From contig NW_013546961.1 of NCBI RefSeq assembly GCF_000711695.1, positions 1 through 64,000 on the forward strand: a DNA stretch of 64,000 nt, written 5' to 3'. Shown piece by piece: positions 1 to 64,000 of this stretch (its first letter is position 1; every line of letters begins with the position of its first letter). The notes beneath the pieces are model-generated. The model did no database searches. It was given only the letters and a program-made list of their open reading frames with translations, and was not told the DNA's origin. The translations under genes were made by a program, and so were the position numbers. This DNA is from Tilletiaria anomala UBC 951. Taxonomy: Eukaryota; Basidiomycota; Exobasidiomycetes; Georgefischeriales; Tilletiariaceae.

Positions 1-1
1 G

Positions 2-2208
2 CTCGCGGCGCTTGAGGTTAAGGCGCAAGACGTGGCCGCCGCCCTGAGCAAACAGCAGCACGATCATGCTGATGCGCTTGCGAGCGCTGCGGCGGCGCAC
101 GAGGCCGCACTGGCCGCCGCAAACGACACCAATGCAGCCGAGCGCGATGAAAAGGACGCACACTTTCAGCAGGTGCAGGCGCTCGTTGGTGCGCATGCGG
201 CTGAGCGCGATGCGCTGCAGGCGCAGCTTGCAGACGCCGCCAGCGGGCGCAGCGACAAGGAAGCGCACATCGCGCAGCTGCAGGCGCTCGTCGACGCGCA
301 CGCGGCCGAGCGCGATGCGCTGCAGGCACAGCTTGCAGACGCAGCCAGCGGGCGCGGCGACAAGGACGCGCACATTGAACAGTTGCAGGCGCAGCTTGCA
401 GACGCCGCCAGCGCGCACGGCGACAAGGATGTGCGCATCGCGCAGCTGCAGGCGCTTGTCGACGCGCACGCGGCCGAGCGCGATGCGCTGCAGGCACAGC
501 TTGCAGACGCAGCCAGCGGGCGCAGCGACAAGGAAGCGCACATCGCGCAGCTGCAGGCGCTCGTCGACGCACACAATGGCAACGTCGCGCAGGCCGTCGC
601 GGCGGCAGCGAGCGAGTATGCGGGCACACTCGATGCACTCAAGGCTGAGCATGCAAAAGAGCTCGAGGGCCTCCAGCGCGCGCAGGCTGATGCCCTTGAC
701 GCCGCACTGCACGAAGAGCACACAAATGCGCTCGCGGCCGCGCAGCAGGCCCACGCGGATCAGCTGGCCGCCGCGGCCTCTGAACACGCCACCAAGCTGT
801 CCGAGACGAGTGCTGCACATGAGGAGGCGCTCGCTGCGCTCCGCGCGGAGCACGACAGGGAGCTTGCGGACGCTGTCAACGCCGAGAGCCAGAAGCACGC
901 GGACAAAATTGCTGCATTGCAGGCCGACGTTGACGCGCAGGAGCTTAAGCTGCAAGAGCATTACGACCGCGCACAGGCAGCTGCCGGCGCCGCGCACTCG
1001 ACTGATCTCAACGAGCTCAAAGCCAGCTTTGAAAAGACAATCCAGGAGATGCGCGCAAGCCACGAGGCGCAGATTCAGCGCCTTCAGCAGGAGAAAGAGA
1101 AGGATCTCACCGAGCTTAAGACGGCCATCGAAGCGCACAAGAAGACGAGCCAGCTGGATGTCGAAGCAACGCGCGCCGACCTCGAGCGCACACGCGCCAA
1201 GCTCGCACAGGCCGAGGACGAGCGCAGGCAGGCCGCTGAGCGCGCGGTTGTCCTCGAGGAGTCGCTGCAGAGCACCAAGGCGAGCATGGAGCGTGTCGCC
1301 GCCGCATCTACGCCGAACGACGAAGTGGAGAAACTGCGCGCGCAGTTGGCGCAGACCGAGCGCGATCTTGCCGAGTCGCAGCAGGCCTTCCAGCAGGCGC
1401 AGGACGCCTTTGCTGACCAGTTTGACGCACTCAGCAAGACCCAGTCGCAGAGCGGCGTCGAGAGCGCCGAGAAGCACGCCAAGGAGCTGCAGAAACGCGA
1501 GGATGCACATGCGGCCCATCTCGAGGAGCTCGACGCCAAGAGGCAGGCAGACGCCAAGGAGATACAGTCGCTCAAGGAACAGCTGGCCGACACTGTACGC
1601 GCCAAGGATGATGTTCAGACCCAGCTTAGCAAGGCCAATGCCGCCACCGCCGCCAAGGACGCTGGTCCCGAGTCTAACGGCAGCACGAATGGTAGCGCTA
1701 ATGGTACTTCTGATCCGGTGAGCTGAGGATGCTGCTTTCTCCATTTGGCGGAAGAGCGTGAAGCTGACCGCATGTTGCAATGCGTCTTTGTTTGCTTTCT
1801 GCGCTCAGTCGGAGCTCGTGAAGCTGCACGCCACGCACACAACCAAAATGGAGACGCTGACGCGCGAGCACGAGGAACGCACGAAGGAGCTACAATCGCA
1901 GCTGGAGGAGCTGACAAACAGGACGCAGAAGCTAGAGGCGGATCTGGCCAAGCGGGACCTCGAGTAAGTGGCACGATGAATGGCTTGCATCGCCGCCATG
2001 AGAGGACGGCATACGCAAACCTCTGGTCGGCCGGCTACAGTAGATCCTCGCGCAGCATTTCACTGATCATTGGACTTGCACCCACTTTGGCAGACTGAGA
2101 TTCGCTACAGAAGATGCTGGAGACGCGGACACGCTTCGTATCGAGATCAAGGACCTCCAGGCGCAACTAGAGGCTGCTCTCTCTTGCGAGGGCCAAAAGG
2201 CGGCATAA
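2..2208 (+). CDS. Long coiled-coil protein, 3' part (N-terminus outside window)
   Basis: The frame is open from the first bases, so the start lies upstream. Exons are 2..1717, 1809..1963 and 2094..2208. Both introns (91 and 130 nt) are GT-AG and join in frame, and the protein ends with SCEGQKAA. The visible part, about 660 residues, is almost all charged, Ala/Gln/Glu-rich heptad sequence with no breaks, as in a filamentous or cytoskeletal coiled-coil rod. Residues about 43-180 of the visible part are near-identical 35-residue repeats of exactly five heptads. A short Ser/Asn/Gly-rich hinge (SNGSTNGSANG) precedes the last coiled-coil segment. No CAP-Gly, motor, zinc-knuckle or GRIP domain is visible in this portion. 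It could be a CLIP-170/restin-like, golgin-like or tropomyosin-like protein; the missing N-terminus would decide. The coding call is firm and the function unknown. Confidence 0.8.
158..574 (+). repeat. Tandem 105-bp coding repeat (35-residue, five-heptad unit)
   Basis: Units start at 158, 263, 431 and 536, with a shortened 63-bp unit at 368-430. Each full unit encodes a version of the stretch beginning AHIAQLQALVDAH, followed by AAERDALQAQLADAASG and a charged end such as RSDKE. The unit starting at 431 is nearly identical at the DNA level to the one at 263, including silent positions, which points to recent duplication or gene conversion. A length of five heptads keeps the coiled-coil register, so copy number can vary without breaking the rod. 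Confidence 0.9.
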
Positions 2209-2492
2209 AGATGAAAAGTACGAAAAGTACATTCGTATTTTGTTCAACGTCATTCCTTCTATTTGGCCACGGTTCTATTCGTTATACCCCTTTCACTTCA
2301 TTCTTGACCGTTCAATCAATTTCAGTTTACACGCGTGATGGATCTGCTTTCACCAAATCGCATGCGGAAGCGGATGATGCGCAGGTGCCGAGTTTTGCTG
2401 TCGACCCTCCAGCCTGGCCAGCCAAAACGTCAGCCTCTTCATGAAGTGCAACGTAAGGTAGTGCCCTAGTGCAAGCTAGATTGAGGAGGCAT

Positions 2493-4177
2493 TCATACAA
2501 GCTCGCCGAAATCTTCAACAGAGATTGGGACGCCAATATCGAGATCCGCGCCAGCACCATCCCCCTTGATCACTGCCCTTGTGAGGGGTACGCCGACGTC
2601 GACGTCCCTACAACTCGTATCCATGCCCTCGTCTGCGGCAGCCAAGCCCAAAAGACCTATGGTGTGGCCTTCGCTGTGCCCCAGGAGGTGAGGCTCAAGC
2701 GGTAGAGCTTGCTTGCTCGACGTCGAGCGAGGCCCAGACCAACCTTTGCCGCTCGTAATGTCCAAAATGTTCGAGCTGAGTGTGATGCGCATCGGTAGGT
2801 TGGCCGAGAGGTGGGTCTCCAATTTGTCTGCAGCTACAGAGCGAGTCCATGGTGGCCATGATCGACGCGTACTTACGAAATCGGACAAGTTCAACTCGAC
2901 CTCGTGGGCCCTTGCGCTGGTACGGCCACCGACGGCTCCCGGTATCGGAGCAGGTGGCACGCAGATCAAGCGGAGGTCAGCATACACTCGGATCAAGCCG
3001 CCACTGTCGGCTGACTCCAACGGTTGACTCGCTCTCGCGCCTTTGTCAGACGCACGGCCCGCGTGAGTGACATTCGAGCCGCACAAAGCCACACTGGCAG
3101 CATCGTGGATGCTTGCGACGACAGCTATGAGTGTAAGCACAAGCGGCGCAAATGTCGGGGCCGGTGGTGTATTGAGATGCGTCGATAGTGTCCTGATCAG
3201 TTGTCAATGCAGACATCGCGTCAGAATTAGCATGCCTGGGGTTCGGATGTACTAATGCCTCTGGAAATTACGCACTTGAAAGCCGCTTGGCAAGTATGAA
3301 GAAGCTTGGTGAGTAGTAGTGAGAGCTTCAGCAGGCTTTCGCAGGCTGCCGCTGCTCGAGGGGAGCTTGGGTGAGATCTTGGTGCTGTACTTTGCTTTGT
3401 AGGTCTGTCGTTTTTGGGGGGTGACACGAACATGCATTAGCGGACGGCTCCTTTGTGTTGAAGATAGAAAACTTACATCAAGTGCATCGTCGCAGCGCTG
3501 ACAGATTCGCCTGCCTTACCCCCACGCGATGGTTTCTTGCGTTTTGTCCCTGTTCTTGAGGAGCACCCCACGGCACTTTCCCTTCCATGCTCGTTTGGCT
3601 TCGTTACAGCAGCTGCATTTGTTGATGGCATTGGGCCAGCGCCAGAACCTGCATTATCTGATGCCCACATGGAGTTGTATGCAGCGAGTACATCGCGCAA
3701 GACAACCCTTGCTGTACATTTGTGCAGCACGAATTGGCGTTGGGAATCCTTTTCAGCTGACGCCTCTTTTAGGCTCAAAATGCTACTTCCACCCGTGCCA
3801 TACTCGTAGCTCTTGTAAGCTTCTGTTTGCTTCTGTCCTCTTCTCTTGCCTGGACGCTTGCCTAGGTCATGCTGCGGCACAACCCTGCCAGAGCATCTGC
3901 GCACGGCTTCCACGCCGCTGTACCACTTTGCGCTGTTAAATTGTACGCCATGCTTGTAATGGATGCGGTGGAGGAGGAAGAGCTCAGAATCGAGCGTTTG
4001 CAAGCATGGGAGAAGCGTACGTATCACCAAAGTGCGAATCTGCTTGGAGAGCATCGCAATGCTCGGCTTCGGCGCTGCTACAGCGTCATCTGACTCCTGA
4101 AGGGAGGACGAGGATGCAGTTGCCAATGTACCGGCAGCAGCAAGGCGCGCTCGCTTGCGTGGCTGATGGCCACCCAT
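2493..4177 (-). CDS. NEPRO-like (nucleolus and neural progenitor) N-terminal domain protein
   Basis: Proposed exons on the minus strand are 4177..3477, 3404..3276 and 3192..2493. The introns (72 and 83 nt) have donors GTAAGT and GTGCGT, acceptors CAG and a possible CTAAT branch site. The start is the first ATG in frame (MGGHQPRKRAR), which opens with a basic, nuclear-localisation-like stretch. Residues about 55-100 (LDSELFLLHRIHYKHGVQ, then KWYSGVEAVRRCSG) match the pattern of the Nepro/DUF4477 family, in which a helix with an L-(Y/H)-R-x-x-Y-K-x-x-x-Q motif is followed by an arginine-rich helix. That family is nucleolar and has been linked to RNase MRP/rRNA processing. Exon 2 (CESLLKLSLLLTKLLHTC) and the start of exon 3 (PTFAPLVLTLIAVVASIHD) supply the hydrophobic helices expected next. 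The last 150 codons look non-conserved, so the true C-terminus and any further intron are uncertain. Confidence 0.5.
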
Positions 4178-4807
4178 TCTGACTAGCAACAAGTGTGATG
4201 CTGATTGCCGCAGAGGTATGTGCTGCCAGTCCTAAAACGCCCCGGGCAAGCCGTCGAAACCGATCGAAGCGTGTAGGAGAGGTGCATAAAAGTGAATGCC
4301 AACAGTGTAACCCTTTGCATCTGGGCTAACCCCCTCTTTCTCTCTCCGTAGCACACGAGACATAAAAGTGCCCAAGACTTCGATTGCCATTCGGTGCAAT
4401 TAATTCAAGCCCTTGCCCTCCTTCGTCTGACCTCCGCAGCCACAACCCAATAACATGGTATCAATCAAACCCTTTACACCGCATGTACAATCTGATTGCT
4501 TTTGCAACCCCCGCACACCAACCTGCCTGCATGCGCAACGGCATTCCCACGCAAAAAGGTTTGCCAAGTCAGACACGCACTCATGCTCATGAGTCCTCAC
4601 GCGATGCGTGCCCGCTCTCTCATGACACGAGATATAAAGACGTAAACGGCTCACGCAGGGATAACCCATTCAATGAAATCATTTCTGTTGCAGGGAAGCC
4701 AGCTTTTCAGCATTGCGCTTCCGCCTCTGCAACGAACCTCAGCTTTCTCTTTGAACATCAGTTTCGCTTGCCATACCTGCACTCAACATTTTCAAGAGGC
4801 TTTCCTC
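4178..4807. other. Intergenic region, possible promoter
   Basis: No convincing coding frame is seen. The related strings ACGAGACATAAA (from 4353) and ACGAGATATAAA (from 4627) occur 274 bp apart; the second contains a TATAAA (4633-4638) about 170 bp ahead of the small ORF at 4808. The open frame covering much of this stretch (from 4384) has no recognisable composition or domain and is not called. Confidence 0.35.
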
Positions 4808-4906
4808 ATGGCCCCGTCCGTCATTGATTCTACGAAGGAAAGTGTCACTGCCGTGGAGCAGAGCAATCAAATCAGTGCTGATACTGCCCAGATATGCGGT
4901 TGCTGA
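4808..4906 (+). CDS. Candidate small ORF, 32 residues
   Basis: An ATG in good context (TCATGGCC) opens a 32-codon frame encoding MAPSVIDSTKESVTAVEQSN followed by QISADTAQICGC and a stop. It is hydrophilic with a terminal Cys-Gly-Cys. It is not a basidiomycete lipopeptide pheromone, because the cysteine is not four residues from the end. A TATAAA at 4633-4638 and a pyrimidine-rich leader lie upstream. There is no homology I recognise and random ORFs of this size are common, so this is only a candidate; transcript evidence would be needed. Confidence 0.2.
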   Translation: MAPSVIDSTKESVTAVEQSNQISADTAQICGC

Positions 4907-5635
4907 GCGCCCCCCCTGGCTAGGAAATCCTGCGCCTTGGTAGTGAGGCAAACGTCAAAGGAAGGGGTGCCAGGAGCGATTGGACGCTCTTCGGGATGTC
5001 ATGCTTCTGGGTGGCAGCGGCCGTCTTAGTGAGCGTTTGAGGAGATGAGTTGCCTAGACGCTGATGCCGTAGAGCAGCGAGGTGTGCAGCTCCGAACCAC
5101 CGACAGCAAATGACATGAATGCCAGTGGGGAAGACTCCATCGTATCCAAGGAGTACAGCTGTAGGGACGCTAGGGAGGTACCATGCTCTGTGATGAGGTG
5201 TGTTGACGGTTTCCGTCCCCATCCATGGCAACGCGCATCTTGTTTTACTTTGCGACCTGGAAGGTAATGAAAGCAGCAACAAATGTCGCTTCGCCTCCGC
5301 TATTGAGGACTGAGCGTGTCGAGATGAGATTCTCGAACAGGGCTAGTACAACCAAGACATTCGCGTAGGACATTGCCGCGCATGTGCGTGTGACGTGGTC
5401 GAAGCTCGTAGTGGAGAGGCGGCCACCGCAGTGGGTGGTGTTGAGATTACCCCACCTGCTGCGTCGATGAATCGTGGAAACAAGGCTGCTTGGAAGTCGG
5501 TGCTGAGTGACAGTGTGGTGACCATGGTGTGACTGCGTCAGTGTCGATGATGGATCGCACAGCCTTGTACAAGTTTGTCAGGCGGTTTGGTGGGGCGCCT
5601 CTGTGCGCCAATGGAAAGGCGGCGTGCGTACACCC
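4907..5635. other. No confident gene; scattered minus-strand coding-like stretches
   Basis: Read on the minus strand, short pieces resemble protein, for example RLTNLYKAVRSIIDTDAV near 5.6 kb and LSLSTDFQAALFPRFIDAA near 5.5 kb. They sit in different frames and I could not join them with plausible introns. They may be the downstream part of the unrecognised gene at 5636-6300, or a relic of it. Confidence 0.25.
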
Positions 5636-6300
5636 CTAGTCCACAATTTGCTGTTCTCCAAAAGAATGATCGTCCATTACCATAGACAAGAAGGCTTTGA
5701 CGACGTTCCGACGAGTGTCCCTTGCTATGCGCTTGCGGTCCGTTTGCACGAGTACCTGGGTGCCCGCACTAGCAAAGAGTACAAAGCCATCCGGAAAGGT
5801 GCCCTCGAATTCGACGACCGATATGAAGATATTGACAAAGCCGGACCCGTCAAATTTTTGGCCGTGGACGCGGACAATGCTGTCTTTGAGCTTGCCCAGC
5901 GTGTTGATTTTCAGCTGGTCAGCTTTAATGCCTAGATGGGCAAAGATGTGCTCCATGTTCACTTTTTGCAGGTTCTTGCTGGCGATGCGCACAATCCACT
6001 GGCAAACTCGTCTTTGTTGTACCCATGGCTACGTGGAGGGCGCAGTCTCAGCATCCGTGCCCATGATCCACTTTCACAGACTTGATAGCTTCCATGTGCC
6101 ACTCACATGAACGCTTCACATGCTTCTCGAATGGAAGGCACATCAAAGCCGCTGATAGCTCCGGTGGCACTGCTCGAGTTGGAGTACGGAGCGTAGCCTG
6201 ATCCTTCGGTTGGATTGAACGCCTGTAATAATGCCTCGTTCACACTCCAAAAGTACGCCGTGCGATTGGTATATGTGTACGGCAGGCACGCGACCTTCAT
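5636..6300 (-). CDS. Unrecognised minus-strand gene, partial or decaying
   Basis: Two open stretches fit one model: 6300..6108 (starting MKVACLPYTYTNRTAYFW) and about 6011..5636. They are joined by a GTGAGT donor and a CAAAG acceptor so that the reading runs ...PSIREACEAF-IRVCQWIV... . The predicted product has amphipathic helices, then a strand-rich part (FVNIFISVVEFEGTFPDG, FVLFASAGTQVLVQ). Codon choice is rich in AAG, AAC, GTC, GGC and GAC, as in the neighbouring genes. I do not recognise the family, and both ends are uncertain. The opposite strand is also open over part of this region, so a shadow effect cannot be excluded; the minus strand is preferred because it stays open through 6300-6108, where the plus strand does not. 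Confidence 0.3.
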
Positions 6301-7488
6301 TATCGATCTGAAGCTTTGAGCGTGTGCAATGGTGCAGCGCGAGCTTACGAGTGGGCAAGCGTCGGGGCATGATCGGCACCTTTCGCTTGCGCAGCATCAT
6401 CACATACTTTCCATCTACATCGTTCTCATCTTTCTAGCCGGTGTAAATTTGGTTGCCAAGTGTCCACTGCCAATTTTAAACCCGGGAAAAGTCTTCCTGA
6501 GCTTGTCAGCATTGCCGTGGTCCTTGAGCGACCGTCCGCTTGCTCCTTTTCGATCAGGTGCAATACCAGCAGTGAGATTGTGAACTGCATTGCGCGGCGA
6601 TATGAAGAGAATGTCTAAGAATTCAGCCGCGCTTGGCTGATTCAACAGCGAGGGATGCCAAAGCGCACTTTGCTACATAAAGCCACCCAGATGACCGATC
6701 TTTTATCCACAGCCACACTTCGGCTGCTTCAGGGTGTAGGCCAGTAATCCGAAGGAATTACCCGGTAATTTAGCCGTTCTCAAGCCGACCATCTGATTAT
6801 ACACCATGCTGTCCTTGTCAAATACGGTACACCACCTGCCGTGGATGTTGCCGTTGGCCCCGGGGTCCTTCAGGGCACGGTCGTTCTTTCAAAGAGCAGA
6901 GGCCATGGTAACGCCATGCAGCAAAGTGATAATATTCCGTCCCAGTTACTCAGGCCCTTTGGGTCGAGCTAGAAGGGACATGACGACCTGCGCAACGTCG
7001 CGAATGCAGCTCGACCATATAGATACTCTGCCGGTGCATGAGAGGTGATCAGGAGACAAGTGTGGAGCATTCTACGCGGCGTGTGCGTAAGTCGTCGGCA
7101 CGGATCACACAGCGGCAATTGTTGATCGCGGGTGGGGAGTTTCGGTGCAACCTGCAACGGCGCGCGAGCACCTCTCAGTCACCAAGAGACCAGAGATGAG
7201 CGTCGTTGCCATCGTCATCGCCAACACCGCCATCCTGAGTGTAAGCTGCTCTCGCTAAGTCGCTCTCCGGCTCTTGCCAGTTGCCTTCATTACACCTTGC
7301 CGGGTTCCTGATTCTAGCTGGCGCAAGACACAGCCGTTGTTGCGTATGCCCGACGTGTCTGCTACAATAGGCCAGCTGTAGTCTTTCATCCTCGGTTTCA
7401 TCTGATTCTGGATACCATCGCTCCGCATCTGCGCTAGTCGGTCGCATCGGCTCGATCACCGCAGACAATCGCCAAAGCAGCGGCCAAG
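6301..7488. other. No intact gene; possible relic on the minus strand, ARPC4 promoter at the right end
   Basis: On the minus strand one frame reads protein-like over about 6.4-6.95 kb (for example GRWCTVFDKDSMVYNQMVGL and AEFLDILFISPRNAVHNL) but is interrupted. Near 7.23 kb a minus-strand ATG opens a signal-peptide-like run (MAVLAMTMATTLISGLLVT) that soon ends. Neither could be built into a complete gene. The final few hundred bases must contain the promoter of ARPC4. Confidence 0.3.
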
Positions 7489-8643
7489 ATGGTGCGTTCC
7501 CTCTTCTTCTGTTGCACTTTAATAGGCATACGATAGAAAGCAATGACTTCGAAAACAGTGGAAGCGCCGAACTAGAAGCTGACACCGAATGGGTCAATCT
7601 ACGTTATCTCCTTCCTTTGCGCTTCGCAAACCATACGGACTGATGCCTCACGATAATCTGGTTTGCGCCGACGTAGTCCAACACACTGCGGCCATACCTC
7701 AGCTGTGTCAGGTCCACCCTGACGGCAGCCATGCTTCTCGAGAACTTTGGATCGCAGACCGTCGAGCGGCATAACAGTGCGTGTCAACTTCTGCTTCCTT
7801 CTTCAACGCGGGCTGCACCCTAGCATAACAGCATGGGCCTGGTCTTCGTGACCCTCTTTGATACCAGTAGCAACCCATCGTGTTCCATTGATATGATTAT
7901 TGACTCTTCTGATCCATGATATCAGAGCCCGAGGTAGAAGCAGCGACGTCGAAAGAAGTCCTGCTGAAGCCCCTCATGATCTCACGCAATGAGAATGAAA
8001 GAGTCTTCATCGAGCCATCCATCAATTCCATCCGCCTCTCCATCCGCATCAAACAGGCAGACGAAATCGAACGCATCCTCTGCCACAAGTTCACTAGATT
8101 CATGATGCAGCGCGCGGAAGGCTTTGTCGTGCTCAGGAGAAAGCCGATACCAGTGAGTGCCGTAGGGGCATCGGCAATCGCAGTTTTTGCATGTATAAGC
8201 TCGCGATAACGATCATGTTAACGCTCACATTTTTCTAGGGCTACGATATCTCTTTCCTCATCACCAACGCACACTCAGAGACGATGCTCAAGCACAAGCT
8301 TGTAGACTTCATCATCCAGTCAGTCACAGTCCCCATTTCCTTTTGCTTTCGCCCTTACCCCTCATCTTGTCCTTACATCGATTCCTCTACTCACATGGCG
8401 CCCGCTCATCTGTCCATCGGAACGCAGATTCATGGAAGAAGTAGACAAGGAAATCAGCGAAATGAAGCTCAGCCTTAACGCTCGAGCTCGTATCGTAGCA
8501 GAGTCTTATTTAGGGACTGTGAGTGACCGAGTTCGGTCATGTGTGCAGTAGATCGGCGGTGCCTCTCCCATTGCGAGAGACCCTTCTCCATGCTGACTGA
8601 GCCTCGCTTGTCCTTTCCATTTCCTGAAAAGTTTGCACATTGA
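7489..8643 (+). CDS. ARPC4: Arp2/3 complex subunit 4 (p20)
   Basis: Six exons: 7489..7491, 7677..7776, 7926..8152, 8239..8318, 8428..8518 and 8632..8643, giving about 170 residues, the usual family length. The sequence matches the family along its whole length: [89 protein letters not shown] and the ending ESYLGTFAH. ARPC4 is a core structural subunit that, with ARPC2, holds the Arp2/3 complex together and contacts the mother actin filament during branch formation at endocytic patches. The first coding exon is only the ATG; intron 1 (185 nt) follows it directly. Intron 4 uses a GTCAGT donor. All joins are fixed by conserved sequence. The neighbouring MED12 ends 181 bp downstream on the other strand. 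Confidence 0.97.
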
Positions 8644-8823
8644 GATGCTTAGTATGAAGGTACATTACGCTGATGTACATGACGTGTCTCATGCATGATG
8701 AGGATGCGATTACGATTATGCGAGAAAGGACTTTGCTACATGCATGCGAAACCTCGCGTGTAAGATATTCAACCATTCAGCGTCGTGCTCAGCAGCAACA
8801 CATCATGAAGGACGACGGCTGCT

Positions 8824-11800
8824 CTATTGCTGGTTTGCGAGGTTCACGTGTGATTTTTTCCGTTTCGAGGCCGTAGCAGCTTCTGCATTGCCGTCGCTGC
8901 CCTTCCGCTTTCCGCGCTGCTTTGCCACCGGGGCAAGCGTGGCCACATCGCTGCTGTCACTGCTGTCGTCCGAAATCGTGATGATTTCTCGCGCTTGCTG
9001 TGACTGCTGCTTGCTTGGAATGAAGCTTGCACTCGCTGCCTTCAGGGAGAAATCGGCACCAGACGAGCCCTTCCCGCCACGACCAGATTTGCTCGAGCTC
9101 GTTGACGTAGATGCTGGCGCAGCAGTGGACGAGCCCACCTCTTTCGGCTGCTGCTGCTGCTTCATCTGCATGTCTCCCACAAACACTAGCCCGCGCCTCG
9201 TAGCCATGGCGGCTGGCGTGTCCGCTCTGAAAGCTCCATACGAGCGTTCGCTCTCGAGCGCCAACCGGGCGACCTGGCTGTCATCATGCGCCGCACGACG
9301 GATGGATGTCGCGTCGAGCGGTGGCAGCGATACAGTATCAGGCAGCTTCATGGCACCGAACGCGATGAGCGAGAGAGAGCCGGTGTTAGGCAGCTTGTGC
9401 GACGCTGGAATATACGAAGTGAGAAAATCTGGTTCCGCTACAGGTTCCAAGGTCGGGAGCAGCTCCCATGACTTCTCCAATACCGGACGGAAGCGACCAC
9501 CATGAACAGCCGCGGAGACAGATGGTGCAAGGATCATTTGCGCGGCTGGCGACTGCTGAAAGTCAGGCGAAAGTGTGCGAAGAATCCGCTCCCGATAAAT
9601 CGCAGGTAGCTCAGGCAAGTCGTGAGCGAGGTGTCGGCTAGCATCCATCACAGCTTGACACGCCGTCAAGACATCCGCTGGCATTTCCTCTAGTAGTTGG
9701 CTCACCACGTCAAGCAGTCTCGTCAGCATCGAAAATTTGGATTCCTTCGCCATGCGGAGGAGTTGATGCAGCAGCGCTGAAAGGATGCTCAGAGCTACCA
9801 TGCGGATCGGAGACATCCAGATGTTCGGAGTCGCAGCGGCGAGGGAGAGAATATCCAGACTGACAGTGATGGCTGACAAAGTAGGGGGGTGTTGATGTGC
9901 GACTTGTAAAAAGCGTTGCACGGATAATAAGATACTGGACCAAGCTCCAGAGTCCCCCGGCTGGAAGGGAGGGACTGGCTGATATTCGCGGAAAGCAGCA
10001 AGGCACAGCAAGCTGGTATTGCACTGGGTAGGATATGCATTTGGCGAGGCGAGACAAGAGGCACTGCTGGCCGCTAGCCTGTTGAGTAAGATCGACCACA
10101 TGCGCGATGAAGGCGCTTGGTGAGCCAGATGCTCAAGCAAGCGCGCACCGGTGACGGAGCATGTTGTGGAGAGGAGCTGCGTGGCCACGCGGCTGGCTAG
10201 CGCCTGAGCATCGTCTGATGTCACGCTGCTGGATTCCATTGTGGACCAATGAGTGACGACTTGACTGATTTGCCAAGGATTCACTTGGGTGATAATACTC
10301 GCCCAAGTCTGGGTCGGGACCGGAGGGCGGAGTACAATAAGAGCCTGCCAGAGGTCAATGTCTAACTTCTGGAGAAAATTTAGGAAGTGATATTGATCGG
10401 CGTCAGCGCAAAGGTCGTGCAGACTGACCACCCATGCCGAAAGCGCCCGTTGTATGGGTTGTGTGGCGAAAAGCTGACATATCGTCACTGCTGCATCCGC
10501 AGCGACATGGTAATTCAGAGCAGGCCTGAAGGTCTCCGACTTGCACGCGATTAGCAACGCCTGGCACGCATTGATGCGGGCACCCAGTACCTCTGTAAGG
10601 CTTTCGTTTGATTGTGCGGTCGCCTCCACCAGGAATGGGACCAGCAGACTAGTGACCAACCCATCAAGCGAAACGGCTTCGGCCACTGTCAAGCGCACCA
10701 AAAGCTGCGTTGTTCTCGCATTATTGTCCATTAAACCGATGGTCGCAGTAGAGGAGATCTCATGCAACGCAGCATCTAAGTTGCAAGGCACTGAAGAAGT
10801 GAGGTCGACTAGCATGTCAATGAAGCCGCTTAGGTTCAAGTGTTCGTGGTGGTCAGACCGAGAGAGCACTTCGAAAGCCGCTTGCGTCCCAGCGCGAGCT
10901 ACAGCCTCGCTAGACCCATACTGTTGAATGCAGCCTTTAAGATTCAACACAAGCTCTTCGGGGCGGTGGAAGCTTGTGCGCAACGTCGCGAGGACCTCTA
11001 ATCGCAATTGGTCTTGCAGCTCTGCATCAGGGGCTCGGATTTGTGCTAATGCTCCGGTTGCCTCACGGCTTCCATTCCTTGACAAGCGAAGAAGCAATCG
11101 GCGCCAGACGTGTTCAGTCGCTGCTTCATGCAACATGACGAGGTGACTGACTTGCTCCACCATGACATGGAGACTGTCGAGAGCCTTCCAGACTTCAGCG
11201 TGACATATAATGGCATCGCTTACTTTGTCCGCAATAGGGCCATGCTCTTCGCCAGTGAGACGACCTGGTCGTAGTAACGTCATGATGACCTGGTTGTGAA
11301 GGAGCCTGATATCAGATCGAAGGCCAAGCCACCAGCTGGAATGCATAGCAAAGCTCACCTGATTCAATAGACGAAAATCTTCGGATTTGCGGAGCAGCGC
11401 CAGGAGAAGGCAGGTATCCGTAAAGGAAATTGAAGCGCTCGCCTCCGCGGCTTCGATCGCAGGGAGGAGCACCGAGCGTGTGATCCTGCGCTGGACGAAA
11501 GGCGGGCTCGACCAAAGGTGCGGTAAAGTTGTGATGAGTTGTTGGTCGATCCCCTCATCAGCAAAGTCTGAGATCGACGACGTTTGGCGACCATGCATGT
11601 CGAACGGTGCATGGTCAGTCTGGAAGAGTCCACTAAAAAGAGCTCGCACCTCACGAGTCGCTCGCCGTTCTGTTGCTTCCTCCCAGGTCTCTCCGGCACG
11701 ATTCCCGTAGATGAGAGCCCTCCGTGTTACTAGCAGGTTTGTCAAATTCTGCGTTCCGGTGGGGAATGGGAGCGAACGGAGGAGTCGCGTTTGAAATGAA

Positions 11801-14612
11801 TTATTCGGCAGCGTCGGTTGTCCAGACGTGTTGGCAGGTAACGAGCCGGCGGCAGTCGAGACATTGGTCATCTTTCGTAGCAACTTGCGCATCGAGAAGT
11901 AGCCGAGATTGCTCAACTCCTCAATCAACGCGATAAGTGCATCGAACGAGACACTTGCAAAGTTTTCTCGGCGCAGTGTCTCGGTTGCATCTGACGCCTC
12001 AACGCCCGTTGTTCCCGTATTGCAGTACGATTCGACATCCGCAATGAATTGTATGCAGAAGCTGTGGAAGTCGATGGCCTTTGACTCCTCCAGCTGCGTC
12101 GCATGTGCCTTAAGCTTTGCAAACTCTGCTCTCTCTTTCAGCAATGAGGTCACGTCCCCATCACCGTCCCACCTTTTGCGGGCAGAATCAATCAGATGCT
12201 TCGTTGGGCGAAAATTGCAGCCGAGCAGGCCGCTCAAGAAAACCCCCACAATGTATGGCCGGGATGGGCCGACAGAGGAGCGATGAGAGGTACAGGCCCA
12301 TAGAAAGAGAAGCTCGACTTTGTCCCTAAGCGTGCGAACGGTTCGCCGGCCATCGGCTCGCGAAGCAGGTTGAGAGGAAGTGCGTGTAAAATACTGCACC
12401 CATGTCGTTTGCCAATGCGTTGACAAGTCAATTGAATCGAGAATCTGCGAAGGTTCATTGGGGCTGAATATGTCAAGCTTCTCTGCGCGAGTGTCACCGT
12501 TTGGTTTGGATAGCTCACCTCGATATCAGCGGCTTGCTGATCGAACCAATTTTCCCTCGGGCCATCAGCACTCAGATGGCGAAGCATCAGTACGCTGTTC
12601 CTTTGTTGAAGATCTGCATAGAAGGTTGCCTCTCCGAGCACAGCGCGAAGATCCGAGCTATATGTGCTCCATAATCGCGGGCTGATGAGCGCCTGATCGC
12701 ATCCCCTCGCTAAGTGACGAGCAAGAGAGATGAGTGCAATCAGCAAGTCATCGCATCGCCGAACACTGACGTCCATCTCATCTTGCGCCGCGGTCTTTGT
12801 GCCAGGCTCCGAAGCACCGACTGTGGCCGACACGTCTCCATCGCCTTGTATGCCAATGTCAGCGTCCACTACTCCATCTCCCTTTTCAGCGCCGTCGGTC
12901 TCTGCGATGGGATCCGCCACAAGGGACGCAAGGAGTGCATGGCGAAGAGCGAGAACCTCACGCCTTGCTTTGAGAGCACCCTCGATGCCGATTCTCGCGA
13001 TCAAGGTGCCTTTTGTCATGCCGCCGCTGGCGTTCCCTCCTTCCGCCGGTGGCCATCCGATACCGAATTCAAGCACAATAGCCAGCACGAATGGTATTTG
13101 GGCAACGTTTGCGCTTCCGAGGAGCTCCGCCAGGAAGCGGAGCCACGAGGGGAGTTGCAACAGGCTTCCCGGTGCATCAGGCGTGGCGTCGGACGGGAGC
13201 GTGACGAGGCCACGTAGAAGGGAAAGTGCATAGGACCACTTGTGCGCCCAGCGCGTGGACGCAGACGCGGAGGTAGGAGGCGTATGCTGATGATGGAGAG
13301 TGAAAGGGGGTGGACCGTTGGATGTGGACGGAGACGAGAATGGCACAGGGTTTCCAGGAAAGCTGAAGTTAGAATTACCACCCGCAGAGCGGCTGGGAGT
13401 CATTGGTATGCGCACCGCGTCCAAGTTTGGACTCAATGAGGGAGAGGGAGCGATGGCGCTGAAGGGAGCCTTGGGTACCCCTGTCGTAGACGTGAATGAG
13501 AGACTCAAGTTTGCCTGTCTGCTCAAATTTATGGTAGATGCTGACGCGGGCAGCAAGGGCGATGGATATGGAGCTGACGCAGAACCAAGATTATTACGGA
13601 TGCTGAGAGGCGGTGGTGCTTGCGTTCCGGCGAATGTGCGGCGTAACAAACTTCCGCTGAGGCCAGCACTGGCAGCTTCTGTCCCTCCTAGCACCGCAGC
13701 AGACTCGGCTATCGCAGCATCTGCGCTGGCTGGGACATCTAGATCGGCAAGCATGCGTCGAAGCCATGAGCAGACTGCATTTGTGAAGTCAAGCTGCACC
13801 TGTGCCGCTCTGTCCACCCTTGCTGCACCGTGTGTCGCTCCTAACCCTCCAGTCGGCCCGGCAATGCCGCTCCCGCCCGGCGTCGATAGCCCTCCGCCGG
13901 CTCCATGAGCATGGTAATGCGCCTGGGATTGCGAGTGGGACGCCATCTCTGTTGCACCGACGACTTGAATGAACCAAAGAGCACGGTCGACCGGAACACT
14001 CTTGGGAAGCGAAACCTGGTCTTCCTGCCGTCCACTGGCATTTGTCGTCACACTTGCTGTTGCTGATGCGCCCGTGTTGGAGGTCGCGCTTGCTGGCGTA
14101 GATGAAAGCTTCGTAGAGGATCCGACGCTACCATTGTACAGCATGTCAAGCATTTTTTCGCCTTTGAAGCCATGCGGTACAGTTTTGGCCAGCTTTGAAA
14201 GTGAGACTTGGGAGTCTGCCAGTTCGCGCACGTACGCTGCGAGTTTGCTGTCGTTGGGCGTAACCCTCGACGGCAGCTTGTGCGTGGGCTTGTCTATCCC
14301 TCCATCGCCATTATTCGATGGACCGAGCCGTGCAAGCTCCTCGCGGCGCTTCAGGATTTCGCCCATGAACCCGTTCAATTGAGCGAGAATGTTGGGGCTC
14401 TTGAGCCGATCGTAGATCATCTCGTGTGCGCTAAACGTCTCATTGCCGACCACGGATCGAGCGGCGATACCGTTGCGCACGGCCGAGACATCGGAAATGT
14501 CGAGCTCTGGTGCCCCAGCTTGTGGTGGAAAGAAGTCCGGTACGCCGAGGGCGGCAGAGGCGGAGTGTAAGAGAGGGCGCCACGACGGCGGCTGCAACGA
14601 GTAGGGCTCCAT
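8824..14612 (-). CDS. MED12: Mediator complex subunit 12 (Srb8)
   Basis: Two exons, 14612..12519 and 12444..8824, with a 74-nt intron (GTGAGC...CAG), encode about 1,904 residues. The N-terminus carries the Med12 signature: YSLQPPSWRPLLHSA, then DFFPPQAGAPELDISD, then a segment with NETFSAHEMIYDRLKSPNIL. Just after the intron the run KVELLFLWACTSHR and PYIVGVFLSGLLG matches the following LCEWAV-type domain. MED12 belongs to the Cdk8 kinase module and activates CDK8/cyclin C, controlling Mediator-polymerase contact in the nucleus. The middle is helical and poorly conserved; the C-terminus is Ser/Gln-rich with an acidic patch (ISDDSSDSSD) and basic KRKK motifs typical of nuclear proteins. The start is the first ATG in frame before the conserved block. 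A short upstream exon cannot be excluded, because another ATG-led frame (MLETNNVATPARIL) lies just upstream at 14718. Confidence 0.88.
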
Positions 14613-15385
14613 CTTGATGTCTGATGCCTTGGTATGACCAGCTATCGAGCGTACCAATCGCCACCGAAGGTCCAGATAGGATCCGCGCGGGCGTGGCGAC
14701 GTTGTTCGTTTCGAGCATGTGTAGATGCGGCGCAGCGGCACGTCAAGGCACTATAGTGGAATGGACCATGGTTACAGATGCGACAAACATGGTTCTGGCC
14801 CTCAGCTTGCCTACCTCTTCGACGTCGGCAAGCAGCTTGTCGGGCAGAATGTCCAGCATCGATGAGCAGCCAAATAGGGTCGAACAGCGTAAGCTTACAA
14901 GGCAATGCAGGCCTCCAGCCATATTAAAGAGCCCCATCGCAATCACCCTCTCACCCTTGCTGAACTGCTTCGAGGGAGATGAGGAGAGTTCGAGTTCAAC
15001 TTGGTGGAGTTTGGATCTGCGATGTCCGTGTGTGGTGCTGCTTCTGCACTAGGGTTACTGTGACTAGGGTTAGGCAAAGTACAAAACCCTAACTTCCCTC
15101 CATCCATCCAACTTCCCCACGCTTGCAAGACAAGATGATGGTCGGCAGAGTGGGCAAACGTTCTTGAGAGTGGCTCCAAGCTCCAGACATGGTAGCGAAG
15201 TATTCATAGAACGGTCATAACTCATTGCAAAGTCTGCTCATTCGTCTGCCACGCTCAACGCAACCCAAGCAAGTAGCAACGGACTGCACCGCTGTTCGAA
15301 CAGCGCTTTGACTGTTCAGAAGGAACTGTTGGTTCCCCCGCTACCGCTTCCAGGTTCCTCTTCTGCTTCCCTCCCGTGGTCCACT
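14613..15385. promoter_or_regulatory. Shared divergent promoter of MED12 and MVD1 with telomere-repeat-like boxes
   Basis: These 773 bp separate two head-to-head genes. At 15049-15093 there are two direct copies of CTAGGGTTA and one inverted AAAACCCTAAC within 45 bp. Such TTAGGG/AACCCTAA 'telo boxes' are bound by Myb-type factors (Tbf1/Teb1 class) at some fungal and plant housekeeping promoters. The cluster lies about 300 bp upstream of the MVD1 ATG and 435 bp from the MED12 start. Function here is inferred from sequence only. Confidence 0.45.
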
Positions 15386-16846
15386 ATGGCAGCCTCCGTC
15401 TACCAGGCGACCGTCTCGGCGCCGGTCAACATCGCCGTCATCAAGTACTGGGGAAAGCGCAACACGGAGCTGATTCTGCCCACAAATGACTCGCTCTCCG
15501 TCACGCTCGATCAGGACCATCTCATGTCCAAGACGACGAGCCGCGCGGACCCGTCATTCCAAGGTGACCGGCTTTGGCTCAATGGAGAGGAGGAGCTTAT
15601 CAAGAAGGGTGGCAGGCTGGAGCGGTGCATCACCGAGATTCGCGCCATGCGGAAGCAATTGGAGGACCAGGACAGCTCTCTACCCAATGTCAGTACCAAG
15701 AGCCCATTGAGCGCCAGGCAGGGTCGGCGGAACATTCGGGAAAGCTGACTTTTCCACATGTTCAGCTCTCAACATGGGGTCTTCGCATCTGCTCGGAGAA
15801 CAATTTCCCAACGGCGGCGGGACTCGCCTCGAGTGCCTCGGGTTTTGCAGCCCTGACATTCAGCCTGTCCACACTCTTCGCCCTGGAGCCGGCGTTCACG
15901 CGCTCCCAGCTGACACGCATCGCACGACAAGGTTCCGGCTCTGCTTGCCGCTCACTCATGGGAGGCTTTGTCGCCTGGCAGTCTGGCTCGGCCGAAGACG
16001 GCTCGGACAGCTTGGCCTTAGAGGTGGCCCCGCGCGAGCACTGGCCCGAGCTGCAAGCGCTGATCTGCGTCGTCAGCGACGCCAAGAAAGGCACTCCGTC
16101 TACAGCCGGCATGCAACGAACCGTTGCGACATCGCCTTTGCTGCAAGAACGCATCCGCTCTGTCGTGCCGAAGCGCATGGAGGACATCTCCGCAGCAATC
16201 CAAGCGCGTGACTTTGACAAGTTCGCAGAGATCACCATGGCGGACAGCAACAACTTCCACGCTACCTGCCTTGATACCCAGCCACCTATCTTTTACATGA
16301 ACGACACCAGTCGCAACATCATCCAGCTCGTCGAGGAGATAAACCGCGCCAGCCTCGAGGCTGGTGGCAAAAGGATCATCGCATACACCTACGACGCTGG
16401 GCCCAACGCGGTTCTGTACCACGACAAGCAGCACAGCGAGCTAATTATCCAGACCATCCGACACTACTTCCCGAATGCTGACTTTGACGACACAGTGAGT
16501 TGCACAGGCGAATCTCTTGCCTTACACACAGCCCGGCTGACATCCCTGCCCTACCCAGTTTAACATCCTCGGCGCCGGAATCAGCGCATCGCATCGCGGT
16601 CCGCAAGGTCCCGTCGCGCTGCCCGCGTCGCTCCCCAAGGCATTCAACGGCGCCATTATCCCCGTTCATGAACCCGGCGCTGTCGGGCGACTGTTGCACA
16701 CGCAGGTCGGCGATGGACCGCGTGTGATCGAGCATGTCAATGGTGGCACAGATTCACGTCGCGCTGTCAAGAGAGACAACGGCATGACGGGGCTGCTTGA
16801 TGAACAGGGAGAGCCGATTCGCTTGATGAGGACCAAGAAGGAATGA
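15386..16846 (+). CDS. MVD1: Mevalonate diphosphate decarboxylase
   Basis: Exons 15386..15688, 15766..16494 and 16559..16846 encode about 439 residues. The enzyme performs the ATP-dependent decarboxylation of mevalonate-5-diphosphate to isopentenyl diphosphate, the last step of the mevalonate pathway feeding ergosterol and prenyl groups (yeast ERG19/MVD1). GHMP-family hallmarks are clear: [15 protein letters not shown] at the N-terminus, the phosphate loop [20 protein letters not shown], and [16 protein letters not shown]. The conserved C-terminal block [13 protein letters not shown] is also present. The ATG at 15386 is the one directly before the conserved start ([15 protein letters not shown]); the frame is open further upstream but carries only Pro/Ser-rich sequence. 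Intron 1 has a GTCAGT donor. The last exon holds a lineage-variable tail (about 95 residues), making the protein slightly longer than the roughly 400-residue norm. Confidence 0.97.
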
Positions 16847-17078
16847 GGGGCGTTTGTGTTGAGTTGAACAGCAGACCGCTTACAGAGGGAAAGGGTCAGC
16901 GGGAAGTGTCACATTCTAATCTTTAATAGAAGAGGATTCAATTCAATGCATGATGCTCGACTAGTACACAACTTTGACCAGCTAGCAGCACATGCACACA
17001 TTCTAAAGCGCCATCTTCCTTGCGCCACTTGGAGCGCGCACCATCAACCCTTTTAAGATACAAGTTGCCACGTGGCGA

Positions 17079-20000
17079 TCAGACGATACCCAGCTCCTTG
17101 ATTTCGTAGCGGAACAGCTCGATGCGACCAAGCGCGTAACGCAGGTAATCGAACGCCTCCTCCGCACCTGCCTCCTCTGCACCTGCCTCCTTGTCTTTCT
17201 CCTCCGCTTGCAGCAGCAGCACATCATCGTTCTCATTGTCATCTTTGGCTCCCGCTGCATCTGTACCCATGCTTGCATCTCTGACCGTTGCCAGGGCTCT
17301 CTCGAGGACCGCCTCAATCTCTGCGCGCCCAAAAACGATGCCCCAGAGACCCCAAACGGCATGTGAAGCTGGGCTCCACACGTTCACTTCACGCTCCAAG
17401 CGGTCGACTTCGCGTTCGATGCTGGCATCGAGACGCGCAAGCGAAGTGTTTGCTATAGCGGTGGTGGAAGGGTTGGGAGCATGGGCAGCGGTAGGGGGAG
17501 GCGCAACGGTGCTGTGACTTGCGCCAAGCCAAGGTGAGCGAGGAGACGAGACGCCGCGCAAGAAAGGGGTCAAGCTGGGGCTACTGGTAGCAGGTAATGC
17601 AGCGCTCTGTTGTCGCTTAGACGCTGCGGCGGGCTGAGCAGGTTTAGTGGAAGCAGGTTTCGCGGTCGGAATAGCAGGGGGACCGATGGAGAAGTCCGAC
17701 GGCGGCTGCGCTTGCGCTTGCGGAGTTGGCGGTGCCGGCGCTGGCATGGATGCAGCATCGAGCAGTGCATTTTTCGAACCACCATTCTTCATGCGTAACA
17801 AGCGCCCCTGTTGAACGTACGCTCGGAGCCACTTCTGTCGCTGTTGCTTGTCAGGGTATGCTCCGTGGTGAGTTAGGCTCCACGACAGGCTCGGGTGGTG
17901 GTAGTCTGTGCGCCACTCGTGGAAATGATTGGCAATATCGTACGCTCGGGGGTTGGGAGAGGCGTACTCAAAGTCGATAACGACGACTTGTTGGTGCGGC
18001 TGCCAGCGCTTGACGGGACGTGCCTGAGATGTGCAAGAGCGATAGAAAGCGCTGGTTTGCGCTCGCATTGGTTGCTGTGAAAAGTCCTGCGACTGCGGCT
18101 GTGGCTGCGTCTGGACTTGCGATGGTGACGGCGTTGCGGATGACGTGGAGCCCTCCGCATTGCCGGATGCCGACGCGACCGAGACAGAGGAGTCTCGTCT
18201 GGCATGCACAAGCACCGCAGTGCCGCCATTGACACGTGGCATACCCGAAGCAGGCGCCGGCGTGCTCGTGAGCACACCACCCGGACCACTCTTCCAAGGG
18301 TTGTCCCTCCCAGCTGCGGCGGCAGAGGGCGGCGGCTGCGTCTTGACGACAAGCAAGTTGCCATACTGCGAGTCATTGTGCGCAAAGACGCGCTTGCTCT
18401 GTCCTTCGGCCCTCTCCCACTCGCGGATGAAACGCTTGAATGTGTCGAGCTCGCGCATCAGGCGTGGGAAATCCATTGCGACAATGCACAGTAGCGTGTT
18501 GCAGAGATTTCCGCACGTGGAAGAAAGCATATCAGACGTGATGGTCTGCTGTTGCGCCAGTGAACGCAGATCGATCCCTTCACTGCCACTATCGTCTCCA
18601 CTGCCGCCAGCTGCAAGGAGGCCATGCGGAGCGGAGCGTAACGCGAGCGTGCAAGCCAGCTTTCCTGCGGGGCTCTGCGCGACGTCCTCGAACAGCTGCA
18701 GGACTTTGGCCGCTTCGCGCGACCAACGCTTCATACGCCGCCACACACCAGGGTACGGCCGGTTGCTCGTCCCTGCTAACTGAGAACCACCACCAGTTGC
18801 GCTGTTGCTGCTGCGTGAGCGCCCCGGTCGCTCGCGTGAGCTGTGTGGGAAATAGGGATTGATCGGCGTTGGCATTGCGATCGACATGGGCGTACCAATC
18901 GGTGAGCGCACTCGCCTCCCACTACCGCCTTCGCGATCGCTCGCAGCGGAAGACGACGAAGCGGAAGAAGAGAAGCTGATACGAGAATCAAAGCTTGTTG
19001 CGAGCGAGTCGAACGATGCGGCTGAGCCGTACGACCCGACGGAGGCGGCTGAACCATTACGATGCAGGTCAAAACGCGCGTTCCAATCTGCGAGCTCTGC
19101 CTGCTGTACTTGCGCCTGCGTCAGTGCATGGGAGGGTTGTTGCTGCTGCTGCTGCTGCAGTTGCCCCTCGGACGATTGCTCATGCGCCTCTTTTGCACCT
19201 GCAGCAGCAAATGCGCGCAAAGACGTACCGGCCGCTGCGGGAGAAGGCATGGAGTCCCGCGTCGGCAGTGCGCCAGGGCTCTCGCGCATCAAGCCCGTTC
19301 CACCAGGCAGCACCGATGCTGCTGCACCCGGTTTTGGCCCCGCTACCGCCGCTCCCCATGCAGTCACTGCATTGACGGAACCAGTGGCTCCCCTCGGCTT
19401 GGAGGACGGCCGTCGAGGCCTAGGTCGATGGCTGCTAGCCATAATGTGGTTTTGGATGCCTCTCCCAAACCCCTTCTCCGAAGGCGCATGCAGATCGCCC
19501 TGCTCCAGCACGGTCCTCATCACCTCCAGCGGTACTTCGTGCAGCTCCCGCATACGCCTGGCGACCCACTGCGCCGTGCCCTCGACACCTTTGATGTGCA
19601 GCTCGCCGCGCTTGGTGATATACTCCTCGCGTGTGCCCAGGTCGCGAATGCCCTCTTTGCCGATCGGATCGCACGGGAAATACTCCTCCACGCGGCCGTT
19701 AGCGAACGTGCCGAGGATATGCGGGCCAATCTCGTAGAGCGAGGACAGTGTATGCAATATCAGCAGCTCGCCGCGACGACTGAGGAGCACCTCGGTACCG
19801 ACGCCATAGACGCGGAGCAAAACTGTGGGTGGAGGCGTGGGTGCGTTCGACGATGAAGCGCCGCCCGGTTTCCCGTCAATGTCATTGCGGGTGTGCTCCA
19901 TACTAGACGGAGTTGGCGGCTTGTAGTTGACGAAGAAGACAGCATTGGTGAGTGCCCCACTTATCCGTCGAAGATGCAAGTGCTGCTCGGACAGCGGCCA

Positions 20001-20881
20001 CAAAGTCGGGTGAACATCCTTCTGAGTCCAGCCGGCGAGTGACAGCTCATTCGAAAACATATCTAGCACCTGACGCTTGAACTTTGGAGTATCCGACAAT
20101 CTGCGTGTGTTGAAAGGTGGAAAAGAATGAGCATGAATTCACGATTCGCGTGCTTTGGCAACAGAAAGCATGCATGCGCTCACCTGGCGTCTAAGTTCCA
20201 GCCTCGAGCAGCGGGCACGCCGCTAGCGTGCATGTCCTCTTCATCCTCATCGTGCAAGTCGAACTCATCTCCTGCATCGCCTTCTACCTCATCAGCATTC
20301 GGGTCTTGCTCCATCTGGAGCTCATGCTCATACTGCTTCTCCTGATGCTGCCCGTCCTCTGATGCATAGTCCCTTCGCTCCTCGTGCTTTGCTTGCGCTT
20401 CATCCGCGGCAAGCAGTGCAGTCAAAGAACCGGACGCGAAGCGCGAATTGATAGGTGTTGTACTGGGCGAGCTGAGCTTGGTCCTGAACCCGCTCCCTAG
20501 ATTGACAGGTGTTGCAGATCCTGACCCTGATCCCGTGCTAGGCCCAGAAACTGTCTCTGAAACTGCTGCAGTTGACCCCAACCATTCAGAGTGTGCCGTG
20601 TATGCGCCGGCGCACGTCTCGACGCCATTTTGGGCCCTTGGGAGCGCGTGAGCGTCTCTCTCTTCTTGCTGTTGCTTTCCCTGCGCTCTCGACCCCGTTG
20701 GAAGCCCCCAATCATCTAAGCTCCAATAGGACCCGACGTCGTCCAAGTCTGAGACGGACGAACCGCCGCTGGAGTATGAGTATGCGGAGAGTGCAGGGCT
20801 GGGCGATACTGGAGCTGGAGTGGCTGTGGAAGAAGAGGGGGGAAAGCCTGGAAAAGCTGGTTCCTCCTGCAGCCTGCTCAT
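17079..20881 (-). CDS. Choline/ethanolamine kinase with long disordered extensions
   Basis: Exons 20881..20184 and 20100..17079 are joined by an 83-nt intron and encode about 1,240 residues. Choline and ethanolamine kinases phosphorylate the free amino alcohols, the first step of the CDP-choline/ethanolamine (Kennedy) route to phosphatidylcholine and phosphatidylethanolamine. The kinase parts are clear: RRISGALTNAVFFV (nucleotide-binding region), TVLLRVYGVGTEVL, and near residue 800 the Brenner motif VFAHNDSQYGNLL followed by VVVIDFEYASPNPRAYDIAN. Between and around them are Ser-, Ala-, Pro- and Gln-rich inserts, including a pure glutamine run in the exon encoded around 19140-19160. The first exon (233 residues) is almost wholly disordered with an acidic end. 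Family members are usually 430-600 residues, so more than half of this protein is extra. The start at 20881 is the first ATG of the open frame; a further upstream exon is possible. CKI1 versus EKI1 cannot be told apart here. Confidence 0.93.
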
Positions 20882-21346
20882 AGTGAAGGGCTGACCAGGC
20901 AAGAGGCCGGCGCCTTAGCGGCGATGCACCGATCAACAGTGCAACTGATTTCCGTCCTTGGTTGAAACCTAAGCTGGGGCCCGTTGCCCGCGTTTCCTCC
21001 GCAGGCACCAGCTGTCCACTGACAGCTGATCTGCTAATACGTCAATTTCGGCGCCGATCACGAAGAGGGGATCCGGTGGGGTGCAGTGATGGGGCATGAA
21101 AGCGTGGCCCAATTGATCAAATATGAAAGACGGATACATAGTGAGATGAGACTTCTCCACAGATGAGCCGAATCGTGTCAACGCCGCGGATGTCTGACAG
21201 CGCCCCGCCGTTGGAACGTGCGTGTGCACCAACCCTAGTTCAAACGCAAACGACCACACCGGTTTCGCATTGTGCTTTGGTGCGAAGTGCACATTCATCT
21301 GACATGCGGCACGCAGTTGAATTTATAGGTACAGCATGGCCCACGA
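20882..21346. other. Intergenic: CLF1 3' end and choline kinase promoter
   Basis: 465 bp with no supported gene. It contains the 3' untranslated region of CLF1 and the upstream region of the choline kinase gene, both on the minus strand. One CAACCCTAG, similar to the telo boxes near 15.05 kb, lies at about 21232. Confidence 0.4.
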
Positions 21347-23866
21347 TCACGCTTCGCCTTCAACTTCTTCTCGCTCCTGCGCTTGCTCTGGCTCCTCCGC
21401 CTGTGCTTGTGCCTGTTCCTGCGCCTGTGCCTGCTGCTGGGCACGCCACGCATGTGCCATCTGTAGGAGCTTGAACGATGGCTTGCCCTTTCCATCCTCG
21501 TCATCCGGGAATAGCATGTCGTAGTACTGTCATCCAGGAATAAAATAGTTGGTCTGGATCAGCCTTTCTGCCATTTTCTCCTTCTACTTCAAACAGGACC
21601 GCTCGCGTCTTTTTAGAAATATGGGACTCACCTCCTCCATGCCTTCCCCTCCCATCGCCTCGCGCCGCTTCTTGACCACGCGCGGCATCCGAGCCTCCAC
21701 CTCCTTGAGCTTCGCGTTCAAGCCGTCCGCATCGGCTCCGTGCTGCGCCTCGAATGACTTCCATGCTTCAAGCAATACGACGCGCTGCAAAGAGATGAGC
21801 AAAGCAGATGGGCCAGTCAGCATCAAAGTGCAAGGTCCATGATATATCCCTGTCGAACGCACCTCTTCTTTCAAGCCACGCATCTTAAGATCCTTATATG
21901 CCCTATCGAAGATCCGTCGTGTCTGCTCTTTCCTCTCCTCCCTCCTTTGTCGTCTGGCCTCAAGCGCCTCCTCGCTATGCTCCTTGGGCGGCCGGCGCTC
22001 CTGCGCCTGCTCTGCCTCATCTTCATCCTCATCAGGCGCATCCTCATCCTCCTCCTCCGCGATAGCGCTCCCGATCTGCGCGAGCGCGTACGAGATCCAG
22101 ACCTTGACGTGCCCGCTTCGCTCGACCAACGACTCATACAGACGATTGACGTTGTTCCACTCGCGCATCTCGAACTCGTAGTCAATGTAAGCCTTCCATA
22201 CCACCTCGGGCATGTCCATCCCTCCTTGCTGCTCGATCGCCAGGCGGAAGATTCCTCTCGCGCGGTCATCGTCGAACAGATTCTTCTCCAGCTCCGCAAA
22301 GCGCACCCACGTGCGCGAATTGCTCGGATCCCACTCAAGCGCCTTCTCGTAAATCTTGCGCGCGCGATCGAACTCCTTTAGGCTCAGCTCCAAGTCCACG
22401 TACCCGCGGAACAGACGTTCCTTAGGACACATGCCGATCGCAGCGCCAAGGATCTTGCGCGCGGCGCCAAGGTCAAGCTGGCGGATCTCGAAGTGCGCAT
22501 ACTGCAACCAGAGCTTCGCGAAGGTAAAGGCTTTGTGCGGTACCAACGCGATCGCAGCCTTGTACACCTCTCTCGCTCGTTCGGTGTCCTTCGCATCGAC
22601 CTCCTCGAACAGAGCGTAGTTCAGCCAGAGGAAGATGTACCGCCGCCAGTGCCGCTTTTCCTCGCACGATGGCGGCACGTTGCCCACCGCGCGCTCGTAT
22701 AGCTCGCGCACGCGATTCCGAGCTTTGAGTACCTCGGAAGCTTTGAGTGATAGCCCAGATTGAAGTAGCCAGCGGAATGCCTCCTCTTCGAGCTTGACGT
22801 AATCGAACCAGGTGTCGTAATTAGAACCGCCACCTTCGGCTGAGAGCTCCTCTTCGTACTGGATTCTTCGCTTGCCGAGCACGGTATCTTCCACGCCTTG
22901 CCGATCGCCAAACTGCTTTTCGAAGCGCGTATAGCTAGAGTAGATGCCCTGGCTCTTGCTTCGTGGTAGCCGCTCAAGAGCATACTTGTAAATCGCTCGT
23001 GCGCGCTCGTACTCCTTTGCTCGGGCTTCCATCTTTGCAAAAGCCGTGTAGACCGTTTGCGCCTTTTCTAGCTTGTCTTCATCCTCTCCGAAAAAATCGA
23101 GCGCCATCGTGAACACTTCCCGCGCCTTGTCCAGATCTTGTCGCTCTTCCTCTTCAAACTTGGCCCACTTGATCCACTCCCGCGGGTCAGGATGGCAAGT
23201 CACAGCCCGCTCCCAGACTTTGCTTGCCAGTTCCTTTTCGCCATACCGCAGCTCGAAGGCGACAAAGGCGGACCAAGCCTTCTCATCCGGTTCCCACACC
23301 ATCCATCGCTCAAAAATTTGCCGTACTCCTTGGACATTCCCTAGCAGCTCTTCCAGATGAACATACTTGTACCACATCTGATTCATCCGCGGCAGAATGC
23401 TGACCGCGCGGTCGAGGAGGTTGCGCGCATGATTGACATTGCGATTCTTGAGCTCAGTCTCGATATACCGCGTCCATATTGGGATGCTGTATGGGTCTAC
23501 GTCTAAGGCTCGCTCGAAGACGGACCGCGCACGGAGCATCTCTCCTTGCGACGCCTCCCATTGTGCATACTTGATCCATGCTGTGGCCTGTGCGAAAGAA
23601 GCAAGAGAGTCAGGGCTCCATTGCTTTCATTATCTGCGCATACTGAATATACTCACATTTGTCCGTGTTGTCCGGATCCGGCTCTCAAACTCTGATCGCT
23701 TCCGTCCTCTGTACTCTTCGAGTTCTTCGTAGTCCTCCACACGAGCCTTTGCTGCTTGGAAGGGAGCTTCCTGTCTCTCCTGCGCCTCTCGCAGCAGCTG
23801 CTCAGCGGTAATTTGGATCGGCGCTGGCGCCCTGTTCTTGATTCTTGGTGCGCGGTTGGCTTGCAT
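21347..23866 (-). CDS. CLF1: Pre-mRNA splicing factor CLF1 (Crooked neck-like, Syf3)
   Basis: Four exons: 23866..23657, 23587..21863, 21784..21632 and 21526..21347, about 755 residues. The protein is a string of HAT (half-a-TPR) repeats, each with the pattern W-x-x-Y/F-x-x-x-E then R-A-R-x-I/V-F/Y-E-R-A-L. Examples are [31 protein letters not shown]-like spacers and [15 protein letters not shown]. The N-terminus [20 protein letters not shown] and the C-terminus [20 protein letters not shown] are diagnostic of Crn/CLF1. It scaffolds the Prp19-associated complex (NTC) and is needed for assembly of the active spliceosome in the nucleus. The second intron (21785-21862, 78 nt) is a multiple of three with no stop. 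An acidic linker ([19 protein letters not shown]) precedes the last repeats, and the tail is Gln/Ala/Glu-rich. Confidence 0.97.
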
Positions 23867-24448
23867 GGTGACGATGTCGGCCAGGATGGGTCCGATGCCA
23901 AGAGGATGCCCAGCTGCAGCTAATCACTTACAGAGACCTTAAGGTGACAACTGGAGCGGCGGCGCGAGCCAAATTGCTCTATCCAGCTGCCTGATACGAC
24001 CCCGAAACGGATGATTTGTATGGCCCGAGGCCATAATGCTTGTACTCAGCCAGCCAAATATAAATTAAATGGAGCGCCAGGTGAGCGTTGAGTAAGAGAT
24101 GTGTAGTTTGAAGCACGCCCGCGGAAATGCGCTCTCTGCGGAATCAAATGTGGGAGAGAGATTCAAACCTGACTGCGCGACGAATGTCGCACAACGATAT
24201 GGGCCACCTTTAACGCTTCTAGCCACCTCGGGATGATACAATGATGGTTGTGCGCTCTGACTGACTCCATCATGCAACCATTCTAGGCTCTAGTTTGATG
24301 CCTGTGGCGCGCTGAACATTAAAGTGGCTCAAAGATCCGCCACGACAGGCCGAACGTCTGAAGCGAACCTCAACAATCGTCTGCATGAGCACGTTGCAGC
24401 ACTTGCTGACGCTCACGATATAGTTTACCAAGCAACAACATCACCACC
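23867..24448. other. Divergent promoter region between CLF1 and the TM9 gene
   Basis: 582 bp between two head-to-head starts; no gene is supported. A stretch on the minus strand around 24.1-24.25 kb loosely resembles tRNA A and B boxes but does not fold into arms (see rejected items). Confidence 0.4.
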
Positions 24449-26798
24449 ATGGGTCTGACAAAGGTGTTCCCCCTCGGCCTGCTGGCGCTAGGAGCTATAT
24501 TTCCAGCCGTTCAGGGCTTCTATCTGCCAGGCTCAGCTCCCAAGACGTATAAGCTCGGGTCGACCGTGCCTTTCCTCGTTAATGTCGTCCAACCGAAAGC
24601 GCAAATCGACAAGGGTGGGATGCGAAGTCTGGTCTCCTATGACTACTACGACGAACGTTTCCATTTCTGTTCACCAAAGGACAAAGATGGTCCCAAACCA
24701 GTGTCAGAAGGTCTTGGCAGTGCTCTGTTTGGAGATCGAATTTATTCCAGTCCGATAACGGTGAGCAAATGCACTATGCCTACATGTGTGCCACTCGACT
24801 CCTGGCTCACTTTCCTGCTTGTACGCTATTTCTCTCATTGCATCCGGGTCGATATGAAGGCAAAAATGCTCACGGATGAATCGTGCGTTCATATCTGCAC
24901 ATCAGTCATACCGCAACAGGACACAAAGTTCATTAGTGACCGCATCAAAGAGGGGTATGCGATCAATTGGGAAGTCGACGGCTTGCCAGTCGCGCAAATG
25001 CAAAGGCTGGAAGACACAGAGGAATTTTGTGAGTAAAGACACCTGAGATTCTCTCTGAAAAGGTGTTCTGAGCCTCCTCACAATATCCGAGCAGTCTACT
25101 CCATCGGATTTTTCATGGGCACCATGAGAAATGAAAATGAAAATGGCAAGGCCTACCGAATGCCCGCCATTTACAATCACTTTGAAATCTACCTAAACTA
25201 TCACATGCGCGGAACTGACGAATACCGTATCGTCGGCGCGTCCGTTTGGCCGGCTTCGCGATCTTCATTGACGCAGGGAGAAGGCACACCAAATTGCAAT
25301 GCCCTCGAACCTGTCCATTTGGATGAGAACAGCACGGCAAGTACCAAGCTCGCGTACACCTACTCGACCCATTGGAAGGAGAGCAAGACGCCATGGGCAA
25401 CGCGATGGGACCACTACCTCAAAGTGGTGAATCCAAACATCCACTGGCTCTCGCTTATCAATGCGATCGTCATCGCAGGCTTCTTATGTCTGATGGTAAG
25501 CTCGTCTCAAATCACCTAAGCCGAAGTCATACTGAGTATTTCATTACAAAGGTTTCCGTCGTTCTAATGCGATCTACAAACCGCGATATCAGTCGATACG
25601 AAGCAATTGATTTGACTGAAGACGTACAAGAAGAGTTCGGTTGGAAGCTCGTGCATGGTGAAGTATTCCGACCTCCTCAATCACCACTCTTACTGTCCGT
25701 CATGGTCGGATCAGGCTCCCAGCTCATTGCCATGGCCGCGACGACTTTGCTGTTCGCTGCCTTGGGATTCTTGAGTCCCAGTTATCGCGGGTCCTTGGCG
25801 GTCGTCATGATTGTCACTTGGACACTGTTCGGCGCGTTGGCGGGGTACTTGTCCAGCAGGGTGTACGCCAGCTTGGACGGCGCCAAATGGAAGCGAAACG
25901 TCTTCTTGACAGCCACACTCTTCCCGACCCTTGTATTCGCTACAGTCAAGTGAGTTCGTCAGGCTGTGCTTGGATAAATTTGTGGTACTAATCCTTGCCT
26001 CGTAGCCTGCTCAACTTCTTCCTCATCGCATCGCGCTCCTCAGGTGCTGTGCCTTTCGGCACGCTTTTAGCTTTGGTGGCGCTGTGGTTCATCATCAACA
26101 TTCCACTCACCCTGATTGGCTCTTACATTGGAATCCGCGTTGGCGGCTGGCGGCACCCCGTGCGCGTCAACTCGATCCCCAGACAGATCCCACCGGTTGT
26201 CTGGTATCTCCGTCCGTGGCCGTCCGCCATCATAGGCGGCTTGCTTCCTTTCGCGACCGCGTTCCTTGAGTCATTTTTCATGCTCAACTCGCTCTTCGGT
26301 ACCAAAATCTACTATGCTTTCGGATTCCTCGCCCTCACTTTTGTGATCACCTCTCTGGTAGGTACCTTAGAGAGCGCAAGTCCCCATTGCGATAAAAGAC
26401 TGACACTCATTCGGTTTTTGGAACCCCCAGACCACTGCGACAGTCTCCGTGCTCTTCTGCTACTTTACCCTTTCGTCAGAGGACTACAGATGGCACTGGC
26501 GCTCGTTCACAGTCGGCGGAGGATCTGCCTTCTGGCTCTTTGCATATGGAGTGAGTCGTTGAATGAGTGACAGCAGGCGGTGATGTTGCGTGCATACCTC
26601 ATCGACTGAACATTTTTCTCTCCATAGATCTTCTTCTGGAGCGCACGCATGGAGCTGCCAGGGCTGGCGAACAAGGTACTGTTCGTCGGATACCTCTTCC
26701 TCTTGTCGCTGGTCGACTTCCTGCTGTTCGGCGCTATCGGGTACTTTGCCTGCTACAGCTACATTCGACGAATCTACGGCTCGATCCGAATCGACTGA
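24449..26798 (+). CDS. Transmembrane 9 superfamily protein (EMP70/TMN)
   Basis: Seven exons: 24449..24760, 24860..25028, 25095..25495, 25552..25949, 26006..26357, 26431..26550 and 26628..26798, giving 640 residues, the family norm. A signal peptide (MGLTKVFPLGLLALGAIFPA) leads into the mature start GFYLPGSAPKTYKLG. The luminal domain includes the family motifs SLVSYDYYDERFHFC and KFISDRIKEGYAINWEVDGL. Nine hydrophobic segments follow, with typical text such as WLSLINAIVIAGFLCLM, DVQEEFGWKLVHGEVFRPP and VPFGTLLALVALWFIINIPL. The tail SYIRRIYGSIRID resembles the short basic/acidic C-terminal Golgi-retention signal of TM9 proteins. They act in the Golgi and endosomes in membrane-protein sorting, and yeast members also affect copper handling and adhesion. 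Intron 1 (99 nt) is a multiple of three without a stop and ends in GAAG, a weaker acceptor; retention would insert 33 residues in the luminal domain. Confidence 0.96.
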
Positions 26799-26877
26799 AG
26801 CGATTTAAACGGAAAATGGGCCCATGAATGTACGGAGTAGATAGATACATGGACCTTCCTTTGTACATACATACCAC

Positions 26878-29121
26878 TCAGAACTGCAGTGGCGCCCAAG
26901 GTTCTCGCTCCAGAGACTGGCTCCAAGTATCCCAGAACTTCAATTCGGGCTGCCAAGAAGCCTTGTCGAGTCCCCCTTGCTGTTTGAGCAATTCTTCTAC
27001 GAAACGCCCTCCAGGGGTTGTTGTCTGCGAGCGAGAATGTGTCAAAGCCAGGCGCCAGGCTTGCTGCGGCCCAGTGGCATCGCCTACAGATGGGTGTGGA
27101 AGTCGGACAATGAGCCAAGCAGCATAATTAAGGCTGTTGAGTTCATGCTGCGACTTCTGTATCTCTATCGTGGAATCGGCTCTTTGCTCGCTCGAAAAGA
27201 CGATCGCATCTCTGTTGAGAGCAGCAACAAGCACTTGTTTGCGCTGCCAGATGGCTCGGGCGCACTGCAGAAGCGCATCTGCATCATCAAGCAGCGCTTC
27301 CCAACAAGTTGTCGCCGCACCACCGCTCACTGCGCTGCGATAATGGTCGCCGCTGCTGAGTCTGGCTGCTGTTGGCGGTAAAGGAGACGGTGCTTGGATG
27401 GAGAGTGCCCAGGTCAAGCCTGCCTCGCTGCATGCACGCCGGGCGTAGATGCGGGCATTGTCGAGCAGAGATTTGACTGTCGTCCATGCAGATGTTGCAC
27501 CTTCATTGAGTTCCAGTGTTCCTGCTTGTTTCTGAATATGCTTCTGCCTGAAACAGGGCAAAGCGCGTAGCAGACTGAGCTCGCTTAGGTTTGCATTGAT
27601 GCCCAGGCGGGCTCGTGCCGCTGGGCTTGGCGCCTGGTTTAATGACCCGCCCAAAACTATTGAGGCATTCACGCCTTGCGCCAAAGGTTGTTTCGATAGA
27701 GTTGACAATGCGCGCAAAAACAATTTTGAAGAGCCGGTTGCAAGTTCCCATGTTGAGTCCAATAATGTCGACGGCACCGAGCTGCCTGAAGCCGCGAGCA
27801 GCGTCATGCCGCGAACACCTAGCCACGCCAAATCCTGTTGCAGATCCGCCAGCTGGCAGAGGCCTTCCAGAGGGTCTTCTACATCACCTGCAGAAAAATT
27901 TGAAAGGGATATTGAGCGTGAGCGTGCCTGTGCAGCCAGCAGAGCTTCAAAATTCTGTTGGTAGCTTGAGGCGACGTTTTCTTGCGCCTTTGCCTCTGCC
28001 ACTTCCAGCCTGCTATCTGCAAGAGCCATTTCCACCTCCAGACTCAACATCAAGGCCTTTCTCTGGATAAATGCGAATTGCAGCTTCTCAGATTCGGATA
28101 TTCTCTCCGGTACGATCATCTGCGTGGCATTGAGAGCGGCTGCAGCAATTTCCGACGCGAAATATACTCGCGTGTCGTCAGCGCCAACGTTGGGCACTTC
28201 AGTGAGAAAGATTCGGATGCAAGATATGCAGTTTTCGACAGTGTCTGCAAGGCTGGGGAGCTCAATCGTGGACGAAGCATAGACCATCAGTGGCTCCTCA
28301 GATGTACTTGACTTGTCTGCATCAACTTCAGCGGCGCCATCGTCGTCTTCACTGGCCTCAATAACATCTGCATCATCTGTGTGCAGCGAATCGTATCGAC
28401 TTGCGAGCTCCTGCGCCTGTCGTTGCGCCACTTGCGAGAATCTTTGAGCGGTATCGTGTAGGGCCCCTTCAGTCTTGCGAGCCGCTTCACTGAAAGAATC
28501 TTCGAGCTGGAAGACCAGTTCGGCAGCGGCCAATTGTGACGACGCAAGGTTGTACTCGATGTCCAGACGGAATCGTGAGACCGAAGATACGCTGGCTGAA
28601 TGCACGTGGAGCCCTCGAGCACGCTCTTCTGCGCTTGCTGCTTGCTGATATAAGCCAATAGACTCTTCCAGATGTTGCAGAGATGTCGGCGGGAAAGCGA
28701 AATGGGTCGCAAAAATGTAGTGAGTGCGGGCAGCATTGTACGCCGCGTCTGCACATTGAATCAACATATTATACGCATGATCTTGCTGCAGCTCTTGTTC
28801 TGTGGGCGACGTAACATTGATGCTCGCAACTTGCGCGTGTGCGAGCTCGAAAGCCCTGCGATACCACATCAATGCGGTTTGATAGGCGCGCTGGGCGGTT
28901 GGGCCACCTGAAGTGATATATCTCTCCCCGCGTTCTTCGGACTGAATACCGTAGGATATTGCTTCCTCTTGATCTGCGACAGCTTGGGGCAAAGGCAATT
29001 CTTTGCTCTTCGCCTTTCCTTTGCCCTTCGGCAGTTGAATCTTTCGGCGGGCGGATCGCCCTTCTCCAATAAGTCTTCCAGCTGAGCCGGCACCAACAAA
29101 GCTGGGTGTATATGAGCACAT
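26878..29121 (-). CDS. TPR-like helical protein of unknown role
   Basis: One exon encodes about 747 residues from the first ATG that gives a sensible N-terminus (MCSYTPSFVGAGSAGRLIGE); the frame stays open about 270 bp upstream, so an earlier exon is possible. A Gly/Lys-rich basic start (KGKGKAKSKELP) is followed by an all-helical body. AYQTALMWYRRAFELAHAQ and AYNAARTHYIFATHF have the spacing of tetratricopeptide helices. An acidic insert (ASEDDDGAAEVDADKSSTSE) splits the helical region, and a Trp-rich end (LKFWDTWSQSLEREPWAPLQ) closes it. No catalytic motif is seen. I cannot name the family; it resembles fungal TPR-like proteins annotated as hypothetical. It is head-to-head with NUG1 and tail-to-tail with the TM9 gene (79 bp between stops). 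Confidence 0.75.
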   Translation of the reverse strand: MCSYTPSFVGAGSAGRLIGEGRSARRKIQLPKGKGKAKSKELPLPQAVADQEEAISYGIQSEERGERYITSGGPTAQRAYQTALMWYRRAFELAHAQVASINVTSPTEQELQQDHAYNMLIQCADAAYNAARTHYIFATHFAFPPTSLQHLEESIGLYQQAASAEERARGLHVHSASVSSVSRFRLDIEYNLASSQLAAAELVFQLEDSFSEAARKTEGALHDTAQRFSQVAQRQAQELASRYDSLHTDDADVIEASEDDDGAAEVDADKSSTSEEPLMVYASSTIELPSLADTVENCISCIRIFLTEVPNVGADDTRVYFASEIAAAALNATQMIVPERISESEKLQFAFIQRKALMLSLEVEMALADSRLEVAEAKAQENVASSYQQNFEALLAAQARSRSISLSNFSAGDVEDPLEGLCQLADLQQDLAWLGVRGMTLLAASGSSVPSTLLDSTWELATGSSKLFLRALSTLSKQPLAQGVNASIVLGGSLNQAPSPAARARLGINANLSELSLLRALPCFRQKHIQKQAGTLELNEGATSAWTTVKSLLDNARIYARRACSEAGLTWALSIQAPSPLPPTAARLSSGDHYRSAVSGGAATTCWEALLDDADALLQCARAIWQRKQVLVAALNRDAIVFSSEQRADSTIEIQKSQHELNSLNYAAWLIVRLPHPSVGDATGPQQAWRLALTHSRSQTTTPGGRFVEELLKQQGGLDKASWQPELKFWDTWSQSLEREPWAPLQF

Positions 29122-29579
29122 TTCGAGCGGATGGTTACTTAGGCTGCAGAAGACTTCGGTCGTATCTGGGACCTTCCCTTGCTCCGAAGCAGTGTTGTCA
29201 TAGCAGCAATGATCGAATAGGATCGTATGCTGTTGTTTTCCAAACGAACGTGGTTGGCTAGATTCATTTTTTCGACTCCCACCGCCGCTATGAGAGAACC
29301 ATAGAACATGAATGAGCATAAATTTGCCCTCATGTTCCGAGTTCCGAGACCACAAGGCAAAAGCAATTGCATTCGCAAAGCAAAGCAACAGCACAATGGT
29401 CGATGTTGAGGGCCCATCTGCGATTGTGCTGGTTGCGAACGTTGATCAGCTGACGTCTCGGGATGTTCATGAAACAAGTACTACCAGCATAAAGGCTACA
29501 AGTTGGTTGCGTAGCAGCAAGAAATATAGGTATATTCCTCGATTCTATCTCAGCCGCAAACCCGCAGCAAATTCGCATC
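29122..29579. promoter_or_regulatory. Divergent promoter region, TPR-like gene and NUG1
   Basis: 458 bp between two head-to-head starts. No known element stands out. The stretch just before the NUG1 ATG is CA-rich, as in many fungal leaders. Confidence 0.35.
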
Positions 29580-32119
29580 ATGAGTGGCCAACGCGACGCA
29601 GCCTCGAAGCGTAAGCAGCAAGGCCGTGTAAACAAGTTGCAGGGTAAGAGCTTGGTTCCAGGCAGCAACAATGGTAGCCGCAAAGACACGGGCCTCCCTT
29701 CTTTCTTCAAGCATCGAAAGCAGGCTCTTGCCACGGTGGCTCAGCAAGGAGGGCAACAGACCAATGGCAAGGGGAAGGAGAAAGAGAAGGCCACAGCGGA
29801 GGGCATCGAAGGAGATGCAATGGAGACCGACGGTGCTGCCACTCACACACTGTCTGAAGGAGTGGCCAAGACTCAAGAGGAGGCAGGTACTGGGGAAGAT
29901 TTGAGCTTCACGTTCTCTGCTGCTTCCGCGTCCAACCCCTTTAGCAGCGCAGCAGCCGATCCAGCATTAACTGGTCAACGAGACTCTTCGTTGAGAGCGT
30001 ATGCATCTCAGCTTCGCAAGCTCCTTACCACAAGCGATATCCTCCTTGAGGTCCTCGACGCTCGTGACCCTCTCTCTTGTCGCTCCTACTCGACAGAAAC
30101 TCTTGCATTGGGACAAGGGAAGAGGATCATCCTCATCCTCAACAAGATCGATCTCGTGCCGCGTGAGAACGTCGAAAAATGGCTCAAATACTTGCGGCAC
30201 GACTTTCCGACTCTGGCGTTTAAGGCATCAACGCAGATGCAACGTAAAAACCTTGCCCAAGGCGCTGGCTCTGTGCCGCTATCGAATGGCTCAACCGCAG
30301 CGCTCACTTCTGGCTCAGAGGCACTGGGTGCACAAGCGCTCCTTCAACTCCTCAAGAACTACTCGCGGAATCACTCTCTCAAAAGCTCACTGACCGTCGG
30401 TGTCTTTGGAGCACCTAACGTGGGAAAGTCCAGCATTATTAACTCTCTGAAGCGCGCCAGGGTCTGTGCAGTAGCCAGTACCCCAGGGCACACGAAGGTC
30501 CTTCAGAGTGTTGCACTCGACAAGAAGATCAAATTAATCGATTGTCCTGGCATCGTGTTTCAGGAGAGAGATGGTGCAGGAGGAAGTCGTACTGCCGCTG
30601 GAGGTCAACAGATGGATGGGATGGCTGCCGCTTTGAGGAATGTCGTCAAGGTCGAGCTCCTCCAGGATCCGGTTTCACCCAGTGAGTCCTTTGCCCGTCT
30701 CATCGCAGCAGGCCTATTGATCCACATGCCTCCTTTCTCCTTATCATAGTTGCTGTCGTTCTCTCGCGCGTGCCTCTCAGCCAATTGGAGACACTTTATT
30801 CGCTTCCATCCACATCGTCGGACCACCAGCCTCCCCCGCACGAGCCCATGCCTGCACCTAGCATGGACGATGTGCAGTCTCTCCTCCTACGTCTCGCCCT
30901 GCGCAAAGGCAGACTCCTGGCTAAAGGCGGTGCGCCCGACATCGAAGGTACTGCGCGGACTGTGCTGCACGACTGGAACACGGGTAAGATAAAGTATGCT
31001 ACTCAGCCACCTGCTGTCCACCGCTCGGCAGTTCTCTCCTCAACAAAAGCCAACACGATCAACAAGGCTGGCCTGAACATGAAGGACAGCGTAAACGCAG
31101 AGATAACAAAGACGAAAGAGCAGCTAGAGTCGGAAGCAGCTACAGCCGCGATCGCAGCGACAACGTCTATCAAGACATCCTTTGATGCGGAATTTGACCT
31201 TGCCGGCTTACTCGGCGAAGCAGATGCCGAGGCATTGATGGGCGCTGGAAGCGAGGTCAATGCCGTGGCATCAGAGATGGGCACATTCGAGACACCACAG
31301 ACAGTACTTTCTGGAAGAGGTAGTCTCGCTGACTCCGATGGCAAGGCATTACTCCAAGCCAGGGAGCCAAAGTTTGTTGGCGCAGAGCAACCCGACATTG
31401 CGACGAAGGAGCAAGCGATGCTCCTTGCGGACACAAGCAACCAGACTATCAAGAGCTTGGGAAAGAGACGCAGGCGTCCCGATGACGATGCGAACATCCT
31501 TGCCGACTCAGATGATGCAGGTGATCCGCGGACCGAGTCGGACTCGGACAGTGACGATGACGGTCCTTCAGGCGGACCATTCCGTGCCGAATTGATCCCA
31601 CCTCGAAAGCAAGTTCGTATCGATCCAACGGCAACATTGCAGCATGCAGCAGTAGCGAACACGGAACCTGCTGAAGCAGAAGATCTGCCCTCCTGGCTGG
31701 AGCGACAACGAAGCAAAGCCTCAAGCGAGCGCAAGAGCAAGAAAGACACAGGGCCGCAAGCGGAAGCGAAGCAAACTGGGAAGCTCGCCCTACTCTCCAC
31801 TGTCTTCTCACCGTCAGAGCTCGAGAACATGGCGGTATCTCGAGGATCGGCTCGCAAGAAAGCGAAGAAGCAAAAGCGGAGGGCCGAGAAGGGCTCGGCT
31901 GGCGGCCTCACGGACATCATGGAGACAGCAATGGATCTTGTCGAAGATGCAGACGATGATGCGTTCATTGCACAGGATGTTGACGAGGATGTGGATTTCT
32001 TGGCTGATCCCACCGGAAAGCAGGACGAAGCAGCAAAGGTGATAACCCAACTGCCCAAACAGCCCGCTCATGCAATGGTGGACTTCAATGCAGGGGACGA
32101 GTCGGAGGAGGAACTTTAA
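29580..32119 (+). CDS. NUG1: Nucleolar circularly permuted GTPase NUG1 (nucleostemin family)
   Basis: Exons 29580..30681 and 30750..32119 encode about 823 residues. The GTPase motifs come in permuted order: G4 as ILILNKIDLVPRENV, then G1 as VGVFGAPNVGKSSIINSL, G2/G3 as ASTPGHTKVLQS and KLIDCPGIVF. This is the hallmark of the YlqF/GNL family. The N-terminus is a basic Lys/Arg stretch with the conserved SRKDTGLPSFFKHRKQAL segment seen in NUG1/Grn1/nucleostemin. NUG1 binds pre-60S ribosomal particles in the nucleolus and works with the Dbp10 helicase. The split codon at the intron reads SPIAVVLSRVP, matching the conserved stretch after the GTPase domain. The long C-terminal half is low-complexity, with acidic runs and a KKAKKQKRR nuclear/nucleolar signal. 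It is longer than yeast Nug1 (520), owing to this tail. Confidence 0.94.
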
Positions 32120-32255
32120 TGTACTCTAAGAGTGCCAAAGAACAGGATAAAGACTCAAATGAAACCTGCACGGGATGGCAATGGTACAGACACAAAATGA
32201 GTTGCAGATGAGATCATGCTCTTTGTGCAATAGATTGGAATGGGGCCATAATGCG

Positions 32256-35200
32256 TCAGTGTCGGTAGCCGTCATAGTATGGCCCGGGACGGCTGTAGCC
32301 TCCCCCATTGGAAATACTGTCGTAATAGTCTGAGCGTCGATATTCGCGGTCTCGGTCGCGATGGAGGTCACGCTCACGGTGCGCGTCACGCTCACGGTCG
32401 GTGCGCCAGTCCCGGCCATCCCATCCATCCCGGGGGCGGTCACGGTCATCATAACTCCGGTGATGATGCAGATCCTCACGACTGCGGGCGGGACCGAGCG
32501 GTGGAGGAGGCCCGCCGCTCGAGAAAACAGCCGAGGATGGCGGTGGGGCGGCTGACAGAGAAGGAGGCCGTCTTGGTGCTGGCCCTGGAGGGCTGCCGGC
32601 TAGTGGACGCGGCGATTGTGTGACATCGGGCGCACGTAGAGAAGGACGCGGCGCTGTGCTCTCACTGTTCATCTTGGGCCGCTTCGGAAGGTCTTGGTGA
32701 TCCGAATTCCCAGCGGCAGCGCCAGAACTAGACGCTTTTCGCTTTTGCGGTGCCTCGCTCTTATGGGAAGATCCGTTAGACTTGCTTGACTTGCTGAGCT
32801 GCGGCGGCAACGGCGCGTTCTCCGCGACTGCGGGCGAATCGTTGCTGACAAGTTTGTTGAAAATGTCTCGCATCTTTGTGCCTTCAACCTTTGTTGGCCA
32901 GAAGAGTGCGGCAAAGGCCCACAGGTGGCGTTCGCGTCGCTGCTTCTGAGATGTTGACTCTTTCACAAACTCGTGCTTGAGCAAGGCATCAATGCGCTTG
33001 CCAATCGCCGAGAGGCAATACTTCAACGTTGCCACTTTCTGATCACGTTCGAGATGATCCGTGCCCTCGCGCAGCTTCTTAAGTTGATTCTTGCAAGGGC
33101 GCATGAGGTCCTTGCACTCAGCTTCGTCCATACTTCCCTCATCATCGGAGTCTGTATAATCAGGAGTGGTGCGTCGCTTCTTCGAGTGGCGTGCTTGCTT
33201 TGAACTACTACCTTCGTCTTTGCCACCCTTGTCCGGACTAATGTGACGCTTCGACTTCGACTTGGCCTTGACCGCGATTTCTTCCGCAGGAGCTTCGAGC
33301 GCGTTGACGTGATCTTCATGCTCGCGGAGGACCTTAAGTAGATAATCGCCCCTACGAACCAAGTGCACCGCATTCGGAATCGGCTTCCCCTTGCTTGCCT
33401 CGCCCTTCTTCTCGTCACCCCCCTCCGCGGCCTCCGCTGCATGCTTGGCTGTATCGTCATCCTCCTTGTGCTTCTTTGCGTCGTCTTTTCCGTCCCCTGG
33501 CTTCTTATCGTCCAAGAAAAATTTGCCTGAAAGGTTCAAGTCAGGATCGGCCTCAATCGTTTCCCACGAACCAAAGCCGTGACGCCAAATACCGATAAGA
33601 AGGTGTGCGTCGTCTTCGTCGTTCCACGGAACGTTCCAGTTCATCGTGGTTTTGAGATATCTGGCCGGAACCTTCCACTGGCTGACGTCCTTTTGTTTGT
33701 CTAAGGTCTCTGCCAGCAGTCTGAGCTCATTGTGACGAATCACCACCGTCTCTGCATTGATCTTGTCGACATTGCGATAGCTGACGAGGACTGCTTTCTG
33801 GCGAAGCTTGCCAATGTCCTCGCCGCGAGACATCATTCCTTTCAGCATATCCTCGTTCTCCTGAACTGCGGCGTTACTGAGATCAACGAGTTCTTTTGTG
33901 GCTTGAAGGACGACGGCTCGATTTTTGTGCTGCAGGCGCGCTTCTCCCACCATGAGGTCGTAGCGATAGCGAGGATCCCCCCACTTCTGCAGCCCTCGAA
34001 TTAATGTTCGGATATCTCTCTCTTTCAACTCCAGAGACTTCTCTGCGGCTGTTTTTCGCTGATGAGCTGATCCTTTACTCTGACCCTTCTTTGTGCTGCT
34101 CTCTGCTTCATCACCAGACAAGCTCTGATCTGCTTGGTTAGCTTTGCTGGCTGCCTTTTCTGCGGCCTTCCGGCGGGCCGAGCTCTGGGCGGCAGCTTGC
34201 GCTACTGCTCGCTGGCGCTCTTCCTCCTCAGCCTTGAGGCGCGCCTCGAGGGGGATGATGTCCTCCCAATTGACATCCGTCTTGAAGTCTTGTACCTGAG
34301 CGAACTGCTGCAGGAAGCCTTCGCCTCCAGAGGATGCCCCTCCAGGAGCTGCTTCCGTGTCATGAGCCTCAGCGTGAGTCAGGATCTCGTCTAGATCCAT
34401 GTCGTCAAGCTTCTTCTGCTGGCCGTCATCGTTGTCGTTCTTGAAGAGTGATTGTGCACCAAACTTGAGGATCTCCCCAAGCTCTTCCTTGGACGGATTC
34501 TGAGCTTTTGGAGCAGTTGCCTTGGACGCAAAATTTGAGCCAGAGGTGTCCATCTGATGGATGATGGCATATTCTAGCACCATCTTGCGCTTCGCCCTCT
34601 CGATGACGTCCTCTTCGACTGTGTCCTTGGTCAGGAAACGGAAGACGGAAACGTGAAATTTGGAGTTGAGGCGGTGTGCTCGAGCCATCGCCTGCAAATC
34701 GTTCTGCGGGTTCCAGTCGCTGTCGAAGATAATGACGGTGTCGGCAGTGGCAAGGTTGATTCCCAGGCCTCCGGCCCGCGTCGATAGCAGGAAGGCGAAG
34801 TCAGGTGAACCCTCGGCATTGAAATGCTCGATGGACCGCTTGCGCACGTCTGACGAGATTGTGCCATCAAGTCGCTGGAAAATGTACCCACGCAGGTTCA
34901 TGTAATCCGCAATGATGTCTAGCATGCGGACCATTTGACTGAAGATCAGCACCCTGTGACCATCGCTCTTGAGGCGGGTCAGAAGTTTGTCGAGCAGGAC
35001 CATCTTGCCGCTGTTCATTACAAGCCCTTTGAGCTGTTCCGCGCGACCTTCTGCCATAACTTCAGTGCCATCAAACAAGAAAGGATGGTTTGCCGCCTTC
35101 TTGAGCTCCATGGCGATATTCAGAAGGCTGATCTGCGCGCTGCCTTCTTGACTGAGCACGGAGAAATTGCGGGACAGGATCGCCTTGTACATTCGCTGTT

Positions 35201-38200
35201 GCATGGCGGACATCTCCACTCGCAAGATCTTCTCCGACTTGGACGGCAACTCTTTGATGACATCCTTCTTGAGGCGCCGAAGCATGACATTGTGAAGCTT
35301 CTCGTGCAGCTCTGCCACGCGCGCTTGATCAACGTCGTCAATATCAAAATCACCTTCTAGTTCGAACTCTTCTGGGCGCAGGAAATGAAGTAGGGCGAGG
35401 AGTTCTGCAAGTAGGATGCGCCTGGTCTCAGCCAATAACCCCTGACAAGGCATCTTCCCCTTCGCAAAGTGTCTCACCCTTGACATTGTTCTGCAATGGG
35501 GTACCCGTGATGAGCAATTTCCCGCCGCAATGGAAGCTGGAAAGGGCCTCGTAGAGTTGTGAGTCCGAATTCTTGAGGCGATGCGCCTCATCCACGGCAA
35601 GGTACTGCCAACGGATGTGCTGCAACTCTGCCCGATCTTTGAGGATAAACTCGTACGTGGTAACGAGCACATTCAGCTTGAGTTTCTTGGGAGAGCCAAA
35701 TTCGTACTCCCTGATCGTCTCGCGGCTTTGCGTATTGCCCATGTACGCGATGACGTTGAGGTCGGGTGCCCATTGCTCAAATTGCATCATCCACGCCGGC
35801 AGTGTTGACAATGGCACTACAACCAGGAAAGGGCCGTATTGATGAACTGAGTGCACCAGATAAGAGAAGAAAGCGACTGTTTGCACTGTTTTTCCAAGAC
35901 CCATCTGAGAACCTCATAGTCGTCTCATCAGCACGCGTATTGATGTTTGGCCGATTGACTCGGCAGAGACGCACCTCATCAGCGAGAATACCATTCTCGT
36001 TCTTGGACCACAGGTAAGCAAGCCAGTTGAGTCCAGTCATCTGGAATTCCTTGAGGGTACCTCCTGGAGTGATGTACGCTGGCTGTTCTGTCATACGAGT
36101 GTACTTTGGTCGGCCCTTGGGGTACGATTCACTGCGGTATGGGACAATAGATGATGTGGAGCGTGCCAGGTATGCGTCAATCGCCGGCCGAGCGCTCTCT
36201 GGAAGGGTTTCCGAGGACTATCGACGCAGAATCGATGAGGTGGAAAGTCAGCTTAACGTGGCTAATGAGCAGTGTCTCATAGAGCAACGCACCTCCCAAG
36301 TGGCCTCAGAGTAGGGTAACTCTTTCCACTTGCAGAAGTACTGCAGATCCTCATAATTCTTCTCCTTTGTCGGGCTCTCGACACGTTCTGCGATAATCCT
36401 CTCGACCTGTTCATAGCTCTCCGCCAGCTCCTTCTGGCGCTCGCGCTCGATCTGCAGCGCTTCTATGTCCTCGCGCGAAGCTTGGTCGCTGGTAAGCAGA
36501 GCATTCTCGGGCTCCCAGACTTGCTTGATGTAGTTGTCGACCTTCTTGATACCTTTGCAGCTATCGCGAAGGAATGAGTACAGCTCTTGTGTGTTGTGAA
36601 GATGAGAAAACCCCTTCCACTTGATCGTGTACTTAAGGTTCTCTTTTGGCAAGTCTTCCTGGTCACCCTCTGCCAAGGGAAGGGGTTTCACGGTGAGAAA
36701 ACGACCTCGCATGCAGCAATCTTCGCTTGGGGGATGATACTCACTTCGATCGTCTGCACGCTCGTGACTGAGCACAAGATCCACCGTGTCCCAGCTGTCA
36801 CCTTGTGCAGCTTCCCATTCTGCTGCCTCGCGCGTCAAACGATCCTCGAAAGGGTCAGAATCTTCTCCGCTAACGTTAGCGTAGTCCTCGTTGTAATTGG
36901 GCAGCGGCTTGCCATTCCTGCTGGAGATTCTGGCTGCTGCCCAGTCAGGGGAAGAAGGGCGGTAGGCGGCTTTTTTCGACTTGCGTCGGCTACCCGCGCC
37001 AGGAGGCTTCTTCTTCTTCTTGGGCCTGCCGAAGTCAAGATCGTCTCCGTCGTCGTCTGAACTGTTCTCGTCATCATCGCTCAGCGTAGAGCTGTCGTCA
37101 TCAGCGGGAGACTGACGCGCAGATGTAGAAGTGCTTGCTTTGCCTGAAGGCCCCATGGCTCAGAAAGATTCGACAGTCATGAGCATTTGACGAGCATGGA
37201 CACACCTTTGCCTTTTGACAACTTTGGCACGGGGCGAGAGCGACTGGAGCCGGCCCTGCTGCCATCGTCCGCGTGGCCACCATCATCGCTGCTGTCCACG
37301 TACTGCATAGGGGAGGAAGAAGTTCCGTGTAAGCGGCTTGTATAGAAAGCGATGACACCGACCCACAAGGTGTGATACTCACGACCTTCTTCGGAGCGCG
37401 ACCCTATCAACAGAGATATTGGGGAGGTGGGGAAGCGAATTTGCGGTGCGGAAAAGCAGTTCAGGGATTTAAAAAGCGTGTCAGTCAGGTCAAACTGTGG
37501 ACAGCGGCTTGGGGGTCGCTTTCGAGCGTGAAGGCGTGCTCATGGTAAAATTTGTGCGTGCCACTCACCGATCTTCTCAGGCCGTACAAGTCCGGATCAG
37601 CTTCAGCAAGGTTGAACTCCTCTCTGACCAGCTTTGATTTGGACACGGGCTTCTTCATCGCACTCCTGCCTCCTCCCGCACTCGAGTCGCCATCCATGTA
37701 ACTCCCTTCGCGAGAGATGTCTCGCGAGGCTGTCGCCGATTCCTCCGTCGCGAGTGCAGAGGCTTTGCGAGCGTGGTGTCCAGGTGCTCGTGGGCCTTCG
37801 TCCTCCGTTTCATCGTCTGACATGTCTTTCATTGTTCCTACACCATTTTCTGTTGCAAATGCTAATGTTGTGGAAGTAGGGATAGGTGCGGTAAACTCAT
37901 GGCTAGCCGCGTGCGCGGGCGACGCAGAGCCGAGCAGTGCTTCCTCTGCGCAAAACCCTGGCTTTGATGCTTGCTGTGCAGCAGCTAGATAAGCAGAGAC
38001 GACACAATGCCAGTTGTTAAAGATCCTTTCATGGCGTGTTCAATTGCAATACCTTGCTCACCCAGCTGTACATGGAATGTCGTCGGCTGCGATCGTGCGG
38101 TATCGAGTGAGGTCATCGACGCTGGCGCCGCTGCTGCCTCTATTGCATTTTCTGCAGCTGTCTCTCCACCAGTCAGTGGCAGGTCAGATACTGATGCTGG

Positions 38201-38209
38201 CACCTCCAT
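32256..38209 (-). CDS. CHD1: Chromodomain helicase DNA-binding protein CHD1
   Basis: Nine exons: 38209..38062, 37984..37569, 37403..37383, 37302..37206, 37158..36745, 36669..36293, 36217..35975, 35904..35478 and 35404..32256, about 1,763 residues. The order is as in CHD1. The N-terminal motif LYGLRRSGRAPKKV is followed by two chromodomains ([33 protein letters not shown]). The SNF2 ATPase has motif I as MGLGKT at the start of exon 8, DEAH in [19 protein letters not shown] and the helicase C part [18 protein letters not shown] follows ([20 protein letters not shown]), then the C-terminal DUF4208 domain (near [15 protein letters not shown]). CHD1 spaces nucleosomes on transcribed genes and binds elongation factors. 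The tail is Arg/Asp/Tyr-rich. Exon 3 is only 21 nt. The intron between exons 5 and 6 (75 nt), in the first chromodomain, is stopless and divisible by three. The start at 38209 is the first ATG in the frame. Confidence 0.96.
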
Positions 38210-39149
38210 AGTGGCTGTGTGACTGTGGAAAGTCCCAGCTTTATTCTGTGCTGGTTTGCGAAGTGTTGAAGAACATGAACGCGACAAAGCCAGCTTGCCA
38301 GGCGAAGACAACGTGACACCCGGGAAGTGCCCACCCTTTTCTCACTGTATGGACCGGCTCTTCCGCGGCACGGGGAGCCCCAAAAAGTTGCTTTAAGTGA
38401 TGTGTGATCGAAGCAAGAATCACTTTGGAAGTACCTCGACTTGAAGAGAGTTGCTGGTCGAAAGTTTTCGTGTGACATACTGCATACAGCAATGTTGTAA
38501 GGACAATCAAATACATTCAAGAGCTGTTCTACTGTGCCGTCGCTGACGCCGACGCCGCGGTCGCCATCGCCATCGCCGGCGACGGTCAGCGCGTTGCCAG
38601 CGGTAGCACCCATGCACTATGCAGCACTGGCACGCCCTCTCCTCATGCCGAGACCCGAGTGCCGCCGCAGCAGCCCGCGTGGCTTCTCGTCACTCGACAT
38701 GCCGACAGACACCCAACCGCAAATGTTGATTGCCTCGTAAGGCTCGTACGCATATAACGTGTGAGGGAAAGCTCATCCGCAATCCCTCATTGCCTTGTGG
38801 ACCAGTTTCTTAAGAAGTGTAGGACGACCCATGACACACGAGAACGCACGGCCATGGGCCGTTGTTGCAGAGTTGATGAATCCAGAAGGACTGGAATGCA
38901 CAGCACATATCAGACTGTTACCCCAATATGCGATCGCACACTGCGATCGCCTGCTCTCCTTCTAAGGTCTGGTACTTGTCTTACATAGCTCATTGGCATT
39001 TTCGTGTACTATGGCGCCAGGTCTTTGAATTCCAATGACCGCTCTCTTCCTGCTACGGCTGGCGCTCACTGATGCTACAGAAGACAGATTCGAGAGACTT
39101 GCTTGTCGCCCCTTGCCTCTCTCTCCAAACACTCAACAAGCTTAAGTAT
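38210..39149. other. Gene-poor region upstream of CHD1
   Basis: About 940 bp with no supported gene. The right of CHD1 must hold its promoter. ORFs on both strands here are short and lack any protein-like conservation I can see. Confidence 0.35.
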
Positions 39150-40285
39150 GCAGCAACGCAACTCCATTTCCAAGGCCTGCCTGCCCTGGTGACCGGCGAG
39201 CCTTCCCTTGAAACCCCCAATGGTCCTTGCATAGCGAGTCAGGACGCTCATTCTTGTCTGGCACTGGGCTCGTCCGTCACACCTTATCCGAGGAACGCAG
39301 GCGGCATGACAGGCATTGGCAGCGCATTCGTGCATGTCTTCTGGCGTGAAGCCACCAATGTCGCCTACTGCATCCGCACCATTCCTGATCCGAAGCAGTA
39401 TGAATCGCTTTGCTCGGATGGAAGCCGCACCGTTGGTACAGCGGTCGACGGAGGCAACGCCACGCAACTTAAGGAGCGGGTCGAGGCGGCTGTGAAGAGC
39501 TTCGATGGTCTTGATGTGGCCATCCCCAATGATATGCAATTTGCTCATTGCCCGCGAGAACGTCAGCGATGTGTCTTGAGAACCCCATCTCTTTCCTTTG
39601 CTCTGAATTCAAATAACTGCACTTGCGGTGACCGACGATGCCCTAACCTACGCAGTCGGTGAGCTCGTCTGGTTTCGTTGGACTACCCACATCCCTTCCG
39701 CTTCCACTAATTCGCCTTCTGGCCCTGCAGACTTCCATTCCAGCGTAGGCCTAAACGAGCTTTACGTACCGCACCTCAAGCAGTCCAATGTACCAGGTGG
39801 CGGTAGAGTCGTCACCGTTAACAGGATCAGCGAACACGAGGGTGATGCGTTCACTTTTGGCCAGTACGGTGCGATGAAACCGCATTGACACACAATTTTC
39901 AAGGAATGGCCATAAACAAGGCGAAGGAGAGTATTTTATTCCCAGTCTCTCTACGTGTATCGGAAGGGTCCCGTATACGCTGGAGTGTGCGCGTTCTGAC
40001 TGATCTTCTTTCGATATACTGTTGTGCGTAGCCGAGGCCGCGTTGCTTGCGTGCAACAACACCGTCAGTCCAGGTAACCCCATGTTACGGGGTAGAGTAT
40101 GGGATAAACTAGAGCAAACCCAGCCAGAGTTTTACAAGAAATTTCTGAATTTGAATCCAACCGGTCGCACGGGAAAGCGGGAGGTGGCCAATGTCATCGT
40201 CTTTCTCGTTGGCTCGGTCAGCGCATTTACTGTGAGCAAGCAGGACCATGTCAGACAGGTTTTCCAAGTTTCGGGACTCGGCTGA
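39150..40285 (+). pseudogene. Short-chain dehydrogenase/reductase (SDR) pseudogene
   Basis: Pieces of a classical SDR occur in order but cannot be joined. First is a beta-1 strand LQ-like start (GLPALVTG) and, about 100 bp later, the glycine motif remnant GGMTGIGSAFV. Next comes the NADP-binding alpha/beta part (ATNVAYCIRTIPDPKQYESL) and NATQLKERVEAAVKSFDGLD, where the NNAG-type strand has become AIPND. Then a frame change leads to PHLKQSNVPGGGRVVTVN, RISEHEGDAFTFGQYGAMK (the catalytic Ser region reads NRISEH; the YxxxK Tyr and Lys survive as YGAMK). The C-terminal NTVSPGNPMLRGRVWDKLEQ and LNLNPTGRTGKREVANVIVF follow in another frame, and the glutamate before the EVAN-type motif is lost. At least three frame breaks plus an insertion near the glycine motif mark it as a decayed host gene. 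Introns could explain part of this but not the mixed frames. Many residues remain recognisable, so decay is probably fairly recent. Confidence 0.75.
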
Positions 40286-40496
40286 TGCTGCTGCTTTTTC
40301 GACGCGTAGCCTTGCGCGAACCTCAAAATGGATGGAGCCCTCCACAAAGGCGTCTCGTCCTGAGTGCTTGGACGTCTATAGCACTGATGTGTGACATGTC
40401 GTAGTTGTAAATAGTCGTGCAAGTTACTTGCCTCGTACAAATACACATGCTGGTGCTGATATACAAGTTTCGTCTTGGACTCGAGCTTGCGGGGTC

Positions 40497-41107
40497 TCAA
40501 TCTTGTGCTGCGCAACCTCTGCAACCTTTACATTTCGCAAGGGCAAGGGCCATTGGCGTCAGACCAGGCTTGATCGGCACTCAGAGCACGAAGACCATGT
40601 TCACTTACCACAGTGTTGACACTCTACGACCGTTCCCTTTTTGAGCGCTGCTTTCGGCACACGACAGATACATGTTGACCCCTGATAATTCATATCTCGA
40701 GACTGGATGCATCGTACACAGCACAACTTCTCGTAACCGGGTCGCTTCCATTTGGCGATCAAGCTGAACAGAAACAAATAATTGTCAGAACCACAGGCGA
40801 CGGAACTTGCGAGAAATTTGCGACATACCGAACGTTTTACTCACTTTGCATCCGCATATTTCTCCTTCAGCAACCAATCGTACAGCTCCCTGCTGATCGC
40901 TTCTCGCTTGTAGTAAAGGTCGTAGATGTACCTCGATCGAGCATGCGAGATTCGCATGATCGGCCAAACCGACTCAGCTTTCCGTTTTCCTTCATGCGTC
41001 TCGTTCTCTGCGTCTCGCATCTTGCGAGCATAGTCCTCGAGGATGTCCTCTATGTCCTCGAAGCCCTCTGGCGGTGGTTTGGTCCGCGTTGTCCGAATGG
41101 ATGGCAT
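40497..41107 (-). CDS. BUD31: Spliceosome-associated protein BUD31 (G10)
   Basis: Exons 41107..40845, 40763..40609 and 40525..40497 encode 148 residues (human 144). Family text is nearly unbroken: [58 protein letters not shown], then [20 protein letters not shown] and [20 protein letters not shown], ending in GCRGCAAQD. The C-terminal half holds nine Cys arranged for a zinc cluster ([23 protein letters not shown]). BUD31 is part of the Prp19-related complex in the activated spliceosome. The last coding exon is only 29 nt and starts within the Cys-Gly-Cys motif; its acceptor is AAAG. Confidence 0.97.
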
Positions 41108-41634
41108 GGCGGGCGGGTGTCCTTGGCAAACAGAGGAAAAGGCAAACGTATCGCGAGACTTTAATAAGCCTGCACTTTTTCGTTGTGCGATTCACTTTGT
41201 AGTTCTTACGACTGCCTTTGAGTGTGTGCAGCACTCACTGGCTACCTGAGGATGCTGCCAATAGCCGAAGTAGTGAACGCCATCAAGCTGGTCTTCGACA
41301 TCCTCCCTCGTGTCGGACCTCTCTTTTGCTGGATTCTCCCGCAACGTGCGTGTTGCACCGAAACAATGCCTGACGTCGAGTGCTGGGGGAGCGGGAAGGC
41401 ACCAGATGAGTGTGTGGTAGAACCTGCCCTCAGCTCACAGACCCAAATTTTTGCTCGGCATCCACAAGGCGGAGGTGCAAGGTTGATTTATCTGTGCAGG
41501 ATGATGTTCATCCCACTGAAGATGCTTGTCCTTTACATCCAACATCTGGTCCATGGGTCAGACCTTTTCGTGACTACTGCATCTTACAGCTCGGATAAAA
41601 ACACATAGACTGACGCATCAACGTTGATACACCA
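41108..41634. promoter_or_regulatory. Divergent promoter region, BUD31 and NSA2
   Basis: 527 bp between head-to-head genes for a splicing factor and a ribosome biogenesis factor. Open frames here (for example 41222-41608, plus strand) show no protein-like sequence and no gene is called. No named motif stands out. Confidence 0.35.
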
Positions 41635-42778
41635 TGCCGCAGGTGAGTTCTGTTCGCCTCCATCTCAGGGCCTGACAATTGCTGCTCCCGTCGAGCTGTG
41701 GCTATGAGTGGTACCAGAGCCCAGATCTGATGAACTGACACCAATCCTCTCCCCCCTGCATCTTCTTGACTTTTCCTAGAACGAATACATTGAAGAGCAC
41801 ATTAGGCGCCATGGTCGGCGGATGGACCATGAGGAGCGGATGTGAGTCTTCCACTTGGCCTGCGCCCCTGCAGGCTCGGCGGCGCCAATCGGGGGTTACG
41901 CCCCAATCTGGCCAGTCCTGTGCGAGCATTCATGCATCGTTTCGATGATGGACCTCTAATACATATTGAATCATTCGTGTTTAGGCGCAAACGCGAGGCG
42001 CGCTCGGTGCACAAAGCCTCTGCGGTTGCTAAGAAGACAATCGGCCTGAAGGCCAAGATGCTGAATAAGAAGCGGAGAGCGGAGAAGATTCAGATGAAGA
42101 AGACGCTCAAGGCGCACGAGGAGCGCGATGTCAAGCAATCCACCGCCCCTGAGGATCCCAACACCGCTCTGCCTACATACCTGCTGGACCGCGAGAATCA
42201 GAAGGACGCCAAGGCGCTGTCCAGCGCCGTTAAGGAGCGACGAAAGGACAAGGCAGCGAGATTCGCAGTGCCGCTTCCACAAGTGCGCGGTATTGCCGAG
42301 GACGAGGCCTTCAAGGTGATGAAGACTGGCAAGCGCAAAGGCAAGGCGTGGAAGCGCATGGTGACCAAAGCTACTTTCGTTGGGGAAGGGTTCACACGCA
42401 AGCCTCCGAAGCTCGAGCGTTTCGTCCGCCCAATGGGTCTGCGATTCAAAAAGGCGCACGTCACACATCCCGATCTGAAAGCGACGTTCCAGTTGCCCAT
42501 CATCGGCGTTAAGAAGAATCCGCAATCGCCCATGTACACGCAGCTTGGCGTCCTGACGAAAGGGACCATCATCGAGGTCAACGTCTCGGAGCTTGGGATG
42601 GTCACGACCGGCGGGAAAGTCGTCTGGGGTGTGAGTGAAAGCGCTGCATCCGACCAATGCCATGGGTCATGCATCCAGAGCTGACAGCCATACTCCTTTT
42701 CCTCAGAAATATGCACAGATCACTAATAACCCGGAGAACGACGGCTGTGTGAATGGCGTGCTTTTGCTTTCCAAATGA
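41635..42778 (+). CDS. NSA2: Ribosome biogenesis protein NSA2
   Basis: Exons 41635..41643, 41780..41841, 41985..42630 and 42707..42778 encode 262 residues (human 260). The N-terminus [20 protein letters not shown] is the family signature, and [40 protein letters not shown] and [19 protein letters not shown] follow. The C-terminus is an S8e-like fold ([20 protein letters not shown]) ending [23 protein letters not shown]2 is needed for 60S subunit maturation and processing of the 27S pre-rRNA in the nucleolus, and is an unstable, tightly controlled protein in yeast. The first coding exon is just nine bases (Met-Pro-Gln). Confidence 0.98.
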
Positions 42779-43064
42779 GCAGGGCCCGCATGCTCTACTT
42801 GTTCGCCTTCCGCCCCGTATCCTGCGCATTGAGCCCTCCCTTAACCTCGTCCATATTCAGCATATCCCATCCAAACGCTCCCGCATCTGTATTATATGTT
42901 GCAACACCAGAGGTTCCGTACTAACGCCTTGCACTTACGCTGTTGCTATTGGGTCCGCTCCGCCAGCAGGCAACTTCCTTGCATTGCTAAGATGACGTGC
43001 ATACCATGAGCCTAGCTCTTCAATCGGCAGCATACATAGCAAGTGCTCCACCAGACCATGCGCG

Positions 43065-44591
43065 CTATGAGCCGGTACTCATAGCCAACGCCATCTTCAG
43101 CTGATCTTCCTCTGTGAGGTTCTCAAAGTCCTCCAGCGCCAGCTCGCGAGCAGCGTCTTCATCACCGTCACCATCGTCGAGCTGCATCTCGCTCCACAGT
43201 GTCGCGTCGTCTGACAGAGCCATGGTGTCCGTACCTGTACCACCTCCGCCTGCTGCTGTACGGCTCGCTACTTGATGCGCGAGCATGGCGTGCGCCGTTT
43301 GTCGGCGGGTGGAGATCTCGCACTGCTGATTACCCGCTGTGACAGCCGTAGCTGACGCAGCGAGAAATTCTGGGCCACCAGCTCGCACCGTGCCCCGCTG
43401 CGAATCTTCCCATGCAAACGCTGCCTTTCCTTTGCCTTTGGATGGGCTAAAGTCGACATCACGGAATGCAGCAGCTGCGCGTAAAGCAGCGTTGCTCGCT
43501 CCTGTACTCGAACTCGTGTCATTCGCGATTGACCCCACAGCCCCTTTAGCGGCTGTTACGGCCCCTGACGACGAGCCAACACGCACTGTGCTCGTTAGAG
43601 CGACCTTAGAAGCCGCTGCTGTGGGCTGCAAAACATCGTCTGCTGCAGCGTGGAATAGTTCTAGGGTATCTTCTTCTTCTTCGCGCGGCAAGGCGCTCAT
43701 GCGAGCAGGCGCACGACTCAGCGAGCGATAGCTCATACCGGGCAGCTCCTCGCCTCTTTCAGCTGCCTCGAGCGCCTCCTGCGCTTTTCGTTGCCTCATC
43801 GTGCGTCCCTCTCCGACGCGGAAGGGCTGGCTGAATGCCTCTCGTAGCCGTTTGACCTTAATATCGCCAAATCCCGGGAGGTTGTTCAGCTCGTCGGTGT
43901 CCGTCTGCGCAATGCGCTTCAAGGATCCAACGTTGCTCGTGAGGGTCATGACATCCGTCTTGTTGACACCACGCACGCTGGTGAGGACGCTATTGAGTTG
44001 GGAGAGATAATCGTCGCCCACGCGCTCTTTGATGATGTCTGGAGGCTTGTGCTCAAACGCCTTATACGTCTCGATGTACCGCCCAACATCCTCAGGTGTC
44101 CAAGCCAACATCATGGTGAGATTGTTGATCAGCGCAATCTTGGTGAGCTCCTTGATGGCCGGCTGATGGTCATTCACGTCACACTGCACAAGCAGAATGC
44201 GCAAGGAGAACATGGTTCCGAGTGTGGAGATGCGTTGATGGATGTATTCGGGATGCAAGCGATGATAGCGTAGACTAAGGAACAGGACACCGCTCGTGAC
44301 TCCGACCTGGTAGTCTGGCACAATGTCGGCAAATTCCCATCCGACATTCTTGATCCCTTTCAACACGGGATTGCCACGCTGCCGCGAGTTAACCAAGATG
44401 GTCGAACCACCTCCTTGACCTGCGATGCGAGGACGTGGACGTCGCTGCGGCTGAGGCTGAACGGCACGCAGTCCTGTTGACGAGGTGCTACTGTTGGATT
44501 GACCCGGCACAACACGCTCACCGGCGGCAGCAGCTGCTGCTGTCGGGCTGTCTCGATGCTGCCGCGATAGCCCTGCGTCGCTCGAAGCCAT
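43065..44591 (-). CDS. RAD10: DNA excision repair protein RAD10/ERCC1 with C-terminal UIM-like tail
   Basis: A single exon of 508 residues. It is the non-catalytic partner of the Rad1/XPF nuclease, which cuts 5' of lesions in nucleotide excision repair and single-strand annealing. A Ser/Ala/Pro-rich start is followed by the central domain (STILVNSRQRGNPVLKGIKN, VGWEFADIVPDYQVGVTSGV, LSLRYHRLHPEYIHQRI). Then comes the tandem helix-hairpin-helix that pairs with Rad1 (LTSVRGVNKTDVMTLTSNVG, DELNNLPGFGDIKVKRLREA). The family normally ends soon after this. Here about 240 further residues are added: a low-complexity stretch and an acidic end containing LTEEDQLKMALAMSTGS. That last segment fits the ubiquitin-interacting motif pattern (acidic run, then L-x-x-A-x-x-x-S). 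The start at 44591 is the only sensible ATG. Confidence 0.95.
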   Translation of the reverse strand: MASSDAGLSRQHRDSPTAAAAAAGERVVPGQSNSSTSSTGLRAVQPQPQRRPRPRIAGQGGGSTILVNSRQRGNPVLKGIKNVGWEFADIVPDYQVGVTSGVLFLSLRYHRLHPEYIHQRISTLGTMFSLRILLVQCDVNDHQPAIKELTKIALINNLTMMLAWTPEDVGRYIETYKAFEHKPPDIIKERVGDDYLSQLNSVLTSVRGVNKTDVMTLTSNVGSLKRIAQTDTDELNNLPGFGDIKVKRLREAFSQPFRVGEGRTMRQRKAQEALEAAERGEELPGMSYRSLSRAPARMSALPREEEEDTLELFHAAADDVLQPTAAASKVALTSTVRVGSSSGAVTAAKGAVGSIANDTSSSTGASNAALRAAAAFRDVDFSPSKGKGKAAFAWEDSQRGTVRAGGPEFLAASATAVTAGNQQCEISTRRQTAHAMLAHQVASRTAAGGGGTGTDTMALSDDATLWSEMQLDDGDGDEDAARELALEDFENLTEEDQLKMALAMSTGS

Positions 44592-45085
44592 GCTGCGCCG
44601 AGCCCCACGTCCAGTAAGCAGCGAAAGACTTGGTTGTGTCTTCCTCCCGCTGCTCTCTCTATTTCTCTCGGAGGGTTGGAAGCAGTCCAGAATTCAGTTC
44701 AGGACGGACTGCGTCTTGCCATGCACAGCTGGCCATGCGCAAAAGCCAAAGTGCTGCTCTCTCTGGGAGTTGGTTAAGGGTGGCTGGCCCCAGTTAAGCG
44801 TCAATCAGTCAGCGCGTTGCTTGCGTTGCAATACGGAGCACGTGGGGAGGGATTGGCTCTAACCAACACGTGAGCGAATGGCGGGTCGGGACTCGGGATT
44901 CGGGATCCATGTGGGAAGATGTGGGGTGTTTGAGCGACATTTTGGTGCCTCTGCAACGAAGTATCAGTTGAACCTTGGCGACGGACGCTGCAGATCCAGG
45001 ACCCAGGTCTTGACGAGCCCATCGCGCAAAGGACAAACATTGAAGAAAGCAGCTTGGAGCCCAAGAATCAAATCTTCGCGGGACA
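44592..45085. promoter_or_regulatory. Divergent promoter region, RAD10 and DPH2
   Basis: 494 bp between head-to-head starts. Short Ts-and-Cs tracts (for example CTCTCTATTTCTCTC around 44660) occur near the RAD10 side. No gene is supported. Confidence 0.35.
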
Positions 45086-47347
45086 ATGAGTGATTCGCTT
45101 TCGGCAGCCGCCGCGGCGGAGACTGCTGCAGCTGCGAGCTCATCGTCACGTGGCGTAAATGGCGCTACGACCGCTCCGGTAGTATCAGCCTTCTCGCACG
45201 CCGATTCGGACATCATAACCCATGAGGTCGAGCTGGACGAAAGCTTGCTCGCTTCCACGTCTCAAAATTCCGGCATGAGCATCGAGGAGCTGTACGACAT
45301 TCGTTCCACCGCGCTCAAAATCCTCGGCTTTGATCCTCAGGGCGACGCGAAGCGGAGGGTCCATCTTCGGCGCTTCAAGAGCATCGCACTGCAATTCCCA
45401 GACGAGCTGCTCTGTGACTCCGTTCCGATATACTGGGCCTTGAAAAAGGCACTGCGGGAGTTGCTGCAAGGTCAAGCTATAGATGGAAGCGGTGGAAATG
45501 AACCAGCAGAGGAGCCCGAGCTCTACATTCTCGCCGATACAAGCTACGGCAAGTGAGTGTTGGTGGTACCTTTGTGTTGACCCTGGCAATGTCGATACAC
45601 GCTAACGTTTTGCCTCAATGTTGCCGGTAGCTGCTGTGTCGACGAAGTGGCATCTGCCCACGTCTCTGCAGACTTGGTCGTACATTACGGGCATGCATGT
45701 CTGTCCCTGACTGCGCGGCTACCAACTCTGTACGTCTTCAGCAAGCTCTCAATCAACGTCGATCAAGCTGCGTTAAGCTTGTCCGAAAAGCTTCAGTCTG
45801 CTTGGGACGATGAAGTAGAGGCCGAGGCGGAGCAGTCGAGTGCAACAAGGAAGGGCAAAGGCAAAGCGCGAAACGTTGCCCTGCTCTACGAAGTCGGCTA
45901 CGCGCACAAAGCCGGACATATCGCGGCCGCCCTTCGAAGTGAATTCAAGAGCCGATTAAGGATGGGTGGTGAGAAGTACGAGGAAGTGCGAGTATACGTG
46001 GAGACAATCGATACTCGGGACAACTTCGAGGCCAAGCTGTCGAGAGATAAGGACCAGGAGGGGCAAGTCACCACTGAGCGACTTCCCGGGGAGGGAGGCA
46101 AGCTTGCGCCTAGCGGTCCGTGTGCATGTACTCCCAAAGAAGAGGGATGGACTTCCTCTTCCTCAGAGGTTCCGACCACTTGTGGTTGCGGCTCCACTGG
46201 GTATGCGCCGAACTTGTCAACATGCAATGCCTCGCCAGGAAGCGCGCGATATCTGTCGCTACCATCGGAGCTGACGGTTGCCGAATGCGACATCATCTAC
46301 ATCGGTAGCGCTGAATCTCTTTCCCTCATCAATCTGCTGCTCTCTCACCCACCCTCCACTCGCTTCCCGCGCCTGTTCATCACATACGACCCACGGGCTC
46401 ATTCGGCGACGGCGCGGATAGAGGATGGGCGCGCCACGAATCGGCTGCTCATGCGGCGCTACGCGCTGGTGCAAAAAGCAAAAGACGCATCTGTCGTCGG
46501 CTTGCTCGTCGGTACGCTCGGTGTGGTATCTTACCTTCCCTTGCTCAAGAGCCTGCGTAAGCTGCTCACAGGCAAAGGGAGCAGGCGCAAAGTGTACACA
46601 ATCTCTGTGGGCAAACTGAACCCGGCCAAACTGGCGAACTTCCAGGAGATTGACATCTTCGTGCTCGTCGCGTGCCCCGAGAACTCGCTCGCGCTGCACG
46701 GCACCGGTGGTGGCAGCCATGCGGGAAAGGACTACTTCAAGCCGGTCATCACGCCTTTTGAGATGGTCGTCGCGCTCAGGAGTCTCGAGGAGGGGGACAG
46801 TTCGAGCGGAGGCTGGACGGATGGGTACGAGCTCGATCTGGGCAGATTGAGCCTGCGGAGCGAACAAGACAACGAATCTGTCAACGGACCAGACACGATG
46901 CCTGTGAATGGGAAAGAGGCAGGCGAGGGACCGTCACAGGGGCATCCAGCCGAGAAAGCGGCAGGTGATTGGGGCGATGATGGGGACGATGACGATTCGT
47001 ACCAACGACGCCCGCATTTCTCACTCGTGACCGGCTCCTTCGTCTCGCGCCAAACCTACCGGTCAAACCAGGCACTGCGCCAAGACAGAGGGAACGCCAA
47101 AGCCATCGGAGCGGACGACGCACTGGCCAGCGGCGGCATCGACAGTCGGACGATCGCGCTGCGGCAGGCGGACGGCACGCTGACGCGTGTGCTGGATAGT
47201 GCCTCGCCTGCACACCTCGAAGGACGTGCCTGGAAGGGTCTTGAGCGACGCATCGGTCTGGACCCCCCCGCTGCTTTGGAGGAGGGTCGGGCGGGCATTG
47301 CGCGAGGATATGCAGATGCCGAGGGCACAAAGGAAGGAGGATCGTGA
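45086..47347 (+). CDS. DPH2: Diphthamide biosynthesis protein DPH2
   Basis: Exons 45086..45552 and 45631..47347 encode about 727 residues. With Dph1, Dph2 forms the iron-sulfur radical enzyme that transfers the 3-amino-3-carboxypropyl group of S-adenosylmethionine to a histidine of elongation factor 2, the first step of diphthamide synthesis in the cytosol. The family text is clear: RRVHLRRFKSIALQFPDELL, then NCCVDEVASAHVSADLVVHY and GHACLSLTARLPTLYVF. The paired Cys and the Cys 21 residues later match the cluster cysteines of yeast Dph2, and the third-domain Cys appears in FVLVACPENSLAL. Between domains 1 and 2 there is an unusual insert with six Cys (CACTPKEEGWTSSS, CGCGSTGYAPNLSTC). The C-terminal region is extended and acidic (GDDGDDDDSYQRRP) before the conserved FSLVTGSFVSRQTYR. 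Yeast Dph2 has 534 residues. Confidence 0.95.
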
Positions 47348-47454
47348 TGGTCGCCCTTCGAATGTATCAGAGTGCGTCACTCATTCACAGCATCAATGGT
47401 GCTTCTGCTCTTGACGATTCATCCTACTCTCATTACAAATGGAACTACTTGGGA

Positions 47455-48621
47455 TCAATCCTTCTTCAGCTCCCGTCTGATGACCATCGTCGTCTTGCTC
47501 TGCTGTTCATCCTCGCCGCCGAGCGCCTCGACCGCCCCATAAGGCTGGGCACTGAGGTCGATCGCAGCTGCGCCTGCCACGGCTCCGCCTTCCATCGTGC
47601 AATCGTCACCGCGTGCTGACGCTGAGGCTGTTTGCGGTGGCAATCGTACGACGTACATCTCGAGGCCGTCACCGACTTCGATGTGCCGCTCCGTCGCGCT
47701 TGTGAAGCTGTCTGTCACGATGCGCAGCACCTCCGGCAGCCCCATCGTCCCTGGCGTCGGCACCTTGTGATCTGCGGTTGACACCTGGTTGCGGAACATG
47801 ATCTGAGCAAGAGAGCAACGTAGGTATTACGTGGCCTGGTTAGCGCCACAACCAGCAAGCGAGGGGGTATACTTTGCAAAGGATGTGTGAACGGCGTACC
47901 TGATTGTCCAAGAAAGGCTGCAGAAGACTCTGCGCGGCGCCTGCCGCTCGGCAGAACTCTCTTTCGTAGCTTCCGACCGGGTCAAAGCTGTACACGGCGC
48001 CTTTCCCCTCCTCGTCGAGACCGCCGAGGATGTTGTAGACATAGTAGGGGAAGAAGCGCTTCGAGTAGAGGATGGTGCAAAGCATGCGTGCAATGCTGTG
48101 CAGAGGCATGGACCGCCCATGCGCATGTCGGTACAGCTCCAGCCGCGACTTGATGCGTGCCACGAGCGCCTCGGCGTCAGCGGAGAAGCCGTTCGTTGCA
48201 AGCGTCGCACGATCATTTCTGGAGGATGACAAGGGTGTGAAGCAAAACCAATCAGCGCCGTTGGTCCAGGGCAGCCCAAAACATCCTCCATGCCTTTCTC
48301 GCTCACAGCCTGAACACTTTGGGCTTGTACCGCGTCTGAATGTTGTACCCCTCGCTTTGCCTCGTGTCGCCGGCAATGACGCAGAAGTCTTTGCCCGCAA
48401 CAGCCATGATCGAGCCACCTGAGTACGGGAGAGGGGAGGGAAAGGCAAATCCAGGACGATCAGAACGCCGTCTTTCTAGCCGGTTGATTCCCCACAAGAA
48501 GGGCGACAAAAGGCTCACCGTTGGAGGTGTATGGATTGAACTGGCGGCCGACGGGACCAGCTGCTGACGCAGAGTAGGACATGCCGCCTGGCGCGGACGG
48601 TGGTGCTAGGACAGTCTGCAT
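47455..48621 (-). CDS. PRE7: 20S proteasome subunit beta-6 (PRE7/PSMB1)
   Basis: Four exons: 48621..48519, 48418..48307, 48218..47900 and 47802..47455, about 293 residues. The non-catalytic beta-6 subunit of the 20S core is recognised by NPYTSNGGSIMAVAGKDFCV, IAGDTRQSEGYNIQTRYKPK, KRFFPYYVYNILGGLDEEGK and GAVYSFDPVGSYEREFC. SFTSATERHIEVGDGLEMY near the end confirms PRE7. The residue that is usually Thr in GGT is Ser here, which does not matter for an inactive subunit. The C-terminus carries about 45 extra residues (from PPQTASASARGDD to EDEQQSK) inserted before the conserved strand VIRRELKKD. The start at 48621 gives a short propeptide (MQTVLAPPSAPGGMSYSASA). It is tail-to-tail with DPH2, 107 bp apart. 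Confidence 0.96.
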
Positions 48622-49849
48622 GGCGGCTGCGCGAGCTGGCAGGGCTATATTTTTTGAGGCTTGTTCTGACCTGTGTAGACCTCGCGATCAAAGCCGAGTA
48701 TGGATACGTAGCCAGTCAACGAGATGGCCTGCCGTCGTCATCACAAGAAGTATGCATAGTGGGGTGTGCTCCGATTGTTGGGTTGGCTTGCGCGTTCGTA
48801 TAGGCAGCAGCACACGCAGCAGCGAAGACGAAGAGACGACGTGTGTGTGTATGTGTGTCCGTTGTCGACTTCGGTTCCGCTCCATCTACTCCTTGCTAGA
48901 CTCTCCTCTGGATCACTCGTGTTGGCCTGAAGAACCCATACTCTTCCACATCGACATCTCCGCCCCAGGCATTGGTAGAGGATCCACCAGTGTCTAGAAC
49001 AGCGGGACTGTAGAGGAAGCTGACCATCGCCGATGCGTTGGCAAACTGCATAACTTTTGCGTCCGCTAGGCATTATGCTGCTCGTCGGTAGACGCCAGCT
49101 CCAACGTCTGGAAGTGACAAGTCTTCTGTGCTGCTCGTGTCTGGAGCGGCTTCTTCAATCTAAGGTGTCCTGCGTAGGCTAGGGTCATTTTGAGAACCTA
49201 TTGGCAGGAGGGAGGACTAGGAGCTCCATGCAGAGTCAATAATGAGCCCTTCACTTTGGCGCTTGTTTTCGCTGGAGGAGTTGTCCTGACTCTGCTGCTT
49301 GGCATGCTAGCAGCCTACCCCTTCGCGTAGGAACGATAGGCCCTTGGCAGAATGTTGCATGAAATCGACATGCAGAAGCGTACGACATCTCTGGTGTCGG
49401 CCCTCCACACACGTTCTTGGGAATCTGTGCAAAGCTTAGAATGCGGAGGGCAGGGGCCCATGTTTTACCCCAACAACTTCTACAAACGCCAAAATCGCTG
49501 TGGCCCGCGAAGAAGTGAATGTAGCTCCCGACGCTGCTGGAGTATCGATTTGTATGACTGCGGTGCACTTAAGATACAATAGAGACGACCAAGGGCAGGG
49601 ACGCAGTCCGATAGTACAGGTGACTATAAGCCCACGAGAGTAGCGACAGTGAGAGAATGAGTGTAGTTTGCACTTGAGGATGATTCTTGTGCGGATAATG
49701 ATCATGATTGGTTGAGCGACTAAGCAAGCAGTTGATTTAGTGATTGGAGGGTGCGCGTGTAGCAATGGTACTGGAAACGAGCATGCTTGTAAGAGCCGGA
49801 GCAGAGGCAGAAGTGGTGGAGCTTGACGACGCGGAGTTACTGACGCCGT
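48622..49849. other. Gene-poor region: PRE7 promoter and 3' end of the membrane protein gene
   Basis: About 1.2 kb with no supported gene on either strand. It contains a short (GT)n tract at 48841-48858. The left part must contain the PRE7 promoter and the right part the 3' untranslated region of the DUF6533-like gene. Confidence 0.35.
48841..48858. repeat. GT dinucleotide microsatellite
   Basis: Short run of GT units with one AT interruption, in the PRE7 upstream region. Confidence 0.85.
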
Positions 49850-51756
49850 CTATCGCCCATGCTGGTGGAACTGACCCATGGGAATATACTTTTTGCCACC
49901 GTGCTGCTGACTATCTGGCGTGCCCGCTCGAATGCCAGAGACCGGAGGCGCAGCGTGTCCAGCAGACCCTGAAGCAGTATCTGCATGTCCATTTGCGCTG
50001 GCTGATCCAATATGATCGCTGCTGACAGCGATGATGATCTCGCGCGTCATCTCCGGCGTGGGAGTGATGGTGCGCGTGACGCTAGGCGATCGCCCACGTT
50101 TCAGCTGCCGCGGTGTGTGCTGCAACAACCGCTCGAAGGACGATGCTGACGACTGTCGCTCGTTGGAAGAGACAGCGGCGCCGACCCAGCTGGAAGCCGA
50201 GTGCTGGCGCTTGATGGCAATCTGGGCTGATCCGCTCGATTGCTGTTGCAAAGGCATATGGACGCCGTGAAGACTGCCACTCGCGCTGAGTGTGCGGCGA
50301 ATGCCAGAGGAAAAGGATTGGCTGCTATATGGGCGGGACAAGCTGCCGAACTGTTGCGCACGGTGATCGAAGCCACCGGGCTGATCAGCATCGGGCGAAG
50401 ACACGATTGACGGTGGTGATATCTTGGCCTCGTAGTCGCGGAATGCAGGCGGGTTGTCATCCACGGCAACGGCGCCGGTGTACACCACGACTGGAACGCC
50501 TCTAACCCCTCGCTGTGCTTGCAGCATGTCTGCCGTCGTCATCCGTCCGACGACGCGATCCCGCCGCCTGGAGCTCATCGAGCGGCGCAAAGGGTCAATA
50601 ACGAGCAAGCCGGTCTTGCCGTCAGAGAACAGGTCGGAGTGGAATACGACTCTGCAGGCGATGATAGCGTTCATGATGGCCGAGACGAGAATGGGGATAT
50701 TTTGCAGGATCATGTTGCGGTAAAACGAGAGGATGAAGATGCAGCTGATGTTGCAGCTGAACGAGACGAGGAAGTAGGCTGTACTCGAATTGAAGACGAA
50801 GCGGCGGAGCGTTTTGATGGATGCATTGTCTTGCAATGCGGCAAAATGACGAAGCTGCTGGACCTTGATCAGCGTCAGGACGTAGAGGACAACGTCGAAA
50901 ATAGCGGCAGCCGTCCAGCCGAGCACTCTCCAATACGGCGCCGGCGCAGGCATGCAGACCGGCCCGTGGCGCACCTGGAGCATCGGAGGGATGGCTTGGC
51001 CGTGGAAGCCGGCAACGGACCCAATCCAGCACCCAGAGACGACAAACATCATTGCATACAACACTGGCACGAGGTATTGCGGGCCACTACCGCCCCACAG
51101 CGCTCGCAGGCGCAAAATAAAGATATTTGCTAGGCAGATCTAAACGTCAAGGGTGAAGGGTCAATGCACGCTTGCGCTCCCTCTTCGTACGAATCTGATC
51201 GCTGCAATCTACTCACGTAGGTGATGGCCATGAACGCGAAGATGATGGTGATACTAGCTTGGCAGTTGACAACATTTTCCGGGGGAAAGAAAAACCAGAA
51301 GGTAGAAATCGCACTTCCCCATATGGAGTACCTGTCGGCATTCACGCCAAGGGTGAGCACGGTGGATGCTCCGCGGGTTACAGGGCGAATGCGGTGACGG
51401 TAGCTTACCTCGATATCAAGACTAGCGTGCCGACCCAAGTGGGGCGACCGCTAAAGAGCTGCTTCCACCGGTAAATCTCTTCGTGAATCGTGACAATGTG
51501 CTCCCCTGAAAACGTGACGCGAGGGTTAGCGCCAATCAAGATAATATTCTTCAGCAACGAGTACCGAAGGCTTACAAATTAGGGCTCCACAAGCAGCGAG
51601 GATGATGAACCGGAAGATGTCGATCTGGTGGTATTGCTCAATCGGGTCAGCCGGGACGTAAAATCCCTGCCCCAGCGGGATGTTTCCTAGTGGTACACCC
51701 GACAAACTACTCCCTGCAGCTGTCGGCGCTTGGATGATGGCGGGTTTGCTGCTCAT
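49850..51756 (-). CDS. DUF6533-like multi-pass membrane protein
   Basis: Exons 51756..51576, 51505..51409, 51331..51217 and 51139..49850, with introns of 70, 77 and 77 nt, encode about 560 residues. The pattern matches basidiomycete seven-helix proteins with an N-terminal DUF6533-type segment: FRFIILAACGALIWEHIVTI followed by HEEIYRWKQLFSGRPTWVGT. Helices continue through SIWGSAISTFWFFFPPENVV, SITIIFAFMAITYICLANIF (with the typical LRLRALWG just after), YLVPVLYAMMFVVSGCWIG, WTAAAIFDVVLYVLTLIKV, STAYFLVSFSCNISCIFILS and IPILVSAIMNAIIACRVVFH. After the last helix comes a 230-residue Ser-rich cytosolic tail with basic patches. The role of the family is unknown; it is large in mushrooms and smuts and often suggested to be receptor-like. 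The start follows MSSKPAIIQ, the first ATG of the frame. Confidence 0.82.
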
Positions 51757-53163
51757 TCTAGTTGTCGAATAGTGTTGAGAGGCAGGCGATGCCAAGGAGA
51801 AGTCGAGGAAAGATAGGCGACAGCGAAAGCTGTCGCAGGATGATTACTGCAGTGCGATGATGGAGAAACAGATGTACAGATGGATTAGGCAAGCGGAAAC
51901 AAAGGAGACGGCGACTGAAGGGACAAAAGCGACTAGCAACGTTGAGCTGGAGGATGCTGGGATGTATATCGTTGGTGGCCAGGACAGTGACAAAGAAGAA
52001 CTTTGTTGATGAGACGAACGACGGTCTGATGGTTGCTCGTGAAGAACCTCGAGACGCACGCCTTTTCCTCTCAGTGTGAATCGCTGAGGAGGGAACGGGA
52101 GACGAGACAGTCAAAGTTGTCGGCTACGATGCATTACTGTTTACTTTCTGTATACATCTTCCAGGCTTCGGACGGAGCGCCTAGCATTGCCTCTGAGCAG
52201 GTGGAATTGCACCCTGTTGCACGGCGCAGTGCCGCTGTTCCTACTAACAAGAAATGGGGAGAAGAGAATTTCCGTCCTTGGGTTTCTTTTTTCGGCCCTG
52301 GAACAGACTCCACGAATCCGGATAAAAAAGAAGATTGATATCGATTGGATGTTGGAGACAGGAAGCGGTTTAACCTGATTGTCTGCGATGTTATGAATGT
52401 ACCAGGTCGTGCCAACTGAGCTGGCTCCTCGTTGGAACTGGGTGGCGGAAGTTTAATTTCAACTTGGAAGGCGGGATGCGCCCCACACCGCTCCGCTTCG
52501 CCAAACGAGAGCACCCGCAAGCTGGCTCCTCACATGCACAGCAGACGCCGCCTCTTGCAAGCAGAAAGTTCATGCGAAACCCACGCGCCCACTGTCGAAG
52601 TGATGGCTCGGAGAAAAGAGGTTGAAAGCCATATGTATTCAAAAGAGCGAGAGCTGCAGGAAGCGAAGGAAAAAATCGGAGCGTCCGACACAGACACTGC
52701 GCTGCTCCGCTGTCTTGGCTTGCTGAACACTGCAGCTCTGGCGCGGTGCAGCATTCAAGCGGTTAGTTCCTGGCTGCCACATAGCTACAGACAGGCACAG
52801 TGCTATCAAAATATCGCAAATCTACCCAAGTGGAGGGTGGAGCTGCTGGGCTGGGGAAGTGGAGAAAGTCTGTGCATTACCTCACAGTACGGCCACCGGA
52901 ACCTCTTTCCGAATTTCCTAAATGATTGGAGATGCCAGACGCAGACCGACGATGTGAGATGCTCGGTTCTCGAAGCTGTCACTATCATATGTGGTAGTTA
53001 ACATGTGCCATTGCCTCTGAGGGTCTATGCTTGTCAGCACTCGCCATTCACCAGTGGGTGTCTCGCTAGCACCTATTTTCGGGTATTTAAGCGTTTCACG
53101 CTCGGGCTTCAAGACTCGGTAAACACATGCGGGGTGCCAACCAAGCAATTGCCAAGCCCTGAA
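51757..53163. other. Gene-poor region
   Basis: 1.4 kb between the DUF6533-like gene and the copper-fist gene, both on the minus strand. One candidate ORF (52534-53001) is listed separately. The stretch around 52134-52520 is open on the minus strand but its product has no protein-like features I can point to. Confidence 0.35.
52534..53001 (+). CDS. Weak candidate ORF, about 155 residues
   Basis: An intronless frame starting MHSRRRLLQAESSC includes a charged, possibly helical run (KERELQEAKEKIGASDTD) and then a Trp/Cys-containing half. It has no recognised domain or signal peptide. It overlaps no better candidate and its codon use is not strongly biased. It may be a chance ORF in the upstream region of the DUF6533-like gene. 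Confidence 0.2.
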   Translation: MHSRRRLLQAESSCETHAPTVEVMARRKEVESHMYSKERELQEAKEKIGASDTDTALLRCLGLLNTAALARCSIQAVSSWLPHSYRQAQCYQNIANLPKWRVELLGWGSGESLCITSQYGHRNLFPNFLNDWRCQTQTDDVRCSVLEAVTIICGS

Positions 53164-54720
53164 TCAGACAGCGACGACGACGCCTTCTCCTTTGTCACAC
53201 ACGACCTTCTGGCACGCATCGCAAGCAACATGCAGCGGATGAACAGCTGTCTCGCGAATGTTCCCGGGCCCCTGGTTTCCCGCTCCGCCTTCTTTGCCAT
53301 TTGCGTCGCCAACTAAATCGGGTCCGAAAGCCTGGACGATGCTGCCATGCAGGACCGCGCTGTGCAATGCTGGATTGGGCCTGTGTACTGACGGTGGCCA
53401 TTCGTCATTGAAATCTTCAGTGGCTGCTGCCTCTGCTGAGGGGATCTTTGGTCGGAAGTCTGCCATTGATGCTGATGGTTGAGGAGATGGTTGCGATGAG
53501 GTCAAGGCAAGTGTCGCAGCGCTACCCATGCTCCTCGTAGGGCGAGGCAAGTCAGACATGATGCTAGAAACAGCACTGGTAGTGCCATCGCGATGAGCTG
53601 GTGAAGCAAATTCATCGGCTGTGCTCGATAGGCCCAGTCGGGGGTTCTGCTCCTCCTCTTGGCCGACGCGCGCGTTACCTGCATGATGCTGTTGTTGCCG
53701 CTCAACCCAGTCGTCGACAACAGGAATGCCAGTTGGCAAGCGCATGTCTACGTCACATGCAACGCATGTGTCACATCGATCTTCCTCCTCTTCTTGCTGG
53801 GCGTCGGCCACACTTGCGGGAACTTCAGAGCGGCTGTTGGTCTCCGCTAATCTAGGCTGCGCAGGAACAGCAGTGAGACGCTGCGAAGTCTTGGCCAGGT
53901 GGGTCTCATACAGCGGAGTGCTAGCTTCCGGTGGAGAGGTAGCCCTCGTTCTCTTGCTAGAGCAGCAGCTCGCTATGACAGGGGCTTCAGGATTGCCTGC
54001 GCTTCCTGACGCGAGGCACCCGCGACATCGACAGCCACCCTTGCAGTTGCAGCTCTTCTCCATCAAAGACTGAAGGCTTGGCATCTCTGCTGCGCGCAGT
54101 AGCATGTCGAACAGATCTTTTTCGATGGATGCTGTTAAGTCTGAGTATGACGGTAGCGAGACGAGGGGCGCAGGAGGTTGCTGTTCGATCTTTCGAAGTG
54201 GCGGCAGCGCGGAATGCTCTTGTGGTGATGCAGAGGATGAGCGTGAAGGATGAGACCGCTTGCTAGTCAGGGCCTGAAAAGGCATGAAATGGAGGCGCTG
54301 CAAGTCTGCCGCTGCGCTCGGGTCGACGTAAGAGTCGCCGCAGCACGTACAAGGCTCCTGAGAGCTTGACCCAGTCGGCTCCTGGCATTTGCAGGCACTC
54401 TTTGCTGCAGATTTCAGGGACAGTGACAAGCCCGAGGTGCTGTATTCGCTCGTCCGAAATTTCTTTGACGGCGACGCGGCAATCCTTGCATCGGAACCCC
54501 TGGAGAATCCAGGACTGGCGCTCTTGTGACCGCCACACGAGCATCTCCCATGCGCTGATCCGCCTTGCCTTCGCCTCTCCCGGCATATGTCGCATTGAGT
54601 TGTCGGGCGTCCTCGTGCTTTCACCTCTTTAAGCTCGCGGCCGTCGCGGTGCTGGCACTTGCTGGTGCGGTGACCAGCGATGCAGGTTGCACACGCGTAC
54701 TTCTTTCCATCGATGAGCAT
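53164..54720 (-). CDS. Copper-fist transcription factor (Ace1/Mac1/Cuf1 type)
   Basis: One exon, 518 residues. The N-terminal copper fist is textbook: MLIDGKKYACATCIAGHRTS followed by KCQHRDGRELKEVKARGRP and TTQCDICRERRRQGGSAHGR, ending CSCG. It has the C-x2-C-x8-C-x-H zinc ligands, the GRP minor-groove motif, and further Cys for copper. Three more Cys clusters follow: CKCQEPTGSSSQEPCTCCG (about residue 110), CNCKGGCRCRGC (about 225-236) and CDTCVACD (about 318). The second matches the C-x-C-x4-C-x-C-x2-C copper-sensing cluster of Mac1/Cuf1-type activators. These regulators switch copper transporter or metallothionein genes in response to copper. A pair CDACQKVVCD lies close to the end. Whether this one is a low-copper (Mac1/Cuf1) or high-copper (Ace1) factor cannot be settled by sequence alone; the mid-protein cluster favours Mac1/Cuf1-like sensing. 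Confidence 0.95.
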   Translation of the reverse strand: MLIDGKKYACATCIAGHRTSKCQHRDGRELKEVKARGRPTTQCDICRERRRQGGSAHGRCSCGGHKSASPGFSRGSDARIAASPSKKFRTSEYSTSGLSLSLKSAAKSACKCQEPTGSSSQEPCTCCGDSYVDPSAAADLQRLHFMPFQALTSKRSHPSRSSSASPQEHSALPPLRKIEQQPPAPLVSLPSYSDLTASIEKDLFDMLLRAAEMPSLQSLMEKSCNCKGGCRCRGCLASGSAGNPEAPVIASCCSSKRTRATSPPEASTPLYETHLAKTSQRLTAVPAQPRLAETNSRSEVPASVADAQQEEEEDRCDTCVACDVDMRLPTGIPVVDDWVERQQQHHAGNARVGQEEEQNPRLGLSSTADEFASPAHRDGTTSAVSSIMSDLPRPTRSMGSAATLALTSSQPSPQPSASMADFRPKIPSAEAAATEDFNDEWPPSVHRPNPALHSAVLHGSIVQAFGPDLVGDANGKEGGAGNQGPGNIRETAVHPLHVACDACQKVVCDKGEGVVVAV

Positions 54721-55284
54721 CTCGACTCGGCGGAGCTTATTGTCGACTCGGGTCGTGAGGGCTGAATAAAGCTGCCTCCTCTTGCTGACCTACCTGCTCG
54801 AGGCCCGTGGGAACTTGTGCATATTATGTACACATATTGTCGACCTGGCTTGGAATCTTGAATTCACGATTTCACGAAACGAAAGTCTCGACTCTCGACA
54901 ATCGCTTGACCTCAATCCACCTGCCGCACCTCGATCAATCATCACCTTTACGTCCGCCCTGGGGTTGGGTGGGTTCATCGTCCAGTATCTGAGGAGGGGC
55001 GGCCAAATGCGATCACGTGACCCTGTCAACTATACACAGCCCTCCCATAGCCACGCGCGGTCTCGTCTCATCAGCCGACTCACGCTTCGCTGGGTCCAAC
55101 GCCAACACGCGACGGGCAACAGCTATAACAAGCGCACATGGCACACAACCTTCACTTCTGTCCGTATCGTCACTGTTCACTCTAGAGGTTACACATACGC
55201 CTGGCGTCGTCCCTACGATTGTCAACTTTGGTGATCTTGCCTCATTCTCGGCTGACACGCGTATCCAGAGACGAACGCGCAAAC
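54721..55284. promoter_or_regulatory. Divergent promoter region, copper-fist gene and BIR1
   Basis: 564 bp between head-to-head starts. Long open frames on the plus strand (from 54782 and 55017) read as Ser/Thr/Arg-rich filler and are not called. No clear copper-response element (TTTGCTC type) was seen. Confidence 0.35.
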
Positions 55285-58214
55285 ATGCCGGCTGTCAAGT
55301 CTGGCAGCGCGACCTTCAATGTGCCTGCGACCTACGAGGCCGCGATGGCGTCAGAGGAAGCGCGAAGAGAGAGTTTCCAACGCAGCGCACCTCATCGCTG
55401 GCCGCATTTGGTGAACACAAGCAAAACAAAGTCCCAAGCGCCCCCATATCCTTCGCCGGAGGCTCTGGCGCGCGTCGGGCTCTTCTTTACCCCCGAAGAA
55501 ATTGCGAGCTCATCCAAAGGCGCGCCTTCGCCGGGAAAAGACGCGTGCACGCACTACATATGCGGCACACGCGTTTTGGATTGGCAACCGGGAGACGATC
55601 CTCTCGAGCGCTTGCGGCAGCTCAATCCCAATTGTCCATCTGTCCTCCTCGTCGAGAGTCGCGACAAGCAAGTCAATGCTGGACAATGGCGAAGCATAGC
55701 AGCAGCGGCAGCAGTAGCAACCCCGTTGGTTCCAACGCGAGGCAAACGCGCTCTTGGCAGCGCCAGAAAAGGCGACACAGAGCTTCCGGCTGCGTTCTGG
55801 CCTGATCCGCGATTGCTGCCAACGAGCGATACCATGGTAGAAGCGCGTCGCTTGACTTTCGGCGCAGGGTGGCCGTATGACCGGAAGAAGGGTTGGGGCC
55901 CAACCAGTGCCAAGGTCAGTTCGAGGCTACAAGGTGTGACAATCAGTGTGTCGGGTGGTACTGAAACGTCTATGTGCGATACCGCTTGACACATCTACAC
56001 GCGATACCACTTAGATTGCTGCTGCCGGATTGCACTTTGAGCCATGCGAGGATGGAGAAGACAATACACTATGTGTGTACTGCGGACGAACCTTGGGTGG
56101 GTGGGAAAAGGGCGACGATCCAGTGTGAGTTTACTCGACTCGCGAGGGTGTGGTGGGTAGCAAACTGATCTATTTTGGCTTCCACTCTGGACAGAGAGGA
56201 GCATTTACGCGGTGCGAAGGATACGCCATGTCCATTCTTCTCGTGCAAGTACGTTCCGCCTGACAAGCTGGATGGCCTACGCGCCCATGTCTCTCAAGAA
56301 GAGGGGAAGGAAGACGTGGAAGAAGTTGAAGAAGTGGAAGGAGAAGGTGCTAGAGGTCGCGACGAAAACGTTGCGGTGGAAGACGCAGCGACTGAATCAG
56401 CGTCAACGCGGACAGGACGCGGGCGCTCTCGGAGGGACGCTTCGACAATATCAGCTGCAGTGTCATCCGAGTCATCAAGTAGAGGCCAAGAGCGCAGCGC
56501 ATCTTCCCGTAGAACTACCACTCAGACAGCTTTGCGTCGAGAGGCTGTGGTTGCGAATAGCGCTGCTGAAGAGCACGAAGAGTACAGCAATGCGCAAGCG
56601 GAGGTACATGCAGAGCAGAATGCGGACGGGCCGGGAGGTAAATATGAACCGGATCGCAAAGATGAGCCAGTGCCCGCAAAGTGTGTGAACACAGTGGCCG
56701 TGGGCAAGTGAGTCTACAGTAGTGATTGTCGCTCAGTGGATCTAGGCCTGACTTTACGAACCTATAGGCGCCAAGCATCGAGGAAGACAAAGCCACAGGC
56801 GAGTAGCTCTGCACCAGCCGAACCCGCTGCCGAAGAGGACGCAGATGCGGACGAAGACGTGAAGCAGGACGAGGCTGTGCCAGTGAAGACCAGCGATAGC
56901 GCTTCACCTACCGCTTCCGACGCAAAACAGGCTTCGTCTCAGTCTTCACGCGGAGGAGCAAGGAAAAAGGCCGGGATTGAAGCCGCACCGGTCCCGATAC
57001 GCGCCTCTTCTCGAGCAGCGAGCCGGGCCGCAAGCCAAGGAATCAAAGCTAGCCTCGCAGAGGAGAAAGAGGCCGCCATCACGCGTCCAAAGTATCCAAT
57101 AACAACGCCAAATGCCAGCTCTGACCCTGCCGCAGGTCCTGCCTCCGAAGCACCATCTGCTGTTTCTATGAAAAACACGAAGCCCAAGGACACAAAGAAG
57201 CTGCAAGTCAGCGACGCGGCTGGCGATGGTTCCTTTAATCATACCGGAGCTGTCATCTCGGATGAGGACGCAAACGAGGAAGCGGACGGCACAGTCATCG
57301 AGCACGATGCAGAACCTCAAGCCACTACTCACACAGAGGGCGCCGATCTGGAAGTAGCAGGAGGCAAGCACAAGGCTGCTTCTGTAATCGGAAAATCTCG
57401 TGCGGCCAAATCCACTTCTATGAAGACACAACAGGCCGCTTCAGTCACTAACGATGAGAAACCCCAGCGGACGACAAGGGGTCGGCCGAAGCTTGCTCAG
57501 GGCAACGCTCAAACATCCGTCGCCCCCGCAGTTGGCCAAGCAAATGACGTAGAATTACCAGACGCACAAGCTCAGCCCAACTCTACGTCCAGACGCACCA
57601 CGAGGAGCCGTATTATCAGTAACTCAAGCATTGTTGGCGCTGACAAGACGTCAAGTCTGTCCACTTCTAAGACTACACGCTCGCAGAAGGCTAGCAAGCG
57701 GCCAGCTGCTGGGAGCGAAGTCGGAGACAAGGCTGAGCAGAAAGAAGAAGAGCCAGAAACAGAAGATGAGGCACCTGTCAAGCGACCCCTAGCACGAACA
57801 CCTTCCGCGAAGTCAACATCGTCAGCCAAGGAAACGGACGCTACGCGAAGCATTGCCGCTGCTGCACTCGACAGCAATGCGCCCGCAGCCACCGTTGCTC
57901 AGCACGAAGCCGAATCAGAATCCGCCAAGCCATTGTCGGAGTCATTAGCCGGGAATGCCGATATGGCAGCTACAAGCACTGTGAGCGCCACCAGCATGCT
58001 CACCAATCCTTCAAGCGCCACTCTGCTACAAAGCCTCAAGGGGTTGCACATCTCTGACGTTGAGTACAAGCTCAGCGTGCAGGGCTACCTGGATCTGATC
58101 AGCAAGAATCATTTGGCAGACATGGAGAGCGAGGGATTGCGGCGGATTGCGGAGATGAACGAGCAATCTCAAGCCAGGCGGGCTGAACTCGAACGCGTGC
58201 TCAAGGGCCGGTAG
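55285..58214 (+). CDS. BIR1: BIR-domain protein BIR1 (survivin-type chromosomal passenger)
   Basis: Exons 55285..55914, 56015..56124, 56195..56707 and 56768..58214 encode about 899 residues. Two BIR domains lie in the first 290 residues. The second is canonical: AGLHFEPCEDGEDNTLCVYC, GRTLGGWEKGDDPVEEHLRG, then KDTPCPFF, with the C-x2-C-x16-H-x6/8-C zinc ligands. The first (QRSAPHRWPHL through DACTHYICGTRVLDWQPGDD) keeps the W-x3-DDP core but not the first Cys and the His ligand. The rest is disordered, with acidic, Ser/Ala and basic stretches and many TTR(S/G)R-like basic motifs. At the end comes a helical segment of about 60 residues (LLQSLKGLHISDVEYKLSVQ and following) which is likely to bind partners, as in fungal Bir1/Cut17. 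Bir1 targets the Aurora kinase-INCENP complex to centromeres and the mitotic spindle. The intron 1 donor is GTCAGT. Confidence 0.93.
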
Positions 58215-58559
58215 GATTTCTGGGCTTCATGTTTCAACATTGACAAGCAGCAAAGCACGCAACCCGGAAGATTTAACATGTCTGCATTTGTACAATACGC
58301 AATCCATTAATCAAGTTTTTTCCTTTGTTTACTTTTACGGCGTCGTTTTGCTGGCATTCGCAGGACGCGTCGAAATTGTGCGCGCCGTGTGCCTTGCGCG
58401 TGGCGAGCTCGCGTGCTCCATCAATCCGTCAGAATGTACGCCGAATTTGGATGCATATCTGCCGCTCTCACAGCTCGCTGGCAGCTTTTCGTCACCCGGC
58501 TTCCCATTTCAAAGGATTCAAGCTGAGCAGCTGCGATAGAATGAGTCGCAGTCTCCAGC
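58215..58559. other. Intergenic, BIR1 3' end and DUG2 promoter
   Basis: 345 bp between two plus-strand genes. No gene is supported; the open frames here are short and lack conservation. Confidence 0.4.
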
Positions 58560-61500
58560 ATGACTGGTTCTAACTCACCATTTCAAAATGCATGCGAATC
58601 GCCGGACTTGCAATTCGCCATGGACTTGAGCGAGGGCGGACGCCGCACAGATACCGACCGCACTGAACGTCTGGGGAGGCAAGCCATTTCCTTTGACCGT
58701 GATGGGTTCACGAAACTTCGGGAGAGGCTATCAGGTAAGCTACGCCCTTTTTGAGAATTGAGAAACATTCTCTGACGGAGGCGCCTTCTAACAGCGATGG
58801 ACGTTCGCGGCGAAGGGATCGCATCGTCGACAACCACACAATCTCTTATACACTCAATATCACACAACTCGACTTCAGTGCTCTCTCTTGCTGTTGATGC
58901 CGAAAACGAGCTGATCTTCAGCGGATCCCAGGGCGAATGCATCTATGTATGGGACCTACATACTTACTTTCCCAGAGCCCGACTCGAAGGCCACACCTCT
59001 TCAGTCCTAGCGCTGGAGTTTGCTCCCGAAAGAAGTTGGCTTTTCAGTAGCAGCGGGGACAACACGGTGCGAATTTGGGACACAAAATCTCTGAAGCCCA
59101 TCTACGTCGTATACCCGGCTGACGACAATGTTGGCGATATTTTTGCGCTGAAATGGTGTGAGGAGTTGGAAACGCTCTTTCTCGGGTGTCAGAACACGTC
59201 GATACAGTGGATCAGCTTTACCGGTGCAGACCCATCGCGGTCAGCTGGTGTCAAAGAGGACACTAGCACCAAGCAGCACCCTGCTTTCTCTGCACCGCTT
59301 GGAGAGAGCAAGGGCACGCCTTTCGACACGCCGATACACAAGCCCAACAAATTCTTCGATGGGGCCCCACTGTCCATGCGGCGAACAACCTTGGCAAGCA
59401 ACGCAGGAGCTACGCCGTCAAGACACCAGACGGAACTCATCAGTCATGCATCCATCCTTCCAACAATACCGGCGGAGTCTGAGCCTGAGGCTGAAGCTGT
59501 GCAACTTTCGAGCAGATGCATTGTCGCAAGCGCGCATTACGGGTACATTTACGCCTTGGAGCTCGTGCGACTTTCACCGGACAAGCCTCTGGTACTGATA
59601 AGCGGGTCAGGCGACGAAGACATCAAGCTATGGCAGGTTGAGTCGCCTTCGCCCGACCGACCTTTCGGTGGCTTGCATCACCTCGCAACTCTCCACAATT
59701 CAGAGGCGGGTGTCCTAGCGCTCGCTACCTGGCAGAGCACTCTCTTTGCAGGCCTTCAAGGTGGACATGTCGATGTCTGGGACCTGGAGACTCTGACAGT
59801 GCTGAGGACGCTCAAGGCAGGTAGCGATGATGTGCTATCACTCAGCGCGTTGAGAGCCTCTGGCTTAAAAGGGTCGTCCTCGGTCATGTTCACAGCCTGC
59901 GCAGATGGCACTGTCAAGCGTTTTGATGCTCGATTCCGCTGCACAGCTGAGTGGAAAGCTCATGATGGTGTAGTACTGTGTTCTGTGATTGCGATGCGTC
60001 CCGTTTCTCAGCAAGCCTCATCATCTCACTGCTTAGCGACGGAGGCACGGCTGCTTACAGGGGGTTCGGAATCACTGCTCAAAATCTGGAATATCTCAAG
60101 CAAAAACTCGCTTTGCAGCCAAGTACCCACGTCGGCTGCGCACGCAATCCTTGGCACATCGTTCGAAAGCCTCTCCGGCACGCCGGGAACTCCAACGTCA
60201 GGCGCGGACTTCAAAGTGTTGAGCAAAGAGCAAAGCGATGCGATGCTGGTGCGGTCTCTCTCCGACTTTGTCGGCTTCCAGAGCGTCAGCAGCGAAGACA
60301 CGCGGGAGCAATGCAGGCAGTGCGCTCTTTGGCTGAAGAACTGCCTGACAGAGCTGGGTGCAGAGGCCAAGATCATTGCCGGCGCGCCACATCGGAACCC
60401 GCTCGTCATGGCCACGTTCCGCGGCAGATCGTCCCTGCAGGAAGCTGGTTTATCCGGTCCTGCCGCCGCGAAGCAGAAGAAGAGAAAGCGTTGTCTGTTC
60501 TACGGACATTATGACTGCATTGGAGTGGACGGGCGGAAGTGGGAATCGGATCCTTGGACCATGGTGGGGCGAGACGGGTATCTATACGGCAGAGGTGTAA
60601 GCGATAACAAGGGACCAACGTTGGCGGTCGCGTACGCTGCGAGTCAGCTGCTTAGTCGACGAGAATTAGAAAACGATTTGGTTATGCTGATAGAGGGCGA
60701 GGAAGAGCGAGGCAGCGTCGGCTTCAAAGAAGCACTCATGAAGGCCAAAGAGGAGATCGGCCCTATTGTGAGTTGGATCAACTGGAGTTTGAGCTGGTCC
60801 TCAATGAATGCTGATCATCTCTTTCCGACCAGGACGTCGTGCTCTTGTCCAATTCGTACTGGCTTGGAGAGGACAATCCGTGCATGACGGTTGGCCTACG
60901 TGGTGTGGTTCGCGCGACTGTCCGGATATCGGGACGCATGTCAGATGTGCACTCTGGTGTTGAAGGTGGTGCTGTGCGCGAGCCAATGGTCGATGTAAGC
61001 GAATGCGTGGCGAAAGGCGAAGAGAAATATCCCTTGCTCATATTGGCTGATCATGGCCATTTCCCCGACTGCAGATGATTAATCTGCTCAGCCAAGCCTC
61101 AACAGGCGACAAGGTATTAATCCCGCAATTCTACGACGCAGTGCGCGTAGTTACGCCAGCCGAGCGGGAATTCTACGCCTCGATCGCAAAAATGAACCAA
61201 TCAAGAGCGCGCAACGCCGAGGACTTGATCGCTCGTTGGCGTCTTCCGACGTTTAGTGTTCATGGCATCGAAGTCAGTGGGCCGGGTAACAACACTGTGA
61301 TTCCCAACACAGTCGAAGCGGCCGTGAGCATTCGCATTGTGCCCGATCAGTCCCTCAAGAAGGTCACTGCGTCGCTCATTAGCCACATCGAAAGCACGTT
61401 CAAGCAGCTCCATTCGTCCAATGAGCTCTCTGTTTCCATCGACCATTCGGCCGATTGGTGGTCCGGTAAGCAGGACTCGCCGTTTGCGATGGCACTCGCC

Positions 61501-61841
61501 AAGGCGATCGAGGAGGAGTGGAACCAGTCGCCGGTGAAGATCTGTGAAGGAGGGGTGAGTTGCTTTTAGATGGTCTCGCGAACAAGCGCATGCATCGCTC
61601 GAATGAGTAGCCACTGACTGATTCTGCACTGCCCGAACAACTATGATTGCGACGCGCATTGCAATAGTCAATCCCAGCGGTTGCCATTCTGGAGAAGGAA
61701 CTCAATGCGCCAGCCGTGCATCTGCCTATGGGCCAAGCCTCGGACAGCGCGCACTTAAGCGACGAGCGCATGCGCTTGCTGAACCTGCAGAAGGGCAAAG
61801 CGGTGCTTTCGACATTTTTTAAGAGTCTACCGTCTTTGTAA
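58560..61841 (+). CDS. DUG2: Glutathione degradosome subunit DUG2 (WD40 plus M20 peptidase)
   Basis: Five exons: 58560..58734, 58795..60767, 60833..60994, 61075..61554 and 61668..61841, about 987 residues (yeast 878). The N-terminal half has WD40 repeats (SVLSLAVDAENELIFSGSQG, VRIWDTKSLKPIYVV, LISGSGDEDIKLWQ, GHVDVWDLETLTVLRTL). The C-terminal half is an M20 metallopeptidase domain: LFYGHYDCIGVDGRKWESDP with the metal-binding His and Asp, YLYGRGVSDNKGP, VMLIEGEEERGSVGF with the catalytic Glu pair, then the dimerisation part (VHSGVEGG) and a final HLPMGQASDSAHLSDERMR with the last His ligand. Dug2 pairs with the glutamine amidotransferase Dug3 to cleave glutathione in the cytosol without gamma-glutamyltranspeptidase. 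The last acceptor is AATAG, chosen because only this join reads CEGG-SIPAVAILEKEL in frame; the alternative CAG 10 bases later shifts the frame. Confidence 0.95.
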
Positions 61842-62031
61842 CGGTAGCACTAGCATGTATAGAATGAGTTTAGTGCATCTCAATGCGAAAGATGAGAGGC
61901 GTAGGAGGAAGACGGTGACATATGCAATCTTGACATTTGCACTCTGAATGGAAAGCCCTGTGTTTTCCGAGAGGCTGCGCATAACATTTGAAATCCTACA
62001 TGTACAAAATGGGAAAAGCATTGAGAGTGTT

Positions 62032-63952
62032 TTACAGATCAACAGCAACGAGCACGAGTCCTTTCGCAGGAACGAGCCCTTCCACGCCCGGCAGACACTT
62101 CGTCGACAGTTCATTCTCCGACTCTTCCGACACGATGACGGCGTCGCCTACCGCGTCTTCGTCACCCTCTCCGTCGCCCCGTCCCACGAGGTCGCCACAT
62201 TCGGAAGAACCAGAGGAGCCGACAAGCGTCGTGCCTTCCTCGACTGAGCCGCTGAAGTTGCTGTTGCTCGACATGCTGCTGGTGGGCGATCCGAAGCGCG
62301 CCATGGCAGTGGACGACACCAGGCTCTCTTTGGAGCGCATTGATATCGATACGCCCGCACCCGTTGCCCTCGCCGTCGCAGTGGCAGAAGCAGTGCCAGG
62401 CCCATAGCTGACGACCTGCCCGCCGACGTAGCACAGGCCATGCAGCAGGCTCTTGAAGTCGCGCGTCGTGTGGCGCTCGACGCATATGACGACTTTTTCG
62501 CAACCAAGTTTCTCGCTGGCGTGGTCGAGCACGCTGAGCAGCGACTCGCGCAGGTGCGGCGGCAGTGTCGCGTCGTTGTTTGCGGGGCTGTGGCTGGCAC
62601 TGGCGCGGCTGGACATGATGCTGGGAGGCAAGGTGGAGGAGGACATGCTAACATCGTTGCTGTGCGCATAGGCGAAGGGAGCATCAGTGCCGGCGCTGTT
62701 TTTGACGGCAGATGAAGTAACAGTAGGCGGCAGAGATAGGTATAGTGTACGGCGCATCTCTCCCTCTCCCTCTTCATCCCCTTCATCACGCTCCACTTCG
62801 GTCTCATCTTCATCTTCAGCTCCGGCGGCAGCGCTGACGGAGGAGACAAGCGGGACGGCGAGAACGGCACCGCGCCAATCTTTGCAGACGAGCTCGACCG
62901 ACGCATCCTCCACGACGATTGTCTTGCGAGTGGAGCTAGACATAGAGGCCGACTTGGACTTGCGCAACCGTGCGAGCCGCTCGTTGGCGCGCTCCAGCTT
63001 GAAGCGCGGGAAGACGGTGCGCATGAATGCCAGGGCCACGCGCGCCGGGTCGTGCTTGACGTCTAGCACGATCTCGTCGGCCGACGACATGATCGACGGC
63101 GTTGCGTTCGGGGTAGGGGGCATGAGGCCCGCAACCCCAGCCGTAGCGCTGGCGCTGGCATCCGTCCGGTTGCTCAGGTTCGTGTGCTTTGTGGTTGTTT
63201 TTGCTTGCTGTGTAGCGGGTGCAGCTGTGATGGCGACGCCACGCAGCGTCTCGGTCAGGTAGTTCTGGTTCTTCTGTTTGTGCTCGTCGTGGCGGCTGCT
63301 ACTACTGCGGCTGCTGCTATGGCTGCTGGCACTGCTCGCTCGTCTGGCGCGATCATCGCGATGCAGGATGTCTCGAGCTGCTTCGCTTGCCGCATGGTGC
63401 TGTCGGCCTCTACCATGGCCTCCGAGCTCGTCATATACTGCCCATGCGGCTGTGGCGAACGCTGTGCTTGGACTGGCAGCTGCTGTGGCCGCGGGCAAAG
63501 GCGCGCGGGTGCACAGCGAGGGAGAGGCGGGGTTGGAGGATGGTGGCGTGGCAGGCGGTGAAGCGGGTGAGGGAGTGGAAGCGATTGCTTCATGGATGAC
63601 GACGGGCGCATGCCTTGCGGATGCAGGAGCTCCGTCGCTCATCGGCCTGCCATTCTTCATGCAGGCCTCCTTCTTGACCTGTCCGTCGGTGTGCACTTTA
63701 TCGAACTGGCCAAGCTTGTCCGGCGAAGGTGAGTACGACGTAGCCCCTCTCACAGGCCCACGTCGACCTGGCGCATTTGTTGTGGCGCCAGGAATTTCAT
63801 CGGGAGTCACGTCAAAAGCACCACTTGACGACTCCATCTGGCGTAGTGCTGCTGCCGCTTCTGGAGCCACGGGTAGCGCCAGACTCGAGGGCAGAGAGGT
63901 CGGAGCGGGAGCTGGCGATGGCGCTGTTGTTCTTGTTGTTACTTCCCGTCAT
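62032..63952 (-). CDS. Ornithine decarboxylase antizyme, two overlapping frames with +1 shift
   Basis: ORF1 runs from an ATG at 63952 (open upstream to the window edge, so an earlier start is possible) and ends at the TGA at 63814-63812: ...GVVKWCF-stop. ORF2, in the +1 frame, runs from the same point to 62032, about 594 codons. Its core matches antizyme: VVEDASVELVCKDWRGAVLA, RRTLYLSLPPTV, SLLSVLDHASEKLGCEKVVI followed by CVERHTTRDFKSLLHGLCYV and GGQVVSYG, with the end LVPAKGLVLVAVDL. Antizyme binds ornithine decarboxylase monomers, sends them to the 26S proteasome without ubiquitin and blocks polyamine uptake; polyamines stimulate the shift that makes it. The protein would be about 640 residues, against 200-300 in animals and yeasts, owing to Ser/Ala/Thr-rich inserts. 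An intron within the low-complexity N-terminal half of ORF2 is possible but not needed. Confidence 0.85.
63811..63823 (-). promoter_or_regulatory. Programmed +1 ribosomal frameshift site of the antizyme gene
   Basis: On the minus strand the sequence is TGG TGC TTT TGA C. Zero-frame translation gives Trp-Cys-Phe-stop. Slipping one base at TTT-T reads GAC (Asp) and enters ORF2, which is open for 594 codons. Animal antizymes use TGG TGC TCC TGA with the same Trp-Cys codons before the shift; nematodes use TTT TGA. The match in position, context and gene family makes a functional shift site very likely, though no experiment shows it here. Confidence 0.85.
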
Positions 63953-64000
63953 GATGTCGTTGCTGACGGTGCTGTCGCCGGCACCCTTGCGATTGTTATA

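Follow-up and report, generated by a model that had tools for sequence, protein, structure and literature searches.

The closest described counterparts of the gene analysed here are the antizyme genes of Basidiomycota, in which, according to the survey of Yordanova et al. (2015, PMC4505036), the shift site is UUU-UGA in all 34 Agaricomycete antizymes and in the one from a Dacrymycete; in Ganoderma the site has been given as TTTGA (PMC9604110). The same survey describes the basidiomycete 3' element as two directly adjacent hairpins which begin 19 nt after the shift site with an invariant AAAU ahead, where the AAAU abuts stem 1 and no break separates the stems in all sequences but one, and it reports this element for Agaricomycotina and for a number of Ustilaginomycotina and Pucciniomycotina, and not for Tremellomycetes. 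Moreover, in Agaricomycetes the nascent peptide encoded by codons -15 to -5 is stated to stimulate the shift (PMC4505036). Among animals, human OAZ1 has the site UGG-UGC-UCC-UGA (PMC11818727), and further antizyme literature is found in PMC5009743, PMC2375905, PMC3432380 and PMC3498833.

Our analysis of a stretch of 64,000 nucleotides from Tilletiaria anomala UBC 951 (contig NW_013546961.1, positions 1 to 64,000, hereafter the window) revealed a locus on the minus strand which is very probably the ODC antizyme gene of this basidiomycete, made by a +1 shift at UUU-UGA with 5' and 3' stimulators. The sequence itself shows both ORFs, the shift site with its 3' elements and the antizyme domain, and the genome also contains an ODC gene; the features of the locus, in window numbering, are as follows.

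63812..64000, minus strand: window part of ORF1, 63 of 75 codons including TGA (74 aa in the whole ORF1), by codon-preference test
63827..63859, minus strand: ORF1 codons -15 to -5, SGSSTTPDGVV, where Agaricomycetes have their nascent-peptide signal; in register 4 of 11 residues agree with it, a weak match which may be chance
63835..63837, minus strand: first ORF2-frame ATG, 5' of the shift site, with C at -3 and G at +4; a rival start
63818..63824, minus strand: module A, G-TGG-TGC, filling the 7 bases immediately before the shift codon, from the sequence; module A as in PMC4505036
63812..63817, minus strand: shift site TTT-TGA, from the sequence, with slip quadruplet TTTT at 63817-63814 and next base C at 63811; Agaricomycetes use the same site
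62032..63813, minus strand: ORF2 after the +1 shift, 593 codons and TAA, antizyme
63794..63797, minus strand: AAAT, +15..+18 after TGA; AAAU is published as absolutely conserved beside stem 1 (PMC4505036)
63767..63792, minus strand: predicted 3' hairpin 1, 8 bp CCTGGCGC/GCGCCAGG with a 10-base loop
63736..63765, minus strand: predicted 3' hairpin 2, 8 bp and a 3 bp inner stem with one mismatch, predicted loop GUGAGA at 63753-63748
62392..62571, minus strand: ODC_AZ domain core (PF02100), 43.9 bits against a curated cut-off of 24.2, profile positions 36-95 of 114

In fact, the strand reads TGG at 63823-63821, TGC at 63820-63818, TTT at 63817-63815, TGA at 63814-63812 and C at 63811, where the ORF1 frame terminates in WCF* and the +1 frame opens with GAC at 63813, reads DVTPDE and continues for 593 codons to the TAA ending at 62032, giving a frameshift product of 667 residues. 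The ATG of ORF1, at 64036, lies beyond the window and has an in-frame TGA four codons ahead of it. Further upstream, a start-stop uORF is possible at 64286 (window numbering, outside the window; a minus-strand ATG with an immediate stop, 250 bases upstream of ORF1) if the leader reaches so far, and a leader intron is possible as well, with three GTRNGT donors at 64560, 64284 and 64220.

The antizyme identity of ORF2 is indicated by its ODC_AZ domain, which scores above the curated cut-off, and by the antizyme fold found in its predicted structure, where Foldseek alone gives an antizyme match of only E 0.09 and where, outside its core, the model is of low quality (mean pLDDT 52.9); sequence searches of the PDB yielded no match for either ORF2 or alignment A1. 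A protein search with ORF2, which scored only the best 7992 candidates, brought up, apart from ORF2 itself, five annotated relatives, two of them named, from Thecaphora frezii and Tilletia walkeri, and a profile search with the six antizymes (again the best 7992 candidates scored) returned the same six proteins. Both named species belong to Ustilaginomycotina, the subphylum to which the present antizyme gene, too, probably belongs, judged by these relatives and by the long intronless ORFs. None of the five relatives has an ORF1-like N-terminus in its annotation, and when residues 1-130 of the frameshift product were used as the query, the single match at E<=10 among 1315 candidates was the window's own ORF2; this search took only proteins of 0.55-1.75 times the 667-residue product, among which a separately annotated short ORF1 could not appear. 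The earlier note had expected automatic annotation to split such a gene or to call it a pseudogene, and of this the loss of ORF1 holds for the relatives' annotated N-termini, the search being blind to an ORF1 annotated on its own. The relatives' DNA was also sought by pattern in the viral and the genome contig sets, with 11 and 17 matches respectively and none confirmed.

In four of the five relatives the annotated protein begins with Met-Pro within ORF2. This could be read as leaky scanning to the ORF2-frame ATG at 63837, which lies 23 nt 5' of the TGA, so that ORF2 would be translated with no shift at all and the antizyme would not depend on polyamines. We consider this highly improbable: two ORF1-frame ATGs precede that ATG, both with A at -3 where the ORF2 ATG has C, the shift-site elements would be left unexplained, and the relatives' annotated starts lie elsewhere, downstream of the shift site by eye. 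For example, Thecaphora MPGTSPGRRQPVRG matches IPGATTNAPGRRGPVRG of the window by eye, and the first codon of IPGATTNAPGRRGPVRG, ATT, sits in AAAT-T-CC; the MAFFT alignment does not place the two against each other, and the other three Met-Pro relatives are less clear. Possibly, in such species as Thecaphora, the conserved AAAU(G) supplies an AUG from which gene callers begin, so that ORF1 is lost.

The programmed frameshift is further supported by the coding properties of the two frames, for which codon log-odds were trained on 18 other ORFs of the window; the window's ORFs are long and intronless. ORF1 scores 0.129 bits per codon, where the training mean is 0.130 in frame and the mean out of frame is -0.155; a fraction of 0.001 of the out-of-frame stretches reaches the score of ORF1, and the other two frames of its region score negative. 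Past the TGA the ORF1 frame turns negative and the +1 frame is positive in all five 300-base blocks examined. Thus ORF1 ends in UGA and ORF2 follows in the +1 frame, both of them coding; the earlier note's two-frame arrangement at 63811..63823, with TTT-TGA after TGG TGC, and its reading of the gene as an antizyme with a +1 offset between the ORFs are confirmed. An intron joining ORF1 and ORF2 in one frame would make the shift unnecessary, and a fused frame longer than 450 codons would formally result from 76 GT-AG pairs spaced by 35-399 nt (60 spanning the TGA and 16 ending before it), and from a further 178 pairs whose donor is GC. However, not one of the 76 GT-AG pairs has a consensus GTRNG-type donor, and GTRNG is absent from the whole of ORF1, whose frame moreover keeps the highest codon score of the three in the overlap right up to the TGA; +1 shifting is a widespread expression route of antizyme in animals and fungi. 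The spliced join was therefore rejected on its donor sequences, and we regard it as extremely unlikely.

Turning to the programmed shift site, it is the UUU-UGA stated for Agaricomycetes and one Dacrymycete. The earlier note regarded this as a nematode-type site which would be of interest in a fungus, a view that the published basidiomycete sites (PMC4505036; PMC9604110) overturn, UUU-UGA being not unusual in fungi. As in the Agaricomycete cassette of Coprinopsis cinerea (PMC4505036), module A has G as the third base of codon -4, whereas codon -2 is UGC here and CGU there; parts of the survey mention for this codon CGU, and UGG outside Agaricomycetes, and not UGC. The earlier note was right that UGG-UGC is common to animal antizymes, as human OAZ1 (PMC11818727) likewise has it before the shift codon, shifts +1 at UGA and has the peptide RWCS where KWCF stands here; it differs in its UCC shift codon and 3' pseudoknot, in place of UUU and two hairpins. 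The Tilletiaria site thus pairs an animal-like UGG-UGC with the basidiomycete UUU-UGA. The 12-mer TGGTGCTTTTGA is not distinctive by itself, since the 18.4 Mb genome has 8 copies of it, against 1 of the reversed control pattern and about 2 expected with equal base use. Of these 8, the antizyme copy is the only one that combines AAAT at +15..+18 with a pass in the two-hairpin test; in the other seven the +1 frame stays open for 2-61 codons, the 61-codon one running off its retrieved stretch. In contrast to the Agaricomycete cassette (PMC4505036), the AV dipeptide is absent from ORF1 by eye and no comparable 5' stem was seen in the ORF1 region, the fold of L002 2860-3060 being ordinary (z -0.87, 35 of 200 as stable).

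On the 3' side, AAAU and two adjacent hairpins are predicted about 19 nt downstream, alike to the Agaricomycete element (PMC4505036), with hairpin 1 forming 8 perfect pairs from +20. There are two small departures, in that one base separates AAAU from predicted stem 1 and one unpaired base lies between stems 1 and 2; besides, the predicted loop 2 has 6 bases where the published one has 7. A homologous structure, with bulges or mismatches in stem 2, is reported for antizymes of Ustilaginomycotina and Pucciniomycotina (PMC4505036), with which ours was compared by description only. By the criteria we set, 8 of 6000 positions drawn at random from the window show the two-hairpin architecture, as do 133 of 4000 synonymous recodings, the latter meaning that the protein sequence itself favours the arrangement. 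Hairpin energy was rejected as a sign of selection: it is ordinary against 3000 synonymous recodings (z -1.18, 13% folding as well), other stretches among 80 windows taken in ORF2 go lower, with -2.82 as the extreme z, and against dinucleotide shuffles it stands out only moderately (z -1.85, with 8 of 200 equally stable). The fraction of 0.00002 of 50,000 recodings which keep all 19 pairs was discarded as evidence, as the pairs were defined on the native sequence itself. Since the energy is ordinary for the encoded protein, the case rests on placement and on the match to the published model; a search of Rfam with L002 1000-3500 around the locus gave 6 matches up to E 5, none at the gathering score and none an antizyme element. 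It is scarcely credible that the assembly holds a surplus T in the TTTT run of a plain gene, for although the site is a short T run known from one assembly, such an error would have to coincide exactly with module A and UUU-UGA, accompanied by the basidiomycete 3' element, at the point where a shift is expected of antizymes.

For the nascent peptide, the Agaricomycete reference YYYSTTFSGGP is our own combination of Ganoderma YYYSTTFSGG (PMC9604110) and Coprinopsis S-G-G-P at -8 to -5 (Table 2, PMC5009743). The window peptide, which differs from it at the remaining positions, agrees in register at S-T-T (-12 to -10) and G (-7), the best of all ORF1 registers; four matches were reached by 26 of 10,538 11-mers of the 18 other window ORFs and by 1 of 591 of ORF2. 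At least four matches occurred in a fraction of 0.0067 of 300,000 shuffles, to be read with the STT having been noticed before the register was fixed and with the protein being Ser/Thr-rich. For both reasons, and because the survey (PMC4505036) reported no amino-acid similarity near the shift site outside Agaricomycetes and Dacrymycetes, we hold it doubtful that a diverged mushroom stimulator persists in this antizyme with animal-type module A (G-UGG-UGC) and is older than thought.

Four points are proposed by analogy with known antizymes: that the shift takes place, that the stimulators act on it, that it responds to polyamines and that ODC is degraded. Ribosomes would start at the ORF1 AUG and arrive at UUU with UGA in the A site, where a fraction would shift +1 by re-pairing of the peptidyl-tRNA-Phe from UUU to the overlapping UUU, and GAC would be decoded next, giving ..KWCF-DVTPDE... 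The shift rate would be raised by module A on the 5' side and by AAAU with the two neighbouring hairpins on the 3' side, and further by polyamines; the product would bind ornithine decarboxylase and lower polyamines, by which the feedback loop would be closed.

Several neighbouring genes were observed as well. At 58776-61569 on the plus strand, a gene encodes WD40 repeats and, further along the same open frame (58776-60884), a Peptidase_M20 domain, while the stretch 61051-61569 carries an M20 dimerisation domain; this gene resembles yeast Dug2. Divergent from ORF1 and outside the window, a gene at L002:3642-4767 (+) matches PF01873 with 84.1 bits and looks like eIF2-beta or eIF5; 605 bases separate its likely start from the ORF1 ATG. 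No tRNAs were found in the 64-kb window with the bacterial code setting.

Altogether, this is an ordinary, well-formed antizyme recoding site, for which the earlier note read the mechanism rightly and overstated the novelty. In the five relatives examined, ORF1 and the frameshift product seem to have been overlooked by annotation. A recoding family that is already well studied gains one more antizyme, probably of Ustilaginomycotina; should the in-register STT..G match prove real, the nascent peptide that senses polyamines would be older than the mushrooms.
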